Origin: Cyanodermella asteris
Taxonomy: Eukaryota > Ascomycota > Lecanoromycetes > Ostropales > Stictidaceae
Reading direction: 5' to 3'
NCBI GenBank assembly: GCA_900618795.1
Contig: UYJD01000009.1
Coordinates: forward strand, 62,001 to 126,000
Length of the DNA stretch: 64,000 nt
The notes below the pieces were generated by a model. It was not told where the DNA came from. It ran no database searches and was given only the letters and a program-made list of their open reading frames with translations. Positions 1 to 64,000 of the stretch are shown piece by piece. The stretch's first letter is position 1. Every line of letters begins with the position of its first letter. The position numbers and the translations under genes are program-made.

Positions 1-1416
1 TCATATCTGAAGCCGTCTTACGTTACCGGGTTGCGAAATTGATTTGACATGGCCGCCAGATTGCCGATGAGAATCCGGCATGATCCCTTGCTTCTTGCGC
101 TTCTGTCTGCACAGTGTTGTTAGACGCTTCCCTTTGCGCTTATGCAGCGCCTTACCTAACCATCTCGAGGTCGTGTGGCCATCGCTAGTTTCACAAGCCA
201 AAGTCCATGACCTCATTCGCACAAAATGCCTCCATACTCGAGTTTGTAAGCTAAACAGCAAGTGCAATTCTTGACGACGCCTAGGAAGCTGTGGGAGGCG
301 AGAACCGCGAAGCTGTTCGTGATTATTAAATTAATTAGCTACGTGTCACTTAAACTATGTATAAGCCGCGCTAATCTTGCTAGGTTGGGTGTATTAGAGG
401 AATGCATCAATTTTAGGACCGAGCCGATTCGGAGGTAGAGGTGGAAGGAACAGAAGAGGAGTACTGACATTCACAACGCCTGCTCCAAAACATCATATCG
501 ACCGCCTCGCCAGCTCTCAATTACTTCTCAGATCGTTCCACACACCCGAGACCAAACCGCAGGCAACGTGCAGGTTTCGAGTCCTGTCGTCCTCGCGCTA
601 AAATCCGAGCACGGCCACACCACCAGATCCTTTCACGTACACCTCACAGCGTGCACCAAAGACTCTATCATCATGCCGGATCGGCACGTCGCTGCTTTGA
701 ATGCAAGCCATCCCGGTCGCAATCTGGCTCGGCTGCGCGAAGGCTGAGTTGATGGGGGGGCTGAGTACGGAGCTGAGGTAAGACTTTGACGGGTCGGACA
801 GACCTGGTGAGACGACGCAACGCGAGACAGATTCCGGACCCCGCTCGATCAGCTGACGGAAATGTGAAATGTGACAATGCGAGTGTGGCTGTGATTGTGA
901 GCGTGGGAATCGAGTATCGTGTGACAATCAAGGTGGTGTCCTCGTCAGTGCGACTACGAGGTCTCCCAAACATGGGACGGGGTTCTGTTCGGTGACTGGT
1001 CAAGTCACGGCAGCGTGGCGTTGAGGAAAGCGACTTTGAAATTGTGTATCGCATGCGGGAGGGACACGACGGCTAAATGAATTGGTATCAGTGGCCGGGA
1101 GGTAAGTTGCCCGTCTACACATTATGGTTGCTCGTCGCCAACGATCAGGTGCCTGGTCAAGGCCATTGGAAGCTGGCGCAGCGATTAGAGCTTACCGACA
1201 AATGTGGAGTTCTGTCAACGCGGTGATACAACAAGGAAAAGTTGTGCTCATGTTCAAATTCAGGCATTTTCATTAATACTGTCAATGCCATGTCGTGGTC
1301 TTGCTATTTTTTGCGTACCCAAGAATGCTTGCCCTACTGTAAACGGGCGCAACCCCTCATCAGAAACCCCAGATCTTTGGATCGGGTATGAGGTCGTCTA
1401 CTTGCAGCGAAGCCCC
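1..1416. other. Intergenic, left edge
   Basis: No convincing gene is seen in these 1.4 kb. The open frames are short, overlap each other on both strands and lack recognisable motifs. The right end should contain the 3' UTR and terminator of the aminopeptidase gene that ends at 1417 on the minus strand. A partial gene running off the left edge cannot be excluded. Confidence 0.5.
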
Positions 1417-4269
1417 CTACAGCCTCGCAGGCTGAATGCCGTCGAGGTAAGCCTTGACATCATCCCGGTCTCTTTTGACCCAGCCGGCCCTTGCCCGGTC
1501 GGCATCCAGAGCCTGCTCCAGAGCCATCTGGAAGCCCTTCTTATCCTTGTCACTGAAGAAGTCTTGTACCTCCTTGATTTGTGCCCCCGTGCTGAAATTG
1601 CTAGAACAGAGCTTGACAATCGTGCTGAGCATGCTGAGTCCTGGTGGGGCCTTGACCTTGATCTGCTCCCAGTTCGTCTTCATCCAGCTCCAGAGTGCGT
1701 TGATGCCATCGGGGTCGTTCCTCAAACCTGCCAACGGAAGGTACAGATCTTGGCTCTTGACATCGTCTGACAGCGAGAGGTCAAGGGCACGTTGGTGAAG
1801 GGCGGCCGTCTTGCCGCGACCCAGGGCTCGGAGCGCAGTGTTGCGGCGATCGGCGTCTTGAGTCGTCTTGTATTCGTTGAGTAGAATGTCGAACTCCTTC
1901 TCGCCACCGTTCTGGAGCGCAATGGCGTAAACACTTCCGCGGATGTTAGGGTGAATGGCGTTCTTGTCGCCGGCGGCAAACTTGGCGAACATGTCCTGCG
2001 CCGCCTTGATGATTTTCGTGTCGCCGGACAGACCAGCGCTACCAAACAGCATAGCCTTAAACTGTGCCTGAATGTGGTCCTCGTTATCCTTGAACTCCCA
2101 GCCAAGCTCCCGAGCCTTGGGCGAGACCAGGTCGCGCTGGAAGGTCTTCAACTGGTCGCGCAGAGCCTGGTCTTCGAACACAAAGGCGGCACGTAAGCTG
2201 GCAACAGTTCCGATGATCTGGTCAAACACGACGTAGGACTTATCCTCGTCGTAGTTCTTGAGAAGAGCAAGTACCCCAGAAGTTTTCTGGTAGCCGGCTG
2301 CTGCTAAGCTGCTGGCGTCCGCAAGCATGCCTGCACGATCCTCGACTGTGAGCTTCCCGGCCTTGGCCGCCTTGCCGAGCTTCTCAAGTCGTGATGTCGG
2401 ATATAGTGTCCTGAAAAAGCTGGAGTGATCGGCGTTGAGCTTGTAAAAATCCAGGTCCGGTACGTCAAACTCGCCACTGCGCTCACGGAGAGCCAGATCC
2501 TTGTTGATACCCTTGCTTGTCTTCAACTCCAGCAGGATAGGGAAAACTGTTGTGTCTTCCTCCGGCTTGACGTCACCAGTTCGCAAGAAGCGGTTCTGCT
2601 TAAGAGTGATCTTCTTGTTCTTCTCATCCTCAGTAACCTGTACGACTGGGTGGCCAATGTACTTTGTCCATGTGTCCATGACTTCAGGAACAGGCTTTCC
2701 GCTGGCATCGGCCAATGCAGCCCACAGGTCCTGGGTTGTAGTGTTTCCGAATGCGTGCTTCTTGATATACCGTCTGATACCCTCCATGAAGACATCCTCA
2801 CCCAAATACTTCGAGATCATGCGCAAAACAACAGATCCCTTTGAGTATGAAATGGCGTCGAAGATTTCATTGATCTCGTCCGCACGCTTAACCGGGACTT
2901 CGATAGGATGACTGCTGCGGAGAGAATCCAAAGAGAAAGCCATGGCGAGGTTGTCCGTAACGTAGCCCTCCCATACCTTCCATTCGGGATAGAAAACATT
3001 GCACGAGTACCAGGACATCCAGGTAGCAAATCCCTCGTTGAGCCACAGACCGTCCCAAAAGTCCATGGTCACTAGGTTACCGAACCATTGATGGGCCAAT
3101 TCGTGCTGCACAACTTCTGCGACTCGTTGCTTTGTTGCGGCGCCACTGGTATTTTCATCGAACAGCAAATCTACCGAGCGGTACGTGACCAAGCCCCAGT
3201 TTTCCATGGCTCCAGCACTGAAATCAGGAATGGCAACCATGTCCATCTTCGGCAGAGGGTACTCGGCAGCAAACTCCTTCTCGTAAAACTCAAGAGTCTT
3301 GGCAGCAAGTTCAAGGGAGAAGCGGCCGTGCTCGATGTTGGAGCTCGGGGGCGAGTAGACGCGCACTGGCTTGCGGAACTTGGTCGTCTCGATGTAGTTG
3401 AGCTCACCCACGATGAACGCAAGCAGGTATGTGGACATGAGCGGTGATTTAGCGAATGTGACGGCTTTCTTCTTGCTGCCGCTCGTCTTGGAAACCACCT
3501 CCTTTTCCGATTCCTGGTCCATATTGCTGAGACAAGTAAGATTCTTGTCTGCAATCAACGTCACCGTGTAAGTCGCCTTCAAAGCCGGCTCGTCGAAGCA
3601 GGGAAGGGCGCGACGGGCGTCTGTCGGCTCCATCTGGGTTGTTGCAAGATAGTGCTTAGTGCCATCGGGATGCTGGTAAGAGGATCGATAGAAACCGGCA
3701 AGCTTATCATTGAGTTCGCCCACGTACTCAATGGAGAGAACAGCTTTGGATTTGGGCTTGAGTGCCGTGTCGAAGTTGAAAGTTGCCCGCTGCTTGTCCG
3801 CATCATTTTCGATGCTGAGCAATTTGGCAACCTCCTTGCCATCCTGAGATAGAGTAACAGTGCCGAAAGTAATGTCGACAATGTTAACGGTGATGCTCTT
3901 GGACTCTTCCTGAACGTCAAGCTCGATGTCAACCTTTCCGTCGAAGGTGAAGTCTTTAAAGTTGGGCTCGAGGGTCAGGTCATAGTGGATTGGTTTGACA
4001 TTGGTCGGCAAGACCTCACGTCCCTGAGAAGCAGCCATGCTGCCGCCGTCTGGAGACCTGCGGCAAGAGCAGTGACGGAGTTGTGGAATAGGTCGTGTGA
4101 CCGAGGCGCGGGGGATGCGGACTCGGCTGGTGCAAAGGCTCCTTGTGTTTGAAAGGGAATTGGGGGAGTATTTACACAATGGTGAAGAAGAAAGGGACAG
4201 CAACCGTCGAGTAGGAAGAGAGGGACGAGGGAGGAGGCGGGCTGCGAGGCGGGTGGATGAAGGCAACAT
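1417..4269 (-). CDS. M1-family zinc aminopeptidase (Aap1/Ape2 type)
   Basis: This gene encodes a single-exon, 950-residue zinc metallo-aminopeptidase that removes N-terminal residues from peptides. The M1 signatures are intact: the substrate-anchoring GAMEN motif at residues 353-357, the zinc site HELAH at 389-393, and the third zinc ligand E412 in the WLNEGFA segment. A C-terminal ERAP1-like helical domain follows. Length from M78 (about 870 residues) matches cytosolic fungal Aap1/Ape2. The upstream start adds about 77 residues rich in Arg, Ser, Leu and Pro with almost no acidic residues, which looks like a mitochondrial presequence. M78 begins the usual cytosolic N-terminus (MAASQGREVLP). 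Two products from alternative starts is an inference. The family assignment is very secure; the exact yeast orthologue is not distinguished here. Confidence 0.95.
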   Translation of the reverse strand: MLPSSTRLAARLLPRPSLPTRRLLSLSSSPLCKYSPNSLSNTRSLCTSRVRIPRASVTRPIPQLRHCSCRRSPDGGSMAASQGREVLPTNVKPIHYDLTLEPNFKDFTFDGKVDIELDVQEESKSITVNIVDITFGTVTLSQDGKEVAKLLSIENDADKQRATFNFDTALKPKSKAVLSIEYVGELNDKLAGFYRSSYQHPDGTKHYLATTQMEPTDARRALPCFDEPALKATYTVTLIADKNLTCLSNMDQESEKEVVSKTSGSKKKAVTFAKSPLMSTYLLAFIVGELNYIETTKFRKPVRVYSPPSSNIEHGRFSLELAAKTLEFYEKEFAAEYPLPKMDMVAIPDFSAGAMENWGLVTYRSVDLLFDENTSGAATKQRVAEVVQHELAHQWFGNLVTMDFWDGLWLNEGFATWMSWYSCNVFYPEWKVWEGYVTDNLAMAFSLDSLRSSHPIEVPVKRADEINEIFDAISYSKGSVVLRMISKYLGEDVFMEGIRRYIKKHAFGNTTTQDLWAALADASGKPVPEVMDTWTKYIGHPVVQVTEDEKNKKITLKQNRFLRTGDVKPEEDTTVFPILLELKTSKGINKDLALRERSGEFDVPDLDFYKLNADHSSFFRTLYPTSRLEKLGKAAKAGKLTVEDRAGMLADASSLAAAGYQKTSGVLALLKNYDEDKSYVVFDQIIGTVASLRAAFVFEDQALRDQLKTFQRDLVSPKARELGWEFKDNEDHIQAQFKAMLFGSAGLSGDTKIIKAAQDMFAKFAAGDKNAIHPNIRGSVYAIALQNGGEKEFDILLNEYKTTQDADRRNTALRALGRGKTAALHQRALDLSLSDDVKSQDLYLPLAGLRNDPDGINALWSWMKTNWEQIKVKAPPGLSMLSTIVKLCSSNFSTGAQIKEVQDFFSDKDKKGFQMALEQALDADRARAGWVKRDRDDVKAYLDGIQPARL

Positions 4270-5156
4270 TGAAAGGAGCGGCTAAGGTCAAGCTATATTA
4301 CAGTACAAAACACAGGTCATGCAAGAAGGCGGGCAGGCAGGGAGGGGCAATCGCAGAACCAAAGCAGCTGCTAGAAGCAGGACAAGCTTGAACCCTGAAT
4401 CGTGTGAGCCGGTCACCACTCTGATCTGCCATCGGCGTTAAGCCCGCAAGCTCCACCTCACGTGGTCCGATGGCCAGGGCACTTTTCACCTTAAACCCCC
4501 CTGCTTCGCCAACAGCACTTCTCGCCTCACTGGCTTTGGCAGCTTCAACAGATCTGTGAGCGTCGTCTACAGCTTGTCAGCTAGAGGGATGCCGGCTGTG
4601 AAGCAAGATTGCCAGACAGAGCAAGCGGAACTCTCTACTACACGGTTATAAGACCAAGACAGTAGCGCGGCTGTCTATGCCATTATGCACTGTGGTGTCT
4701 ACACAAGCTGAGCCAGATCCTCTTACTTTCTGGGCGTTCGATCCGTTTATTTTCTTCGTGCTCGATAGTGGACAGCGGATCAATTCGACCTCATTGAGGC
4801 CATCCGGCTCCTCACACGCAACCCGTTGCACATTTGATACCGCCTTCGGATCGCTATTGAATGTGCAACCAACGTATATATACATGGAGTTTGCAAAAGG
4901 AAAAAAGGCCATGAGTTTGAGGCACCCGTCCCTTTCCCATGGACGAGTCGTCATAGGAATTTGGCACATTCCCAAAAAGTCCCGCAAGGAGTTGCTAATG
5001 CAATAACATCTCGGTCTGTGTACATGTCCACCTTTCGGACGTTCAGCCATGCGCTTGGCGATGTAGACCGCTTCACGTCGCTTCGTAGAATATGCGACTC
5101 TTCCTACTGTGCACTATGCCAGTATCATACAATAATTGCCCGAATAAAGTAACCGC
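4270..5156. other. Intergenic, aminopeptidase upstream region
   Basis: These 0.9 kb lie between the start of the aminopeptidase gene and the stop of the mL59 gene, both on the minus strand. They should hold the aminopeptidase promoter and the mL59 terminator. A TATA-like run (gtatatatac) occurs near 4875. Short open frames here show no protein character. Confidence 0.4.
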
Positions 5157-5743
5157 TCATTTACCTCTTCCAGGCCAATCTTTCCAGGCACGACCGTGAC
5201 CAAGCTATGCAATATGTTAGCATACCGCGTTATCTGGACTCGAAGTTGACAACTTACTCGTCGCCATTCTTCGACCATTTTCGGCATGGCCCTCATTGCC
5301 TCTCTTCGGGCTTCCAGACGATGTCGCAGAGCTCTTTCCCACCAGTGTCCCTTGACCTTTTGACCAACACCAGTACCACGTACTCTCAAGCCTTGCTCTT
5401 CCCGCTTCTTCGTGCGCTCGCTTAGACTCTTTGTGGTGTATGGAAGAAGTTCCGAGACGCCGTGTGCTGCGGCCAATTTTGACAGCTCAGCCTGCCTTCG
5501 CAGGGAGTAGACTGGACCGCGCCATTTGCCCGTTTGTGGGTTCTTGGTCCATGCAAAAGGACTCTCGTAGCCTGGTTGGATTCGTGGTGCTGAAGATTCG
5601 ACTTCTGCTTCGCCGGTGGCAGTAGGCTCAGCAGATGTCGTGGCCGCACCGTTCCGGACTATGGCTGGTGGATGTCGCGCAAAGAAGCGTAGTAGCTTCG
5701 GAGGTAATGATCGTGCAAGCTCGATATGCTGTGTCGACGCCAT
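5157..5743 (-). CDS. MRPL25: Mitochondrial large-subunit ribosomal protein mL59 (MRPL25)
   Basis: Two exons, 5258-5743 and 5157-5204, are separated by a 53-nt intron (donor GTAAGT, branch GCTAAC, acceptor ATAG) and give 177 residues. The sequence carries the mL59 pattern: an N-terminal LPPKLLRFFARHPP segment, the central YSLRRQAELSKLA block, a GHWWER motif with a basic helix, and a short C-terminal tail ending WKDWPGRGK. Without splicing the frame would continue into unrelated sequence, so the intron restores the family C-terminus. I start at the methionine of MASTQH; an in-frame methionine 13 codons upstream is possible but not expected from family alignment. The product acts in the mitochondrial 54S ribosomal subunit. 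The gene is divergent from PRP28 across 276 bp. Confidence 0.9.
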
Positions 5744-6019
5744 GCTGGGCGAGGTATTGGAGTTAATGTCGTGATGTCCCAAGCAGTCCAGATCAATCGT
5801 CGAATTAGGGCGGAGTCGAAGTCCGCCTGGCTACATCGAAGAGTGCATTTACAGACGGGGTCATCAGTCGGAGCTGGCAACTAGTCCTGCCGGGGGAAGC
5901 CGCAGAGATCACCATTCGCAGACTCTGTGTGAACGATGCAATACCTGCCATGTCCGCGATAACCCGAGACTGAGACTCATTCGTCCTCCACACATCACTC
6001 TCCGCAGATACACGAGAAG
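5744..6019. promoter_or_regulatory. Shared divergent promoter region MRPL25/PRP28
   Basis: Only 276 bp separate the start codons of the mitoribosomal gene (minus strand) and PRP28 (plus strand). This segment must therefore hold both promoters and both 5' UTRs. No specific transcription-factor site is claimed. The assignment as promoter is inferred from gene arrangement. Confidence 0.5.
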
Positions 6020-8248
6020 ATGGACACTCTACCTCCCCCTCCGCCTCCTCCTTCTGACGTCGCGCCTCCACCTCCGCCGTCTGATTTCGCGCCTCCGCCA
6101 CCGCCCGCAGACGTTCCGCCGCCGCCGCCGGATGCAGAGGAGCTCGGACCTGTCGTCAAGCCCAAGGCAAAGAAGGGCTGGGGGAGGAAACCGCTGAACG
6201 TCGAAGACCTCATCAAGAAGAAGCAAGCTGCGGACGAAGCGGCAGCTAAACCAAAGTTCCTGTCAAGAGCAGAACGAGAAAGGATCGCGCTGGAGAAGCG
6301 GCAGAGAGAGGTAGCAGAGCAGCAGCACTCTACTGGAAACGGGCTTCAGAATGGTCACTCTATCGGCACGAATGGGACGAACTGGGTACATGCATCACAT
6401 GCATCAAGTGGCACGAATGGAGGTCGTCAGAACGCGCCAGCTGGGACGAACCGCTCCGCTATACCGACCGGACCTCGTGCTATGCGTCCACAACCGGGAC
6501 CGCCAGCATCACGGCACGAGACGCGGCATGAGGAGAGGAAGTCGGCAGAGAAGCGTCCGGCAGAGGACTCTCAGTCTTTGTTGATTCGTGAACGCTATAT
6601 GGGCGCGGATCAATCAAGATCGACCTTCTCAGCGCAAAAGAAGCGGAAACGAACTACGGAAAAGAAGTTCAACTTTGAGTGGAACGCGGAGGAAGACACG
6701 TCACTTAGAAATGATCCGATTCATACCACGCCGGCTCAGCCGCTCGTAAGGCTCGGGGGATATGCAGATGACTGGGCAGACGTCGAAAAGCGTGCAAGAC
6801 TGCTGGAAGAATCGGACCCGGTCAATGGCAAGGCTCGGGCGCGGGAATACATCGAGATCGCGCAGAGAGCGAAGGAGAAAGCGAGCCGAACTGCAATCGA
6901 CAAGCACTGGAGCGAGAAAAGACTCGATCAGATGCGAGAACGAGATTGGCGAATCTTCAAAGAGGACTACAATATCAGCACGAAAGGTGGCGCGATACCT
7001 AATCCCATGCGATCATGGCCCGAGTCAGGATTACCCTCAGATATTCTCAAAATAGTTGGGGAGGTTGGTTATGCTGAGCCGTCTGCTGTTCAGCGGGCGG
7101 CAATTCCTATCGCTCTGCAGTCGCGCGATCTGATCGGTGTCGCTGTGACAGGTTCAGGTAAAACGGCTGCTTTTCTTCTGCCACTGCTGGTATATATCAA
7201 AAGCTTGCCGCCCCTGAAGAAAGAAGACGGGCCTTATGCGGTCATCCTGGCACCGACACGTGAATTGGCACAGCAAATCGAAGTCGAAGCTCGAAAGTTC
7301 GCTCATCCACTTGGTTACAACTGTGTTAGTATCGTTGGTGGTCACAACATCGAAGAGCAAGTCCAGGCTTTATCAAACGGAGCCGAGATCATCATCGCCA
7401 CCCCTGGTCGTCTAGTGGATTGTTTGGAACGAAAGGTCCTGATCCTCGGCCAATGCTGCTACGTAGTCATGGACGAAGCCGACCGAATGATCGACCTTGG
7501 TTTCGAGGAGCCCGTCAACAAGATACTCGACGCCCTGCCCGTCACCAACGAAAAGCCGGACAACGACTTGGCAGAAGATGCCCGAGCAATGCGCGGCTAC
7601 CGTCAGACCATGATGTTTTCCGCAACCATGCCGCCCGCAGTCCGCCGCATCGCAGAGAAATACCTCCGACGACCCGCAACCGTCACGATCGGAACCGCAG
7701 GCGAAGCCGTCGAGACCGTCGAGCAGCGCGTCGAATTCGTCTCCGGCGAAGACAAGCGCAAAAAGCGTGTCAGCGACATCCTCAACTCGGGCATGTTCGC
7801 CCCACCCATCATCGTATTCGTCAACATCAAGGCGAACTGTGACGCCGTCGCAAAGGACATCCGACGCATGGGCTTCTCCGCCGCAACGCTGCACGGAAGC
7901 AAAACTCAGGACCAGCGTGAAGCGGCACTGGCATCGGTACGACGGGGCGAAACGGACGTGTTGGTCGCGACAGATCTTGCCGGGCGTGGTATCGATGTTC
8001 AGGATGTCTCGCTGGTCATCAACTTCAACATGTCCAAGAGCATTGAGTCGTACACGCACAGAATTGGTCGTACGGGCCGTGCGGGTAAGAGTGGTGTTGC
8101 GATCACGTTCTTGGGCGGTGAGGATACGGACGTCATGTACGATCTGAAGCAGATGTTGTCCAAGAGCTCGATATCCAGGGTTCCGGAGGAGTTGAGGAAG
8201 CATGAAGCGGCGCAACAGAGGAGAGGTGCACAAAGAAAGATAGAGTAG
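6020..8248 (+). CDS. PRP28: Pre-mRNA splicing DEAD-box ATP-dependent RNA helicase Prp28
   Basis: This single-exon gene encodes 742 residues, close to the usual size of fungal Prp28 (human DDX23 type). Prp28 helps exchange U1 for U6 at the 5' splice site during spliceosome activation. A proline-rich N-terminus (about residues 3-42, alternating Pro and Asp/Ala) is followed by a charged region and the helicase core. Motifs seen are the Q-motif region (AVQRAAIP), motif I GSGKT at 378-382, motif II DEAD at 485-488, motif III SAT at 534-536 and motif VI HRIGRTGRAG from 680. The insert between DEAD and SAT (GYRQTMMFSATMPP context) and the IFKEDYNI segment before the core fit Prp28 rather than other DEAD proteins. 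Codon bias changes towards C-ending codons in the second half. The gene starts 276 bp from MRPL25. Confidence 0.94.
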   Translation: MDTLPPPPPPPSDVAPPPPPSDFAPPPPPADVPPPPPDAEELGPVVKPKAKKGWGRKPLNVEDLIKKKQAADEAAAKPKFLSRAERERIALEKRQREVAEQQHSTGNGLQNGHSIGTNGTNWVHASHASSGTNGGRQNAPAGTNRSAIPTGPRAMRPQPGPPASRHETRHEERKSAEKRPAEDSQSLLIRERYMGADQSRSTFSAQKKRKRTTEKKFNFEWNAEEDTSLRNDPIHTTPAQPLVRLGGYADDWADVEKRARLLEESDPVNGKARAREYIEIAQRAKEKASRTAIDKHWSEKRLDQMRERDWRIFKEDYNISTKGGAIPNPMRSWPESGLPSDILKIVGEVGYAEPSAVQRAAIPIALQSRDLIGVAVTGSGKTAAFLLPLLVYIKSLPPLKKEDGPYAVILAPTRELAQQIEVEARKFAHPLGYNCVSIVGGHNIEEQVQALSNGAEIIIATPGRLVDCLERKVLILGQCCYVVMDEADRMIDLGFEEPVNKILDALPVTNEKPDNDLAEDARAMRGYRQTMMFSATMPPAVRRIAEKYLRRPATVTIGTAGEAVETVEQRVEFVSGEDKRKKRVSDILNSGMFAPPIIVFVNIKANCDAVAKDIRRMGFSAATLHGSKTQDQREAALASVRRGETDVLVATDLAGRGIDVQDVSLVINFNMSKSIESYTHRIGRTGRAGKSGVAITFLGGEDTDVMYDLKQMLSKSSISRVPEELRKHEAAQQRRGAQRKIE

Positions 8249-9040
8249 GTCCTGGCCTGGCACAAGCCAGAATTATATGAAGCATTTGGCTTATATGAGC
8301 GGTGTTCTATCTACAACGAACAACGTTATAGTGCCTGATGTCTGTGAGATCTATCTTGGGGCGCTGAAAGGAATATATGCGTCTAATCCGGTAAGCCTGA
8401 CAGACGTCGACGCGAAACCACTTGCTTGTCTAGCTACGCATCCGGCAGACGACACGTACAAGCAGCTAAACCTGTAGCCTTACCATGACCCGCTCATGAG
8501 GATGAAGATGGAATCGCAACCGCAACATGCAAAGTAGAGAAACAGCGAGCTGCACATTGGACTCTGTCATTCCGCTCGAAACACACCTCTTTCAAGCCAC
8601 GCATGATCCAGCAAGAAGCAGTCGCCTCTGCATAAGGTACGCAGGCTTGCCTTCCCGCGCAAAGGACATCTTCATCCACCATCCCGCCCGTCAGATGCTC
8701 GAGATTGCACAGCTCGGGTCTTTTTGGCCTACTAATCATAGCCAAGCGATAAACCGTGCCCCGGACCCCCCGGATCTGCTTTGCCGCTCGCCCTCCCCGC
8801 CGCTACGCACACCATAAAACAAGTCCTGAACGACCAGGTTTGCGGGAATCCTGTTGCCTACTAATTCGCTTACCCGACAAGTTTCATTCGACCGCTGCCG
8901 TGGGATCAGCTGTCGGGGTTAGTCGAGAGATCCGTGTGACTCAAAAAAAAACATGGGCAGCATACAATCCTTGCGATGAGTAGCCGGGGCAGTTCGTGTC
9001 GTGTATAGCATTCTGCTCCAAAATATCACAAACGCAAAAT
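8249..9040. other. Intergenic PRP28 to serine hydrolase
   Basis: This 0.8 kb region lies between two plus-strand genes and should contain the PRP28 terminator and the promoter of the serine hydrolase gene. The short open frames on both strands show no domain features. Nothing else was recognised. Confidence 0.4.
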
Positions 9041-10801
9041 ATGGGAGGAGAAACACAGGAGCCTTTCACGCCGGCTTTGGATGATGTGATCCGGAAGTTG
9101 ATGGAGGAGTGGCACGTTCCTGGCCTGAGCATAGCAATTACAGATCATGGGCGGATCTCGACAAAGGTGTGATACTTCTGCACTTGAAACTGTTCGAACT
9201 CGCACAGATCCGCTACATGTCTCCAAATGCGTCAAGATGCGTTACTATCTACTCGGGGCAGGTTCCGTCCGCAGCCCATTTGATCGTTGACTTTCGACAC
9301 CAACGCTTCCTTTCGAAAAGCTGATTTCGCTCCAGGGATACGGCTACGCCGATCTCAAGACAAAGACGCCGGCCGAGCCAGAGACTCTCTTCTACGTGGC
9401 CAGCATCACCAAGCACATGCTATCAGCGGCATTCGTCCACCATCTCGATTCAGCAGAGAACAAGGCAGGCCCGAAGGTCAGCCTACAAACGCCACTCGCC
9501 GAGATCATTCGAGACGATTTTGTCCTCGATACACCGCACACGACCGCGACGACCACGATTGAAGATGTCTTGTGCCACCGCTCTGGTCTCCCTAGGTTCG
9601 ATACAACATATGGTGGTCCGCTTGATTCTCCTCGCAAGATTGTCCGCCATCTTCGGCATCTTGCATTGTCGGCTCCCCCAAGGACCACGTTTCAGTATTG
9701 CAATGTTGGGTTTGTGACGGCGACATATGCGTTGGAGACTCTGACGGAACACCCTTCTCGCAGTACATGTGCGAAACGATATTCGAACCGTTGGGGATGA
9801 AGAACACTTTCTGCACATTGAATGACGCCAGAAATTCAAGTAGCGGGAAACACCAGCTGGCGACACCATATGGGTGGGAGACCGACAAACTTGTACAACG
9901 ACAACATCTAGACGGTCCAGAGGTAGTCGGCGCTGGTGCTCTTATCAGCAATGTCGGAGATTGGGCGAGATGGCTGAACGCGCTCTTGCAGAATAAAGGC
10001 CCTGTCTCGGCGAGCACCTTCCGGGAAATCGCCCGTCCTCGTATTGTCTCATCTCAGCTACCGGAACTGTGGGACAACGTCTCCCTGTATTGTCTAGGGC
10101 TCGAACGCTGCAACTATCGTGGGGTAGAGATATTCTCCCACACAGGCGGGCACTGGGGGTTTACGGGCAACATGGTTTTGGTACCATCACTACAATGGGG
10201 AGCCATCGTGTTCTGTAACTCAGAGAGCTCTGGGGGCAATTGTGTCATCGGCTTGGGATACCACCTCGTCGACGACTTGTTACGTATTCCTGAGAAGGAA
10301 CGCGTAGACGCCGGACGTTTCATGCGCGAGCGGGACCAAATGTTCGAGAAAAGATTTGCTGAGGCGAGATCCCGGATATACCCCTCGATACCGGAGCCCC
10401 CGCTGCCTGCAGCGTACCCTTTGGCCGCTTATGCTGGAACGTACTACAATCCAGCTTTCCGCAGTTTTACTTTCGTAGCTCACGATTCCAAAGGAAAGAA
10501 CAAGGACGGGAGCGGGACCGATAGCGAGATGATCTTGTTCTGTCGTCCAAAGGATCGTTTCTGGCCGATGACATTGACTTTGGAACACATGTCGGGAGCG
10601 TATTGGTTTGGCCAGAGTATGTCATTGCTGCGGTTTGGTTTCAAAGCGGAATTCAAGCTGGATGCATCAGGCCTGGTGACTCAGCTGGGTATGGCGTTAG
10701 ATGAAAGTGATGAGACGAAGCTGTGGTGGTTTGACAGGGTGGATGAGGTAGAGCATAAAGATCTCGTGTGTGAAACATCCTCTGAGGTCGTTGTTGGATG
10801 A
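9041..10801 (+). CDS. Beta-lactamase-like (class C/PBP fold) serine hydrolase with one apparent frameshift
   Basis: Exon 1 (9041-9166) ends ...GRISTK; a 169-nt intron (9167-9335, donor GTGTGA, acceptor CCAG) joins it in frame to GYGYADLKTKTPAEP, the usual start of this fold. The active-site motifs of the serine beta-lactamase/transpeptidase family are present: SxxK as SITK, YxN as YCN, and the third box as HTGG in the FSHTGGHWGFTGN segment. A C-terminal extension with a lipocalin-like look follows. The protein homology runs from frame 3 into frame 2 near 9744-9749: ...ALETLT continues as GTPFSQYM only if one base is added. No consensus intron resolves this without deleting conserved sequence. 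It may be a recent lesion or a sequencing error. The substrate is unknown; many fungal members are uncharacterised esterases. The gene converges on DPH6, 139 bp away. Confidence 0.75.
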
Positions 10802-10940
10802 AGGCGTGCCAACACGTAGCGCTGGAAGTCAGAGAGCTGTTGAAGGTCTCACAAACAATGCATTATAGCTACCAGGACGTGCGCAGTAGCTGAATGCATC
10901 TGCCAAAATATCTCCCCGACAGTCAGTGACATAAATATCC

Positions 10941-13169
10941 CTAGCGTATTATGTCTTGAATGACTACTGCGGCGATAAGCTCCAGTCCCGAGCTGCCGAA
11001 GATACGCCGGCAAGGTATGATTTGAGCATCGAATTCCATAGCCGTGGGAAACTCCGCAGTAGCATAGATAGTCGCATACTTGCCGCTCAATCTATCTTTA
11101 ATCTTTTGATGAAAATGAGCTTGCTGCGAATCCTCGGCAGAGATATCGAAGTATTCAGCGCCGGAGCTTCTGATATCGGGTCGTCTCAGAGAATTGTGAG
11201 TCGCTCTGATCGCACGACTTCCATGCGGAGCATCGGGATGTTGGCTATACGAAAACTCGTATGTCTGATCGCTAGCGTGCGAAACAAGTCCGGTGCTTTG
11301 CCACTCAATCGAACAATCTCGTGGCAGAGCATCGACCTCAACGGCGAAGAATCCGGGAAATGCATGTGAGTCTCCGGGCGGCAATTGATACTGGTCTGAC
11401 TGATTCAGCCTTTCGAAATCAGGCAAAGGTCTGCTTTGATTCTCGCCTTGCACCCATATCTGTGATTTGAGATTTCGCTGATCCCAGACGTCGACATCCT
11501 CGTCATCATCTGAATCTTGCATGACAGGTGGCTTGTGGGCCTCGATCCAGATCTGAAGCGCAATTTTGGCTCTCTGTTCGAAATCATCGCTTGGAGCAAG
11601 ATACGCCACTGTTCCAGTCCAGAACCCGACCTGCTGTTCACTCCCAATACGCCACAGGTGCTGCAGACTCAAAGCCGCCGAATGAGCAAAGTCGAGTCCG
11701 TCATTGCCAGCCTTGGGCTCATATTTCTCCATGGATCCAGGCACAAGTGGGATTTGGCCCGCGATAAAAACGAAGGAATGGCCTTGGGCGCAGGGTACTG
11801 ATCGAGCTTGTGAGTACGGTCCGATGTTTGCCGGTGCCCAGTAACTTCGCGTCTGAACGTGGAGACCCTTTCGCTCTGCAGGCATCACATCGGATATTGC
11901 TGAAAGAACGAGATCTACATCGGTTGGCAGACGATCGCCGCAGGCGATTGTGACTCGAGATGGCGGAAGAGGATGCTGGAAATGCTGGCCGTAGATGCTG
12001 TTGAACGTGGCGAAGTCTGACATAGAACGTAGAAGAACGACCGTGTGGAGCACGTTGGAGCTGTCAAGATCGCGACAAGTAAGACTCTGATACAGTTCTT
12101 TGCAGACTGTGTGGCTCTGCTCCTCAATTGTGTTTGGCAGCCTTTTGCTGCAAATGTTGCTCAGATAGAGCATTCCCCGAGCTTCGGATTTTACAGCAGG
12201 GAGAGAGTTATACTTGGGAAAATGCTTGAGCACACAAGCCCTACTGTCCGGTGAAGTCTGAGCCAAGTTCAAAACCTTTGAGCTCAATAGAATGAGTTCT
12301 ATATGCTTGTCGTACAAAGCAGCGGAGGTTATGGAGGGACCTGTTGAAGCTTCTTGCAATTCCACAGAGCCTTTCCTGAAGTTCAAGAACGCCTCTCCTC
12401 CACCTGCTTTGACGGTAACAACGTCTTCGTCGTCAACGATTAGACGGCCTTTCCAAAACGGCGAGGGGCCACTGAGAACGAGCGTCTCAAACTCGCCGCC
12501 CTCCCCAAGAACACTGCCGCCAAAGCGGTCCACAGCTCTCTGTACGCGCTGAATCGTGCGCTCATCGCATAAATTCTGCCATAAGAAAGAGTCGTCAAGA
12601 CCTCCGGACGCAACTTTGATTATCCTCACATCGAGACCTATCAATCGCATATGACGGAGCAGCGCGGCTTGGGAGGCATCTGAATGTGGCAACGAAGGGT
12701 ATTGCCACAGATAAGCAAGAGGCGTCAGTCCGAGCCGTAGCGCCACAGACTCGACTCGAGTGCGCTGGTAAGTGGACAGAATAGCGCCCGTCGACACGGC
12801 ATTGGCTTCCGGGTGCGCCTTTTTCACTTCGGCTAGCAGGGCTAGAATGTCTTCCGTCTCGTCGCCAGAGATGGCGGTTGGTGTGTAGTCCTTGGACTTG
12901 TGCTGGGCCGTGCCTGTGATCGCACGGCGGTAGAGCGGAAGCTCCAAGGCCTCTGCGTACAATGGGATGATGCTGTGGCCGGCGGTTTGGAACATGAAAG
13001 AGTTGAGGTCCTCTTCTGCATACTGGGGTGGGACATTCGAGTCGGATTCGTGATTGGGATGCAGGTTTGCCAATGCTACGATGCGATGACCTTGATGGAT
13101 GCAGTGTAGCATTGAATACATGGAATCCTTGCCACCCGATATCAGAGCGATGACATTGAGGCCCATCAT
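10941..13169 (-). CDS. DPH6: Diphthine-ammonia ligase Dph6 with tandem RidA-like C-terminal domains
   Basis: A single exon encodes 742 residues. The N-terminal ATP-pyrophosphatase (PP-loop) domain shows SGGKDS at 11-16, and further conserved blocks include ALANLHP, a YQRTRVE segment and LGEGGEFETLVLSGP. The C-terminal half has two YjgF/RidA-like regions (for example YWAPANIGPYSQA), the architecture of fungal Dph6 (yeast YLR143W). The enzyme amidates diphthine on the elongation factor eEF2 histidine in the last step of diphthamide synthesis, in the cytosol. The start is fixed by the PP-loop at the extreme N-terminus; either of two adjacent methionines could be used. An in-frame small intron cannot be excluded, but none is needed. 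Confidence 0.92.
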   Translation of the reverse strand: MMGLNVIALISGGKDSMYSMLHCIHQGHRIVALANLHPNHESDSNVPPQYAEEDLNSFMFQTAGHSIIPLYAEALELPLYRRAITGTAQHKSKDYTPTAISGDETEDILALLAEVKKAHPEANAVSTGAILSTYQRTRVESVALRLGLTPLAYLWQYPSLPHSDASQAALLRHMRLIGLDVRIIKVASGGLDDSFLWQNLCDERTIQRVQRAVDRFGGSVLGEGGEFETLVLSGPSPFWKGRLIVDDEDVVTVKAGGGEAFLNFRKGSVELQEASTGPSITSAALYDKHIELILLSSKVLNLAQTSPDSRACVLKHFPKYNSLPAVKSEARGMLYLSNICSKRLPNTIEEQSHTVCKELYQSLTCRDLDSSNVLHTVVLLRSMSDFATFNSIYGQHFQHPLPPSRVTIACGDRLPTDVDLVLSAISDVMPAERKGLHVQTRSYWAPANIGPYSQARSVPCAQGHSFVFIAGQIPLVPGSMEKYEPKAGNDGLDFAHSAALSLQHLWRIGSEQQVGFWTGTVAYLAPSDDFEQRAKIALQIWIEAHKPPVMQDSDDDEDVDVWDQRNLKSQIWVQGENQSRPLPDFERLNQSDQYQLPPGDSHAFPGFFAVEVDALPRDCSIEWQSTGLVSHASDQTYEFSYSQHPDAPHGSRAIRATHNSLRRPDIRSSGAEYFDISAEDSQQAHFHQKIKDRLSGKYATIYATAEFPTAMEFDAQIIPCRRIFGSSGLELIAAVVIQDIIR

Positions 13170-14766
13170 CTTGGCAAATTTGCGTATTCCTAGGGTTCAA
13201 ACGTGAAGGTGCGGTTGCTTTCCCACACGAAAAACATCGAGCTGCAGCTGTGGGTGGCTGACAGGTGGTATTGAGATCCAAACAATGATCGTCAATTGAC
13301 CAGTGTCGACTACCCTCGTGTCTAAGTGCCGGTCGTCTTGGGACTTTTCAAGAATCACCCGATGAAGTAGGTGGGAAGTTCCACATCCCGATCCCGTGAA
13401 ACTGTGGGGCCGGCGCGTCGACGGAAAGCGCTCGAACCTCAAGCTCTCTGCAGTAGCTTGTTGGTCACATCAGTGACTCTGAGCGAGATACCACCAACGA
13501 CGGTGACTAGTAATAACGCAATTAGTCTTGATGCCAAGTAGGTGGTAGTGGTGAAGTTGTCGTGTCGCTATCAGAGATCGACTTTGATCTCCAACTGCGG
13601 GTCCGGCGCTTTGACGGCACTCACATAGCCTTTCCGAAATAGATTGTCGATGCACCACACACACCGTCTAAGCTAAAGTCTTCGTGATCACATTCATGTT
13701 GAGAATGTATTCAACTTCGACATTGGAAACAGTCGCTACTGCATCGCCCTCGCGCAGTCTGACATAGTTGTTAACACGAGAAAATTCTATCTTCTGTGCC
13801 GGGAAACTCTGTTTCTGAAATCCGGAAATGGTTCATAGCTTTCAGCACGGAACTAGCAGAACGCAAGTCCAGGGCCAGACCCTTCACTGCAGACCGTACA
13901 TGATGTGGAGGAGACTTTGAGATCGTCAGAGAACAAAGTTCGAAGAAGCATGCGCATCTCTGGCCCGTGGGTTGTCGGTTTGCCTGGTCACGGTATGTGG
14001 TTGGCTAATTCCTCATGCAATGTTGTTCCGTCGGCATGGCTAGCGTGAGGTGTGCCGAAGGTTGTTATAACTACAGCGACAAAGTGTCTCACTTCAGCCG
14101 TCATGGGATTAACTAAGAGCTTCCCAGCCACAGGAATGTTACCAAATTGAAACTTTTGCCTTCGCAGATTCCGCGCAAGTTGAGCTCGTTGAAATTTCTA
14201 TGCAGTCGACAACAAGCTGTTGTTTACGCCATCCTCTGCAAAAACGAATGCAGGTGTGTGCAAGGTTGTAAGCTGGCAGCGAGAAGTCTTTGCCCCGTCA
14301 CTCACCCGACTGGCCAGCCGAGGTTTTCGAGGCTTACTGTGTGTGCATCAACAAGACAGCCACAAGCGAATGGTGGAATCGGCAGAGGCGGCCGTCCATG
14401 ACTGCGGAATGTTCGACTCGTAAGGCATCGGATTTTGCTGAATGCGGCCACGAACCTTGATTTGATGGGACTGTCAACCGGCTGCGTCCGCTCGGGAAAA
14501 ACTGCTTACAGTAAGCCAACTTGCATAAATCTGCAGTATCGAGTCCACTTCAATTTCTGATGGAGGGTGCCGTCAATCACTTGGCTGAATGCTCGTCGTC
14601 ACAATCAACTGGTGCGGTTCGGCATAATTTCTTTGTCTTCGCTGCGAAGAGAATGAACGAGAATCCAGGCAGCCTGTCAGGGTAGTGGACTGCCCGATAG
14701 AGGGCCATTGAAGGTTCTCGCATGAAATATCATTAAACATAAAACTAATGGCCATCTCGTGCATCG
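13170..14766. other. Intergenic DPH6 to SRS2
   Basis: About 1.6 kb lie between the DPH6 start and the SRS2 stop, both on the minus strand. Scattered short open frames run on both strands, and none carries a recognisable motif or codon pattern. The DPH6 promoter should lie in the left part. I looked for a tRNA gene near the GGTTCAAAC string at about 13193 and found no cloverleaf. Confidence 0.45.
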
Positions 14767-17700
14767 TTATCGTGTACCAAAGCTGCTTGATCGTGCACCG
14801 CCTTTACCGCCCCTGGAACTCCAAGGCATCATCGGTCCTCTCGTGCCCAGCCTGCGCGGCCCCGATGCTTGCATGCCTCCGGCCAATCGAGACATCGTAG
14901 TATTGTGGGTTGTGGTGGCAGCTACCACTGCTCTATGCGCGCTGGCCTTACCTGGCGCATCCATGCTCTGTGATACATGATTGGACGCATCATCAGTCGG
15001 TGCGTCATCCGGGGGCGGTGAACTTGACAACAGAACATATTTCTGTTGCAGTATCGGGCCACCATCCACAGTATTGACAACCGGCTTTCTAAGAGGTGCA
15101 AATGAAGATGATGGGCACAAGATTCTGTTGACTGCGGTGGTAGGAACCGCAGGCATTGGCTGCCTGGACGTGATTCGCATGGACTGGTTGTAGGACAGAG
15201 CCATGGGCTGTTGTGCTTGAATAGCATACATGGGTCTCTTCAACTCAGGCCTGTCAGGTGATGGTGGTTCAGGTTCTTCCACCCGTGCTTTTGTCGCCAT
15301 GTTTCCGCCTCCGAACCAGCTAGCCAAACTTGCTTGACCAGTCTCGCGCTTTGTCGCTCTGCCTTTGCTCGCCTTTGATGTCTCGCCAGCATCGTCTCTG
15401 CCAGAGCTGCTTACATCTGATTTTGAGGCTGCTGCTTTCTCAGATTGTCTGCTAGCCTGGATCTGCATTTGTTCCGCAGCGCTCATGAACCCGGATGTCT
15501 GGGGCGGCATTGTGGAACGAGACGAATTGGGCATTGTCGTGTTTGAGTATAGCAAAGATCGCACCTCATTACGGGCAGCGTCTGCAGCTTCCTGTTCAGA
15601 GATTTTCCGGCGCTTGGTCCCGTGCTTGACCGTCGTGAAGCCGTGGTCACTTTGTAGACCAGACCATAAGACGGCGTTCTCGGTGGGCGCCGGCTGACCG
15701 TCGAGCGGCCATCTGTCGTCAAGCATACTTTCCAAGCTGCATTCTCGTATGGCTCCGGCCAATTTGCTTGTGTCTGGGCATTCCCTGCCAAGTATGGAGG
15801 CTATGTCTTCGAAGACATGATACTCAAGCATGTGTCCTTGTGTTGCCAAACGGTCTCCAACATTGGAGTCGTCAATATAGATCGAGATTGTGGTTTCTTC
15901 GCCCATGGAACTGCGTATGGGCCGGCTTAGGTACAGCAGGGCTTTGGCTCTGGTCATAGCAACGTATAGAAGGCGTCGCTCTTCATCGCCATCTTCATTC
16001 CTCGAATGCGGAATGTTGCCTTGATAGCATGCCGGAATGAAGACAACAGGCCACTCGAGACCTTTGGCAGCATGTATGGTAGATATCGTTATATTATTGT
16101 TAATGCGCCCCTCAGAATCAGTCTCATCTTCCGTCTGCTTCTCTGTTGAGAGAGCGACGTTGGCCAGGAACCTGATCAGCGTTTCCGCTGCTCCTGAAGG
16201 CGCTTGCTGCTCCACGTCTTCGAGCGTTGGCAGAGCCTCTTCGGCGCTTTCTGAGGCTTCAGCACCGTATGAGGCATCGTCCGCTTGAGCAAAGAGTTCC
16301 TGCACATTCTCCCAGCGGATTTCATGGTCCTCCTTGTACTTATGTTCCAGGTAGTCCGAGAATTTCAGCATCTTGACCAAGTGTTCCAGCAAAATGCGGG
16401 GGGTTGCAAAGCGTTCCTGGCCTGCGAGCTTCTTTTGGCAGTTCAGGATGATGTTGACGAGCGTGCCAATGCCGGACAGCTGCGGTGCATTCAACTTGGT
16501 CTTAATCTTCGACCCCTTCGCGGCTCTTGACACAAGGCGCCACATCGTCGTCTTCTCCTGGATAGCTTCCTCAAGCAGAGCTTTTATCGTCGCATCGCCG
16601 ACATGCCTCGGAGGTACATTTATGATTCTCGCGAGCGCATCACTGTTCTCGGGCTGCGCAATGACGCGAAGATAATCAAGAAGTATCTTGACCTCGGCGC
16701 GGTCGAAGAACTTGACGCCGCCAACCATGCGGTACGGCACTCCATGCTTCCCCAAAGATGCCTCGATCTGTCGCGATAGGGCGGCAGTTCGTAATAGGAT
16801 AGCAAAGTCAGAGTAGATCATAAGACCAGCGCTCAAGGTGAATAAGCGCTTGATCTCGGAAACAATCCATTCTGCTTCAGTAGCTGCGTTAGGCAGTAAC
16901 CTGAATACAGGTGCCTTGCCATTCCGGTGAACTGCCATTAGCTGTTTTTGAGGTCTGACCGTGTCTTGCTCAATCAGCTTCTGTGCAACCTTCAATATCT
17001 TGCCCGCCGATCTGTAGTTGTATTCAAGATTGATGACCAAAGTCTCCGGCCAGAGCGTCTGCATTTTGGTAAGATTCGTGATCTCGGCATTTCTCCATCC
17101 GTAGATGCTTTGGTCCGGGTCGCCAACAGTCGTTATGTTCTTGCACCTACGGGCGAAAAGATTCATCAAATCGAATTGAACAGAGTTTGTGTCCTGAAAT
17201 TCATCAATCAGCACGGCTTGAACGTTGTTGACGCATTCGGGATGGTCGCGAAGAAGCCGTAGGCAACGAAGCAGCAAATCGTCATAATCCAGAAGATTCG
17301 AGGTTGCTAAATACTCTTCGTATTGTTGGTAAATGGTGACGAATTCGTGTTGATCGGCGCCCTTGTTTTTCTTGGTATGCTCGCGTTGCAATTGTTCCCA
17401 TCCAACTTTCCTAGCCTTACAGCTAGATATCTTGCTCCTGGCTTGCTTTGGCTCAATGGTAAATTGGCCCCGCTTCACAATGCGGGTGATGATACCCATT
17501 GTATCTGACGTGTCTGCGATACCAAAACCCTTCTTGATACCAATCAAATGACCGTAGTAAGAGAGGTATCGTCTACAGACACTGTGAAAGGTTCCAAGAA
17601 CGACTTTGCTGCCAACCCCATCACCGATAAGTTTGGCAACACGTTCTTTCATCTCTCGGGAACTTTTGATCGTGAATGTCAGACAGATCACGTTCCATGG

Positions 17701-17850
17701 CAGGAAACCACGATCCCCGAGCAGGTGAGCGACTCGAGAAGTAAGTGTCTTTGTCTTGCCAGATCCTGGCGGCGCAAGGACTTGCACAACGTCAGCCTCT
17801 GCAACAACGGCGGCCAGCTGCGCCGGATTCAGATTTTCGAGGTGGGCCAT
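14767..17850 (-). CDS. SRS2: UvrD-family 3'-5' DNA helicase Srs2
   Basis: A single exon encodes 1,027 residues of superfamily 1A helicase. Motifs seen are the Q-motif (LNPAQ, 7-11), Walker A APPGSGKT at 26-33, motif Ia (TFTIKSSREMKERV), motif II IDEFQDTN, motif III GDPDQSIYGWR, motif IV YRSAGKIL, motif V TIHAAKGLEWPVVF and motif VI LYVAMTRAKALLYL. Srs2 strips Rad51 filaments and restrains recombination at replication forks. The C-terminal 300 residues are disordered. They hold a PCNA-box-like segment, Q839-A-S-L-A-S-W-F846, inside a Lys/Arg/Ser-rich stretch, consistent with the PCNA interaction known for yeast Srs2, although there the site is at the very C-terminus. The start is set by the Q-motif directly after the first methionine. 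Other fungal UvrD-like helicases are the only realistic alternative. Confidence 0.92.
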   Translation of the reverse strand: MAHLENLNPAQLAAVVAEADVVQVLAPPGSGKTKTLTSRVAHLLGDRGFLPWNVICLTFTIKSSREMKERVAKLIGDGVGSKVVLGTFHSVCRRYLSYYGHLIGIKKGFGIADTSDTMGIITRIVKRGQFTIEPKQARSKISSCKARKVGWEQLQREHTKKNKGADQHEFVTIYQQYEEYLATSNLLDYDDLLLRCLRLLRDHPECVNNVQAVLIDEFQDTNSVQFDLMNLFARRCKNITTVGDPDQSIYGWRNAEITNLTKMQTLWPETLVINLEYNYRSAGKILKVAQKLIEQDTVRPQKQLMAVHRNGKAPVFRLLPNAATEAEWIVSEIKRLFTLSAGLMIYSDFAILLRTAALSRQIEASLGKHGVPYRMVGGVKFFDRAEVKILLDYLRVIAQPENSDALARIINVPPRHVGDATIKALLEEAIQEKTTMWRLVSRAAKGSKIKTKLNAPQLSGIGTLVNIILNCQKKLAGQERFATPRILLEHLVKMLKFSDYLEHKYKEDHEIRWENVQELFAQADDASYGAEASESAEEALPTLEDVEQQAPSGAAETLIRFLANVALSTEKQTEDETDSEGRINNNITISTIHAAKGLEWPVVFIPACYQGNIPHSRNEDGDEERRLLYVAMTRAKALLYLSRPIRSSMGEETTISIYIDDSNVGDRLATQGHMLEYHVFEDIASILGRECPDTSKLAGAIRECSLESMLDDRWPLDGQPAPTENAVLWSGLQSDHGFTTVKHGTKRRKISEQEAADAARNEVRSLLYSNTTMPNSSRSTMPPQTSGFMSAAEQMQIQASRQSEKAAASKSDVSSSGRDDAGETSKASKGRATKRETGQASLASWFGGGNMATKARVEEPEPPSPDRPELKRPMYAIQAQQPMALSYNQSMRITSRQPMPAVPTTAVNRILCPSSSFAPLRKPVVNTVDGGPILQQKYVLLSSSPPPDDAPTDDASNHVSQSMDAPGKASAHRAVVAATTTHNTTMSRLAGGMQASGPRRLGTRGPMMPWSSRGGKGGARSSSFGTR

Positions 17851-18172
17851 CTTGTCGAGGAGGACGGCCTCAGCCGTGCTCTCGACAAATTTAGACAGTG
17901 CAGTCAGATGAGCATTGAATCAATCGCGTAGAGGCGATGTGACGCGTCTCGGACAAGACTCCGGCTACGCTCACACGTGACCAAGTTTGTTTCACTGACA
18001 ATGGAGCCCGCATGGAATCATGAACCATGAGACATCTACGATCGCATGCTGAAATCGAAACCTTGTGGCCATGGAACTTGGTGTGGAATAGAACAACCTC
18101 TCTGCATCCTCGATGCCATATTATACACAAGTCAATTTACAGAGCAAAGGCATAACTGCACCAGCGATGCGA
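17851..18172. promoter_or_regulatory. SRS2 upstream region / LYAR-like gene 3' region
   Basis: These 322 bp separate the stop of the LYAR-like gene from the SRS2 start on the same strand. They should contain one terminator and the SRS2 promoter. No specific motif is claimed. Confidence 0.35.
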
Positions 18173-20024
18173 TCAGTCCTCTTCATCGAGAGCAAAGAGA
18201 ACAAATTCGCCGCGGTCGTTTCTTCTCAGACGAAGACACTTCCAGAGCTCCTTCTCGTCATCCATCTTGCCGCGCTCGCGTTCTTCCTTTCGTAGTCCGT
18301 CGCTGCCTAATCGCTCCCGATGATAGCGTTTCAAAGCTTTATTCATACTGTATCCCTTTTCGCTGTCGGGTCCTTTTGTAATAAAGCTGAAGAACAAGTC
18401 GGCTCGCGACTTTTGTCCATATACAACCATCTGGCCGTTGGTACCGTTTTGGCGGCGGTCGTCATCAATGTCTTCGTAGTCATCATCAGAGTCGGAACCC
18501 TTGCCGACATTGTATTCAATGGCTTTGGGTTTCCGTCGTCGCTCACCGCTATCTCCTGAAGCTCTGCGTGTTCGCTCGCGATCGGGATGTTCGTCCGAGC
18601 GATGCTTGTGGCTGCGATGGTGTTTACGTGGTCGGCTTTCATCGCTGGTTCTTCGTGATTTTCGAACTTTCACTAAGGCACCGGCGTGGCTCCCAATCGT
18701 GCTTGTCGCACTTGGCCGACCTCGCCTTGACTCCTTACCATCAGTGTCATGGTCCTTGTCGCGCTTGCGCTCTCGGTCCCGACGTTGTTTAGTCGCATGT
18801 AGTGGTGTCTCCTCGACATCCGACTCATCTGAAGCTTTACCGTTAGAGTACGCTGGTGACGGCGGGAAAGGATCCCTACCGGTCTTGGACAGCATACGCG
18901 TCAAGCCTCCAGTGAGTCCCGAGTGTTGAAGAGGAGGAGCTTCGTAATCGGGATCATCGACCTCCATGCGATGTGCCTGGGAAAGATCGAGCTCCTCTAC
19001 TTGTCGCTTCCGCTTCTTGTCAGTGGGCTTTTTGACTGTAGATGTCACGACCTCTGGAGCGTAGAGAGATGGCGACTCGTGACGTCGGCGTGATTCTTTG
19101 GGTGCAGGTGTGCGGTACAAGTCACGCTCCTTGTGAGCCGGCACTGGTCCGTGGCCATAGGTGAACCCATTCGATGTCAGCGTTCCATCATACTCAATCA
19201 TCTTCTGATCACGGTGCTCGTCTTGTGACGAAGCAGGGGAATTCGAGTGAGATCGGAAAATGGCGGGGGCATGAGCGATCATTTGCATGGGTTCATGAGC
19301 AGAGAGATCGACCTTGGAGGCATTAGGCGTGTCGTCGTTCACCAGGAAGTCGAACACATTAGGTTTCGCAGGGAGAGTGGCCGATGGCGGCGGGGAGGGA
19401 GCTGATGGGGGAGCATCGACAATGGCTATGGCGGTCGAGTTGTCGTATCTACCGGGCTCCTCGGGAGCGTCTTCGACGTATGCTTGCCGTTTCTGCTCAT
19501 GGGGCTCGATGATGTTGACTTTCTTCTGTTTGGTAGGCTTCTCTTTGTAGAGAGCTCCCTGGTACTTTTGATCTTCGGTAATGCATGACTGTCGAGGACT
19601 TTTGGTTAGCGTCGGTCGTCTGGTGAAAGCGAGCTTGAAGATTTGCAACATGGCTGTCGGCAAAGAAGTGGAGAGACAAGGAAGAATCGAGTATAAAGTT
19701 CCATACGCCCTACACGTGGTCTGCCTCCTCTTGCGACGGTGGGAGAGTTGGGGTACGTACGGTATGGGTTCGGTAGGAATGGCCGGCGAAGGTGGTCATG
19801 CAGTCAAGGCAAGTGAACTGGCCATAGCAACGGTTGTAATGCGGGTCGAGTTTCTTCTTGGTGAAGACATCGCCGCAATTCTATTAGACTGATTAGCTGG
19901 TTGCCCAATTGGGTGTCGGTGTCGCAGGTGTTGCGCAAGAATTGTCTGCAGTAGTGCCCGACGGCGTTGCGATCAAGGGATGGGGCAGCAAGTCAGCACT
20001 CACCTCGCACTGGAAGGAAACCAT
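18173..20024 (-). CDS. LYAR-type C2HC zinc-finger protein (UPF0743/YCR087C-A-like)
   Basis: Three exons, 20004-20024, 19761-19880 and 18173-19588, give 518 residues. The first intron ends TAATAG, and the second (172 nt) begins GTACGTACC and has a branch GCTAACC. Splicing builds the LYAR N-terminus: C6-x2-C9, H21, C25, then C31-x2-C34 and the THTSCITEDQKYQGALYK block typical of LYAR and yeast YCR087C-A. The remainder is low-complexity, rich in Arg/Lys/Ser/Glu, with repeated KRKR-type basic patches that fit a nucleolar protein. The last 100 residues hold a conserved-looking segment (KGPDSEKGYSMNKALKRYHRERLG) broken here only for description. Human LYAR works in rRNA processing and transcription; the function in fungi is poorly known. 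Both introns lie in the zinc-finger region, so unspliced ORF calling would miss the finger. Confidence 0.9.
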
Positions 20025-22803
20025 GGCGAGGCAGCTAGCAGCGGCGGCGGCGGTGTGAATATCGTGGCAGCAGGCGTAAGGTCGGCGTCGTGCACATTGG
20101 GTTCGAGTTTGCGGTGAGGGAGGATTGGGTTCGGGAGAGTAGGATAGTGGAGTTGGTCGGCGCTGATGAGAGAAAACAAAGAGGCGCCAAGGAGGGCGAT
20201 GCGATGTGCAACGAAACAGCGCTCAAATCAGTCTGTGAACAACCACTCATGCAAGCCCCTGGCTCCTGCGGCACCCCGTTTCAGCGACTATCTGGCTCGA
20301 CGGGTTCGCCTGCTGTTGGCCCTGAAACGCCTCCGTCCTCGACTATCGCTATGTGGCCCGGCCGGCTGCTGCTATTCCTGGCTGGTGATTGCGACTCGAT
20401 GATGCTTCCCCACGCAGTTCTGTTGCACTGCTTGAGGTGGTCGCCTCTAGAGCTGCGACCGTGCTGATGGTGCCGACGACGGCCACTCCTGGAGACTTTC
20501 GCGATGCGATCGGGTCTGCCACTCTCGGCACGCGATAATCGTAACTGGAAAGCCGGTACGCGGGCGGTCGAGCGGGTGATGCGGTCGTACAGGAAGCCAG
20601 ATTTATAGCGATGCGCTGACTGTCGCAGTTGCGGTCCAACCAGAGAGACCGCAGGGCGCGCGTCTCGAGACATACATCTCTATATAGCCAGCCTGTCAGG
20701 TCCTCCGATTCGTCGCATGATCATTCCGTCTGTTTATCCTCCGACCTTGGCCCTCCGCCTTGCCCTCCTTCATACTCAATCCAGTATCATGCGCTGCTCG
20801 TCCGCGGCTCCTTCCAAGTCGCCGGTCATCGTCGCGTGTTCTCGTGATCTATCAGCTCCAATTGGGTGCCACACGACCCGAACGCGTGCAAAGTACTGTG
20901 ACTTTGGGTCGCAGGGCCATGTGCTGCGCGGCCGGGTCCAAGGTACACTTTGCGCACTAGCTTGGGTGCGGACCCTGGACGAAAGGGGTCAGATGATGTT
21001 GGCGCCATGACAGGATCAACATCTCCCCAGCTCCTTCTGTGTTAATTCATCCCCAGCTGAGCGAGTCGGGCGACAGGCCGCCACAGTTGACCGCTCTTGA
21101 ATGTCCGACGAGCGCCTGGGATACCCTTGCCTGCGCCAAGACATCAATCTTTGGAGAGTCAGATCGACATTTGATGAGCTCCGACTTGTGGTGACTGTTG
21201 TCTCCTGCTTGCTTTGCAGCCCAGGTCTATGGTTATGCGTCGAGCACGTGAACAACATGAGGAACGGACAAGGTCTGGGGCTATGAGCAATGGCAAACTG
21301 GCAGGGATTGTTCCTCAAACAAGGTCGCAGGAATTAGGTGCTGACTCTGTACTTTGAGACGCTCCCCGATTGTGCGGCAGAGCTTTGCTGTAGATACGGC
21401 ACAGTGTGAGCTTGTGTAACGAATAGGATGGGGGAAAGAAACTGTTACCCACCCCTGCACATTCTTCTCCAACACTGACTGAGTGAATACCTAGGTTCGA
21501 AAACATGTACTGCTGTAAGTACACCCAATAGTACTCTGGTGGGTGCAAACGCCGGACGACAATCACATTTTATGACGGAAGGGCTTCAGAATGAGCTCAT
21601 GCTCAGCATATCGAACTTTGTAACATGGCCCCTTTTGTAAGTTAGACAACTCTTCTATTGCATAGAAACGTACATGAAAGCCCAAGACTTCGATAAGCCA
21701 GTGGTAGAGCGAGGCTTGGACCGCATGCTCTTTGACACCTTGATCGATCGCGATTCGTCCTCGATCAGATGGTGTGTCAAGACTTTATCCAAACTTGATT
21801 TTGTGGCTTCTGCAGCGTTTGTTGAGAGAGTGGAGACGCAATGCCTGCATTGAAAGCGAAGGGCTCGCTCTAGGGCCCATGTCGACGAAGACGAGGCCTG
21901 GTGCCCCAAAATGGCAGGCCCACAAGTTTGAAAACCAGCCTTTGATGCCCCAGCGGATCGAGATTCAATCTTTTAATCTGGGGGACGTGCATCATTGTCT
22001 ATCCCGGGGATGTATCGCGAGCCGTACACCAGGTTCTCGGACATATTTGAGGGTTGTTTGGTTGCGCTTGCCTCTTCCTGTGGGCCAGCCCACCAACCAG
22101 ATACGGTGGCGAACAAGTGAACAAACCCACCTTTACGCCTCAAATCGTTCTCATTACAGACAGTTACCAATGTTCAGATGGAAGATGCCCGGGACCCGAG
22201 CTTGCCATTATGCTGCCTCCATGGAATGAGCCTTACTATTGAATTTAAAATATCACTGGCGGAATTGTTGTCACACGTTGGTAGGCCGTTTGAATGCCCC
22301 TGGGGTTGCCTTCAGATGCGCGGCTGAGCGCCGATAGGTGACCTTCGTGCGCTTCACTATTTTTAAGAGAAGCTCGCCTCATGCGTAAAGGTTTGAGAAA
22401 ATCGGTGGTGGTGATTCGCGCTTGACGCTGCTGCCTTCCTGCTTCAGCCCAGACGTTGAATAGACTGACTCACTGATGAATCGCACCGGGAAACGCGCGA
22501 CACGTCCCTACTTTGCTGCAGACCGCTTCACAAACTTTTCACGCTTCCGCAGAATGAGGCTGCTGTCATCGCCTGGTGAGGTCTGACCCCAAGCCTGGGC
22601 TGCAAATTCAACCAGCCACTCGTCCTTTTCGCCCTCAGTCGCACATCGCATGCATCTTGGTCGCTGTCGGACTCGCGCTCTTTCTTCATAGGCCTGAATT
22701 GAATACCATCACGCTCGCTTCGTCTCATCCCCAAAAAGGGAGCCAAATCACCCCATATACACACACACCGGGACCTTTTTCTATACAGCTACTCATTTAC
22801 AGC
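20025..22803. other. Large intergenic region before the kinase array
   Basis: About 2.8 kb without a convincing gene lie between the divergently oriented LYAR-like gene and the first kinase, the longest empty stretch in the window. Open frames up to about 150 codons exist on both strands but are compositionally unlike proteins and lack motifs. It should include both promoters. A TATA-like ctatata occurs near 20691. A rapidly evolving small gene or a non-coding transcript cannot be excluded from sequence alone. Confidence 0.45.
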
Positions 22804-23959
22804 ATGGCGAAAGTGGTCTCTCTCCGCAACGGAGCATGGTCGAGATTTCCTGGGAAGCTCCCACGATACATTGATGATCAGAAGGAGATTGGCTCGGGCA
22901 CCTTTGGCGCTGTCTTCCAGGTCAGGGACAGACGTCCCGGCGTGGGCCAGCTATATGCAATGAAGTGCCTCCTCTGGGAGCGGACCTGGGTGGGTGATGG
23001 CTCTTCGGTCAAGCAGCTGGAAACTTACACGGCTTGGGAGAGCCGGGTGGACGAGCTGAATCTGGATCTGCAAAATGAAGCGCGGATTTTAAGCAGCTTC
23101 AGACATGTAAGTAGCAGCGAGACGATGCGAGACGCGACTGCGTACAGGGGTCAAAGTTCAGTATCAGGATCGATGTTGGCTGACAGCTCAAATTCATAGC
23201 AATACATCGTCGAGTTTAAAGGAATGCTCTTGCCCACTTTCACGATAGGCCCGTCCTTGACGGACGGTAACCCGGCACAATCATGCGCCTTTCCAACCCT
23301 CCTCACTGGGTTGTGTGATGGCACTTTGTACGACTTGTACAGCAAAGACGGCGACCACGTCGACAAGTCATACGTCTGGACCATGTTTCGCCAGATGATC
23401 TCGGCATTGACCTATATCCACGACTCTGGTTTCATTCACCTGGACATCAAACCCAAGAACGTGAGCTTACATTTAATTTCGTTCCTTTCATAACCCTGTG
23501 TAGCTAACGGAACCATCTCAGATCCTCTTCTATGCAAACAACCTCGAACGCGCCCACCAACGCCAGAGCTTACGGCGTCGCCGGACCGGAGCACGCTACA
23601 TATTCAAACTCGCCGACTTTGGCATGTGCCGGTCGACCGTGGACGCAGTAGGACAAAACTGCGGGACAAGAACGTACATGGCTCCCGAGCACCGCAAAAA
23701 AGTACCAGTGCCGCAGTCGGATCTCTATTCGCTGTACGTCACGACACTGGTGGCGATGAATGTCGACAATCTGAGCAGGCGAATTGCGGATCAATCTTAC
23801 GAGGAGATTAGGGAGATGATTCGGGGGGCGATGAAGGAGGCTGGTAAGCTGAAGGCTTGGGAGTATATGGGAAGGTCGGATTATCGGCTGAGGACCACGG
23901 CACGGGACGTGATGAATCAGATTTGGGCGCATGTGGATTTTGATGTTGAGGCATTTTAA
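22804..23959 (+). CDS. Protein-kinase-like protein, non-RD (array member 1)
   Basis: Three exons, 22804-23106, 23200-23460 and 23522-23959, join in phase 0 and give 333 residues. Both introns have GTAAGT/GTGAGC donors and ATAG/TCAG acceptors. The kinase fold is clear: glycine loop IGSGTFGAV (29-37), the lysine in YAMK (K54), an alpha-C glutamate in LQNEARIL, catalytic loop HLDIKPKN (181-188, Leu in place of the usual Arg), DFG at 220-222 and an APE-type end in YMAPEH. A basic insert of about 25 residues with a QSLRRRRTGAR run sits between catalytic loop and DFG. The protein ends soon after subdomain XI, so it is kinase domain only. All catalytic residues are present, so activity is plausible. 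No standard family is recognised. Confidence 0.85.
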
Positions 23960-24566
23960 CGGGAGCGCGCCCAGAAAAGGTGAGGCAGTGTGACGACAAC
24001 GTCGTGGCGGTGTTTGGCTTGGACAGCTGTGGGCTCATTCAAAGCATCTGTGGTTTAGCATGGCGTTGGGAAAACTGCAATGGCGCAGAACTAACGGCCA
24101 ATCTTTCGTTTGGCAAGAATGGACACGTTCGAAATAAGTTCTTTGGTCGGCAGCATGTAAGAGAGAGACGAATGTGCCCCCGAATTCATGTTTTCCAGCT
24201 ATATTGAAAGGGTACTTCGCCCCCATGAAGTCGATCTTGCAGCTGGTTCCTTTGGCGGTCAAGGACGCCGTGAAGTCCAGCGGCATAATGCGTCACAAAC
24301 TTCCAATTTTTCTTCCTGGCTCGCTTCACTGCTTCCGCATCTTTTCTTTATTTGTCACTGCGACGATGCTTTTCACGGCACAAGTCAGCAGAAGCATCAA
24401 CAACAAAAACAAGCAGGCTATTCTGTGCGCGCTGGCCGTCACCGCGATGGCTGCAAGTACTTCTCAAAGATAAGAAGGATGCCTTGCTGTCAAGCCTATT
24501 GTGTTGAGCCAAGGCACTTTTGCACCGGCTTCTCACGATCACAAAACTGGCTCACCGATCTCGAAA
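23960..24566. other. Intergenic between kinase 1 and kinase 2
   Basis: These 0.6 kb separate two plus-strand kinase genes and should carry terminator and promoter. The frame of kinase 2 is open further upstream, to about 24501, but without an ATG before 24567. Nothing else was seen. Confidence 0.35.
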
Positions 24567-25637
24567 ATGTACGACGACGCGATGGAGATCGATCTTCCCC
24601 AGCATCAGAACAGCGCATCGATCAACGAATCGGATGACGACGAAGGAAAGAGCTTCGCACTTACTCGCACCCATTCTGCCATCCGCCAGATTGTCTACGA
24701 TTACATCAAGAGGCGCCCCGACAACGATGACCCTGACTTCCTGGCGGATGATTACTTGCAAGGGGAATGCATTGGGGAAGGCAGCAACGGTAAGGTCTAC
24801 CACATCGAAGAAGTCGGCACCGGGATCCCCTTCGTAATAAAAGTCCTCAAATGGGGGCGTCGTGAAAGCAGGGATCGGACTGACACCATCGGATGGGCTT
24901 CGAATATTGTCGCGGAGGGAGAGTTCCTTGAAAACGAAGCGCTAGCACTATCCGCGAACGACCATCCACATATCATTCGGCTCCATGACTTCATCGGAGA
25001 TGAGTGCGAACGCGGTGCCCCCTTCAGAGGAATGATCACAGAAGCCATGGACGGCGATGTCTGGGACCTCGTCGAGGACTTCCTGAAAGTTGGCAAGAAC
25101 CTCGAAGATAAAGTCGTTTTCAAACTATTGGTTCAGGTCATCAACGCCTTGGATTCAATGCACAGATACGGCTGGGCCCATTGCGACATTAAGCCGGACA
25201 ACATCTTTTACTCCAGACGCGGCGATGAGTACACTTTCAAGCTCGGTGACCTTGGACACGCAACTCATGTTCTGTTTGAAGAAGAAAGCCCGCAATTTGA
25301 CAACATTTTCTCGGCGCTAGAGGCAAGGAACTTGCGGCTCGGAGGGGTTTGCGACAAGAGCGACGTTTGGTCTCTGATGGTTTCGATCATGTGGATTCTT
25401 GACGCTGGAAATTTTAGAAGCGACATCAGCAGGGAGGGCAAGGAGGAACCGTTCGCTGATTGGACTCGGCCTAGGCTGGCCTATCAACACCAGAAAAGGT
25501 TGGAGAAGATTGCAAAAGAAGACAAAAGGTTATCGCCATTGAAAAACATGCTCGATCCAGATCATGTGCGGCGCCTAAGTGCTGCTGATGTCCGTCGGAA
25601 GTTGCGGGGCAGGGCCAATTTTTGGGGTGGCTCATAG
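24567..25637 (+). CDS. Protein-kinase-like protein, non-RD (array member 2)
   Basis: An intronless gene of 356 residues. The first ATG in the frame (MYDDAMEIDLP) is used; the open frame extends 22 codons further upstream without an ATG. An acidic N-terminus (about residues 15-28) precedes the kinase domain: glycine loop IGEGSNGKV (69-77), lysine K92 in FVIK, catalytic loop HCDIKPDN (205-212, Cys in place of Arg), and DLG in place of DFG at 228-230. The CDKSDVWSLMVSIMW segment represents subdomain IX. The domain ends about 20 residues before the stop (RRKLRGRANFWGGS). It shares with its neighbours the non-RD loop and a long insertion between the lysine and alpha-C (RESRDRTDTIGW here). Specificity is unknown. 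Being intronless while kinase 1 has two introns suggests old divergence or retroposition. Confidence 0.83.
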   Translation: MYDDAMEIDLPQHQNSASINESDDDEGKSFALTRTHSAIRQIVYDYIKRRPDNDDPDFLADDYLQGECIGEGSNGKVYHIEEVGTGIPFVIKVLKWGRRESRDRTDTIGWASNIVAEGEFLENEALALSANDHPHIIRLHDFIGDECERGAPFRGMITEAMDGDVWDLVEDFLKVGKNLEDKVVFKLLVQVINALDSMHRYGWAHCDIKPDNIFYSRRGDEYTFKLGDLGHATHVLFEEESPQFDNIFSALEARNLRLGGVCDKSDVWSLMVSIMWILDAGNFRSDISREGKEEPFADWTRPRLAYQHQKRLEKIAKEDKRLSPLKNMLDPDHVRRLSAADVRRKLRGRANFWGGS

Positions 25638-26352
25638 TATTGGCGCTTCCATTGCCTGATTCATATTGAAATATAATTCCCTCGTGTCCCGAGATATGCT
25701 TGACCTTTCATGATGCCGCCAACAAAGCACCTTCATGTAAAGGTTGTTGCTGAGCAGCGTTGGCCAAGCTTGTCTTGGCACGTTTCGATCGAGGTTCTCA
25801 CTCGCCAGCGACAACCTTTATGCAAACTGCGTTCGTCAACCATCTCAAGGATATGAGCAATGTCAGACTGATTGTCTCCCATATGCCATACGACTCGTCG
25901 ACAGCGCTCGTCTAAGGTCAGCTTACTGGGCTGATGATGCTGCTAGCCAAGCTGGTACCACCTCAGCGCATTCGATGATCTCGCCATGATTGGACGGCCC
26001 TCACCTCATGCAACGCGTTCACGGCCACGCGACGTCCAAGATCAAGGCATCTGCACGTCTGAAGGACGAGTAGTAGATTATTGTATGACTATTTGACACG
26101 CACTGTGTAAGTTGAAGTGTGATATGATATCATTTAAGTACTCAGAGCAGGGATGCGACAGTTCTATCGTCTGAAACCTGGAATCCCTGCTTGCCGTGCC
26201 GAAGGTGACGTACGTTTGTGTACCCCAGCATACACCAGTGTAGATTCATCAGTTGAGTCTTGTTTTCATCTCTCTTTCTGTCAAGGATCGTATCAAGTTT
26301 ACTTGAAAAAAAATCAATTCTGTGGAAACGAAAGTCGTAAATACATTCAACT
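25638..26352. other. Intergenic kinase 2 to glycine-zipper gene
   Basis: This is a 0.7 kb region between plus-strand genes. Open frames of up to 80 codons lack protein features. The right end should contain the promoter and 5' UTR of the glycine-zipper gene. Confidence 0.35.
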
Positions 26353-27636
26353 ATGGCTGCCGAGAAACTCCCGCCCAAGAAGCCCCAGCAACCACAGACG
26401 CAACAACAGCGTCCTGCTGATCGGTCATCAAAACCAGAGCCGACGCCTAAAGTCGCCAACAAAACTCCTACAACCAACAAGAACAACACCAAATCAAGCC
26501 CGGCAAACAAGCCAGCACAGCAGACACCACGACCACAGCAGCCACAGCAACCACAGATCCCTCCCCAGGAGATCAAACAAAGCTCTTCCATCAGTGCCGG
26601 TTACGCTTTGGAAGCCGGGAAGAAAGCATACGAGCTACGCCAAGCCGCTGCCGCAGCTGGTGACCCCGATGCCCGCGAAGAGATCCTCGGCAAAGCCATT
26701 AACAAGGAGATTGAAGCCGAATCTTTCGGCAAAGCAGCTAAATACACACGCTCGGGCACTTTCCAAGGTCTCGCAGCCGGAGCTGGCATTGGAATTCAAC
26801 CTGGCGCGACTATCGGGACTCTCACCGGCGCAATCGTCGGCGGATTATTGTCCTCCGTTGGCGCAATTCTCGGAGGCGGTATAGGATCCGCGTATGGAGC
26901 CATCAAGGGGCCTATGTGGGACATAGGGGGAATGGCGAGTCACGGAGTTAGGAGCGTGGTGGGAGATTTCATCGGAGACTGGCCAGACATGGGAAAGGCG
27001 ACAAAGCATCAAAAGGATTCCTTGGAGAAGATGATTCTTGGTGCAAAGAATACAAAGCCGCCAAGCGAGGGCGAGCTGGAAGAGATGAGTGCGGATGATG
27101 GCGGCGCTAGCCAGGAGAGCTACATGAACATGGCGAAGGAGATGACGAGCTATTTGCCGAGCTTGGATTCGCTGCCAAGCTTCGAATCTGTGGCGAAGAG
27201 GCTGCCATCCATGCCGTCGATGTCGGGCTGGGGCGGTCAAGAGAAAGCAGGCACTCGAGCTCCGAGCAGTAATCAGACTACTGCCAGACCACAGCCCGTT
27301 CAAGCCCAGCCGCCGTCTATACCGCCGCAGCAGCAACCGAAGTCAGACTCTCAGCCAGCAAAAGCTCCTCCGAAACTGCAACAGCGCCCGTCCTCAAGAC
27401 AAGCTCCCTCACAAGCGGCTCCAAAGCCCCAAGATGTTTCCAAGTCGACAAGTAGTGCTGGTCCCAAGCAGTCTCCGCAGACAGCTGCTCAGCCTGCTGC
27501 GACGAAGAAGCCGCCAAAATTGGAAAAGAGACAGCCCAGCACCAATACTCAGCCAGCGAAAAAGGCACCAAAGCTTCAACCACGGCAAAAAAAGTGCCAC
27601 CGCTGGCGCGTGAAAGATATCATGATGATGAGGTGA
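26353..27636 (+). CDS. Glycine-zipper (2TM-type) Pro/Gln-rich protein, uncharacterised
   Basis: A single-exon frame of 427 residues. Residues 1-75 are rich in Pro, Gln and Lys. A helix with GYALEAGKKAYELRQAAA follows. The centre (about 137-190) is a glycine-zipper stretch with repeated GxxxG and small residues (FQGLAAGAGIGI...GAIVGGLLSSVGAILGGG), of the kind that packs as a membrane-embedded hairpin. The rest is low-complexity Pro/Gln/Ser/Lys with repeated KKxPKLxxR units. A membrane or lipid association is inferred from the zipper; no function is known to me. The last 16 codons follow an A7 run at 27587-27593. In the +1 frame the reading continues for about 95 codons with a more protein-like sequence, so the true C-terminus is uncertain. 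It lies inside the kinase array, all on the same strand. Confidence 0.72.
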   Translation: MAAEKLPPKKPQQPQTQQQRPADRSSKPEPTPKVANKTPTTNKNNTKSSPANKPAQQTPRPQQPQQPQIPPQEIKQSSSISAGYALEAGKKAYELRQAAAAAGDPDAREEILGKAINKEIEAESFGKAAKYTRSGTFQGLAAGAGIGIQPGATIGTLTGAIVGGLLSSVGAILGGGIGSAYGAIKGPMWDIGGMASHGVRSVVGDFIGDWPDMGKATKHQKDSLEKMILGAKNTKPPSEGELEEMSADDGGASQESYMNMAKEMTSYLPSLDSLPSFESVAKRLPSMPSMSGWGGQEKAGTRAPSSNQTTARPQPVQAQPPSIPPQQQPKSDSQPAKAPPKLQQRPSSRQAPSQAAPKPQDVSKSTSSAGPKQSPQTAAQPAATKKPPKLEKRQPSTNTQPAKKAPKLQPRQKKCHRWRVKDIMMMR

Positions 27637-28062
27637 CGATTGTCTTTGTGATGCGTGGTGGCATGATGTGCTGCACCCATCCAGCAGCCAGCCACGTAAG
27701 AGGTCCAAACGCGAGAACGACGTTTGCAATCATGTCGCAGGACGGGAAACTGCCTGCGAAAAACAGGAATGGCTTTACAGAACAGCGCACAATGCATGAG
27801 ACTTTTGACGAAGTATACAGTACAACGCTATATCGCACACAGAATTTTTGTATTACTGCAGTCCCAGATTCCATATCTTGATCATTCTCCTGGCTCTGCT
27901 CATGAGATTTCAGGACAACTCTGCTAGTTTCCGTGCGGCATTACCGCTTGCTTTCCAGGTCGGAACTAATAGACTGTCCACCACGTTGGGCACTATACCT
28001 CTTTCTACGTTCACTTACCGGTGATCGTCTCATCTGCATCCGCTCGAACGAATTCTTACAAC
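27637..28062. other. Intergenic glycine-zipper gene to kinase 3
   Basis: This 0.43 kb segment lies between plus-strand genes. The alternative +1 frame of the glycine-zipper gene remains open to 27881 and would occupy its left half if used. Otherwise nothing was recognised. Confidence 0.35.
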
Positions 28063-29088
28063 ATGGCGTCAGAGGAGCAACGGAAGGTCATGATCAAGAA
28101 GCACCGAGCGATCATTCGGCCTCTCCTGTACGGGGAGCCTGCTCAACTTCACCACCCGAGATTCTTGAGAAATGAGTACGGCTGGACTCGCAAGAAACTG
28201 GGTGAAGGTGCTTCCGGACTTGTTTACCTAGTCACGCAGGATGAGCGCAACTTCGCTCTCAAGACTATCCCCTACTACAAGATCATGAATGGCCCGAAAA
28301 AGAACGACAAGGACGCCTTGGTCTACGAGCTGGCCGAGTGGTGTGCTGACCTTGAGAACGAGGCAAACCTGCTCGAGCAACTGTCGTCCTGCGAACACAT
28401 CGTCGGCCTTCGTGAGAAAATAATGCCAGAACATGGACGAGGACCACCTCTGGCCGGGTTAGTGCTCGAGGGCATGGAAGGAAATCTTGAGCAACTAGGC
28501 AGAGCCGGCAATATCGACGAGGCCACGGCTTTCAATCTGTTCAAGACAGGAATCAAGATGCTGTGCCATCTCGGCGAACTTGGGATAATACACGGCGATA
28601 TCAAGCCGAGAAACTGGCTTTACACCGAATCTCGGGAAGGCGGTCCTGGCCCGAGATACACACTCAAGATCGCAGACTTTGCATACAGCAGGAAGAACGC
28701 GAATGACTGGCCTAACGGAGACACACTGGCTTACTGTGCACCTGAGGCCTCGCGTGCACTTCAAATTGGAGGGAGGATCTGTTTCAAATCGGATTTGTGA
28801 AGCTTGTTTCAGTGCGTGGTCTGGGCGCTGAATATAGACAACTTCCGGGAAACCATCGACAAATTCCCCTCAGACGGAGACAACGACGAGGTTGCTAAGG
28901 CTCATGCGGAAGTCTTCAAGGCGCTAAGAACGGCGGCCTGGGTGGACAATAGACTGCAGGCATTTCAGGAAATATTTCAGCCCGTCGAAGATCGCCCCAG
29001 CGCGAAAACGATTTGGGAGCAAATGCATGATTGGGATGAGTTTCGGAGAGGGGACTCCCCAGACACTGTTCCATACAAAGTGCGCTGA
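28063..29088 (+). pseudogene. Protein-kinase-like gene, non-RD (array member 3), one in-frame TGA
   Basis: From ATG 28063 an intronless kinase frame runs 341 codons but is interrupted by TGA at codon 246 (28798-28800). Before it lie the glycine loop LGEGASGLV (46-54), lysine K67 in FALK, catalytic loop HGDIKPRN (177-184, Gly in place of Arg), DFA in place of DFG (205-207) and CAPEAS. The stop falls in the subdomain IX motif KSDLWSLF, exactly where its neighbour at 29770 has tryptophan, so the change is TGG to TGA. The same frame then continues intact (SLFQCVVWALNIDNF to a stop at 29088). A splice solution would need a 16-nt intron, which is too small. Either this is a recently disabled gene, a read-through gene or a sequencing error. 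If translation stops, the product lacks most of the C-lobe. It is the closest relative of array member 4 in the window. Confidence 0.75.
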
Positions 29089-29769
29089 AAGAAGTCTTTG
29101 CAGAGACGCTGTATGGTGTGACCACCAAGGTATGTCTGTCGAGACCGCCAAGTATACCTAGCACACTCTTAATATCAATAGCCGTGTACAAAGCTTTACT
29201 GTTGCCCATTTTTGTACCCATAGAGATGCTCACGGAAGCAGTATTTCTGGTAAGCAGAGAGCTCCGTGTAAAACGACTTCTTCAAGCCTGCCTGCACGAT
29301 GCGCCATTGTTTGCTGATGGGTCGATAGCTTCAGAACTCTCGGTAACAGGAAGGTGGCTTTGAAGATTAATTCACGGGTTAGTCACTCAACGAACGGCAC
29401 GCTCTCGCACGACAATTCATTCACACATGCTCCGGCCAAGAAGACTCCAGAATTGGGGTAAACAACACACGTAGTCACGCGTTTGACAAACTGACGTACC
29501 AGTGAAAGGCCTCTGTTGGCTGTGCAGCTGACTGTTTTTGAGGTGCACAGCGAAAGTGGCTGCAGCCAACAAAAATTACTGAGAACAACCAATCAAGTTT
29601 TATATTTTTGGAAAGTTCTTATCACCTCTGTAAGTACTTTGGAAGGAATGCTCGAGCTCAACCAAGGCGAACTACAACAGCACCAGGCCTGATCTTGGTT
29701 CAGTTGAACAGTGGCGAATTTGCGGTACCAGTCACGAGATCGCAAGCCGCTGTGCTCAGCTTATACCTG
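29089..29769. other. Intergenic kinase 3 to kinase 4
   Basis: This is a 0.68 kb stretch between kinases on the same strand. The frame of kinase 4 is open upstream to about 29608 but has no ATG before 29770. No other feature was seen. Confidence 0.35.
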
Positions 29770-30804
29770 ATGGCTTCCATGGGGTCAAATTACCAAGATA
29801 TGAATGGCAAGATCAAGTCCTGGACGGCCATCATCAGGCGCAAATCTGACGAATCTCCTGCCGAGCTGGACCCGGCTCGTTTCCTCGGAGAGGAGTACGA
29901 CTCCATCACTGAAGCTCTCGGCTCCGGTGGTCAAGGCAAGGTGATCGGGGTCTCGCGCAAAAAGCAATTCTTCGCTCTGAAGACGATCCGCTGCCACACA
30001 AGCAATATCAAGGATCCTGCCGCCGCCAAAGACGAGCAGACGGCGGAGGACGCTACAAGTTTCGCCAAGCTATATCGTGAGAGCACCTTCCTTAGAGCTG
30101 CAGCGAGCGAGCATGTTATTTAATGCTTCGAAGTGATAATGCCAGATGATCACCGAGGGCCGCCCTTCGGGGGGCTGAGACTGGAAAGGATGCAAGGCGG
30201 CGACCTTACTAAGCTTGTGGTTCCAGATGGTGAAATCGGGCAAGCCCTGATGCTTGAGTTCTTCCGACAGGGTGTAGATCTGCTCTGTTACCTGAGTTCG
30301 CAGAAGATCGTACATGCTGATCTCAAGCCGGGAAATTTGCTCTGGCGTCTTGAAGTTGACGATTCAGACACATCGAAGGACAGGTATATTTTCAAAGCCG
30401 CAGACTTTGGTCACAGTAGATATGACTCACTCAAGGACAGGCGCAAGGGAGGAACTCAGATGTACCGCGCTCCGGAGGCGTCGGCTGCTTGCAAGGGTTT
30501 CGAGAGGACTTGCTGCAAGTCGGACCTATGGAGCCTGTTCGTCTGTGTGATATGGGCGCTGGCCAAGGATGGTCTGTACAATATCGTGAAGGATCATAGG
30601 GCGACCAATTGGGCCGGTGGAAGCGCTGATAATTACAATGCGTATTTCACCAAGCTGAGAGATCTGGTGAATAAGGATGGCAGATTTGACGACTGGAAAG
30701 ACATAATGAACGATGTTGATAGCCGCCCCAGCGCCCAGGCGACCAGGCAGCGATTGCGAGATGGGATGGGCTTCCGAAGATTGGCTACCACAAGCGAGGC
30801 ATGA
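29770..30804 (+). pseudogene. Protein-kinase-like gene, non-RD (array member 4), one in-frame TAA
   Basis: An intronless kinase frame from ATG 29770 (MASMGSNYQDMNG) spans 344 codons with a single TAA at codon 118 (30121-30123). Upstream are the glycine loop LGSGGQGKV, lysine in FALK and the alpha-C region LYRESTFL. Downstream in the same frame come FEVIMPDDHRGPPFGGL, catalytic loop HADLKPGN (182-189, Ala in place of Arg), DFG at 212-214, YRAPEAS and KSDLWSLFVCVIWAL, ending MGFRRLATTSEA. The stop follows EHVI, which aligns with EHIV in array member 3. No consensus intron removes it. Everything else is intact, so the lesion looks recent, or the stop is read through. If translated only to the stop, the product is an N-lobe fragment without catalytic residues. 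A downstream ATG at 30139 could not restore the N-lobe. Confidence 0.75.
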
Positions 30805-31197
30805 AGAGTTATCCCAGAAACGCTTTACAATGATACGCTGGTACGCAGGCTGGCCTTGTTGAACATTTGGTAGGCTCGGCGGCTGTATACCTAGGTACCT
30901 GATTAGTAGGATGCGCGAATCGATCTCGACATGTCCAAGGGCCGGTTGGAATACCAACAATGATTTGAGTACCTCAGCGGCGATTATAAGAGCTGATAGT
31001 CAATCTGGATGGGAATGACTTACGGTATTGTGTAATGATTTGAGTTCAAGGTTCTGGGAGGGCGGCAGAAGCTTTGGCCACAAGGCGGCCCGAATTGCAG
31101 CTTGCCATGGTGATCTCCAGCTCTCGTGGGCACAAGCGACCTTACTATCTTCTCAGCAACAAGGTCCATCAAGCCCAGGCGTGATCTCATCTATTTC
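30805..31197. other. Intergenic kinase 4 to acidic protein gene
   Basis: A 0.39 kb region marks the right border of the kinase array and should hold the promoter of the next gene. The next gene's frame is open from 31126, but its first ATG is at 31198. Nothing further is recognised. Confidence 0.35.
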
Positions 31198-32118
31198 ATG
31201 TCCTCATCACACCTTAATAGTGAGCCCATCCCAAACCCATCCGTCTCCAATCTGGACAAACGCCGTACACAAGCAGGTTCGTCGGAGCCCAGTCCGAGAG
31301 CCTCGCCGTTGCCTTCTGGCACCTCAATCCGTGACGAACTGTACGAACACGAGGAACACCCAGACGAAGCTGTGCACGATGAAGAAGCCGAAGATGAAGA
31401 GCTGAGACCTCATTTTCAGCCATTCTTCACGCTCGTAGAAGACGCATCGACGCACACGACGATACATCCTTCAGTGACATATGTATTCGCCGACGACGAG
31501 CATGATCCCGTGACAGAAGCTGCTATACACATCCAGCGAAAGCGATCTCAGCAAAGAAGCCAGCAGAGTCGACGAGGGTCGCAGCAGCAGGTTCCATTCG
31601 CTGTGACAGATGCTTCTGGCCGGAGGAGGAGCGCTCAGAGCCTACCTGTCGAGCCTATCGAACGATGCATTTTGGTGACGCTTGGACCCGATGGACGGAG
31701 TATACAATCTGCTCAGTCGCTGACTTCAGACTGGCACGTGGACGATGCAGAGCTGAAGCCCGCGCCGACGCTTGATAATGACGGTACAATGGGCGGTACG
31801 GGTATAAGTCCGGGGACTATGAACAGCAAGATTCGCAGAGCATCCGCAACGGTGGTGGACCGTATGAAGATCGACGAGGAACGGGAACGGTTGAAGGCAC
31901 AGCAGGAAGACGGTCCCTTGATGCTACGCTTACATGGGCGTGCTCCGGCGGTGGAAATTGACGATGGAGAGGCGCTGAAGCTTGGTCTGGATGGCTTAAG
32001 GGATGAGTATATGGAGCGCCTGGAGGATCTCCGCAGGGTCATATCGGCGGGCGATGATGACGGTTTTGCCATGGCGCAAACATTACGGGGCGCAGTTCAA
32101 CAAGATGAGGCTGGCTAG
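31198..32118 (+). CDS. Uncharacterised conserved-looking fungal protein, 306 residues
   Basis: A single-exon gene begins at MSSSHLNSEP. It has a Ser/Pro-rich N-terminus, an acidic run (about residues 45-70, many Glu/Asp), then a more ordered part: HFQPFFTLVEDASTH, HPSVTYVFADDEHDP, a Gln/Ser/Arg-rich linker, and RCILVTLGPDGRSIQSAQSL followed by WHVDDAEL. The C-terminus is helical (GLDGLRDEYMERLEDLRRVI) and may form a short coiled coil. I do not recognise the family. The alternation of disordered linkers with conserved-looking blocks, and the good codon continuity, make it a real gene. It converges on ERG9 with a 0.5 kb gap. Confidence 0.72.
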   Translation: MSSSHLNSEPIPNPSVSNLDKRRTQAGSSEPSPRASPLPSGTSIRDELYEHEEHPDEAVHDEEAEDEELRPHFQPFFTLVEDASTHTTIHPSVTYVFADDEHDPVTEAAIHIQRKRSQQRSQQSRRGSQQQVPFAVTDASGRRRSAQSLPVEPIERCILVTLGPDGRSIQSAQSLTSDWHVDDAELKPAPTLDNDGTMGGTGISPGTMNSKIRRASATVVDRMKIDEERERLKAQQEDGPLMLRLHGRAPAVEIDDGEALKLGLDGLRDEYMERLEDLRRVISAGDDDGFAMAQTLRGAVQQDEAG

Positions 32119-32614
32119 GAACTGGTCCGGGTTGCACGATCATGAATTCACGAATAATGATCATTCTGCAGATGTCCAACGGTTCGGGTTATAGACCGCA
32201 CAGTCCTAGTCATTGTGGCATCGGGGATCATGGTCTGCTCATACATTCATTTGACGTTCAACGAAACTGATCTCGAGAAGCGGGATGTTGCACGTGCGGG
32301 CAGCAGCTCAGTAGGATGTGCTGAGATCCTATGCACTGTAGACGCACCAAGTTGGTACAAATATGCAGGTTTGATGTCAGCACCGCTTCGGCACAACCGA
32401 GTCATTGATAGGCTCGGCTGTAATTTGACATGTGTGCTAGGATATGTTCTCTCGGACGCAAAGTGAAGTCCATCGGTGTCATGCTGACAGGGTCTGATCC
32501 ATTATTGTATATGCATGACAACTCCCCTGTCCTTTATAATACAGAAGATGTGACCAAGATCATATTTCGCTTCTAAAGAAGGTATGACCAAATTGCCGGC
32601 CAATGCATGTAGAC
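32119..32614. other. Convergent 3' region before ERG9
   Basis: This is 0.5 kb between two convergent genes and should hold both terminators. An 83-codon open frame at 32215 shows no features. Confidence 0.35.
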
Positions 32615-34160
32615 CTATAGTTCGTTATGTGGTGAATCGTATTGTGCTCGGATCTCCTGAGCGCTCCCAGAGTCAGGGCGCATTCGTACGCCCTTGAGAA
32701 CTTGGTCAATCGCAATATCGAATCGGGCACCAGCCATCCAGGCCGCAAAGGTCATGACAGCTGTGATGATAAGGAGGATGCTAACCACCGCAATCATCAT
32801 GTAGACTTGACTGGTCAGTAAGGCAACCGTAATCCAGTTGTGCGCAAACTTACTGGTATCTTTCCTGGCCTCTGCTTCCTGCTCCTTTTCTTTCTCGCTC
32901 TTTTCCTTCTGAGCTTCTGTCTGAGGTGCTTCGCTTTTGGCGTCCTTTGCCGGGAAGATGCCTTGTATAAACTGCTCAATCTTGCCACATCGAACTGCAA
33001 TCTTCACAAAGTTAGGATCCCGGGGGTCATTCTTGCGCTGTATTTTCTGCACATATCTCCTAAATACTCCGCAGGCGACCTGAAGGTTTTGTGTGCTCTC
33101 GATCATGATCTGACAGGCGTCTCCCTTTGTGATTTTGACGTTCCTGTCCCAGACTTGTGGGTTCCGGAAGACCTTTTCTAGTGTCGCAATGGCCATCGTC
33201 TGTGGGATTGCGCAGAAATTGAATGCCGACTGTTCGCGCAATCCGGCGAGATAGTATATGACGTCCTCCATGTGCCTGAGTGCGTCCAGCACAAGCTCAG
33301 AGGTGGCGTCAAGGGCTGCAGCTCGATTTGAGGCGGGAAACAAGTCTGACCATTCCTCCGCGTGTTTTGACCAGATTTCCTTGGGGTAAAATCGACGACC
33401 GTCAACCTGATCCTCTTTGACGTCGCGAATGATGTTGGTCTTCTGAAGAAACAGTCCCATGGACTCGTGGAGGTCGGGTCTTTCCAGGAGGACCGGGTTG
33501 GCCATCTTGGCCTCGACGAACAAACGTGTCAAACCCTCTCCGACCAGACCAGCAACATAGTGGCAGTACAGGTCGTAATCTGCAACAGTGTCGACACCGT
33601 TCTTATTGTGCTCAGCATTGAGAGCATAGTCAGCCATACCGTCACCCATCTTTTTCGTGATATCGTCGATGATTGTCTGGTAAGCTGGCTTGATCTGAAT
33701 ATACTCGTGGATCACCTTGTCGAATTCAACCAAGAGCTGTCGGTCCTTCTCGTCGGGGCCATTTCCGTTGAACGTCCAACCCACCTCGCCCAATCTCTTA
33801 TTGAAACTCCGAAGCAGAGGCTCTTTCTGTTCAATTGGTATTGTCATATCATCTTCTATCGTGTCGAGACCACGCAAAGCGAGGTAGAAAAGAGCGACCG
33901 GGACCAACAATTCCGGGTGAAGCTCTTGAATTACCGAAGAGAAACTTCTGCTCGTCATCTCGAGAAGGGCGAAACATCTCCGCAGATTATCCGACTCTTT
34001 CTCGGGCTCGCGCTTGTGTACCGGATCATGCCATAACTTCCTGGTAATCAAATTAGAACAGCACTTGCTCTCGGTCTGAGATGTGGCCATACCATTGGAT
34101 GATAGATCTGAGCTGCGCGGGATGGAACAGTAGGTAGACGATATCCTTGGGCTTCGGCAT
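32615..34160 (-). CDS. ERG9: Squalene synthase (farnesyl-diphosphate farnesyltransferase)
   Basis: Erg9 couples two farnesyl diphosphates to squalene, the first committed step to ergosterol, at the ER membrane. Exon 1 (34093-34160) encodes MPKPKDIVYLLFHPAQLRSI and is joined through a 52-nt intron (34041-34092, donor GTATGG, acceptor CCAG) to KLWHDPVHKREPEKES. Motifs seen are TSRSFSSVIQELHPEL, the first aspartate motif DTIEDD at 82-87, YCHYVAGLVGEGL, the second aspartate motif in NIIRDVKEDQ with DGRRFYPKEIW, and a C-terminal membrane helix (VSILLIITAVMTFAAW). Between the coiled Lys/Glu linker and the helix lies a 48-nt in-frame segment, 32806-32853, that has an intron's ends (GTAAGT...TCAAG); the protein is 481 residues if it is removed, 497 if retained. 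The upstream open frame to 34213 is not the true N-terminus. Divergent from the DnaJ gene across 547 bp. Confidence 0.95.
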
Positions 34161-34707
34161 CGTGACGGCGAGCGCTGTGGTGCAAGGTGCTTATCTGCTA
34201 AGGGGTAGTGCACGAAGTAATCAAGCTTGAGCTGTAATGCGAAAGTACAGTATCAAGTCGCAGTCATGGTGTTCCTCGACTATCGGCGAAGGGTGAATTT
34301 CAGGCTCAGACGATCATGGCAGACAGGGGCGCATCAGTGACTCTTCGGCTTCTGGCCGCTGTCTCGTCGATATACTTTCCTTCGCATGGAAGAAAACAGT
34401 CAGCAGCAGCACCAATCTGGGGAAATTAGAGATGGGTTGACTTCGGCCCACGCGGAAGCCGTAAGCGCCCTCGCGCAAAGCTTTGGCCATGTGCAATATT
34501 GTGCGGCGGGAAGGAGACCCTCAACGTCACGGCTGACCGCGCCGGGCATCCCACCTCTTTGGTTGCGAAGACCGTTCGCTAACTCCGCCTGAACGACCTT
34601 GACGAGCCTCATTTAGGCGCCCACGTTCTGCATTCCGGCATACAGCGTGGCCATCGATTCCTCAGACCGCAACTACACGTTCCCTCTGTTATCCTGGATT
34701 TTGTGCC
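34161..34707. promoter_or_regulatory. Divergent promoter region ERG9 / DnaJ gene
   Basis: These 547 bp separate the ERG9 start (minus) from the DnaJ-gene start (plus) and must carry both promoters. I looked for an exact Upc2-type TCGTATA sterol element and did not find one. Fungal sterol-regulatory control is therefore not shown by sequence. Confidence 0.45.
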
Positions 34708-36272
34708 ATGGTGAAAGACACCAGTTACTACGATGCCTTGGGCGTCAAACCCGAGGCGACAGAGCTAGAGATCAAAAAGGCTTATCGCAAACTCGCCATC
34801 ACCACCCATCCGGACAAGAATCCCGGCGATGAGACTGCGCACGCGCGATTTCAGGAGATCGGGGAGGCATACCAGGTGCTCCAGAACAAGGATCTACGGG
34901 CTGCCTACGACAAGTATGGCAAGGAGCAGGCTCAACCCGGCTCAGGCTTTGAGGATCCCGCCGAGTTCTTTACCATGATATTTGGTGGAGAAGCGTTTGC
35001 AGATTACATTGGCGAGCTTAGTCTCATGAAAGATCTGACCAGGACCATGGAGATGACCCAGAAACATGAAGAGGAGCAGGATAAGGAGCAGGAAGCCGAA
35101 GCTAAGGTTGAGCACCTCGAGGAGAAGGTCAAAGAAGCTGCAGCCACAGACGCGTCCATAGCAACAGCCTCAAAAGGTGAAGCTCCTGCTGCTTCAGCTG
35201 CTGCTGCCGCTGCAGCTCCCCCGCCTGCGGTGCATGTCACGGATCCTACAGATGGTGTCGCCGAGGCGACAGAGAAGATAGGCGCTACCACTGTCTCCCC
35301 CGAGACCTCAGCCAAGCCGGCTTCTCGCGAGCACTCGCGGCCTCGTATGGGCCAACAAATGCTCATGGACAAATCTGAAGACGAAGCTCGAATGGAAGCT
35401 GCCGGTCTGCGCGAGGAGGAGAAGGAGTTGCGGCGGAAAGAGAAGAAGAAGGGCTTGACAAAGGAGCAGCGCGACGAACTCTTCGCCTACGAACAAGAAC
35501 GTATGCGGATACGCGAAGAACGAATCAGTAATTTGTCGGAGAAGCTACTGAGCAGGATCAGCGTGTGGACAGAGACCGACAAGCGATCTGACGTGACAAA
35601 GTCCTTCGAGGAAAAAGTCCGACTAGAGGCCGAACATTTAAAGATGGAAAGCTTTGGAATTGAGATCTTGCATGCTGTCGGGTTCACATACTGCCAGAAG
35701 GCATCTAGCTTCCTGAAGAGCCAAAAGTTCCTCGGCATCAGTGGTTTCTTCAGCCGACTCAAGGACAAGGGAACTCTTGTCAAGGATACGTGGAACACCT
35801 TCAGCACCGCGATCGACGCTCAGATGACCATGGAGGAAATGGCTCGCCTTGAAGAGCGCGGGGGCGAAGAATGGACAGACGAGAAGAAAGCTGAGTACGA
35901 GAGAAGGGTTACTGGCAAGATCCTGGCGGCCGCATGGAAGGGAAGCAGATTCGAGATTCAGAGTGTGCTTCGCGACGTCTGTGACCGGATTCTAAACGAT
36001 AAGAAAGTTAAGATGGAGAAGAGAGTCGAAAGGGCCCAGGCACTGATGCTTGTGGGCAGCATTTTCCAAAAGGTTAAGAGTTTCCTTTTGCGATTGAGTA
36101 CACGATTAAACTAACAACGAGACAGGCCGAACGAAGTGCGGACGAGGAAGGCGAATACATGGCGTTCGAGCAGCTGATGGCAGAAGCAGCGGTAAAGAAG
36201 AGCAAGGAAGAGAAGAAGACCGAAAAGAAGAAGGCTAAAGAGGAAGCAAAGTCAGCGGAGGCCACAACCTAG
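34708..36272 (+). CDS. DnaJ/Hsp40 co-chaperone with X-domain (Caj1/Djp1-like)
   Basis: Two exons, 34708-36072 and 36126-36272, flank a 53-nt intron (donor GTTAAG, branch ACTAAC, acceptor ACAG) and give 503 residues. The J domain occupies residues 1-70 with HPD at 34-36 and an unusual TTHPDKNPGD loop. A Gly/Phe-like segment (GSGFEDPAEFFTMIFGGEAF) follows, then a Glu/Lys coiled region, an Ala-rich linker (about 165-185), and the DnaJ-X domain with SERISVWTETD-like, GFTYCQKASSFLKSQKFLGI and WKGSRFEIQSVLRDVCDRIL blocks. The C-terminus is Lys/Glu-rich. This layout is that of yeast Caj1/Djp1, which stimulate Hsp70 and in Djp1's case help peroxisomal import. Which of the two it matches is not decided. 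Without the intron the frame ends 14 codons into non-family sequence. Confidence 0.93.
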
Positions 36273-37319
36273 AATGCTTGCTCGAACCTCGGCCTGCTTG
36301 AGGACGACATTGATGATGACATATTACCGCACATAGATATTTGCACTACTGTAGTTGCGTCCAATAGATACCCTGAATCAGCGTCGACCTTACGTCCTTG
36401 TCGCAAATGTTAGGAGACAATCAATAATCTTGCGACCCGAGCATGCTGCTGACTTGCAAATTGGCCCAGGCCACGAACGAACGAACCGCGAGATGGCGCT
36501 TTTCTTTTTTACAGGCCGCAGCTGCACTCAAAGTATCGCCAAAGGAGCTCGTGCAATCTGCGTTTGTCATGAGCAAAAAAAGCGAAAAAAAAAAAAAAAC
36601 GTTTGCGCAATCAATATAATTACTTATCTCTATTAGGGCTTTATCGTCGATTGAATAGCGCCCGTTCTGAAACATTTGCATTCCACATTCTATAATCAAG
36701 TTGACGCCTTTATTGCTGGAGAATTTGCCGATCAGCGCGACATTCAGCCTGTGCGCTGTCCTAAGAGGTTGTGATCACTAACGAGCGGTTTGCGAAGCGG
36801 CGTTTGGCGAGGGTCTCGGCGCTAAGGTAACCAAGTTCCCGCGCGAGGTGAAGACATCTACTTCCAGCACAGGTCGAGTCTCCGCTGCCCAATGCTCCTC
36901 TTGCGCATATCTACCTAGTTACTACTTTTCTACTCACGCTTCGCCGACAGCAACGTTCCTGTTGCACATGTCATCTTCTGGGCAACCGGGAGACCAGTGC
37001 TCTTTACCAACATGATGACAATCTGGCTCTGCTTTGGCTTCCACAAAACTGATTCCGGTGAGTCCGTCAAAGCCCTCCACTTTTCGCTCTGCGTCACGCA
37101 TCTGCAGATGCTCAGTGGCGCTCTTTTCTTCAGGCGCGCGGTTCGATGCCTGTCTCTGTACAAGTCTTTATGCCTAGACAGTGGCTAACCGATCTCTAGG
37201 CTGATCATCGGCCACGGATGCTCGTCGGCCCAAGCTCTCAATGCTGGTCTCGCTCCCATTGCTTGAAATAACGCCAGATTAGGACATCGCACATACAGAA
37301 ATCTGAAGTTGAAGAAAGC
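36273..37319. other. Intergenic before the NMD4-like gene
   Basis: About 1.05 kb without a recognised gene. It contains an A15 homopolymer at 36585-36599. Short open frames on both strands lack features. The right half should contain the promoter and 5' UTR of the PIN-domain gene, possibly with a 5' UTR intron. Confidence 0.4.
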
Positions 37320-39474
37320 ATGAACCACACAATTTATACCGTGGAGGGCAACACCCTAGTGGAGAACATTCACATCATCAAAAGTTGGGTCTACGATGGC
37401 ACCATCCGCATCCATATCCCTGTTTCCTGTGAGTGACAACAAACTTGCTTCCGCTCAAGCGTCGCGGCAGGAAAGCACTTTATGCTAGATGGCATGTAAC
37501 AAGCGTCACCGTGAAACCGCGAGCTTAAGTTCACTACATTTTCCCTCGATTGTCAGACCACAAGTTCGATTGCGTGACTAACCAGCAAATAGCCTCCGAA
37601 GTTGTGGACCAATCGTACAAGAAGTCGTTGGAGCCGAAAGAACTGCCAAAGGAGGAGCGTCAGCAGAAGCGCCAGTCAGGCAGACCCCGCAAGGAATACC
37701 CGCTGTTCGACATAAACCCTCGTACAGCTAAGGAGTTTCTTGACCGGGCAAAGTCTGAGACTGGCATCACTGGCGTGTCATTCCAAGCAGAATGCGGAGA
37801 AGACTTTACACAATGGAAAAGGGAGGATGAGGAGTTGGCCAAAGCCAGTGAACCGCCGCAAGCTGCCCCCAGCAGTTTCTCCGAAGCACTCCTCAGCAAG
37901 CTCAATATTGTACAAAGCACAAAGGACGACTCGAGTGTCTCGAAACCAAGACTCGTAGCCAAGCCCAGCTACGGCAAATCACCGTCGCCGTTCAGATACC
38001 GCCAGCCGCCTGTTGTCGATCGAGAGACCATTCCAGAAGCCCTGCGCCCTATGTTCAGTGCTGCACTTTGGAGAGCGCACGAATTCGAAAGCAACCCTCT
38101 TGATCCAGAGTCACATGCTCTGTTGACTCAGGAACCCTCTATTCAGGAGTTGGCTCGTCGTGGCGAAATGCCCTGTGAGCTATTTTCCACGCTACGAAAT
38201 GCTATTCAAAGGAAGCTTGCACAAGATGACCAGCGCGAGATTACTGGAATGGTCGAGGAAGACTTGCCGGACGCGCCAAAGCACATAGTGCCATTGGGTC
38301 ACACCTCGCGGCCGCCGCGACCACAGGAGATAAATGGTCACGATCAGGGCCACGAGAAAACGGAGGCACGGCCTGAAGCAACGAGTCTGTCCACCATCGG
38401 AGAGCTGCTCGGGGCACAGATCGCACCGAGTGTCGACACACCACAGTTCGCGCAAATTTCCTCAGCTGAACTTCGGCCCAGCATCTCCTATGCAATGGCC
38501 GCCGGTGCTACAAGTCCTACCAATATCACGACATTGCCAACGACGTTGCCACTTGTGGAAGCAGAACAAGAGCAAATCGCTAAACCAGGAGAGCTCGCTG
38601 GTAAGCTTCCACTGGGCACAGAGGCCTCATACTTCAATAGGTCCGCGCTAATTCTATTATAGATCATCAGAAGGTAAAGGCTATCACTAAGGTTGAGATG
38701 CCAGAGGAAGATAGCGACGAGGAAGTGGTAGTCTTCACTGGCAAGAAGCGACGTTCGCAGGAAGTCAGGCGCGCCAGTCGGCCAGCAACTTCGGCTGGGC
38801 TGGAAAAGGTTGCTAGCCCAAAAGCCGGCAAGACTGTCTTGGAATCGTCTCTGAAGCCGCAGAGCCCCGTCTTTACGCCGGGACAAGTTTACACGCCCGC
38901 GTCCCCAATTCAGCTGCCGACTGACAATCATTCTTCGACTCCAACCAGCAAGCGTGGGTCGCCTGTACGTCACCCTACCTCCGCCAAGCTCGAAGGCGTG
39001 ATCTCTCTCAACGATCGTGCAAAGGGACAAAGCGCACTTCCAAACATGCGAGGCGCTAATGGTCAGGGACGGCGAGCTGGTTCTGTAGACGCGCAACGTC
39101 AAGGCGAGATGATCCTGCAGCGCCAAAGAGACGCCATGAAACGCTCTGCACTACAAGGGATGCAAGCCGCAAATGCACAACAGGAAACGAAAGCGCCGCC
39201 GCGCGAAGTTGACATCAAACCAACCAGCAACCCCGTTGTCATCGACCCAGACGATTTCGGCCGAGATTACACCATTCGACCGGCATTATCTGAGCATGCT
39301 ACTGGCCGAAACAAAGGCAGCGGGCGACGGGGTGGTAGAAGTCGCGGTGGCAAAACCTCACACCAGCAACTGTCTGCACAACAGGACAGCGGTAGAAAGG
39401 ACGTTGAGTTTGTCTTGAAGTCAGGTAACCCTCGCGGCTCAGCTCGCGGCAGGGGTAAGCTTTGGACGCCATGA
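37320..39474 (+). CDS. PIN-domain protein, NMD4-like, with long disordered C-terminus
   Basis: Three exons, 37320-37428, 37557-38600 and 38663-39474, give 654 residues. Introns have GTGAGT/GTAAGC donors and GTCAG/TATAG acceptors, and all junctions keep frame (codons split as T|AC and G|AT). The N-terminal 130 residues resemble the PIN fold of yeast Nmd4, an Upf1-associated decay factor: an opening strand TIYTVEGNTL, helix ENIHIIKSWV, strand IRIHIPV, a long helix, then NPRTAKEFLDRAKS and VSFQAECGEDFTQW. The rest is disordered, with basic SR/KR patches, VVIDPDDFGRDYTIRP and a final Arg/Gly-rich RGSARGRGKLWTP. The consensus metal-binding acidic residues of active PIN nucleases are not obvious, so it may be non-catalytic. 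The family name is my moderate-confidence reading; the exon structure is well supported. Confidence 0.7.
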
Positions 39475-40217
39475 GGGACAGCCACAGCTGTTGGGTGCCT
39501 TCAACATATTGGACCGGGTCAGTCTCGCGTTGGATTTCAAGCTGGTGTTCATGCGAAACCAGTGAAGGGTAGTTCTTTTTTTGGCGAATAAGTTGCTTTG
39601 CATGAACTTATCAGGGCCTTTGTCCTGTCTGCTCCAAGTCAGGTCTCTAGCCTTCTCTCGTGCAACTCGTAGCTGACTTTCCGGAGCTCCAGCTAAGGAG
39701 CCTCAAAGAAACTGCGTGCGAAGTCACGTGCTCATGGTCCATGGCTTCCGCGGCTGTAGCAGATTTCCAGGTTGGCGACCTATGTGTAATCGAAAATTGT
39801 ACCCCAGTTTGCTGCTCGCAGTCAATGCGCCCTCGGTTCTGCAGGCTGATGCTGGGATGTGAGCAAACTACTGGATGTTCGAGGGTGCGATTGGGTGAGC
39901 TGCGTGGACGATAGTGCACACGCCCAACGGCTCCAACGGGCCGCACGCGCCTGGCAAGCCATCAGAGCTCAGGCCGCGCGAAGCACCAATCCGCCCGACT
40001 GACTGCCTGCAGCTTGCTTGCTCTGCCTGACGAACGCTGGCGCTTATCATTTCCACCTCGATGCCACGGTGGCGGTAGAAGCTGCAGTCGGTGCAAGCGT
40101 AACGTTGTCCGCCTAAGGAAACATAAAGCCGTCCATGTCTGCCACCAAGATATTCAGCTGTTTGCTCGGGCCGACTCATCAACGCCTTTTGAGCCATAGC
40201 TTGCCGCGTCACAGAAG
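39475..40217. other. Intergenic NMD4-like to NBS1
   Basis: This 0.74 kb region between two plus-strand genes should contain a terminator and the NBS1 promoter. Open frames on the minus strand (up to 163 codons) overlap the start of NBS1 and are taken as chance. Confidence 0.35.
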
Positions 40218-42748
40218 ATGTGGATCTTAGAGTGCGACAGCGACGTTCTGAAAAGTAAGACCGTGTCGATCGCTCGTCGATTAGGCCTGCAATTCTGACA
40301 GCTGCAGATAAACGCATATGGCTTCGGCCGGGCAAGACGTATCTTTTCGGACGAACCAAACCTGAGACGGGACGGTATCAAACCGGCTTCCAGATCAATC
40401 ACAAAACAGTGTCCCGGAAGCATTTGATCCTCAAGGTCAAAGAGGTCGCTCCTGATGATGTTGCCATCATTGGATGTCGTTCTGAAATCACCTTTGAAGA
40501 TGCAGGCACCAAGTTAGGCACCACCATTGACGGTGACGAGAAGATCTCAGGTGGAAAGACGTTGATAACCGACCAAGACCGGAGGACCTCTTCGGGAAGC
40601 ACGCATGTTCTCAGATTAGGCGGCTATGATTATGACTTTCGCATCACGTGGAAGCCGGTCGTCTTCTCATACACCTTTTCTTCGAAAGATCTGAAGAATG
40701 GCAAGGATCCACTCGGCTCTACCAGAAAGCGTCTAGCTGCATTCGATGTAAAAGCAACCTCCAACTACGTGAGTGGTAAGACCACTCATGTTATTGCTTC
40801 CAAGCGGAACACTGCACGTGGATTGCAAGCGTTGATACAGGGTGCACGCATTGTCACAGACGAGTTTGTAGACGCTTTGGAAGTTGCGGCCACAGCGTCT
40901 GACCTAGTGGAAGCGGAGTCATTTGCCCCTTTGGAGGAGGACTTCGATGCCGGCTGGCCTGATGAGACGAGCTACCTACCTGCCCCTGGTAAGGAACCCG
41001 GCCCTAAAGAAGCCGAGCATTATGCTCCTGCTTCGCAACGCGCAGAAATGTTTAACGACTTTACCTTCGTCTTCTTCGACATCCGACAGTACGAGACTCT
41101 GCAGCCGCCCATCACGGATGGAGGCGGCAAGGCGGTACTTCACCCAATGGAACCCAGCGTCACTTCCGTCGGTGAATCGCATCGATTCGTGAAAGACACT
41201 GCGGGTGAAATAGACAGTGGAGAGTTGAGTGGTGACAATAAAGTTGTGTGTGTGAAGTTTGGCAGTCCCAAAGGGGCAGAAGAGTGGTCCGCGCAGTTCG
41301 TTTCCGACTTATGTCTAGCTATTGGCTTTCGCATGATTGAACAGAACGAATTCCTTGACGCGATCTTGGCAAATGATCCCCAAAAGCTATTTCGACGCCT
41401 CCAATACGACGACGAACCAAACTCCGCTACGCCGTCGGGTCCGCTAGAGCACACGTCTGGTCAGAGCTCAGTCGCTGTCTCAGCATCCCAAGGGCCGGTC
41501 CGGCTGCCTACACGAAGAGGCATGAGGGGCAAAGTTCAGAGTGTGTTCAAAGGCTTCGACGACGGCTTTGATGATCAAGTGATCGCTCCCGCCCCGGCCA
41601 AGCAAGATTCCGTGGTCCAAGCACCTAACACAAATGGCCATATCAAGATCGAGGCGAGTGGCGACTCAGCCGCAGAACGTCGCCTAAATGGACGAAAGCG
41701 GCCAATCTCAGACTTCAACGACGATGCTGAGCTGCGAGAGATCGAGGCCAACATGTTCAAGGGTACAGCCATGATGAAGAAAAGGCGACTTGAAACGAAA
41801 GCTTTCGATACCGATAATGCTAGCAGCGGACGGTCTACGAGAGCCACCTCCGAGCTTGTTGCCAATGATGATAAGCCTGCCCAAAAAGTCAAGAAAGAGC
41901 TCGATATCAAAGGTGCTGTCCGTGCTCATCGTGAAGCGCAGGAGGCGAAACAGAGTCGGGGCTCTGATGAGGAGGATGATCCAGGCATCGATGACATGAC
42001 TTTGGATCAGATGCGGACGCTCGCCGTGATTGAAGACTTCGAGCCGATCCGCACCACAAAGAATCTAGCCCCGGGTGACGGCCACGGGCCACGCTGGAGG
42101 GAAGAATGGAATGGGAGGAAGAACTTCAAGAGATTCCGTCGACAAGGAGAAGCGCCTGATGGGCGTCGCGGCCAGAGCGTGATCGTGCAACTGGAAGAAG
42201 TCAAGCAGAACGACTCCGGCTTTGGAGAGGCTCATTGGTCTGCGAATAGACCACAACATAGAGTCGGGCGTTCGCGACAGCGAGCAGAGTCTTCTGACGA
42301 AGAGGACTTATCCTTGTCCTACCGGAACGGCAGCATATCCACCCGGCAGCCAAAGCGGTCGAGACGAGGTTCGACCGTCGCAGGCATTGATGAGGAGGAT
42401 GACAATAATCCGACTGGAGCTCCTGAAAGCGACGGTGAAGAGGCGGAAGATGTTGTACCCAACACAGTGCCTAGCAATTTGCAGACTGGAGAGGATCTCG
42501 AGCTCATCAATGTCGATGCTCCAAGGACAAGTCGAGCTCACGGGCCGGCGACCCAGATTACATCGACCCAAAAATCCTCGACGTTAACGGGCACAAAGCG
42601 ACGCGAACGAGCAGCCACGCAGTCTTCGACAGGCGCATCAGCGCCCAAGAGGCAGAAGAGGATCGACCAGGACGTGCGTAAGACGAGACTTGCTGCTGAA
42701 AGCGATAGTGACGATGACCTGGCGTTCAAATTCAAGAAACGAAAGTGA
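40218..42748 (+). CDS. NBS1: MRN-complex subunit Nbs1/Xrs2 (nibrin)
   Basis: Exon 1 (40218-40254, MWILECDSDVLK) joins exon 2 (40308-42748) through a 53-nt intron (GTAAG...TGCAG), giving 825 residues. Nbs1 binds Mre11-Rad50 and recruits Tel1/ATM at DNA double-strand breaks in the nucleus. Visible are the FHA domain with FGR (26-28) and the SRKH signature (48-51), then BRCT-type sequence from about 100 (LAAFDVKATSNYVSGKTTHV) and a second BRCT-like segment to about 330. A long disordered acidic/basic tail follows. Two short linear motifs stand out: NFKRF at 618-622, matching the Mre11-binding NFKxF motif, and an acidic patch plus FKF at 819-821 just before the end, matching the FxF/Y Tel1-binding motif. 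The unspliced frame would begin inside the FHA domain at SRKH, losing its GR motif. Confidence 0.92.
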
Positions 42749-43113
42749 TTACTCTAATTAGATAGCGATGTATCATAGCTCATAAGCCTCTGTAGCGATT
42801 GTACTTCAATGTATAAAATGCGGAGCGACAGAGATGATTCTGCGCCTTAATCAGAGTGTAGAGTCTTGCAAGACGAATGCTTTATCGTGCGTATAATCCT
42901 GCGTACCTGCCTTCCCACCTCGAGTCAGTGGTCGAGGCAGTGAACGTGCAGCAGTAGAGCAGTTACGTAATGGCTGAGGCTGTCAGGTACGGCGGAGCTT
43001 GCGACCTCTCTTGGCACAACTGAGCCGCAAGGCCGCGAGACCACGCAATTTCAGGCACCTCTTCATTCTTACATGTTCTTCGGCAGCGAAACGAGAGCTG
43101 CTGCCCCGAAAGA
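42749..43113. promoter_or_regulatory. NBS1 3' region / PAN1 promoter
   Basis: These 365 bp separate two plus-strand genes. The left part should hold the NBS1 polyadenylation signal and the right part the PAN1 promoter. No specific element is claimed. Confidence 0.35.
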
Positions 43114-46100
43114 ATGTATTCGAGCTCGAACAGCTACCTGGGTGGCGCCAATAGCCAACGCCCGGGTGGTCCCCCTTTCCAGCAGAACCAACAATATACT
43201 GGCTTCCCCCAGCAGAATACGTCAGCTCAAGGTCCCGGGCAATTACAACCACAGGCAACTGGGTATCCCATGCAGAGCCAACAGCAGATGTCCTATCAGC
43301 CAACGGGTATGCTGCCTCAGCAGACCGGCATTATGGGTCAACCGACTGGGCTCATGAGCCAGCCCACCGGCTTCACGGGGCAACAGCAACCTCCACAGCA
43401 GCAGCTCCAACCACCGCAGCCAATGCAGCCAATGAAGACGGGCAGGACGTCCTCAGAGATTGCTCAGTCTTTCATGGGAGGAGGAGGAGGAGGAGGAGGA
43501 CAGGCACAACCAGTACCACCTATGCCGACACGAGGCCCGAAGATCCCGAAGATTCGGCTCTCATTTTTGTCAGCGGATGACCAAGCGAAATTCGAGCAGC
43601 TTTTCAAGTCGGCAGTCGGAGACGAACAGGCGCTCGACGGTGATAAAGTCCGGGATCTCCTGCTCAAATCGAAGCTTCCGGGTACAGATCTGATGCAGAT
43701 ATGGAGCTTGTCCGACACGACGAAATCTGGTCAATTGCTCTTTCCGGAATTTGCACTAGCTATGTACATGTGCAATCTACGAATCACTGGCAAGACACTA
43801 CCCACCGAGCTACCTGAGCGTATAAAGAATGAAGTTTCGAGTATGGTCGACATAATATCCTTCAGCGTGGCGGACAACGGCGGCTCTCAGGGCCAGGCAA
43901 CTCAGTCACAAGCTCCACAACCCCCGCAGCCAAGCAACTCTCAGTTGTTGACTTCGCAGATGACTGGGTTTCCGGGAGGACAAGGGGCGGGACAACAGCA
44001 GACGGGTTTCGGGCAGCAACAACCTCAGTCTACTGGTTTCGGACAGCAGCAGCAATCACAGCAATTTTTGTCACCACAGGGAAACTTGCAGTCGCAGATG
44101 ACAGGATTCCCAGGTTCCATGCAACCTCAGCCCACTGGCTACTCGCAGCCGGCTGCTCCTCTGAACGCGCAGCCTACTGGTCGACCGGGACAGTGGGGCT
44201 TCGTAAACACCCCGGCTGCAGGGCTACCTAATATCGAAGCATTGCAGAGACAGATGATGCCACAACAAGGTCGCGAGGCTGGGTTTACTACCACTGGACT
44301 GACGGGCAATGCCTCAGTACCCTGGGCCATTACAAAAGACGAAAAGAAGATATATGATGCACTGTTCAAGACCTGGGACGGGTTCAACAAGGGCTTCATT
44401 GGTGGTGATGCGGCGCTGGAAGTGCTGGGGCAGAGTGGTCTTAACAAAAACGATCTTGAGCGTATCTGGACTCTGTCGGATCCGAACAATAGGGGCAGAC
44501 TAGACATGGACGAATTCGCCGTGGCCATGCATCTGATCTATCGAAAGCTCAATGGCTACCCTCTGCCTAACCGACTACCTCCCGAGCTTGTGCCTCCATC
44601 AGCACGTAACCTGAACGATTCAATTGGTACAATGAAGAACCTACTCGCCCAGGATGCAGAGACTCGGAAGACAACGGGTGCGTTTCTCCAACCCCAAAAG
44701 ACTGGCGTCAGCTACCTTAAGAGCCATTCTCTTCGCGGTGATGCAACGGGTCCTGCATTTGGGCGCAAAGATGCAACTGTGTTCCGGAACAACGATGATG
44801 AGGTCGGATACAGGTCTAGTGCCCGTAGGAGGGTTGGAGGCGAAGGCAGATTATCGTCTCCTGCTAGGAGCGAGTCGCCTGCATCAACAATGTCTGCAGA
44901 TCAATACTCTGTGGAACAGCTGCGCAAGATGGTGCGCGAAAAGCAGGTCTTATTGGATGCCATGGATTTTGAAGACGAGAATGCCATGGACGAAGAAGAT
45001 GCTCTCGACCGCAAAGATCGCAAGGAAGCCGAAGACCTGTACAGCCGTATTCGAAGAATCCAATCTGATATCGACAGCCATCCAGCGTCCAGTCTGCGCA
45101 CCGTGGATTCAAGTGCCGAGAGGCGTTCGCTTAAGCGCACATTGCAGAACCTGATGGACAAACTGCCGCAACTTGCCTCCAATGTCCGTCGAACCGAGCG
45201 TGAAATCTCCGAGACTCGACTGGAACTGTTTCGAATTAAGGATGCCAAAGCACATCCTGGATCTGCCAGCAGCGTGGTTGGGACGGGACCTGGGGGTGCT
45301 GTTACCGAAGCGGATCGTCTAAAAGCTCGCGCAAAGGCACTTATGCAGCAACGTTCCGCCGCGCTTCGCGGCCAAGCCGCTCCTGCTGACGGCGACGACA
45401 GCGAAGGTGCTGCCAAGAGACTGGAGCAGGAAAACGCAAACATTCGCCGTGAGCGCGAAAACAATGAACGCATGATTGCAGACGTCGAGGAGGGCGTGAC
45501 GACCTTTTCCAGGAGTCTCGAAGACAGCTTGAAGGAGGGCGGAGAAGACTCTCGAACAGAACATGAGAGGAGACGTTGGGAGGATGCTCTGGGTGTCGAG
45601 GACGATGTTCGCGAATTTATCTTCTCGCTGCAGAGAGAAAGTCGCACAGCTCGCACACGACACGAAACAAGGGACTCGAACAGCCGGAGCACGCCTGCAT
45701 ATAGTCGAGCTGAAACGACTTCTCCAGCAGCTGCTGCTTCTTCGCCTGCACCTCCGGCACGAACAGACACGGCAGGCCCTGCGACATCAGGTAATACCTA
45801 TGCTGCCTACCAGACAGCCGAAGACAGAGCCGCGCATATTAAGCGGCAGGCCGAGCAGCGAATGGCGGAACGGCTTGCTGCGCTAGGTCTCAAACCACCC
45901 CCCAGCAAGGCCGCAGCTCCAACATCAACAAGCGCCGAACCTCAGGTCAATGACCGGGCAAGGAAGGCACAAGAAGAGGACGCAAAGCGCGATCAGGAAC
46001 GCCAGAGGCGTCTTGAGGCCGAGAAAAATCCACCACCTGCCCCAACGCCACGAGGCCTGGGGAAGAAACCACCGCCAACGCCCCCTACCAGAGGCTCTCG

Positions 46101-47439
46101 TGGCAGAGGAAGCAGCACTAGCTCACAGAAGGTCGAGACTGAACGAGTGATCAAAGAACAACAGGCTAGCCAAGAGGCTCAAACAAAGGAGCTTGAGTAT
46201 GTAACTTGAAAATCTGGTACTTGAAACCATGCTGACATCAACAGGGACGAGGCCTCACGGCAAGAAGCGGAGCTGGCCAAGGAGCGAGAGGCCGCACAGG
46301 CGCGTCTCGATGCTCTCCAGAAACAATTTGAAGAAGGGAAGATCAGGAAGCAAGAGGAAAAGAAAAGACGCCAAGAAGCTGAGCGCCAGGCGAAGGAGAA
46401 GGAGGGCAAACTCGCAGCCCAGAGAGCTGAACTTGCAGCTGCCAGAGAGAAAGAGCGCCAGCTACAACTTCAGCTCGAGCGGATGCAAGATGAATCCTCG
46501 TCCGACGACCACGAGCCCCAGAAAATCACTCCGGACGAATCTACACCAGCATCAAGCCAAGTGCTGTCAGAGAGGGCGCCTACCTCAACGCCTGCATCTC
46601 CCCCGCCAGCTCCTGCCGCTCCCCATGTTCCTCAGGCTGTAGCGATCCCTCCCGCTCCATCTGTGCCAATTCCAGCAGTGCCAACACCTGCCGGCGAAAC
46701 CAAGAATCCCTTCCACAGGCAGATGCAGCAGGCTGCAGATGCTCCAAAACCGAGCGTGTCCGTCACATCGCCCCCCACAGAAACCAGAAATCCCTTCCAA
46801 AGACTTGCTCAGCAAGAACAAGCGCAGCCCTTGACCGCGCAGTTCACTGGAGGCCGCTCGCGAGGTCGCCAAGAAGAAGACGATGGCTGGGGCGGGTCCG
46901 ACAGCGACAGCAGTGATGATGACGAGGACGAAGAAGAGCGACGAGCAAACCCCAGTGCCAAAAATTTGGCGAGCATTTTGTTCGGCACGATGGGCCCTCC
47001 ACGACCAATGAGCGCTACAGATGACAAGAGTGCCATCGCCAGCCCACCTCCTCTTCCAACAGCCACCTCACCTCCTCCTGCAGCTGAGGAATTTGATCCT
47101 CCCATTTCCAGTCCGACCATGCCAGGATCATTCGATGCTCCCGTCGCTGCTCCGCCACCTCCCCCGCCAGCACCGCCAATCCCCGGTGCTGGAGGTAGTG
47201 AGCCCTTCGGAGCACCACCTGCACCACCACCGCCGCCGCCGCCGCCTGGTGCTCCACCTTTACCCTCTGCCGCTCCGCCACCCCCTGGCCCACCGCCCCC
47301 GCCTGGCCCACCTCCGCCGCCAGTGGCAGGCGCACCTCCGAATGTCGGGGCCCTCTTGGGCGACATCCGTGGCGGCAAGGCTCTGAAGAAGGTTCAGACC
47401 AAAGAAAGCAACTCGGCATCCGTCGGCAGAGTGCTGTAG
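43114..47439 (+). CDS. PAN1: Actin cytoskeleton-regulatory complex protein Pan1 (EH-domain endocytic scaffold)
   Basis: Two exons, 43114-46196 and 46245-47439, flank a 48-nt intron (GTATGT...ACAG) and give 1,425 residues, the usual Pan1 size. Pan1 links clathrin adaptors to Arp2/3-driven actin at endocytic sites. In order: a Gln-rich N-terminus with repeated Q-x-T-G motifs; EH domain 1 from about residue 146 ([13 protein letters not shown]...[13 protein letters not shown]); a second Gln/Thr-Gly region; EH domain 2 from about 403 ([14 protein letters not shown]...[13 protein letters not shown]); a long coiled coil (about 590-800); a charged Arg/Glu helix after the intron; and a proline-rich tail ending with a WH2-type segment [14 protein letters not shown]. 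Poly-Gly at about 122-128 is encoded by a GGA-repeat tract near 43477-43500. Confidence is very high. Confidence 0.96.
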
Positions 47440-47689
47440 AATATTTTCCTACGCACAGCCAAGTGTGCATCATGGAAGCTGAGATGCGCGCTAGGGAGTC
47501 AAGTTGGATCTTTGCTTATATGTGCTAATACGTAGGTAAAGCTGGAATATATTGTACCTACAGCTGGATCTAGACAAGTTTCAATTCTTTGATTCACTAA
47601 TCTCTAGACGCGATTCAAATACTTATATATCCGGGCTATTAAGCCGTAGTTCCGACTCTCCGACCTACCCATCCACCAATGATCAATTG
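47440..47689. other. PAN1 3' region
   Basis: This short AT-richer segment after PAN1 is presumably its 3' UTR and terminator. It borders the dioxygenase pseudogene that begins on the opposite strand. Confidence 0.3.
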
Positions 47690-48562
47690 CGAGTTACACA
47701 TCTGACTGGGTTGCTATGTCTCGGCGCCGAGTCCGCCTCCAGGCTGTGTCTGCCTCCAGGCTGTGTCTGCCTCCAGGCTGTGTCTTGTCGTCCCAATCAT
47801 CAGCGGCTCCTGCAACAAAGCACGCCGCCATAAAGTCGTCATCTGAGCCATGGGCATTGCGGTAGTCGGGATGCTTCATTGACCTTGTGACCGCTCTACG
47901 GAGAGCATGGCCACGATCTTGGGTAAAGCAGTCCTCGGTACTCTGTCGAAACTCAAGGAAAGGCTTCTCTGGCGGTACGATCTGCGCGAAATTGTCCCCA
48001 TGTTTGATCATAGGTGACCACATGTTTCAATATAAGTTGTCTACCGCACCACTAGTATCGGTTAGAAGATAGCACTCGTTCCTCAGCGGCCGAAGAGCAG
48101 CTCCAATCCTGGTACAAAACTGTGGATCAAAGCGGGTGTTCATGCTGACAACGGTGGTCGAAGGACACTGTTCCGGCAACATGCGGATGAGAATGAGACA
48201 GGCATCATGGATCCAATCAAATTCCTCGTCCGGGCTCGCCTCGAAGCCCCCGGCTGGTAAATAATTCTGCGTCGTGTCGACATGGACAGATCAGGCTCGA
48301 ATTCGTATTTGACGTATTTCGAAGGATGTACGTAGGCAACCGGAGACTTTGTCGGCTTTGGATTGGCGCTGATATGAACCGAATCGCCAGGTGCATCCCA
48401 GTGAGCGCCCATCATCGTGACACCTTTGATGCCGTATGCGAGAGCTTCACCGCCGCATTTCTACCATTGTACGGCGCTCTCGGATTCTTCGCCGAGCATC
48501 ATTGTCGGGCCATGGCTGAAGAAATGCACTGATAGACGCCATATTGAAAGATGGCGTATTTC
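47690..48562 (-). pseudogene. Broken LigB-type extradiol ring-cleavage dioxygenase (DODA-like)
   Basis: Three minus-strand pieces in more than one frame align in order with fungal LigB-family extradiol dioxygenases, which open catechol-type rings using Fe(II). First, HFFSHGPTMMLGEESESAVQW at about 48455-48520 (described in parts), followed by a stop and then ALAYGIKGVTMMGAHWDAP with the conserved GAHW histidine and SPVAYVHPSKYVKYEFEPD. Second, after a frame change, EEFDWIHDACLILIRMLP and STTVVSMNTRFDP. Third, after another stop near 48029, DNFAQIVPPEKPFLEFRQS, RRAVTRSMKHPDYRNAHGS and DDFMAACFVAGAA. I see at least two in-frame stops and one frameshift, so it is non-functional. Three 17-bp tandem copies sit near its 3' end. 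It lies divergent from the transcription factor at 48925. Confidence 0.78.
47735..47785. repeat. 17-bp tandem repeat, three copies
   Basis: Three perfect consecutive copies of the unit GCCTCCAGGCTGTGTCT lie at 47735-47751, 47752-47768 and 47769-47785. They fall at the 3' end of the dioxygenase pseudogene. It looks like a small minisatellite created by local duplication. Confidence 0.9.
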
Positions 48563-48924
48563 AGCATATTGCCAGAATCCAGCGTATATCGGACTAACTC
48601 GATCACACTTTTGACATGTTTATCGAGACAAGGCGTGTCCTCGCACCAACATGATTTCACTCACCCGCGACGCCTCATGAGCAACCTCGGATTTCGACCC
48701 ATGGCACGTCGGAAAGTGGGGAGGCAAAGCTCTATCCCGGTGTGGTCTAGCGGGAGGCGGAGGCATGGAGACGCACGGCATCAACGGGAACAAAGGCCCA
48801 TCACCGAAACCCACAAGGATCCCGTTCCCCATGCAATCCGATCGACCGACACTTGCAATTTCTCCTCCACAGCACGCCGACGTATCTTCAGCGACGCCGG
48901 TTCGCTCCTCCACATCGTGTCGCG
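48563..48924. promoter_or_regulatory. Divergent region dioxygenase pseudogene / transcription factor
   Basis: About 360 bp separate the 5' end of the dioxygenase pseudogene (minus) from the start of the transcription-factor gene (plus). Historically this would have been a shared promoter, as is common between a cluster regulator and an enzyme gene. No binding site is claimed. Confidence 0.4.
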
Positions 48925-51900
48925 ATGAACCACGACGCCCACCGCCTCGAGCAGCCTGCCAGGGCTCCGAAAGTCCTGGGCAAGCGAGACAGGACGCTGT
49001 CAACGGGCGCCGGTGGCGGTGACGGAGCTTCGCCGGGCGAGAAGACGCCGACAAAATACTTCCGCTGTGCTGACTGCGATAAGAGCTATTCGCGCGTGGA
49101 TCATTTGGCGAGGCATGTGAGACAACATACGCAGGTAAGCCGATGGTGTTTTAATTAGCCGCGATCCAGGTCTGAAAGAACAGCTTCCTTGCCTGCTGTT
49201 TGCGCAAGGATTTAAGGCGTTCATTCGAAGGTTCAAACTCTTTGGTCTCGACGGATCATAGCCTTGCCATTCTCAATTCGTGTCCCAGATTTACATGTGG
49301 AGATGCAATGCCCAATCCTTGTTGCGGCTTTTATGCATGCGTGCGCAATATCTTTTTTATTTCATTCTAAGATCGACCACAGACCCGAATCCATCCTATG
49401 TGATTTGACAAACTAATGGTGACTTCCGTAGGAACGCCCGTACATCTGTGGCGAATGCCATAAGGGTTTTGCCAGAGCCGATCTGCTGAAACGCCATGCG
49501 TCTGTACACAGTAGTACTGACGGTACAGGTTCCGCCAGAAAACCAAATCGTCAAGGTCGGGTCAATCAAGCCTGCCTGGCTTGTGCTGAGCTGCATCTGA
49601 AATGCGACAACGAGAAGCCGTGTCAAAGATGCAAAGCCAAGAGCATCTATTGCCAATACCAGTCTCGGCAAGCAGACGACGAAGCAGTCGCACATGATCT
49701 TCTCAGTTTGTCACAGCAGCAAGTACAGACACCAGAATACTCTCGAACAGAAACCACCATACCGCATCACATCCAACAAGGAGTTCGATTTACGCAGGAC
49801 ATGGGCCACACTGAGAGCTCGTCGTCGAATCCTTATCCTCAGCCTTCTTCTGCTCCTGTGTTTGAGACTCACGTGTCGTCTAACTCCGCTGACTTGCAAC
49901 ATGGATATTCAGCACTCAAGCCCGATTTCGAAGGGAGCGAGCTGCGGGACTTCTTGCAAAATGTCATGGGTCAGCAACCTGCTGCAGGCGGAACTGGGGC
50001 ACAATCTGGTACTTGGACACCAAGACATCTGTTTGAGCTCGGCTTCAACAGCGACCTCGAATTGAATGAAGTTGATAAAGATCTCTTGGCGGACTACAGT
50101 CTCAACAATCCCTTTGGTGTGTCGCCTGATACCTCGAGCACTGGTACGAGTGGAGATGCCAGCTCCGAGCCTCCTATGAGCGGAATAGAACCAATGCAAA
50201 AAGCGTCCACATGGCGTTTTAGGCCAGTCTCCAGAGATAATAGGGACAACAACATATCCTTACCTTCTGGGTCAACAAGACGGCTTGTTATCGCTCGAAG
50301 AGTCACGAAAGAACCACTATCTTACGCAACTAGAGATCGCATCTTGGGATTGGTGGCTGCAGTGAGGTACCAGCCCCTACAGCCGACTTCATCTTCTGCC
50401 TTACCGTCCGTCGAACTTTTGGACAGTCTGCTACAATTCTATCTTGCCTCAGTTCCTATATCTGAACAGTTTCTACATACGTCGACGTACGATCCGAGTA
50501 AGGCGCGTCCGGAAATAACCACAGCTCTGCTTGCTGCAGGTGCAATATTGACGCCAGACGAGCATTTACGCAAGCTAGGCTTTGCTCTACAGGAAGCGGT
50601 GCGTGGTGCCATCGCACTATCACTGGAGACAGACAATACCCTCATTCGGAATCTTGATATCGTACAGTCTTCCCTGTTCGTCCTGAGCCTGGGTCTCTGG
50701 AGCGGCAACAGTCGCAAGATGGAGATCGCGGAGAGTTTTGGGCAGGTCTTTATCACAATGATGCGCAGAGGCGGCTGGTTCCGTTCCTGCGAACAAAATC
50801 TGCCCGAGTCGCATGATCAGGGATCCGTTCTCGAGGCCAAATGGCGCAAGTGGGCGGAACAAGAAAGCAAAAAGAGGTCGGTGGCATGTTTTCGGCATCC
50901 CTTTGGCGACGTACTGACCCGTCTCTAGGCTAGTATTTGCCTTTTACAAGCACGATACCGCTGCATCGATAACACAGTCCATCAACCCCGTCATTTCGTA
51001 TGCTGATCTGCACCTACCGCTGCCATATCCACAGGATCTTTGGCTCGCTGGCTCCGCTCAGGCATGGAAAGATTTATATCTGTCAAAGTACCACTCTCTA
51101 CAGACACAACCCCCTTCGGTGGTCGATCTTCTCCGCAGAATCGACCAGTTCGAAGGTGCTCAGAGCATTACTGATGATCGCATCGCAGTCCGTGCTCTGA
51201 TGTGTTCCTCATGGGGCATGGTTCGTGAGTACAGACAGCAAAGCGCCATCGTTCAAGGGATGCAAAGTCACTGGAGCGGCGGACCACTTCTATTGACTTC
51301 TCGCTTGGCGGAAATCAGATCACTACTTGAGTATCTTCGCATGAGCGGCCCCGCAACCGCCGATGCAGCTCTGTTCCTCGAGATTCAAAGCATGCACTTG
51401 TATATCAGTCTGGAGGATGTCCACGTGTTTGCTGGAATCGAAGGCCAAGACGAGGCGCGCAAAGCATATCCGTCACTCCTTGAGTGGGCAAAGACCCCAG
51501 CAGCGCGGCAGGCCGTGCATCACGCAGGTCAAATCATACGGTGTGCAGCTCAGATACCCTTCATCCGGAACTTCGAGGCCGTTGCGGTGTATCAAGCGGG
51601 CTTGACGCTATGGGCTTATGGCGTCATTTCCAATGCCATCATATGCCGTGGTCTCGATCCGAGCTCCGCAATGAGGCCAAACGAGGATTTCGTTGCAATT
51701 AATGATCTCGATGGCCAAGCGACACAACGATTCTTGACACTGAATAAAGGTACTCCCGGCCTTGTTCAGGGTAGCAACGGCGGGAACGACCGTGTACTGT
51801 TGACTAATCCTGGAGCCGTGATGCTACATCTGATAGATTTGCTGCGAACAAGTCACCGCTCAACCAATTCGGTGCCTCCACTAGTCGAAAATCTTACCGA

Positions 51901-51967
51901 TCTCATGAACAGCCTGGGGTCTGCAGTCAGGACACTGGACAACGTGCATGCCAAATTTCCAGGATAA
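48925..51967 (+). CDS. Transcription factor with two C2H2 fingers plus Zn2Cys6 cluster and fungal TF domain
   Basis: Three exons, 48925-49134, 49432-50876 and 50929-51967, give 897 residues. Intron 1 is long for this genome (297 nt, GTAAGC...CGTAG) and splits the two fingers; intron 2 is 52 nt. C2H2 finger 1 spans about 48-68 (FRCADCDKSYSRVDHLARH) and finger 2 about 76-96 (CGECHKGFARADLLKRH). The Zn2Cys6 cluster has cysteines at 118, 121, 128, 134, 137 and 144 in the canonical spacing C-x2-C-x6-C-x5-C-x2-C-x6-C. A disordered middle and a helical fungal-specific regulatory domain (from about residue 330: RILGLVAAVRYQP, DSLLQFYLASVPISEQFLH) follow. Combined C2H2/Zn2Cys6 regulators are known in filamentous ascomycetes, often near metabolic clusters. 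The frame is intact across all exons. Target genes are unknown; neighbours are decayed enzymes. Confidence 0.9.
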
Positions 51968-53531
51968 ATGGCTCCAGACATCGCCATGATTTCTTTGGCA
52001 CTTTTGCACAGTGCTCCGCGCTCATGAGGGCCAATCCCACCAGTTATTTCTAATATTCACTTGGACACGCAGAGCTTACGTCGATAGCGCCGCCAGCTAC
52101 AATCAGCTAGGACTACTACGGGCGCTCTCTGGTGCTGCGATAGTGATGAGTCTATCATTGCTCTTTACGAACTCTAGCCCCCAACCAGTCGCTACTCGCT
52201 CAACCCTCTGAGCTGCTCAAACATTGCCAACACTATTTATATGCTCTACGTTTGCCTCAAGGACGTTGAGTGTAGGCGTTCCTGGAAGGTATTCCACGAT
52301 GTGATGAAGTATGGGTTTAAAAACCAGTCATGGCGTTGAATTTCACAGCGGATTATTTCGCGATCTTGACCTTTTCTCCAGGGCCATTGTGGATCTTAGC
52401 AGTATGTGAAGCTTGAAGCTATTCCACTGTCCCATTCTTTGTGGTTCCCTGCGAATTTTGTCTGGCATATCGTTCGAAAACGGCATACTCGGCATCCGCC
52501 TTTCGAGGCTCACCCTCCGTCAGTGGACGCTGGCGTTTCTTCACTGTCCCCAAGATGCCGTCGCTATACGCAGACGCTTCCCAAATAGCCCAGCAGGTAC
52601 GGCCGTCAGCGCGAAAAGGCCTATTTCGACGTTTGCTACATCGGCCTTGGGGTCCTGATGGGATCTTGTTGCTTTTTGCGGGCGCTTGTATCGACCCTCG
52701 GGCTTTGATGTGCATGGATCTGCCGAGCGTGGCAAGGTCGTTCAAGGTTAGTTTTGAGAGAACTGCTTTTGGTAGCTCGAGTATGTTCAAGTCAGACCAA
52801 ATATCTGAGAGGAATATCACCACGTTGCCGATTCGAGTGACGCACTGCGGCGTCCCGTTGCCTCCGCAGAGCAGTGCGATGCCGAAAGCAATGTTTTCAA
52901 TTCCGAAACGGCGAGCAAATTCCGGACCATTGTCTGGCGTTTTGTACTTGAAGGAGCCGGTCAGATCGGTCGTAATGGCTTAAGATACGCAGCTGATCAG
53001 AGTTGTTTAGTAAATCTGCTTCCGGACTCGACAATCACGACCGCTCAACTGCTACCATGGGACCGGCAGACGCGATTTACAAGGACAGGCCCCGAGCCCG
53101 GTTTGATCATTCTACTCCAGTGACGATTATGCCGCAACGATAGGCCGAACAGAATACATGCCGCAAGCCGAAGCCATGCTTCCGGACAAGTCCACCAAGT
53201 CAATAGCTTCGCAAGTACATAAATAGCGCACGCGATGAACCGTGGAGACTCTGCCTGGTGGCTCACTCAACCCCAGCTTTGCTTGAATAATCACGAGAGG
53301 CCTTTGGCTCAATCGATCAGTGTGAAATCGACGTGGTTACTAATGGGAATCGTTCAGGGGGTGCTGTCCTAGTTCCTCCACATTCCGATGCACCAAATAG
53401 TGGTCCCGAGCCTGGATCGAGGGTGGCGAAAAGCCTATCGAGTATTGCAGAAACCTAACCAGCGACAGCTCGGTAAAAGGTAAGTGCTCGCAGTCATTTG
53501 AGTGTAATGTCAAACTTTCCACACGCTGCTA
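51968..53531. other. Decayed or intergenic region after the transcription factor
   Basis: About 1.56 kb with no intact gene. The left third holds the TF 3' region. The segment 52419-52983 contains a possible minus-strand gene remnant, listed separately. The right part, 53000-53531, shows nothing recognisable and would contain the promoter of the FAD monooxygenase relic. Confidence 0.4.
52419..52983 (-). pseudogene. Possible membrane-protein remnant (weakly DUF4267-like)
   Basis: A minus-strand frame is open from just after a TAA near 52985 to 52419. Its first 60 codons look protein-like (GSFKYKTPDNGPEFARRFGI, then ENIAFGIALLCGGNG and RIGNVVIFLSDIWSDL), recalling small fungal proteins with an R-x-x-G-I-R/E-N-hydrophobic pattern such as DUF4267. 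The rest of the frame is compositionally random, and no start codon precedes the good part. I treat it as a likely fragment. The family link is weak, and a chance frame is a real alternative. Confidence 0.3.
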
Positions 53532-54816
53532 TGGATCGATCCTTGAAAGTGGTCATTGTCGGGGCCGGCATTGGAGGCCTGATCGTCGGGCTCGCATTAC
53601 GACAACAAGGCATCACATAACAGTCCTTGAGTCTTCAATATTCAGGAACGAGATGGGAGCTGCGATGCCTATTGCACCGAATACTAATGGCCTACTACGA
53701 CGAATGGGCGTTGACATCGAAGACGTCGGGGCGAACGAATGTCGAGGTCTGCACATCTTCGAGCCCACGGGCGATCAGATCATGAGCCACGACCTGACCG
53801 GCGAGAACAAGAAATGGCAGCACCCGTGGCATTCGATCCATCGCGGTCATCTTCGTCTCGCGATGTGGGCGAAGACAATTTCGAGCAACGGCGAAGGCGG
53901 GGCCTGTGAGCTCAGGCTTTCGAGTCGGGTGAAGTCTGTCAATGTGCACAAGGCAGAAGTCAGTCTTGATAACGAGGAAGTCGTGTTGGGAGACCAGAAA
54001 CTCGGGCTGATGGCATTCGCTCACGCTGTCGCGAAGCGTTGGACTTGGAAACAGTACCGAAACCCTTCGACTGTGGCCATAGTGCCTCTCGCTTTTCAAT
54101 CCGCAAGCAGACCTTTGGATGACCCGGCGACCCGTGAAATTGTCAGCGCAGCAGGCACCTTGCATATGGCAATTGCCAACGACCGGAGGCCGGTGTATTA
54201 CCCATGCGTGAATAACACGATACAGAACAGTCTTTTAATCCACCACCCAAGCGAAGAAATACGTGGTGACAACGCGGCCTGGAACCAGAGAGGCGAAAAA
54301 GCATGAATACTCGAAGTTGGCAAGAACTTCGGCCCAAGCTTCAGAGCATCTCTTGAGAAGGCCTCGGAAGACACGTTGAGGGTCTGGACTTTGCTGGATC
54401 TCGAAGTTTTGCCAAAATGGGTGCATGGCAGACTTGCCTTGCTGGGGCGATGCAGCTCACCCTCTCTTTCCACATCAAGCACAAGGAGGTGCGCAGGCCA
54501 TCGAAGACGCCATATCTATCGCAGCTGTTCTCCCACTGGGCACGCAGATCGAAGAGATCGAGGAAAGGCACCAGCTCATACCAACAATGTCGCAAAGCCC
54601 GCGCTGATCACATACAAGCATTCACGCGCCTTTCTGGAAAGCCTTTTCAAGAGCAGCAGAAAGCCGGGTCAAATACGAGTCCATGAGATTAGATCAATCC
54701 AACTTCTCGCATGACGAGTGGAACTATTCAAGTCATAAGCTGGAACAGTTTCTCAGGTTGAAAGACAAGTGGCGATGGCAGCAGCCACTCTCCTTTGGTC
54801 CGTCCTCTGGGCCATG
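53532..54816 (+). pseudogene. Broken FAD-dependent aromatic monooxygenase (salicylate-hydroxylase-like)
   Basis: It begins MDRSLKVVIVGAGIGGLIVG, the GxGxxG dinucleotide-binding fold of class A flavin monooxygenases, and is thrown out of frame near 53615. The next frame continues ITVLESSIFRNEMGAAMPIA and GLLRRMGVDIEDVG, HPWHSIHRGHLRLAMW (R-x-x-L substrate/FAD helix), down to a TGA at 54304. The second FAD motif, GDAAHPLFPHQAQGGAQAIE, appears in another frame near 54440. A C-terminal tail (SNFSHDEWNYSS...FLRLKDKWRWQQPLSFGP) appears in a further frame and ends at 54816. At least two frameshifts and one stop are visible, and parts of the middle domain are missing. The intact family hydroxylates aromatic rings with NAD(P)H and oxygen. 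This copy cannot be functional. Confidence 0.75.
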
Positions 54817-54929
54817 ACAGCCACGGAATCAACTTCAAGGCGTGCTTCCTGTTGCCGGCCAGTACCAGATCATACACTTAATCCGTTCTCGTACATCGGG
54901 AACTTGTCTTCGAAGGCTTTTTCCGAACG

Positions 54930-55245
54930 ACGGGTTCTCATTGAGGTTGCCCGGCCCTGTCGTACAAGCATCGCTTACCTGCTGCTCGCTGGATAGCATG
55001 ACCCGGCTAGGAGGCGGAGGGTATGAGCATTGCGGTCTGTATGTACATGGTGTCCGGTACACCAAGAGAACGGGAAAACGCCGAACGGGACTTTTATGTC
55101 GGTGCTTTTCTCGAATCTCCCAGACCCCATTGTTACGGGTCGAGAATATATCGCAGTACCAGAATGGGGATGTGACATCACCATTTCAGACAATGGCGAG
55201 CAAAAAGCGAAGACCGTCAGTCCCAGCTACCAAGACTACTAGGCT
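54930..55245 (+). pseudogene. Remnant of acetoacetate-decarboxylase-like protein
   Basis: Two adjacent frames together resemble the core of fungal acetoacetate-decarboxylase-superfamily proteins. The first has ASLTCCSLDSMTRLGGGGYE and HCGLYVHGVRYTKRTG. The second, shifted, has GTFMSVLFSNLPDPIVTGRE followed by YIAVPEWGCDI, where the family usually has a GRExxGxPK-type motif. The catalytic-lysine position of classical enzymes cannot be confirmed. The frame change and the loss of both ends make it a relic. The family call rests on motif resemblance only. Confidence 0.5.
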
Positions 55246-55361
55246 ATCGTACTGTCCTTTGGGGACACTGGAAAGCCTCTCTTTTCTCCAGTTCACCACA
55301 GCCCCGTTCCAGGCAAGAGACGGAGACTACAGGAAACTTTGTCGCTCATTTAAACTTGTCC

Positions 55362-55781
55362 ATGACTCCAGACCCGGCCGGCCCGACGCGCTCCGACATT
55401 TACCTGTTCCTCACATTTAAATATATCTTGCCCAGCGGCAAGAAGGCCTTCTATACGGGAACGGCAGACGATCCCGTGCCACTAACGAAAGGGTGGCAAA
55501 CACAGTCTCTCCACAATGTGAATGCCGAACACCACAAAGCATCGCGAGTGGCCCCGCGGCGGGACTATTTCAGTGCCGATGACCTATCAGTCATTCCTGG
55601 AGAGGTCTGTCCTGTGGACATCGAAGTCTGGCCGACCGACGTCGATGTTGAGAAAGGTGGACGGCTCGTTTTCGAGATCGCAAGTGGTGACACCCAGGGC
55701 AGCGGAATCTTCCTTCATAACGACCCAGTGGACAGATCAGAAGAAATGCTCAGAATTATGAACCACATACATTTCAGGTAG
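55362..55781 (+). pseudogene. C-terminal domain fragment of CocE/NonD (X-Pro dipeptidyl-peptidase-like) hydrolase
   Basis: An open frame of about 140 codons matches the jelly-roll C-terminal domain of CocE/NonD-type serine hydrolases: LTFKYILPSGKKAFYTGTAD, KGWQTQSLHNVNAEH, IPGEVCPVDIEVWPTDVDVE, KGGRLVFEIASGDTQGS and IFLHNDPVDRSEE, ending NHIHF. The alpha/beta-hydrolase domain with its catalytic Ser-Asp-His triad is absent upstream, where the acetoacetate-decarboxylase-like relic lies, and the extreme C-terminus is cut off by a stop after HF. It is therefore a truncated fossil of a host enzyme. It ends 80 bp before the stop of the phosphoesterase on the opposite strand. Confidence 0.65.
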
Positions 55782-55860
55782 AAGCTTATTAACCATATTA
55801 TGCAACCGGTAAATCCGCTGAAGGCTAAGCAATGACCTGATACCTTTTTGGACGGACATT

Positions 55861-56748
55861 TCAAATCTCGACCACTGTAGGCTTGTATATTATGTGTCCC
55901 CTTGTGATCGCTGCATTCACAAGCTGCGTCAGCGACGGGAATTTGCCGCGTTTCCTTGCGCACCAATCTGCCAGCTTTGCCGCCACGTATCGGGGGTATC
56001 CACCGTTTCCGAGCCCGATCGCGTCCCAGGCCCTCCCGGCGGGACCATGGACGAGGGTAGCTCTTCCCCTGCCCATGTGCACATGCCCGAACACCGCCAT
56101 TTGCGGTTTCACCCTCCTCAGCTCCTTCAGCAGGAACTCATCCCCCTGTCCACAATCCTGGTGCAGCTTTGGTGGACAGTGTGTCACAACGATGTCCGTA
56201 TCGTTAGGAATGGTGTTACTCCACACATCTTCGCCGTGTGAGTATTGGAAAGCAAATTCCTGTTTCGTGCGAGGGGTATAAGGCGACCCATAAACCTTGA
56301 GCGAGCGGCCATCCGGAAAATCGATGGTGTGCGATGTGTTCTCGAGATATATAATGTTTGCCGACTCCACGTTCTGGGTCCAGAAGTCGCTTTGAATCGA
56401 AGGCCCTAATGTGGATGCTGCTTCCGCTGGCAGTGTTTTTAGTATCTGGTCGTGGTTGCCCGCGATTATGATCTTATGCTTGTGAGGAAATTGTTGGGTC
56501 CAGACGAGTTGCGCCTCAAGCTCTTGGATCGTCCCATTTTCTGTGAGATCGCCGGCGTGGATGAATATGTCACCGTCCGGAACGGAGGGTTGAACGTTGT
56601 GTGTATCGGAGACGCAGACGACGGGGACTGGCTCAGGAGAAAGCGTTTCGGTGTGAAAGCGAAGAGCACGGAGTCGCTCGCTGCGGGCGAGCTGCTCTAC
56701 CTGTTCAGCATACCATTTTTGGGCCTCTGCATTTGGTTGCTTGGGTGG
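55861..56748 (-). CDS. Calcineurin-like metallophosphoesterase, 5' end unresolved
   Basis: An uninterrupted frame from 56748 to the stop at 55861 encodes a complete metallophosphoesterase core. Motifs in order are VSDTHN (D-x-H), HAGDLTEN (G-D), AGNHDQ (G-N-H-D), THCPP (metal His) and FGHVHMGRG (G-H-x-H). This pattern fits the fungal MPPED1/2-like phosphoesterases. The frame has no ATG after the upstream TAA at 56749-56751, so a 5' exon must be spliced on. A minus-strand open frame at 56705-57058 has a hydrophobic N-terminal segment (LCLAVLLYLLQW) that would suit the membrane anchor common in this family, but I found no convincing donor. The catalytic core is intact; if the 5' exon is lost, the gene would be another casualty of the adjacent decay zone. 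Confidence 0.75.
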   Translation of the reverse strand, partial: PPKQPNAEAQKWYAEQVEQLARSERLRALRFHTETLSPEPVPVVCVSDTHNVQPSVPDGDIFIHAGDLTENGTIQELEAQLVWTQQFPHKHKIIIAGNHDQILKTLPAEAASTLGPSIQSDFWTQNVESANIIYLENTSHTIDFPDGRSLKVYGSPYTPRTKQEFAFQYSHGEDVWSNTIPNDTDIVVTHCPPKLHQDCGQGDEFLLKELRRVKPQMAVFGHVHMGRGRATLVHGPAGRAWDAIGLGNGGYPRYVAAKLADWCARKRGKFPSLTQLVNAAITRGHIIYKPTVVEI

Positions 56749-57246
56749 TTAAACATCCCTGGAATAGCTTCGTAACCCATGTCAATTGCGGATCCCCCCG
56801 GAGAGTGCTCTGAGATTGTGGTAGACCGCACTGGCGATCAGGACTTGGACTGAGGTGGTGCGGAGGACAGAACTTTGAGACAATCACATTTTTAAAGTAG
56901 AATCTCAGACCCAATGGTCTCTGAAATGGACGGGTTGTCATCTTGACTGGGCTAAAATTGGGTGCCAAGGGCCAGTCCAACGGCATGCCCTTGATGAAGG
57001 TAGCCCACTGCAGTAAATACAGAAGAACAGCCAGACAAAGATACAGCAAAGTCTTCAAAAGATGAACGTAAAATTCTTTAGGTTTTCATATTCATAATGT
57101 GCAGGCAAGCAAGTGTGTGGCAATGTTCGCATCCATTTGCTTTGCGTTGCCCGAAGCTAGTAGTTGAATGGGAATGCTGATCATCACATTCATGAGAAGA
57201 TGAGATCAATATGATCGTCTAGTTGTATCTCGTTGACTCGTATCTC

Positions 57247-60177
57247 TCATCCACGCGAAATAAATATTGGGACATCGCTGAGGTCAATACCAAAGCCTCT
57301 GGCCAAATCTCCTCGGCCTCCTTTCCTACTGGCAGAAACGTCACCCGATCCACGAGTACCAGCGCTTCCCCCGATACCTTTACCAGGCTCATAGCCAAAA
57401 GCTAGTCCTCCACCGTAGCGCGCGCTGGTTGGATGGTTATCGTGCTTCAAGGACATCAGAGCACTGTGATCAGCTTTCGGATGTCGACTACCATTTGCGA
57501 GGTCTAGCTGCTGCACTCGCTGTCGAACATCGACTGGGCTGCACAACTGAATGTGACCTCCATCAGTACGCGTCCTTCTGTGCCGTTGGCTGCGGTCGGT
57601 GATGCGCTGTTCGTGAGCTATCATCTCTGCGCTTGCCATCGACTCAAAATCTGGTCGTTGCTTGAGGGTCCCCCCAGCAGACTTACGGCGGTCAGCCCAC
57701 GCTTGTCGATACTTGGCCCAGTCCACTGGCCGCTCCTCACTCAAACTAGGCTCAGCTTGCGCGAACGTGGCTAATGTGGTCGTTGCAGGTCTCCTTTGCC
57801 ACTCGGGGCTGTGATGCTGATGGTCGGTCACCACTGATAATTGCTGGGGGCGAGTTCGTGACGCTCTTATTGTCTTAGTTTCTGGCGATGGCCTTTGGAC
57901 TGTCGAATAGGTACTTATTTCGTCGGTTGTATCCAAGGTCTCGGATTGAGTTGGCCTATGTCTCCTCTCGTCCTTAGGTGGTACTGGTGGCGGCGGATCC
58001 AGAGGGCTATGATCACGGAATCGTTGATGCGCTGAACTCGTTGCCAGCCGATGCTCAGACTCCGTAGTAGGGGCATTTCTGATCGGATTCAGCGGCGAAA
58101 CCAGTGAGCCGTCGTTGTAAGATCGGTATGTCCACCTTTCGGCGTTTCTCGCGGCCATACGAGGGGGAATGCTTGGGATTGCCACGGAGACATCTGGCTC
58201 GGAACATGTGGTAATCACTATTCTGTCGACTGGTGCTGGCATGGATTTTGCGCGGGGTGCTCGTTTCTGTAGTTTTTTGCCAGCGGGACTTCCCTGTCGC
58301 GCTGTTTCAGGTTGTGGCTGTGATTGTACAGGCGAAGCCGGTGTACCTGCAACGTTGCGGGAAGTCAACTGTGTCTCTGGCGAACATACAGCTGGTACCC
58401 TCCGTTTAGGTTGAGCGGTTTCCGAATGCAACGAAATACCTGTATCAACAGACTTGAATGCAGTACTTGGCTGAACAAGCCTTGGTATGTAATCAGGAGG
58501 CTGTTGGGGCTGCGCTCTAGGACCTGCCGGGCGTATCGACGCTTGGGAACTCATAGTACCACGAGACACTGAGCTGGCGGGGGAGATACCCTGACTTTGG
58601 CTTTGATAGCTCGTACCCGAGACATAACCGCTGTCAGTTGCTGACAAGGGCGGCCTCTCGAATGCAGGGCTTTGGGACTGATAAGTATGATCGCGGACCT
58701 CGTGTTCTCTCTGTGGTACGGGCGTGAACCGCGAAGCTGCAAGCATACTGTTGAGGATCTTTGACATCGCGACGCGAGTCATCTCTCGCGATTCCTCATC
58801 GTCCTCTCGAGACCGATCTTGTCGAGGATACATAACCTCGCACTGGGGACTGCCGACTCGCGAGTCTTCCTCAAAAAGCATGGCGTCTTCTTCGTTCATC
58901 CTAGTCGTCGGCTCTAGTGCGCTCTCTGGTCTGCTTGGGCCGTCCATCCCTTTGAGAAAGCTAGGTGGTGGCTCCGCAACATAGCCGTCAGGATCAGAGA
59001 GATATTGCAGGTGGCTATCAAAGTACCCGCTTGGCTGCACAGCTCCATGGTCGGGTTGAGAATATGCTGATGTGACAGTAGGCCAACGCCGTAGCTGAGA
59101 GGCCTGATGTTTGTTCGATCGTTGGCCGTCGACATATGTATCCAATTCGCCGACAGTGTCCTGGTCTTCGTCAAGCCACGGATTTCCTGCATCCCTCGCA
59201 TACGTGTCGACAACAAGAGCTGCAATGTCCGGAGAGTCCATGTCCATGTCCAACAACTGGCTTTCATGCACAGATATAGTCTGGGCATCGGACCACCCTC
59301 CATCCGATGCGGTTTCAAAGTACTCGAGGGTGGATGCTGTTGGTTGTGCGGGGCGCTTGGTGAGGCTGAGCATGGTTAAAGCTGGCGATACGGCACCACC
59401 ATTCGCAATACGCAATCCGCCGATACGTCCATAATCGAGGTCAGCAGGAGTGGTAGCTCGCGTAGTATCGAGAGAGTCTGGAAGATCGAGGCTCGCTATA
59501 CGTGCAAGCGGAGACATTGTCGACAAGTTCGGATTATAGTAACGACACTGCATGTCGACTTGGGCCTTTGCACTCGGCGGTTTGCGCAGGATATCGTTGC
59601 CGCGCGTGGCCAAACCCGGTGTGAGCAGAGACTTGCGCCGAATGGGCGCCATAGCTTCGTCTGGGTCTTCCGAGGCTGCCCTACACTTGTGGCTCTTCAT
59701 GGCAAGACGATCTTGCAATGCCTTTGCTTTGATCCATTCGTAGCCTTCTATAGCAAGCTCTGCTTCATCAGCGCCATTGAGAGCCTTGTCGTTGAAAGAT
59801 CGGTGGACGGTGATTCTCCTGGCAATCTTCGTGCCTCTTCTGTGCAGGCGACTACCCTTGTTCGTCTCAATCCCATCTCTTCTCTTTTCGTTTGTAACAG
59901 CTGCGAGGCCTTCTGGGCTGCAGAGAGCTTTCTGCGGGTCCGACATCTCACTCGTTGGGGAGGCGACGGCCACAAGGTCGGCACGCGAGCCATTAACGGA
60001 TCTGGTCAAAAGGCTTAGATCGCCGACTGATAAATTCGGCTTCAAAGCACCTTTGCCGGAACTGGTCGTGCGAGGCTTGGACAGTCGTCGCGGCCTTCTC
60101 TGTTCAACTCTCTCTACCTCTGTTGGGGGCACCCTCGGTGGTATCCTTTCATACGGCATCCCCCTCAGCCCTTCCAT
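57247..60177 (-). CDS. Large disordered fungal protein, 976 residues, uncharacterised
   Basis: A single-exon gene from ATG 60177. Almost the whole protein is low-complexity and rich in Ser, Pro, Arg, Gln and acidic residues. Short conserved-looking islands are seen: SKPRTTSSGKGALKPNLSV near the N-terminus, KIARRITVHRSFNDKALNGA with a following helix ELAIEGYEWIKAKALQDRLA, TDSGYVSGTSYQSQSQG in the middle, PVDWAKYRQAWADRRKSAGG, and a C-terminal block GLAFGYEPGKGIGGSAGTRG followed by LARGFGIDLSDVPIF. The C-terminal block near the end is the best candidate for a functional motif. No enzymatic domain is recognised. Such proteins in ascomycetes are often cell-cortex or signalling scaffolds, but that is not shown here. 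The length of the open frame with consistent codon use makes it certainly coding. Confidence 0.85.
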   Translation of the reverse strand: MEGLRGMPYERIPPRVPPTEVERVEQRRPRRLSKPRTTSSGKGALKPNLSVGDLSLLTRSVNGSRADLVAVASPTSEMSDPQKALCSPEGLAAVTNEKRRDGIETNKGSRLHRRGTKIARRITVHRSFNDKALNGADEAELAIEGYEWIKAKALQDRLAMKSHKCRAASEDPDEAMAPIRRKSLLTPGLATRGNDILRKPPSAKAQVDMQCRYYNPNLSTMSPLARIASLDLPDSLDTTRATTPADLDYGRIGGLRIANGGAVSPALTMLSLTKRPAQPTASTLEYFETASDGGWSDAQTISVHESQLLDMDMDSPDIAALVVDTYARDAGNPWLDEDQDTVGELDTYVDGQRSNKHQASQLRRWPTVTSAYSQPDHGAVQPSGYFDSHLQYLSDPDGYVAEPPPSFLKGMDGPSRPESALEPTTRMNEEDAMLFEEDSRVGSPQCEVMYPRQDRSREDDEESREMTRVAMSKILNSMLAASRFTPVPQREHEVRDHTYQSQSPAFERPPLSATDSGYVSGTSYQSQSQGISPASSVSRGTMSSQASIRPAGPRAQPQQPPDYIPRLVQPSTAFKSVDTGISLHSETAQPKRRVPAVCSPETQLTSRNVAGTPASPVQSQPQPETARQGSPAGKKLQKRAPRAKSMPAPVDRIVITTCSEPDVSVAIPSIPPRMAARNAERWTYRSYNDGSLVSPLNPIRNAPTTESEHRLATSSAHQRFRDHSPLDPPPPVPPKDERRHRPTQSETLDTTDEISTYSTVQRPSPETKTIRASRTRPQQLSVVTDHQHHSPEWQRRPATTTLATFAQAEPSLSEERPVDWAKYRQAWADRRKSAGGTLKQRPDFESMASAEMIAHEQRITDRSQRHRRTRTDGGHIQLCSPVDVRQRVQQLDLANGSRHPKADHSALMSLKHDNHPTSARYGGGLAFGYEPGKGIGGSAGTRGSGDVSASRKGGRGDLARGFGIDLSDVPIFISRG

Positions 60178-61690
60178 TATACTTCGTGCAGATAATTAGT
60201 TGGCCTTCAAGCGGTCTATCAACGCGATCCCTGGCTTTCTTCCGGGTCAATTCTTGAACAGCTCCTGTTGTCGCGGGGCGGCGTCCATGGCGGTACGATA
60301 TTGGGTTGGAAACGACCTCGCAGACCTTCCGCAGACAATGTGTGGGGACGAGAGGCGGGAGTGAAAGGTGGTATTCAGGATTGCATTGAAAGACTAAACG
60401 GCCAATATGTGAGTATAAAGCGTGGTATGGGCCACTGGTCACTGGTGAACAAGGCGAGCCTCAAGGTAACAGTACGGCGAATGGGCGGAATCTGATACAC
60501 TTGAGCGGGCGGCGAAGTTCGGTAGCATCAGCGTGTCAGATGCAGAAGAGATGGAGGAGACGACAAGATGGAAGTAACGCTAGGGAACATGATCCGCACG
60601 TGTCCGCATAATGATAGTGTCGCCCACGAGGAACTGGCGGCGACCAAGGACAACCAGCAGCAGGGAAGCGGTGGTTGGCGAAAGATGATGCACTCAATTC
60701 GTTCCCAGCCTTCCTTGTTTTGTCGAATCCTGCTTGCGGCGTCGTTGGCTGAGCGATCGCTACACAGCCACGATCTATGGCGGTGCGCAATAGTGTGGCG
60801 CAAGTGACCAAGTCCAATAGGAAGGCGCCACCAAGCCCGATTTAACGGCTCCGCTCGGGGCAACTTGACGACCTTTCCGCTTTTGGCGGAGTATCCTTTC
60901 ACCCGCTCACATCGCTCGAGGCATGTTTCTAAACATACTTCGGTACCCCTCTGTTTGTGTCTAATCCAGATGACTTTCATTGTGACTGTCTCAATTGGCG
61001 GCCTGATCGTCTCGCGCTCATTACGTTGAATGACGGTCCGAAGCGACTACTCTATTCACGTTTCCGTCACTGGTCCGTCTTACTAGATTGGGAATCTCTG
61101 CACGCTGTAGCAATACTAGCCGGGCCGTGCACGACCGTGCACAGGGTTTTACCGACTAACAATTCATGGAGACGTGAATACTTCTGTATCTGCAGGTGTC
61201 TGCATCCGTGAAATCAAAGGCCGGCCAGTCGCTTGTGCCGCCCGATGACAGCAACCGCGTATCGATGCGTCCAGGGTGAGCAGCAGAGATTGAGGCTGTT
61301 GCGGCAATTTTCTGCAGTCTAGAGGCGGATGGCGAGGTTTGCGCTGTATTTCTACAACAATACGCCCTGCGGTAGCTAGATATGAGAGCCGGTGCCAGTG
61401 CCCACTCAGTGAAAGAATGATATGTAGAACTACATTCAGACAGTGTTAAGTTGACGTTGGAAACCTTCTCTGTCCTCTTGCCGGGCCCTGACGTTGAGCC
61501 TTTCTTGTTACCTTACACTTACCCGCCGTCTGCCAGGTCTCAACTCCGATCTGGGAGTCACTGTAGCCGGACAAGCACTCGACTAGTCGCTTTAACATTG
61601 GAACATTTGAGTTCTTTCGATTTGCTCTGACAGGCCCATGCGCCGTCGGCTATTATGGTGATTTGAATACTGATTTGACCACCCCACTCC
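60178..61690. other. Divergent intergenic region before ATG10
   Basis: About 1.5 kb separate the disordered-protein gene (minus) from ATG10 (plus). Short open frames on both strands have no features. Both promoters should lie here. A short direct repeat of CCGTGCAC occurs near 61120-61145. Confidence 0.4.
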
Positions 61691-62663
61691 ATGGATGACT
61701 TTCCCTCGATATCAAAATCTACCTTCAACACAGCCTGCCAGCAACTCGAGCTGTGCCTCAAATCTTTCGCCGTCGATTGCAGTCGTATTCGGCAGGTAGG
61801 TGAACAACGCTGACATCCCTCGAACTGTTCCCTGTCCGCATGCTATAGAACGAGCTGCCATATCGAAGACCCGATGTCACATAAAGAGCAATCTCTTCAA
61901 CAACTCTTTTGCTTCACTATCACCCAGCTCGAGAACAGCTCAGTTCCTATCGTTCGCCGCTGGCGAGTCGTCTTGTCGGTCGCTAGCATCGACACTAGAG
62001 GAATGCAATCATCGGCCAGACGCTTACTCTTCGTTTACAGGATCCAGATGATTGTCTAATAATTAGGCGTGATGTCGTCGACCAAAGCCCCTCGCAAGCG
62101 TGCTGGCAAAGTGAAGGCGAAGAGCACATCACAGTGCAAGATGAAGAAGACCCTGTTCGTATGTTTTCGAATCACTGTGTGCTCGACTGATTTGTATCGC
62201 AGACTCGTCTTGACGCTCAGCCGCTGCGGTCGGGGAGCATACCAGTAGAATATCACGTACTACTCTCGCCGACATATTGTGTCCCGATGCTCTATTTTCA
62301 AGCTCGTCGTTCGCTTAATGGAAACAAGCCGAACAATGTGGACACCGCATTACTACATCTGGTACCTTCAACGTTCAGGACACAGGTACAGTCAGTTGGT
62401 GTGATAGGTGCGATCAGCATGACGGTAAGTGAAAACATGGTCTGCCCTGTATAGTAGCTGTTCACGACTAATATGTGTAGAATCATCCGATGAATGGATT
62501 CAACTTCTACTTCGTCCATCCGTGCAACACTTCCCATGCCCTTCAAGAGATTGTCGGCACGCGAAAGGTTTCGCCGTTGGAGTACCTTCTGTTATGGCTA
62601 GGCCTTGTTGGCCCAGTGGTCGGCCTGGAGCTTCCTAAAGAGATGACGACTGCTATGACCTGA
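61691..62663 (+). CDS. ATG10: Autophagy E2-like conjugating enzyme Atg10
   Basis: Atg10 transfers Atg12 to Atg5. Exon 1 (61691-61795, MDDFPSISKSTFNTACQQLE...RIRQ) carries the family's FP-x-x-S/T-x-x-x-F-x-x-AC opening. A later exon ends at 62158 with EGEEHITVQDEEDPV. Exon 62246-62424 gives EYHVLLSPTYCVPMLYFQAR and ...GVIGAISMT, and exon 62481-62663 gives NHPMNGFNFYFVHPCNTSHA with the catalytic cysteine in HPC, then YLLLWLGLVGPVVGLELP. The intron 62159-62245 (GTATGT...ACCAG) keeps frame. A nearer acceptor at 62202 would not. The exon between 61796 and about 62041 is not resolved: frames open there suggest one further small exon or a longer intron. The last two exons are secure; the total should be around 200 residues. 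Confidence 0.78.
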
Positions 62664-62682
62664 ATGACATTTCCATGCTCAT

Positions 62683-63087
62683 TCACTTTGCTTCGTTGTC
62701 TTTTTGTGAAGTGTTGCTCTGTTCAGCAGCATCGGTAGCAACCTCCTTGCATGCTTCGCCTGGTTCGATGATCCGCACCCGTTTCCTAGGGCGGTCATTG
62801 TCATCCGCGCCCTTCAAACTTGATTTCCGTGGCTGAGCGTCTTTGCCAGGCAACGGCTTCAGCACCTGTTCTCGCCGCTCGGGTGTAAGAAATACAAAAT
62901 CAGGAGCGCTGAAGCCTAGGAGAACCGCACGCGCCGCGTGTAGCAATCGATGGGAGCCGATCAATGACTCGGCAATAGTTCTTACTGCGCCAGGATCGGC
63001 TGCGTGCTTTGAGCCGGTCGGCAGGAACGTAATTTGGTTGCCGTGGATTATCTCGTCTGTATCCTCATTTTCTTCCTCGCTGATCAT
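62683..63087 (-). CDS. Short ORF following U2B'' in the same frame, uncharacterised
   Basis: A frame of 134 codons from ATG 63087 (MISEEENEDTDEI) begins 12 nt after the U2B'' stop and is in the same frame as it. It has an acidic start, a compact-looking middle (NQITFLPTGSKHAADPGAVR, TIAESLIGSHRLLHAARAVLL, FSAPDFVFLTPERREQVLKPL) and a basic KRVRIIEPGE tail. It looks like a real polypeptide rather than chance, but I do not know the family. It could be a separate gene, the second half of a fused protein cut by a TAG, or a read-through extension of U2B''. Its stop lies 19 bp from the ATG10 stop on the other strand. Confidence 0.5.
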   Translation of the reverse strand: MISEEENEDTDEIIHGNQITFLPTGSKHAADPGAVRTIAESLIGSHRLLHAARAVLLGFSAPDFVFLTPERREQVLKPLPGKDAQPRKSSLKGADDNDRPRKRVRIIEPGEACKEVATDAAEQSNTSQKDNEAK

Positions 63088-63099
63088 GGACAAGTCGTC

Positions 63100-63684
63100 C
63101 TAGTCCTCGTCCGACTGCTCCATCTCGACATCTTCGTCGTCATCCTCGTCCATTGGAGCTTCTTCATCAACCTCGTCTTCCTCCTCGCGTGGCCTCTTTA
63201 CCCCTTGTGGAACTGCAGCATCGACAGATTTCGCTGGCAAGCCACTATTGCTAGACTGCGGTGCAATCTGCCCTGGTCGTGGAGCTTCGAAGACGCTCTG
63301 TTGAACGGCACTCGTTTGTTCCTTCTTCTCGTCCTCTGTAGTCTTGTATTCGCCTTCCAGCTTATTGAATATGTGACTCCTGCTCTTGCCATAATCTATC
63401 TTCAGGTCGCGCCCATGAAAATTGAATCCCTGTAGCTCCCGCATAGCTTGTGTTGAGGATTGCGCGTTGGGATAGACGACGTGCGCCTGCCCGCGCATTT
63501 TAGGTCCTGACATGACATTGACATCAAGAACCCGGCCGTAGGTAGTAAAGAGGCAATAAAGTTCTCTTTGCAGGTCCACTTTCCGTAACTTGTCGTTCAG
63601 ATTCCGTAGGTAGAGGGTCGCACTGGGCGCCGCGCCGGGCTTTGCGGGTGGGCCGGCATGGCTGGGAATACCTCTGGAAGCCAT
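63100..63684 (-). CDS. MSL1: U2 small nuclear ribonucleoprotein B'' (Msl1 / SNRPB2-like)
   Basis: A single exon of 194 residues starts at MASRGIPSHAGPP; the frame is open three codons further without an ATG. The N-terminal RRM of the U1A/U2B'' family is complete: RNP2 as LYLRNLND, KLRKVDLQRELYCLFTTYG, RVLDVNVM, RNP1 as MRGQAHVVY, and the GFNFHGRDLKIDYGKSRSH strand. The second RRM of U1A is missing, as usual for fungal U2B''. The acidic tail (EEEDEVDEEAPMDEDDDEDV) ends with SDED. U2B'' binds U2 snRNA stem-loop IV with U2A' in the spliceosome. The TAG stop is followed in frame by another acidic stretch belonging to the ORF 62683-63087. Confidence 0.9.
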   Translation of the reverse strand: MASRGIPSHAGPPAKPGAAPSATLYLRNLNDKLRKVDLQRELYCLFTTYGRVLDVNVMSGPKMRGQAHVVYPNAQSSTQAMRELQGFNFHGRDLKIDYGKSRSHIFNKLEGEYKTTEDEKKEQTSAVQQSVFEAPRPGQIAPQSSNSGLPAKSVDAAVPQGVKRPREEEDEVDEEAPMDEDDDEDVEMEQSDED

Positions 63685-64000
63685 GAGAGCCAACGGCGAG
63701 CTATTCGATTGTCGAATCTGGAGAAAGCGGCTAGGCGCTGGGTTTTGTCGACAATACGTCCAGCACGAAGCGTCCCAGCTTGTCAGTGGGTCTCAAGTGC
63801 TGGGACGGCAAAAGCGCTGCTTCCTGAGTACTAGTAGAAATTCGATTTGCAGATCACTGACGCGATAGTCGCAGGCCCGCATTATCGCAGAGCTCCAATC
63901 AAACCAGCTTGTGAATTGCTATCACTCCTCGACACGCGATCATGAATTATTGATCTGTGAGCATGCATCTTGATGGTGAGAGTACGAGTCTAGTAATGCT
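63685..64000. promoter_or_regulatory. Upstream region of U2B'' gene, right edge
   Basis: The last 316 bases lie upstream of the minus-strand U2B'' gene and should contain its promoter. No open frame with protein features is seen before the window ends. Confidence 0.35.

Follow-up and report, generated by a model that had tools for sequence, protein, structure and literature searches.

According to Gluck-Thaler and Slot (2018), whose scheme is cited in PMC10735191, the core genes of fungal degradative gene clusters (DGCs) include salicylate hydroxylase and an aromatic ring-opening dioxygenase. In the gentisate cluster of Aspergillus fumigatus (PMC3914699), an FAD monooxygenase of the salicylate-hydroxylase type and a dioxygenase are accompanied by a fumarylpyruvate hydrolase and a zinc-cluster regulator. 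Regulators of dual C2H2 and Zn2Cys6 specificity are themselves widespread, with a family of such proteins in Aspergillus nidulans (PMC5415576). Literature searches by title and abstract opening returned no match for a relic cluster with an intact regulator.

Here we describe a candidate for such a locus in the filamentous fungus Cyanodermella asteris, within a 64,000-nucleotide stretch of one contig that was analyzed as a whole (the window). Catabolic classes lie there as near neighbors within 8.1 kb, namely FAD-ADC, FAA_N, PepX_C and, weakly, a LigB-like enzyme, and all are relics: four of the four enzyme genes are broken or truncated and none is working at the locus. With a probability of roughly 0.6, we consider these broken genes around an intact regulator to be the remnant of an aromatic-acid degradation cluster that the fungus has lost. 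Such a loss would be of an ordinary kind, and the locus can be no more than a former member of the fungal DGCs. Like the DGCs as outlined in PMC10735191, it has aromatic-pathway enzyme classes within a few kilobases beside a zinc-finger regulator; it differs in that all enzymes are broken and in that the FAD-fused ADC domain and the CocE-type hydrolase fall outside the 13 core genes listed there. With the A. fumigatus gentisate cluster, the locus shares the grouping of FAD monooxygenase, dioxygenase, hydrolase and zinc-cluster regulator, whereas that cluster relies on a stilbene dioxygenase and a gentisate 1,2-dioxygenase of the cupin type, and the locus here has a LigB-like relic and additional ADC and CocE components. 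An intact cluster of the homogentisate (tyrosine degradation) type on contig C6 of the same genome likewise has a ring-cleaving dioxygenase and what is probably a zinc-cluster regulator gene in the neighborhood of a fumarylacetoacetase; unlike the relic locus, it is intact and has an HgmA-type dioxygenase, and its fumarylacetoacetase is only 25% identical to the relic FAA_N (80 aligned columns, tblastn E = 0.12).

Results

The first-pass annotation of this stretch had reported enzyme wreckage and an intact regulator within 8 kb, an observation that holds with corrections to the gene set (Table 1). As a control, the same tblastn queries gave no match at E ≤ 0.05 against the reversed window. The locus is neighbored by PAN1 (two long frames) and a metallophosphoesterase gene, both of which read open.

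Table 1. Features of the locus, in window positions
Feature	Position	Strand	Basis and extent
LigB/DOPA-dioxygenase-like relic (putative), more than one frame	47697..48619	-	Independent support only for ~48033-48266; outer pieces by adjacency and order
Dual-specificity transcription factor gene, 897 aa	48925..51967	+	Exons 48925-49134, 49432-50876, 50929-51967; splice search and Pfam
Candidate ADC-domain C-terminal end	52247..52315	-	Opposite strand, 3 kb upstream of the rest of the fusion relic
Fumarylacetoacetase N-terminal domain relic	52677..52898	-	Match to Pfam PF09298 exceeding its gathering score (E = 1.5e-8); profile 1-77 of 105
Probable FAD-monooxygenase/ADC fusion relic	53543..55263	+	Four colinear tblastn pieces, covering residues 8-583 of the intact 708-aa paralogue
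CocE/NonD-type hydrolase relic, C-terminal half	55314..55775	+	Pfam PF08530 (PepX_C), E = 1.6e-19; profile 89-208 of 217

Remains of an FAD monooxygenase and of an ADC-like protein are both present, as previously annotated, but rather than the two genes counted there they most likely represent a single fusion gene, because they are colinear with one intact 708-residue FAD-ADC fusion. This paralogue, on contig C10, carries FAD_binding_3 (E = 8.6e-23) and ADC (E = 2.7e-13) in one open 799-codon frame and aligns to the relic by tblastn with a joint E of 9e-57 across several frames and stops; one of the pieces crosses the FAD-ADC junction colinearly, the relic frame itself being broken. At least three frame changes and three to four in-frame stops were counted (7-8 lesions in ~1.7 kb). 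The identity of the fusion relic rests on alignment to its relatives in the genome, because no piece reaches the Pfam cut-off: FAD_binding_3 gives E-values of 0.0012 and 0.029, ADC gives 0.19 and the other pieces give none, with scores against PF01494 of 18.6 and 14 relative to a 22-bit cut-off and no match for a 301-aa piece. The FAD part is closer to genes on C9 (38% identity) and C6 (32%), both without a detected ADC domain, than to the C10 fusion (25%), which counts against the reading favored here. Its top PDB matches are an FAD-binding protein (E = 2.2e-4), a decarboxylative vanillate 1-hydroxylase (9.4e-4) and a 4-hydroxybenzoate decarboxylase (0.013).

The fusion gene was probably split by an inversion, because the missing ADC end appears on the opposite strand upstream. 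This short stretch scores 29.3 bits, relative to a maximum of 28.5 in 200 shuffles, and its frameshift-tolerant score of 64 compares with maxima of 44 in 150 shuffles, 41 in a separate set of 60 and 47 among 177 control stretches; a 178th stretch (start 51900), left out because it overlaps the tested site, gives the same 64. Pfam ADC has no match on the corresponding 36-aa piece, and a DUF1411 match to it (Pfam E = 0.059) was taken as chance. Repeats over 51.9-56.0 kb comprise three direct families and four inverted pairs, all of 14-19 nt; the supposed ends of the inversion have one inverted pair close by (52671-52689/55190-55208, 79%), short enough to have arisen by chance.

The earlier gene list was incomplete in that it left out the fumarylacetoacetase N-terminal domain, which was recovered by Pfam and by the own-genome family search; against the NCBIfam model fum_ac_acetase the relic gives E = 0.0038, far below cut-off. 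The catalytic domain PF01557 has no match in the window, so that of the two fumarylacetoacetase domains only the N-terminal one is represented here; elsewhere in the genome PF01557 matches twice on C6 and also on C15. The enclosing minus-strand piece (52422-52979) matched itself only in the own genome at E ≤ 1 and gave chance matches only in the PDB; 52422-52676 (-) is left without an assignment, a point against the lost-cluster reading. The CocE/NonD remains are confirmed by a strong PepX_C match. The N-terminal hydrolase domain PF02129 has no match in the window and is found elsewhere at 188.7 kb on C4 and, sub-threshold, on C13; PDB searches with the CocE piece gave chance matches only. Proximity is what suggests that the FAA and CocE fragments may have belonged to the cluster.

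For the annotated LigB-type relic, three comparisons of ~48033-48266 (-) agree on family and register, although every curated cut-off is missed: PDB 4,5-DOPA dioxygenases (E = 0.019 and 0.069), the NCBIfam DOPA dioxygenase (E = 0.045) and a LigB exon elsewhere on the window's own contig, C3 (26.2 bits, relative to 24.6 for the best of 200 shuffles). The piece 48143-48460 furthermore aligns weakly across the AHW motif of this C3 LigB (E = 0.23). Weakly but consistently, these data point to a LigB-like enzyme. PF02900 has no match on the relic, either with four pieces or in the own-genome family search; the LigB-like piece matched itself only in the own genome at E ≤ 1, a PDB search with 48143-48460 returned no matches, and a DUF4505 match to that piece (Pfam E = 0.21) was taken as chance.

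In line with the earlier description of an 897-residue C2H2/Zn2Cys6 regulator with every exon intact, the splice search yields a gene without internal stop across three exons, and a second open model of 899 aa uses a different second intron (the only two models above 700 aa). Zn_clus (E = 1.8e-6), Fungal_trans (1.1e-5) and an exon-1 zf-C2H2 finger (5.6e-6) exceed the Pfam cut-off, and an exon-2 C2H2 finger falls below it (5.2e-4; 20.8 vs 25.2 bits). Both types of DNA-binding domain are thus N-terminal in one protein, as in dual-specificity C2H2 and Zn2Cys6 regulators; with Cmr1p, Pig1p and the A. nidulans family it shares C2H2 fingers followed by a zinc cluster near the N-terminus and a fungal-specific domain behind. 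The likeness to the melanin regulators Cmr1p and Pig1p is one of architecture. No melanin gene occurs among the 18 ORFs scanned of the 22 long ones in the window outside the locus. Exon 3 matches itself only in the own genome, and exon 2 matches six other places at the level of the DNA-binding domain only. At the lesion rate of the relics, ~12.5 lesions would be expected in the 2.69-kb coding length and none is seen; the probability of a lesion-free regulator is 3.6e-6 at that rate and 0.0045 at its lower 95% bound. The proposal that the regulator was retained while its neighbors decayed thus gains quantitative support, and it is very probably still under selection because the lesion density next door is high and the regulator is intact.

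The suggestion that decay might be recent is not favored by the 7-8 lesions, the split gene and the truncation of the FAA and CocE relics. Repeat-induced point mutation (RIP) was rejected as the cause of decay: in four relic stretches TpA/ApT is 0.49-0.62 (window, 0.58), CpA+TpG/ApC+GpT is 1.12-1.36 (window, 1.31) and GC is 0.508-0.529 (window, 0.529). A recent duplication of an intact cluster was likewise rejected; a DNA search of 51968-55800, which covers the relics downstream of the regulator, matches itself only, so this DNA is single-copy and not a recent duplicate. Codon bias is too weak in this genome to tell coding from other frames and was discarded for dating.

Discussion

In a six-frame family search of the genome, whose counts are lower bounds, LigB gives three matches (apparently two genes, on C13 and at 538 kb on C3), ADC one (the C10 fusion) and FAA_N two including the relic (the intact gene at 2446 kb on C6), and the relic is the only PepX_C match; FAD monooxygenases, with five further matches, are not rare. 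Because LigB, FAA_N, ADC and PepX_C are rare, it is unlikely that their relics lie within 8 kb by coincidence, and the set suits one chemistry. This bears on an unlikely but serious alternative, in which the regulator between PAN1 and the metallophosphoesterase gene is conserved and independent, and the pseudogenes that gathered around it are unrelated and never formed one pathway. In its favor, the intact homologues are unlinked, on different contigs or far apart, with no intact cluster of such composition found in the own genome; the FAA and CocE remains are fragmentary and do not share a strand; and the dual-specificity architecture does not by itself mark a cluster regulator (PMC5415576).

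A divergent gene-regulator arrangement is a common cluster layout. The LigB-like relic and the regulator would be divergent and ~0.3-0.4 kb apart, as judged from a weakly placed relic start, and this arrangement too speaks against a chance gathering.

The first-pass annotation had proposed an aromatic catabolic or secondary-metabolite pathway; the enzyme set suits aromatic-acid degradation, a reading made more coherent by the added fumarylacetoacetase-type relic, whereas the regulator's membership in the former cluster is suggested by its proximity. Under the degradation reading, the FAD monooxygenase, of salicylate/decarboxylative-hydroxylase type and fused to an ADC-like domain, would have hydroxylated an aromatic acid, the LigB-like extradiol dioxygenase would have opened the ring, and the FAA-type and CocE-type hydrolases would have worked up the cleavage products. 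The fusion gene was probably split by an inversion, one end of which fell within the ADC coding sequence; point and indel decay without RIP would have followed, and the regulator would have been kept for another role beside the dead cluster.

That the cluster was instead biosynthetic, serving secondary metabolism, we regard as improbable. FAD monooxygenases of the same superfamily do serve natural-product pathways, and in the PDB the C10 paralogue matches CtdE (E = 6.5e-32, rank 4) above salicylate hydroxylase 5evy (7.8e-30), with sorC, afoD and tropB lower; however, its three best matches, like those of the relic, are an FAD-binding protein, decarboxylative vanillate 1-hydroxylase and 4-hydroxybenzoate decarboxylase. 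Furthermore, Pfam detects no polyketide synthase or NRPS in the 18 ORFs scanned of the 22 long ones in the window outside the locus, where SQS_PSY at 32.6-34.2 kb is the sole terpenoid gene, and a ring-cleaving dioxygenase together with a fumarylacetoacetase-type hydrolase points to catabolism. Sequencing or assembly error, a general possibility and nothing more, is highly improbable, as the regulator, PAN1 and the metallophosphoesterase gene are open, and it is the relics that carry all of the damage (7-8 lesions, absent domains and a change of strand).

The regulator most likely acts on genes elsewhere, having either outlived the cluster or never depended on it. More specifically, and only tentatively, it could be a former pathway-specific activator that outlived its cluster and is now an orphan rewired in trans, for example on the C10 FAD-ADC gene. 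If so, the rewired orphan would be a natural example of a regulator that survived the death of its cluster, and its retention inside a dead cluster would offer a direct way to ask how a pathway-specific activator gains targets. Loss of degradative clusters may reflect a change of diet or host, and relics of this kind would locate such loss.

The intact FAD-ADC fusion could provide a concrete enzyme for a chemistry assay. Such a fusion is unnamed in the titles and abstract openings of the literature matches, which is no proof of its being unpublished, and a prokaryote scan with the C10 paralogue gave nine pattern matches with none confirmed. As to a possible subtelomeric position, no telomere-type hexamers occur in the terminal 2,000 bases at either end of contig C3 (1.4 Mb), and the relics lie ~110-118 kb from its start.

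Retention of a dual-specificity regulator among decayed enzyme genes

Flanked by a putative PAN1 gene, which we name from its Pfam domains (EH and DUF1720, with two long open frames), and by a metallophosphoesterase gene (open frame of 295 codons) on the other side, a real set of decayed catabolic genes surrounds an intact regulator. The window spans positions 62001-126000 of contig C3, and its Zn_clus and Fungal_trans domains, with the introns of the long regulator gene, point to a fungus, probably a filamentous ascomycete. A splice-site search yields three exons encoding 897 residues, with an alternative open model of 899 residues that differs in the second intron, and Pfam places two C2H2 fingers (above the cut-off in exon 1, below it in exon 2) ahead of a Zn2Cys6 cluster and a Fungal_trans domain, both in agreement with the intact C2H2/Zn2Cys6 protein proposed in the first-pass annotation. 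Across the genome searched (28.5 Mb, 25 contigs), exon 3 matches nothing besides itself, and exon 2 matches six other places, in the DNA-binding domains only and at E 1.2e-4 or weaker. According to Shelest 2017 (PMC5415576), dual-specificity proteins make up 1-4% of regulators, and Cmr1p and Pig1p were the first examples to combine C2H2 fingers with a zinc cluster; the architecture alone therefore does not tie the regulator to a cluster.

Retention of the regulator during enzyme decay, likewise proposed earlier, is supported by lesion counts. At the rate seen in the FAD-monooxygenase/acetoacetate decarboxylase (ADC) fusion relic (8 lesions in 1720 nt), the 2694 coding bases of the regulator, stop included, would be expected to carry ~12.5 lesions, and the chance of zero is 3.6e-6; taking the lower 95% bound of the rate instead gives 0.0045. 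Constraint on the regulator thus very probably persists, or ended much later than that on the enzymes. The suggestion that the decay is recent fares less well, because rearrangement, truncations and dense lesions point away from a recent first knock-out of the enzymes. We found no RIP-like signature in the relics, and the relic DNA downstream of the regulator occurs only once in the genome.

Features in and around the relic set. Window positions, unless a contig is named.
Feature	Position	Strand	Details
Beta-lactamase (PF00144) open frame	9626-10801	+	second half of model only, positions 156-313/329
LigB-like relic	47.7-48.6 kb	-	PDB, NCBIfam and own-genome LigB exon comparisons
17-bp tandem repeat	47731-47785		3.2 copies, 97% matches; far end of LigB-like relic
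Regulator exons	48925-49134, 49432-50876, 50929-51967	+
ADC C-terminal segment	52247-52315	-	plain tblastn, 29.3 bits vs best 28.5 in 200 shuffles (only just above)
Open continuation of FAA_N relic frame	52422-52676	-	protein-like
Fumarylacetoacetase N-terminal domain relic	52677-52898	-	PF09298, 1.5e-8
Fusion relic, four colinear pieces	53543-55263	+	tblastn, joint E 9e-57
Open frame	57247-60195	-	982 codons; no Pfam match at E<=0.001
Intact FAD-monooxygenase/ADC fusion gene	C10:622459-624582		708 aa
Intact homogentisate-type cluster	C6:2440000-2449999		HgmA, P450, fumarylacetoacetase (Pfam)

A probable fusion gene, probably split by inversion

The monooxygenase and decarboxylase-like remains, initially read as separate genes, most likely derive from one fusion gene, since one of the four tblastn pieces, which together cover residues 8-583 of the intact paralogue on contig C10, spans the FAD-ADC junction. 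That paralogue carries FAD_binding_3 (8.6e-23) and ADC (2.7e-13) in a single frame and is the only ADC match in the genome; by eye, the long open frames beside it bear no resemblance to a catabolic cluster. Speaking against a simple view, no relic piece reaches the Pfam cut-off for either domain, and the FAD part has closer relatives among genes on C9 (38% identity) and C6 (32%), against 25% for the C10 fusion. The first matches of the relic in the PDB are an FAD-binding protein, decarboxylative vanillate 1-hydroxylase and 4-hydroxybenzoate decarboxylase. By our count the relic carries 7-8 disabling changes. Its reading frame shifts near 53.61, 54.45 and 55.07-55.09 kb, with a further, suggested brief excursion at about 54.58-54.64 kb. 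In-frame stops fall near 54.30, 54.82 and 55.24 kb, and an extra one near 54.61 kb if the excursion is rejected.

Frameshift-tolerant comparison of C10 protein segments, with shuffles as control, places the two halves on different strands. On the plus strand, residues 440-583 score 156 (0/60 shuffles); on the minus strand, at 52.2-53.4 kb, they do no better than chance (38/40 shuffles reach the score), nor do residues 1-380 (15/20). Residues 584-708 score under the shuffle mean at 55240-55800 (+) (51/60 reach it), so this end of the ADC domain does not lie downstream. At 52.2-52.7 kb on the minus strand their score is 64, matched by 0/60 shuffles (best 41), by 0/150 in a second control (best 44) and by none of 177 other stretches (best 47); the short segment 52247-52315 accounts for this match. 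Within the stretches tested, each half therefore occurs once, on opposite strands. Two independent relics with complementary losses could give the same picture but are less likely; the simplest account is one gene split by an inversion, whose left end would lie between 52.3 and 52.7 kb and whose right end at ~55.26-55.31 kb, where the CocE/NonD C-terminal half starts.

Remains of a possible aromatic catabolic cluster

The proposed broken CocE/NonD hydrolase holds up as a C-terminal half lacking its hydrolase domain (PepX_C 1.6e-19, positions 89-208/217). Absent from the first list is the fumarylacetoacetase relic, which shares PF09298 genome-wide with one intact C6 gene only (direct comparison: 25% over 80 columns, E 0.12). 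The whole piece matches only itself in the genome, and no catalytic FAA domain was found beside it. The open continuation of its frame gave no further Pfam family, convincing solved structure or other match in the genome. The intact C6 gene belongs to the homogentisate-type cluster with HgmA and a P450, which probably also includes a zinc-cluster regulator gene, as judged by eye.

For the proposed LigB-type dioxygenase, weak but consistent comparisons point to a probable resemblance, short of family membership. Structures of DOPA dioxygenases match at E 0.019 and 0.069 and the corresponding NCBIfam model at 0.045, and the genome's own LigB exon on C3 gives 26.2 bits (best of 200 shuffles 24.6). 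PF02900 does not match the relic, and the piece matches only itself in the genome. Its inferred start and that of the regulator are divergent, ~0.3-0.4 kb apart.

The relic enzyme families are rare in this genome, with lower-bound counts of apparently two genes for LigB, one for ADC, one intact for FAA_N and zero intact for PepX_C, and their combination suits aromatic breakdown. Fungal degradative clusters are described with 13 core genes including salicylate hydroxylase and an aromatic ring-opening dioxygenase (PMC10735191), and a gentisate cluster with salicylate hydroxylase, dioxygenase, fumarylpyruvate hydrolase and regulator (PMC3914699). Counting against a former cluster, intact homologues of the relic enzymes are unlinked within this genome; we put the probability of a former cluster of known kind at roughly 60%. 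The chief advance over the first reading is the redrawn anatomy: a probable fusion enzyme, its probable split by inversion and the fumarylacetoacetase relic.

Elsewhere in the window, the Beta-lactamase frame could be truncated, or additional exons could complete it.
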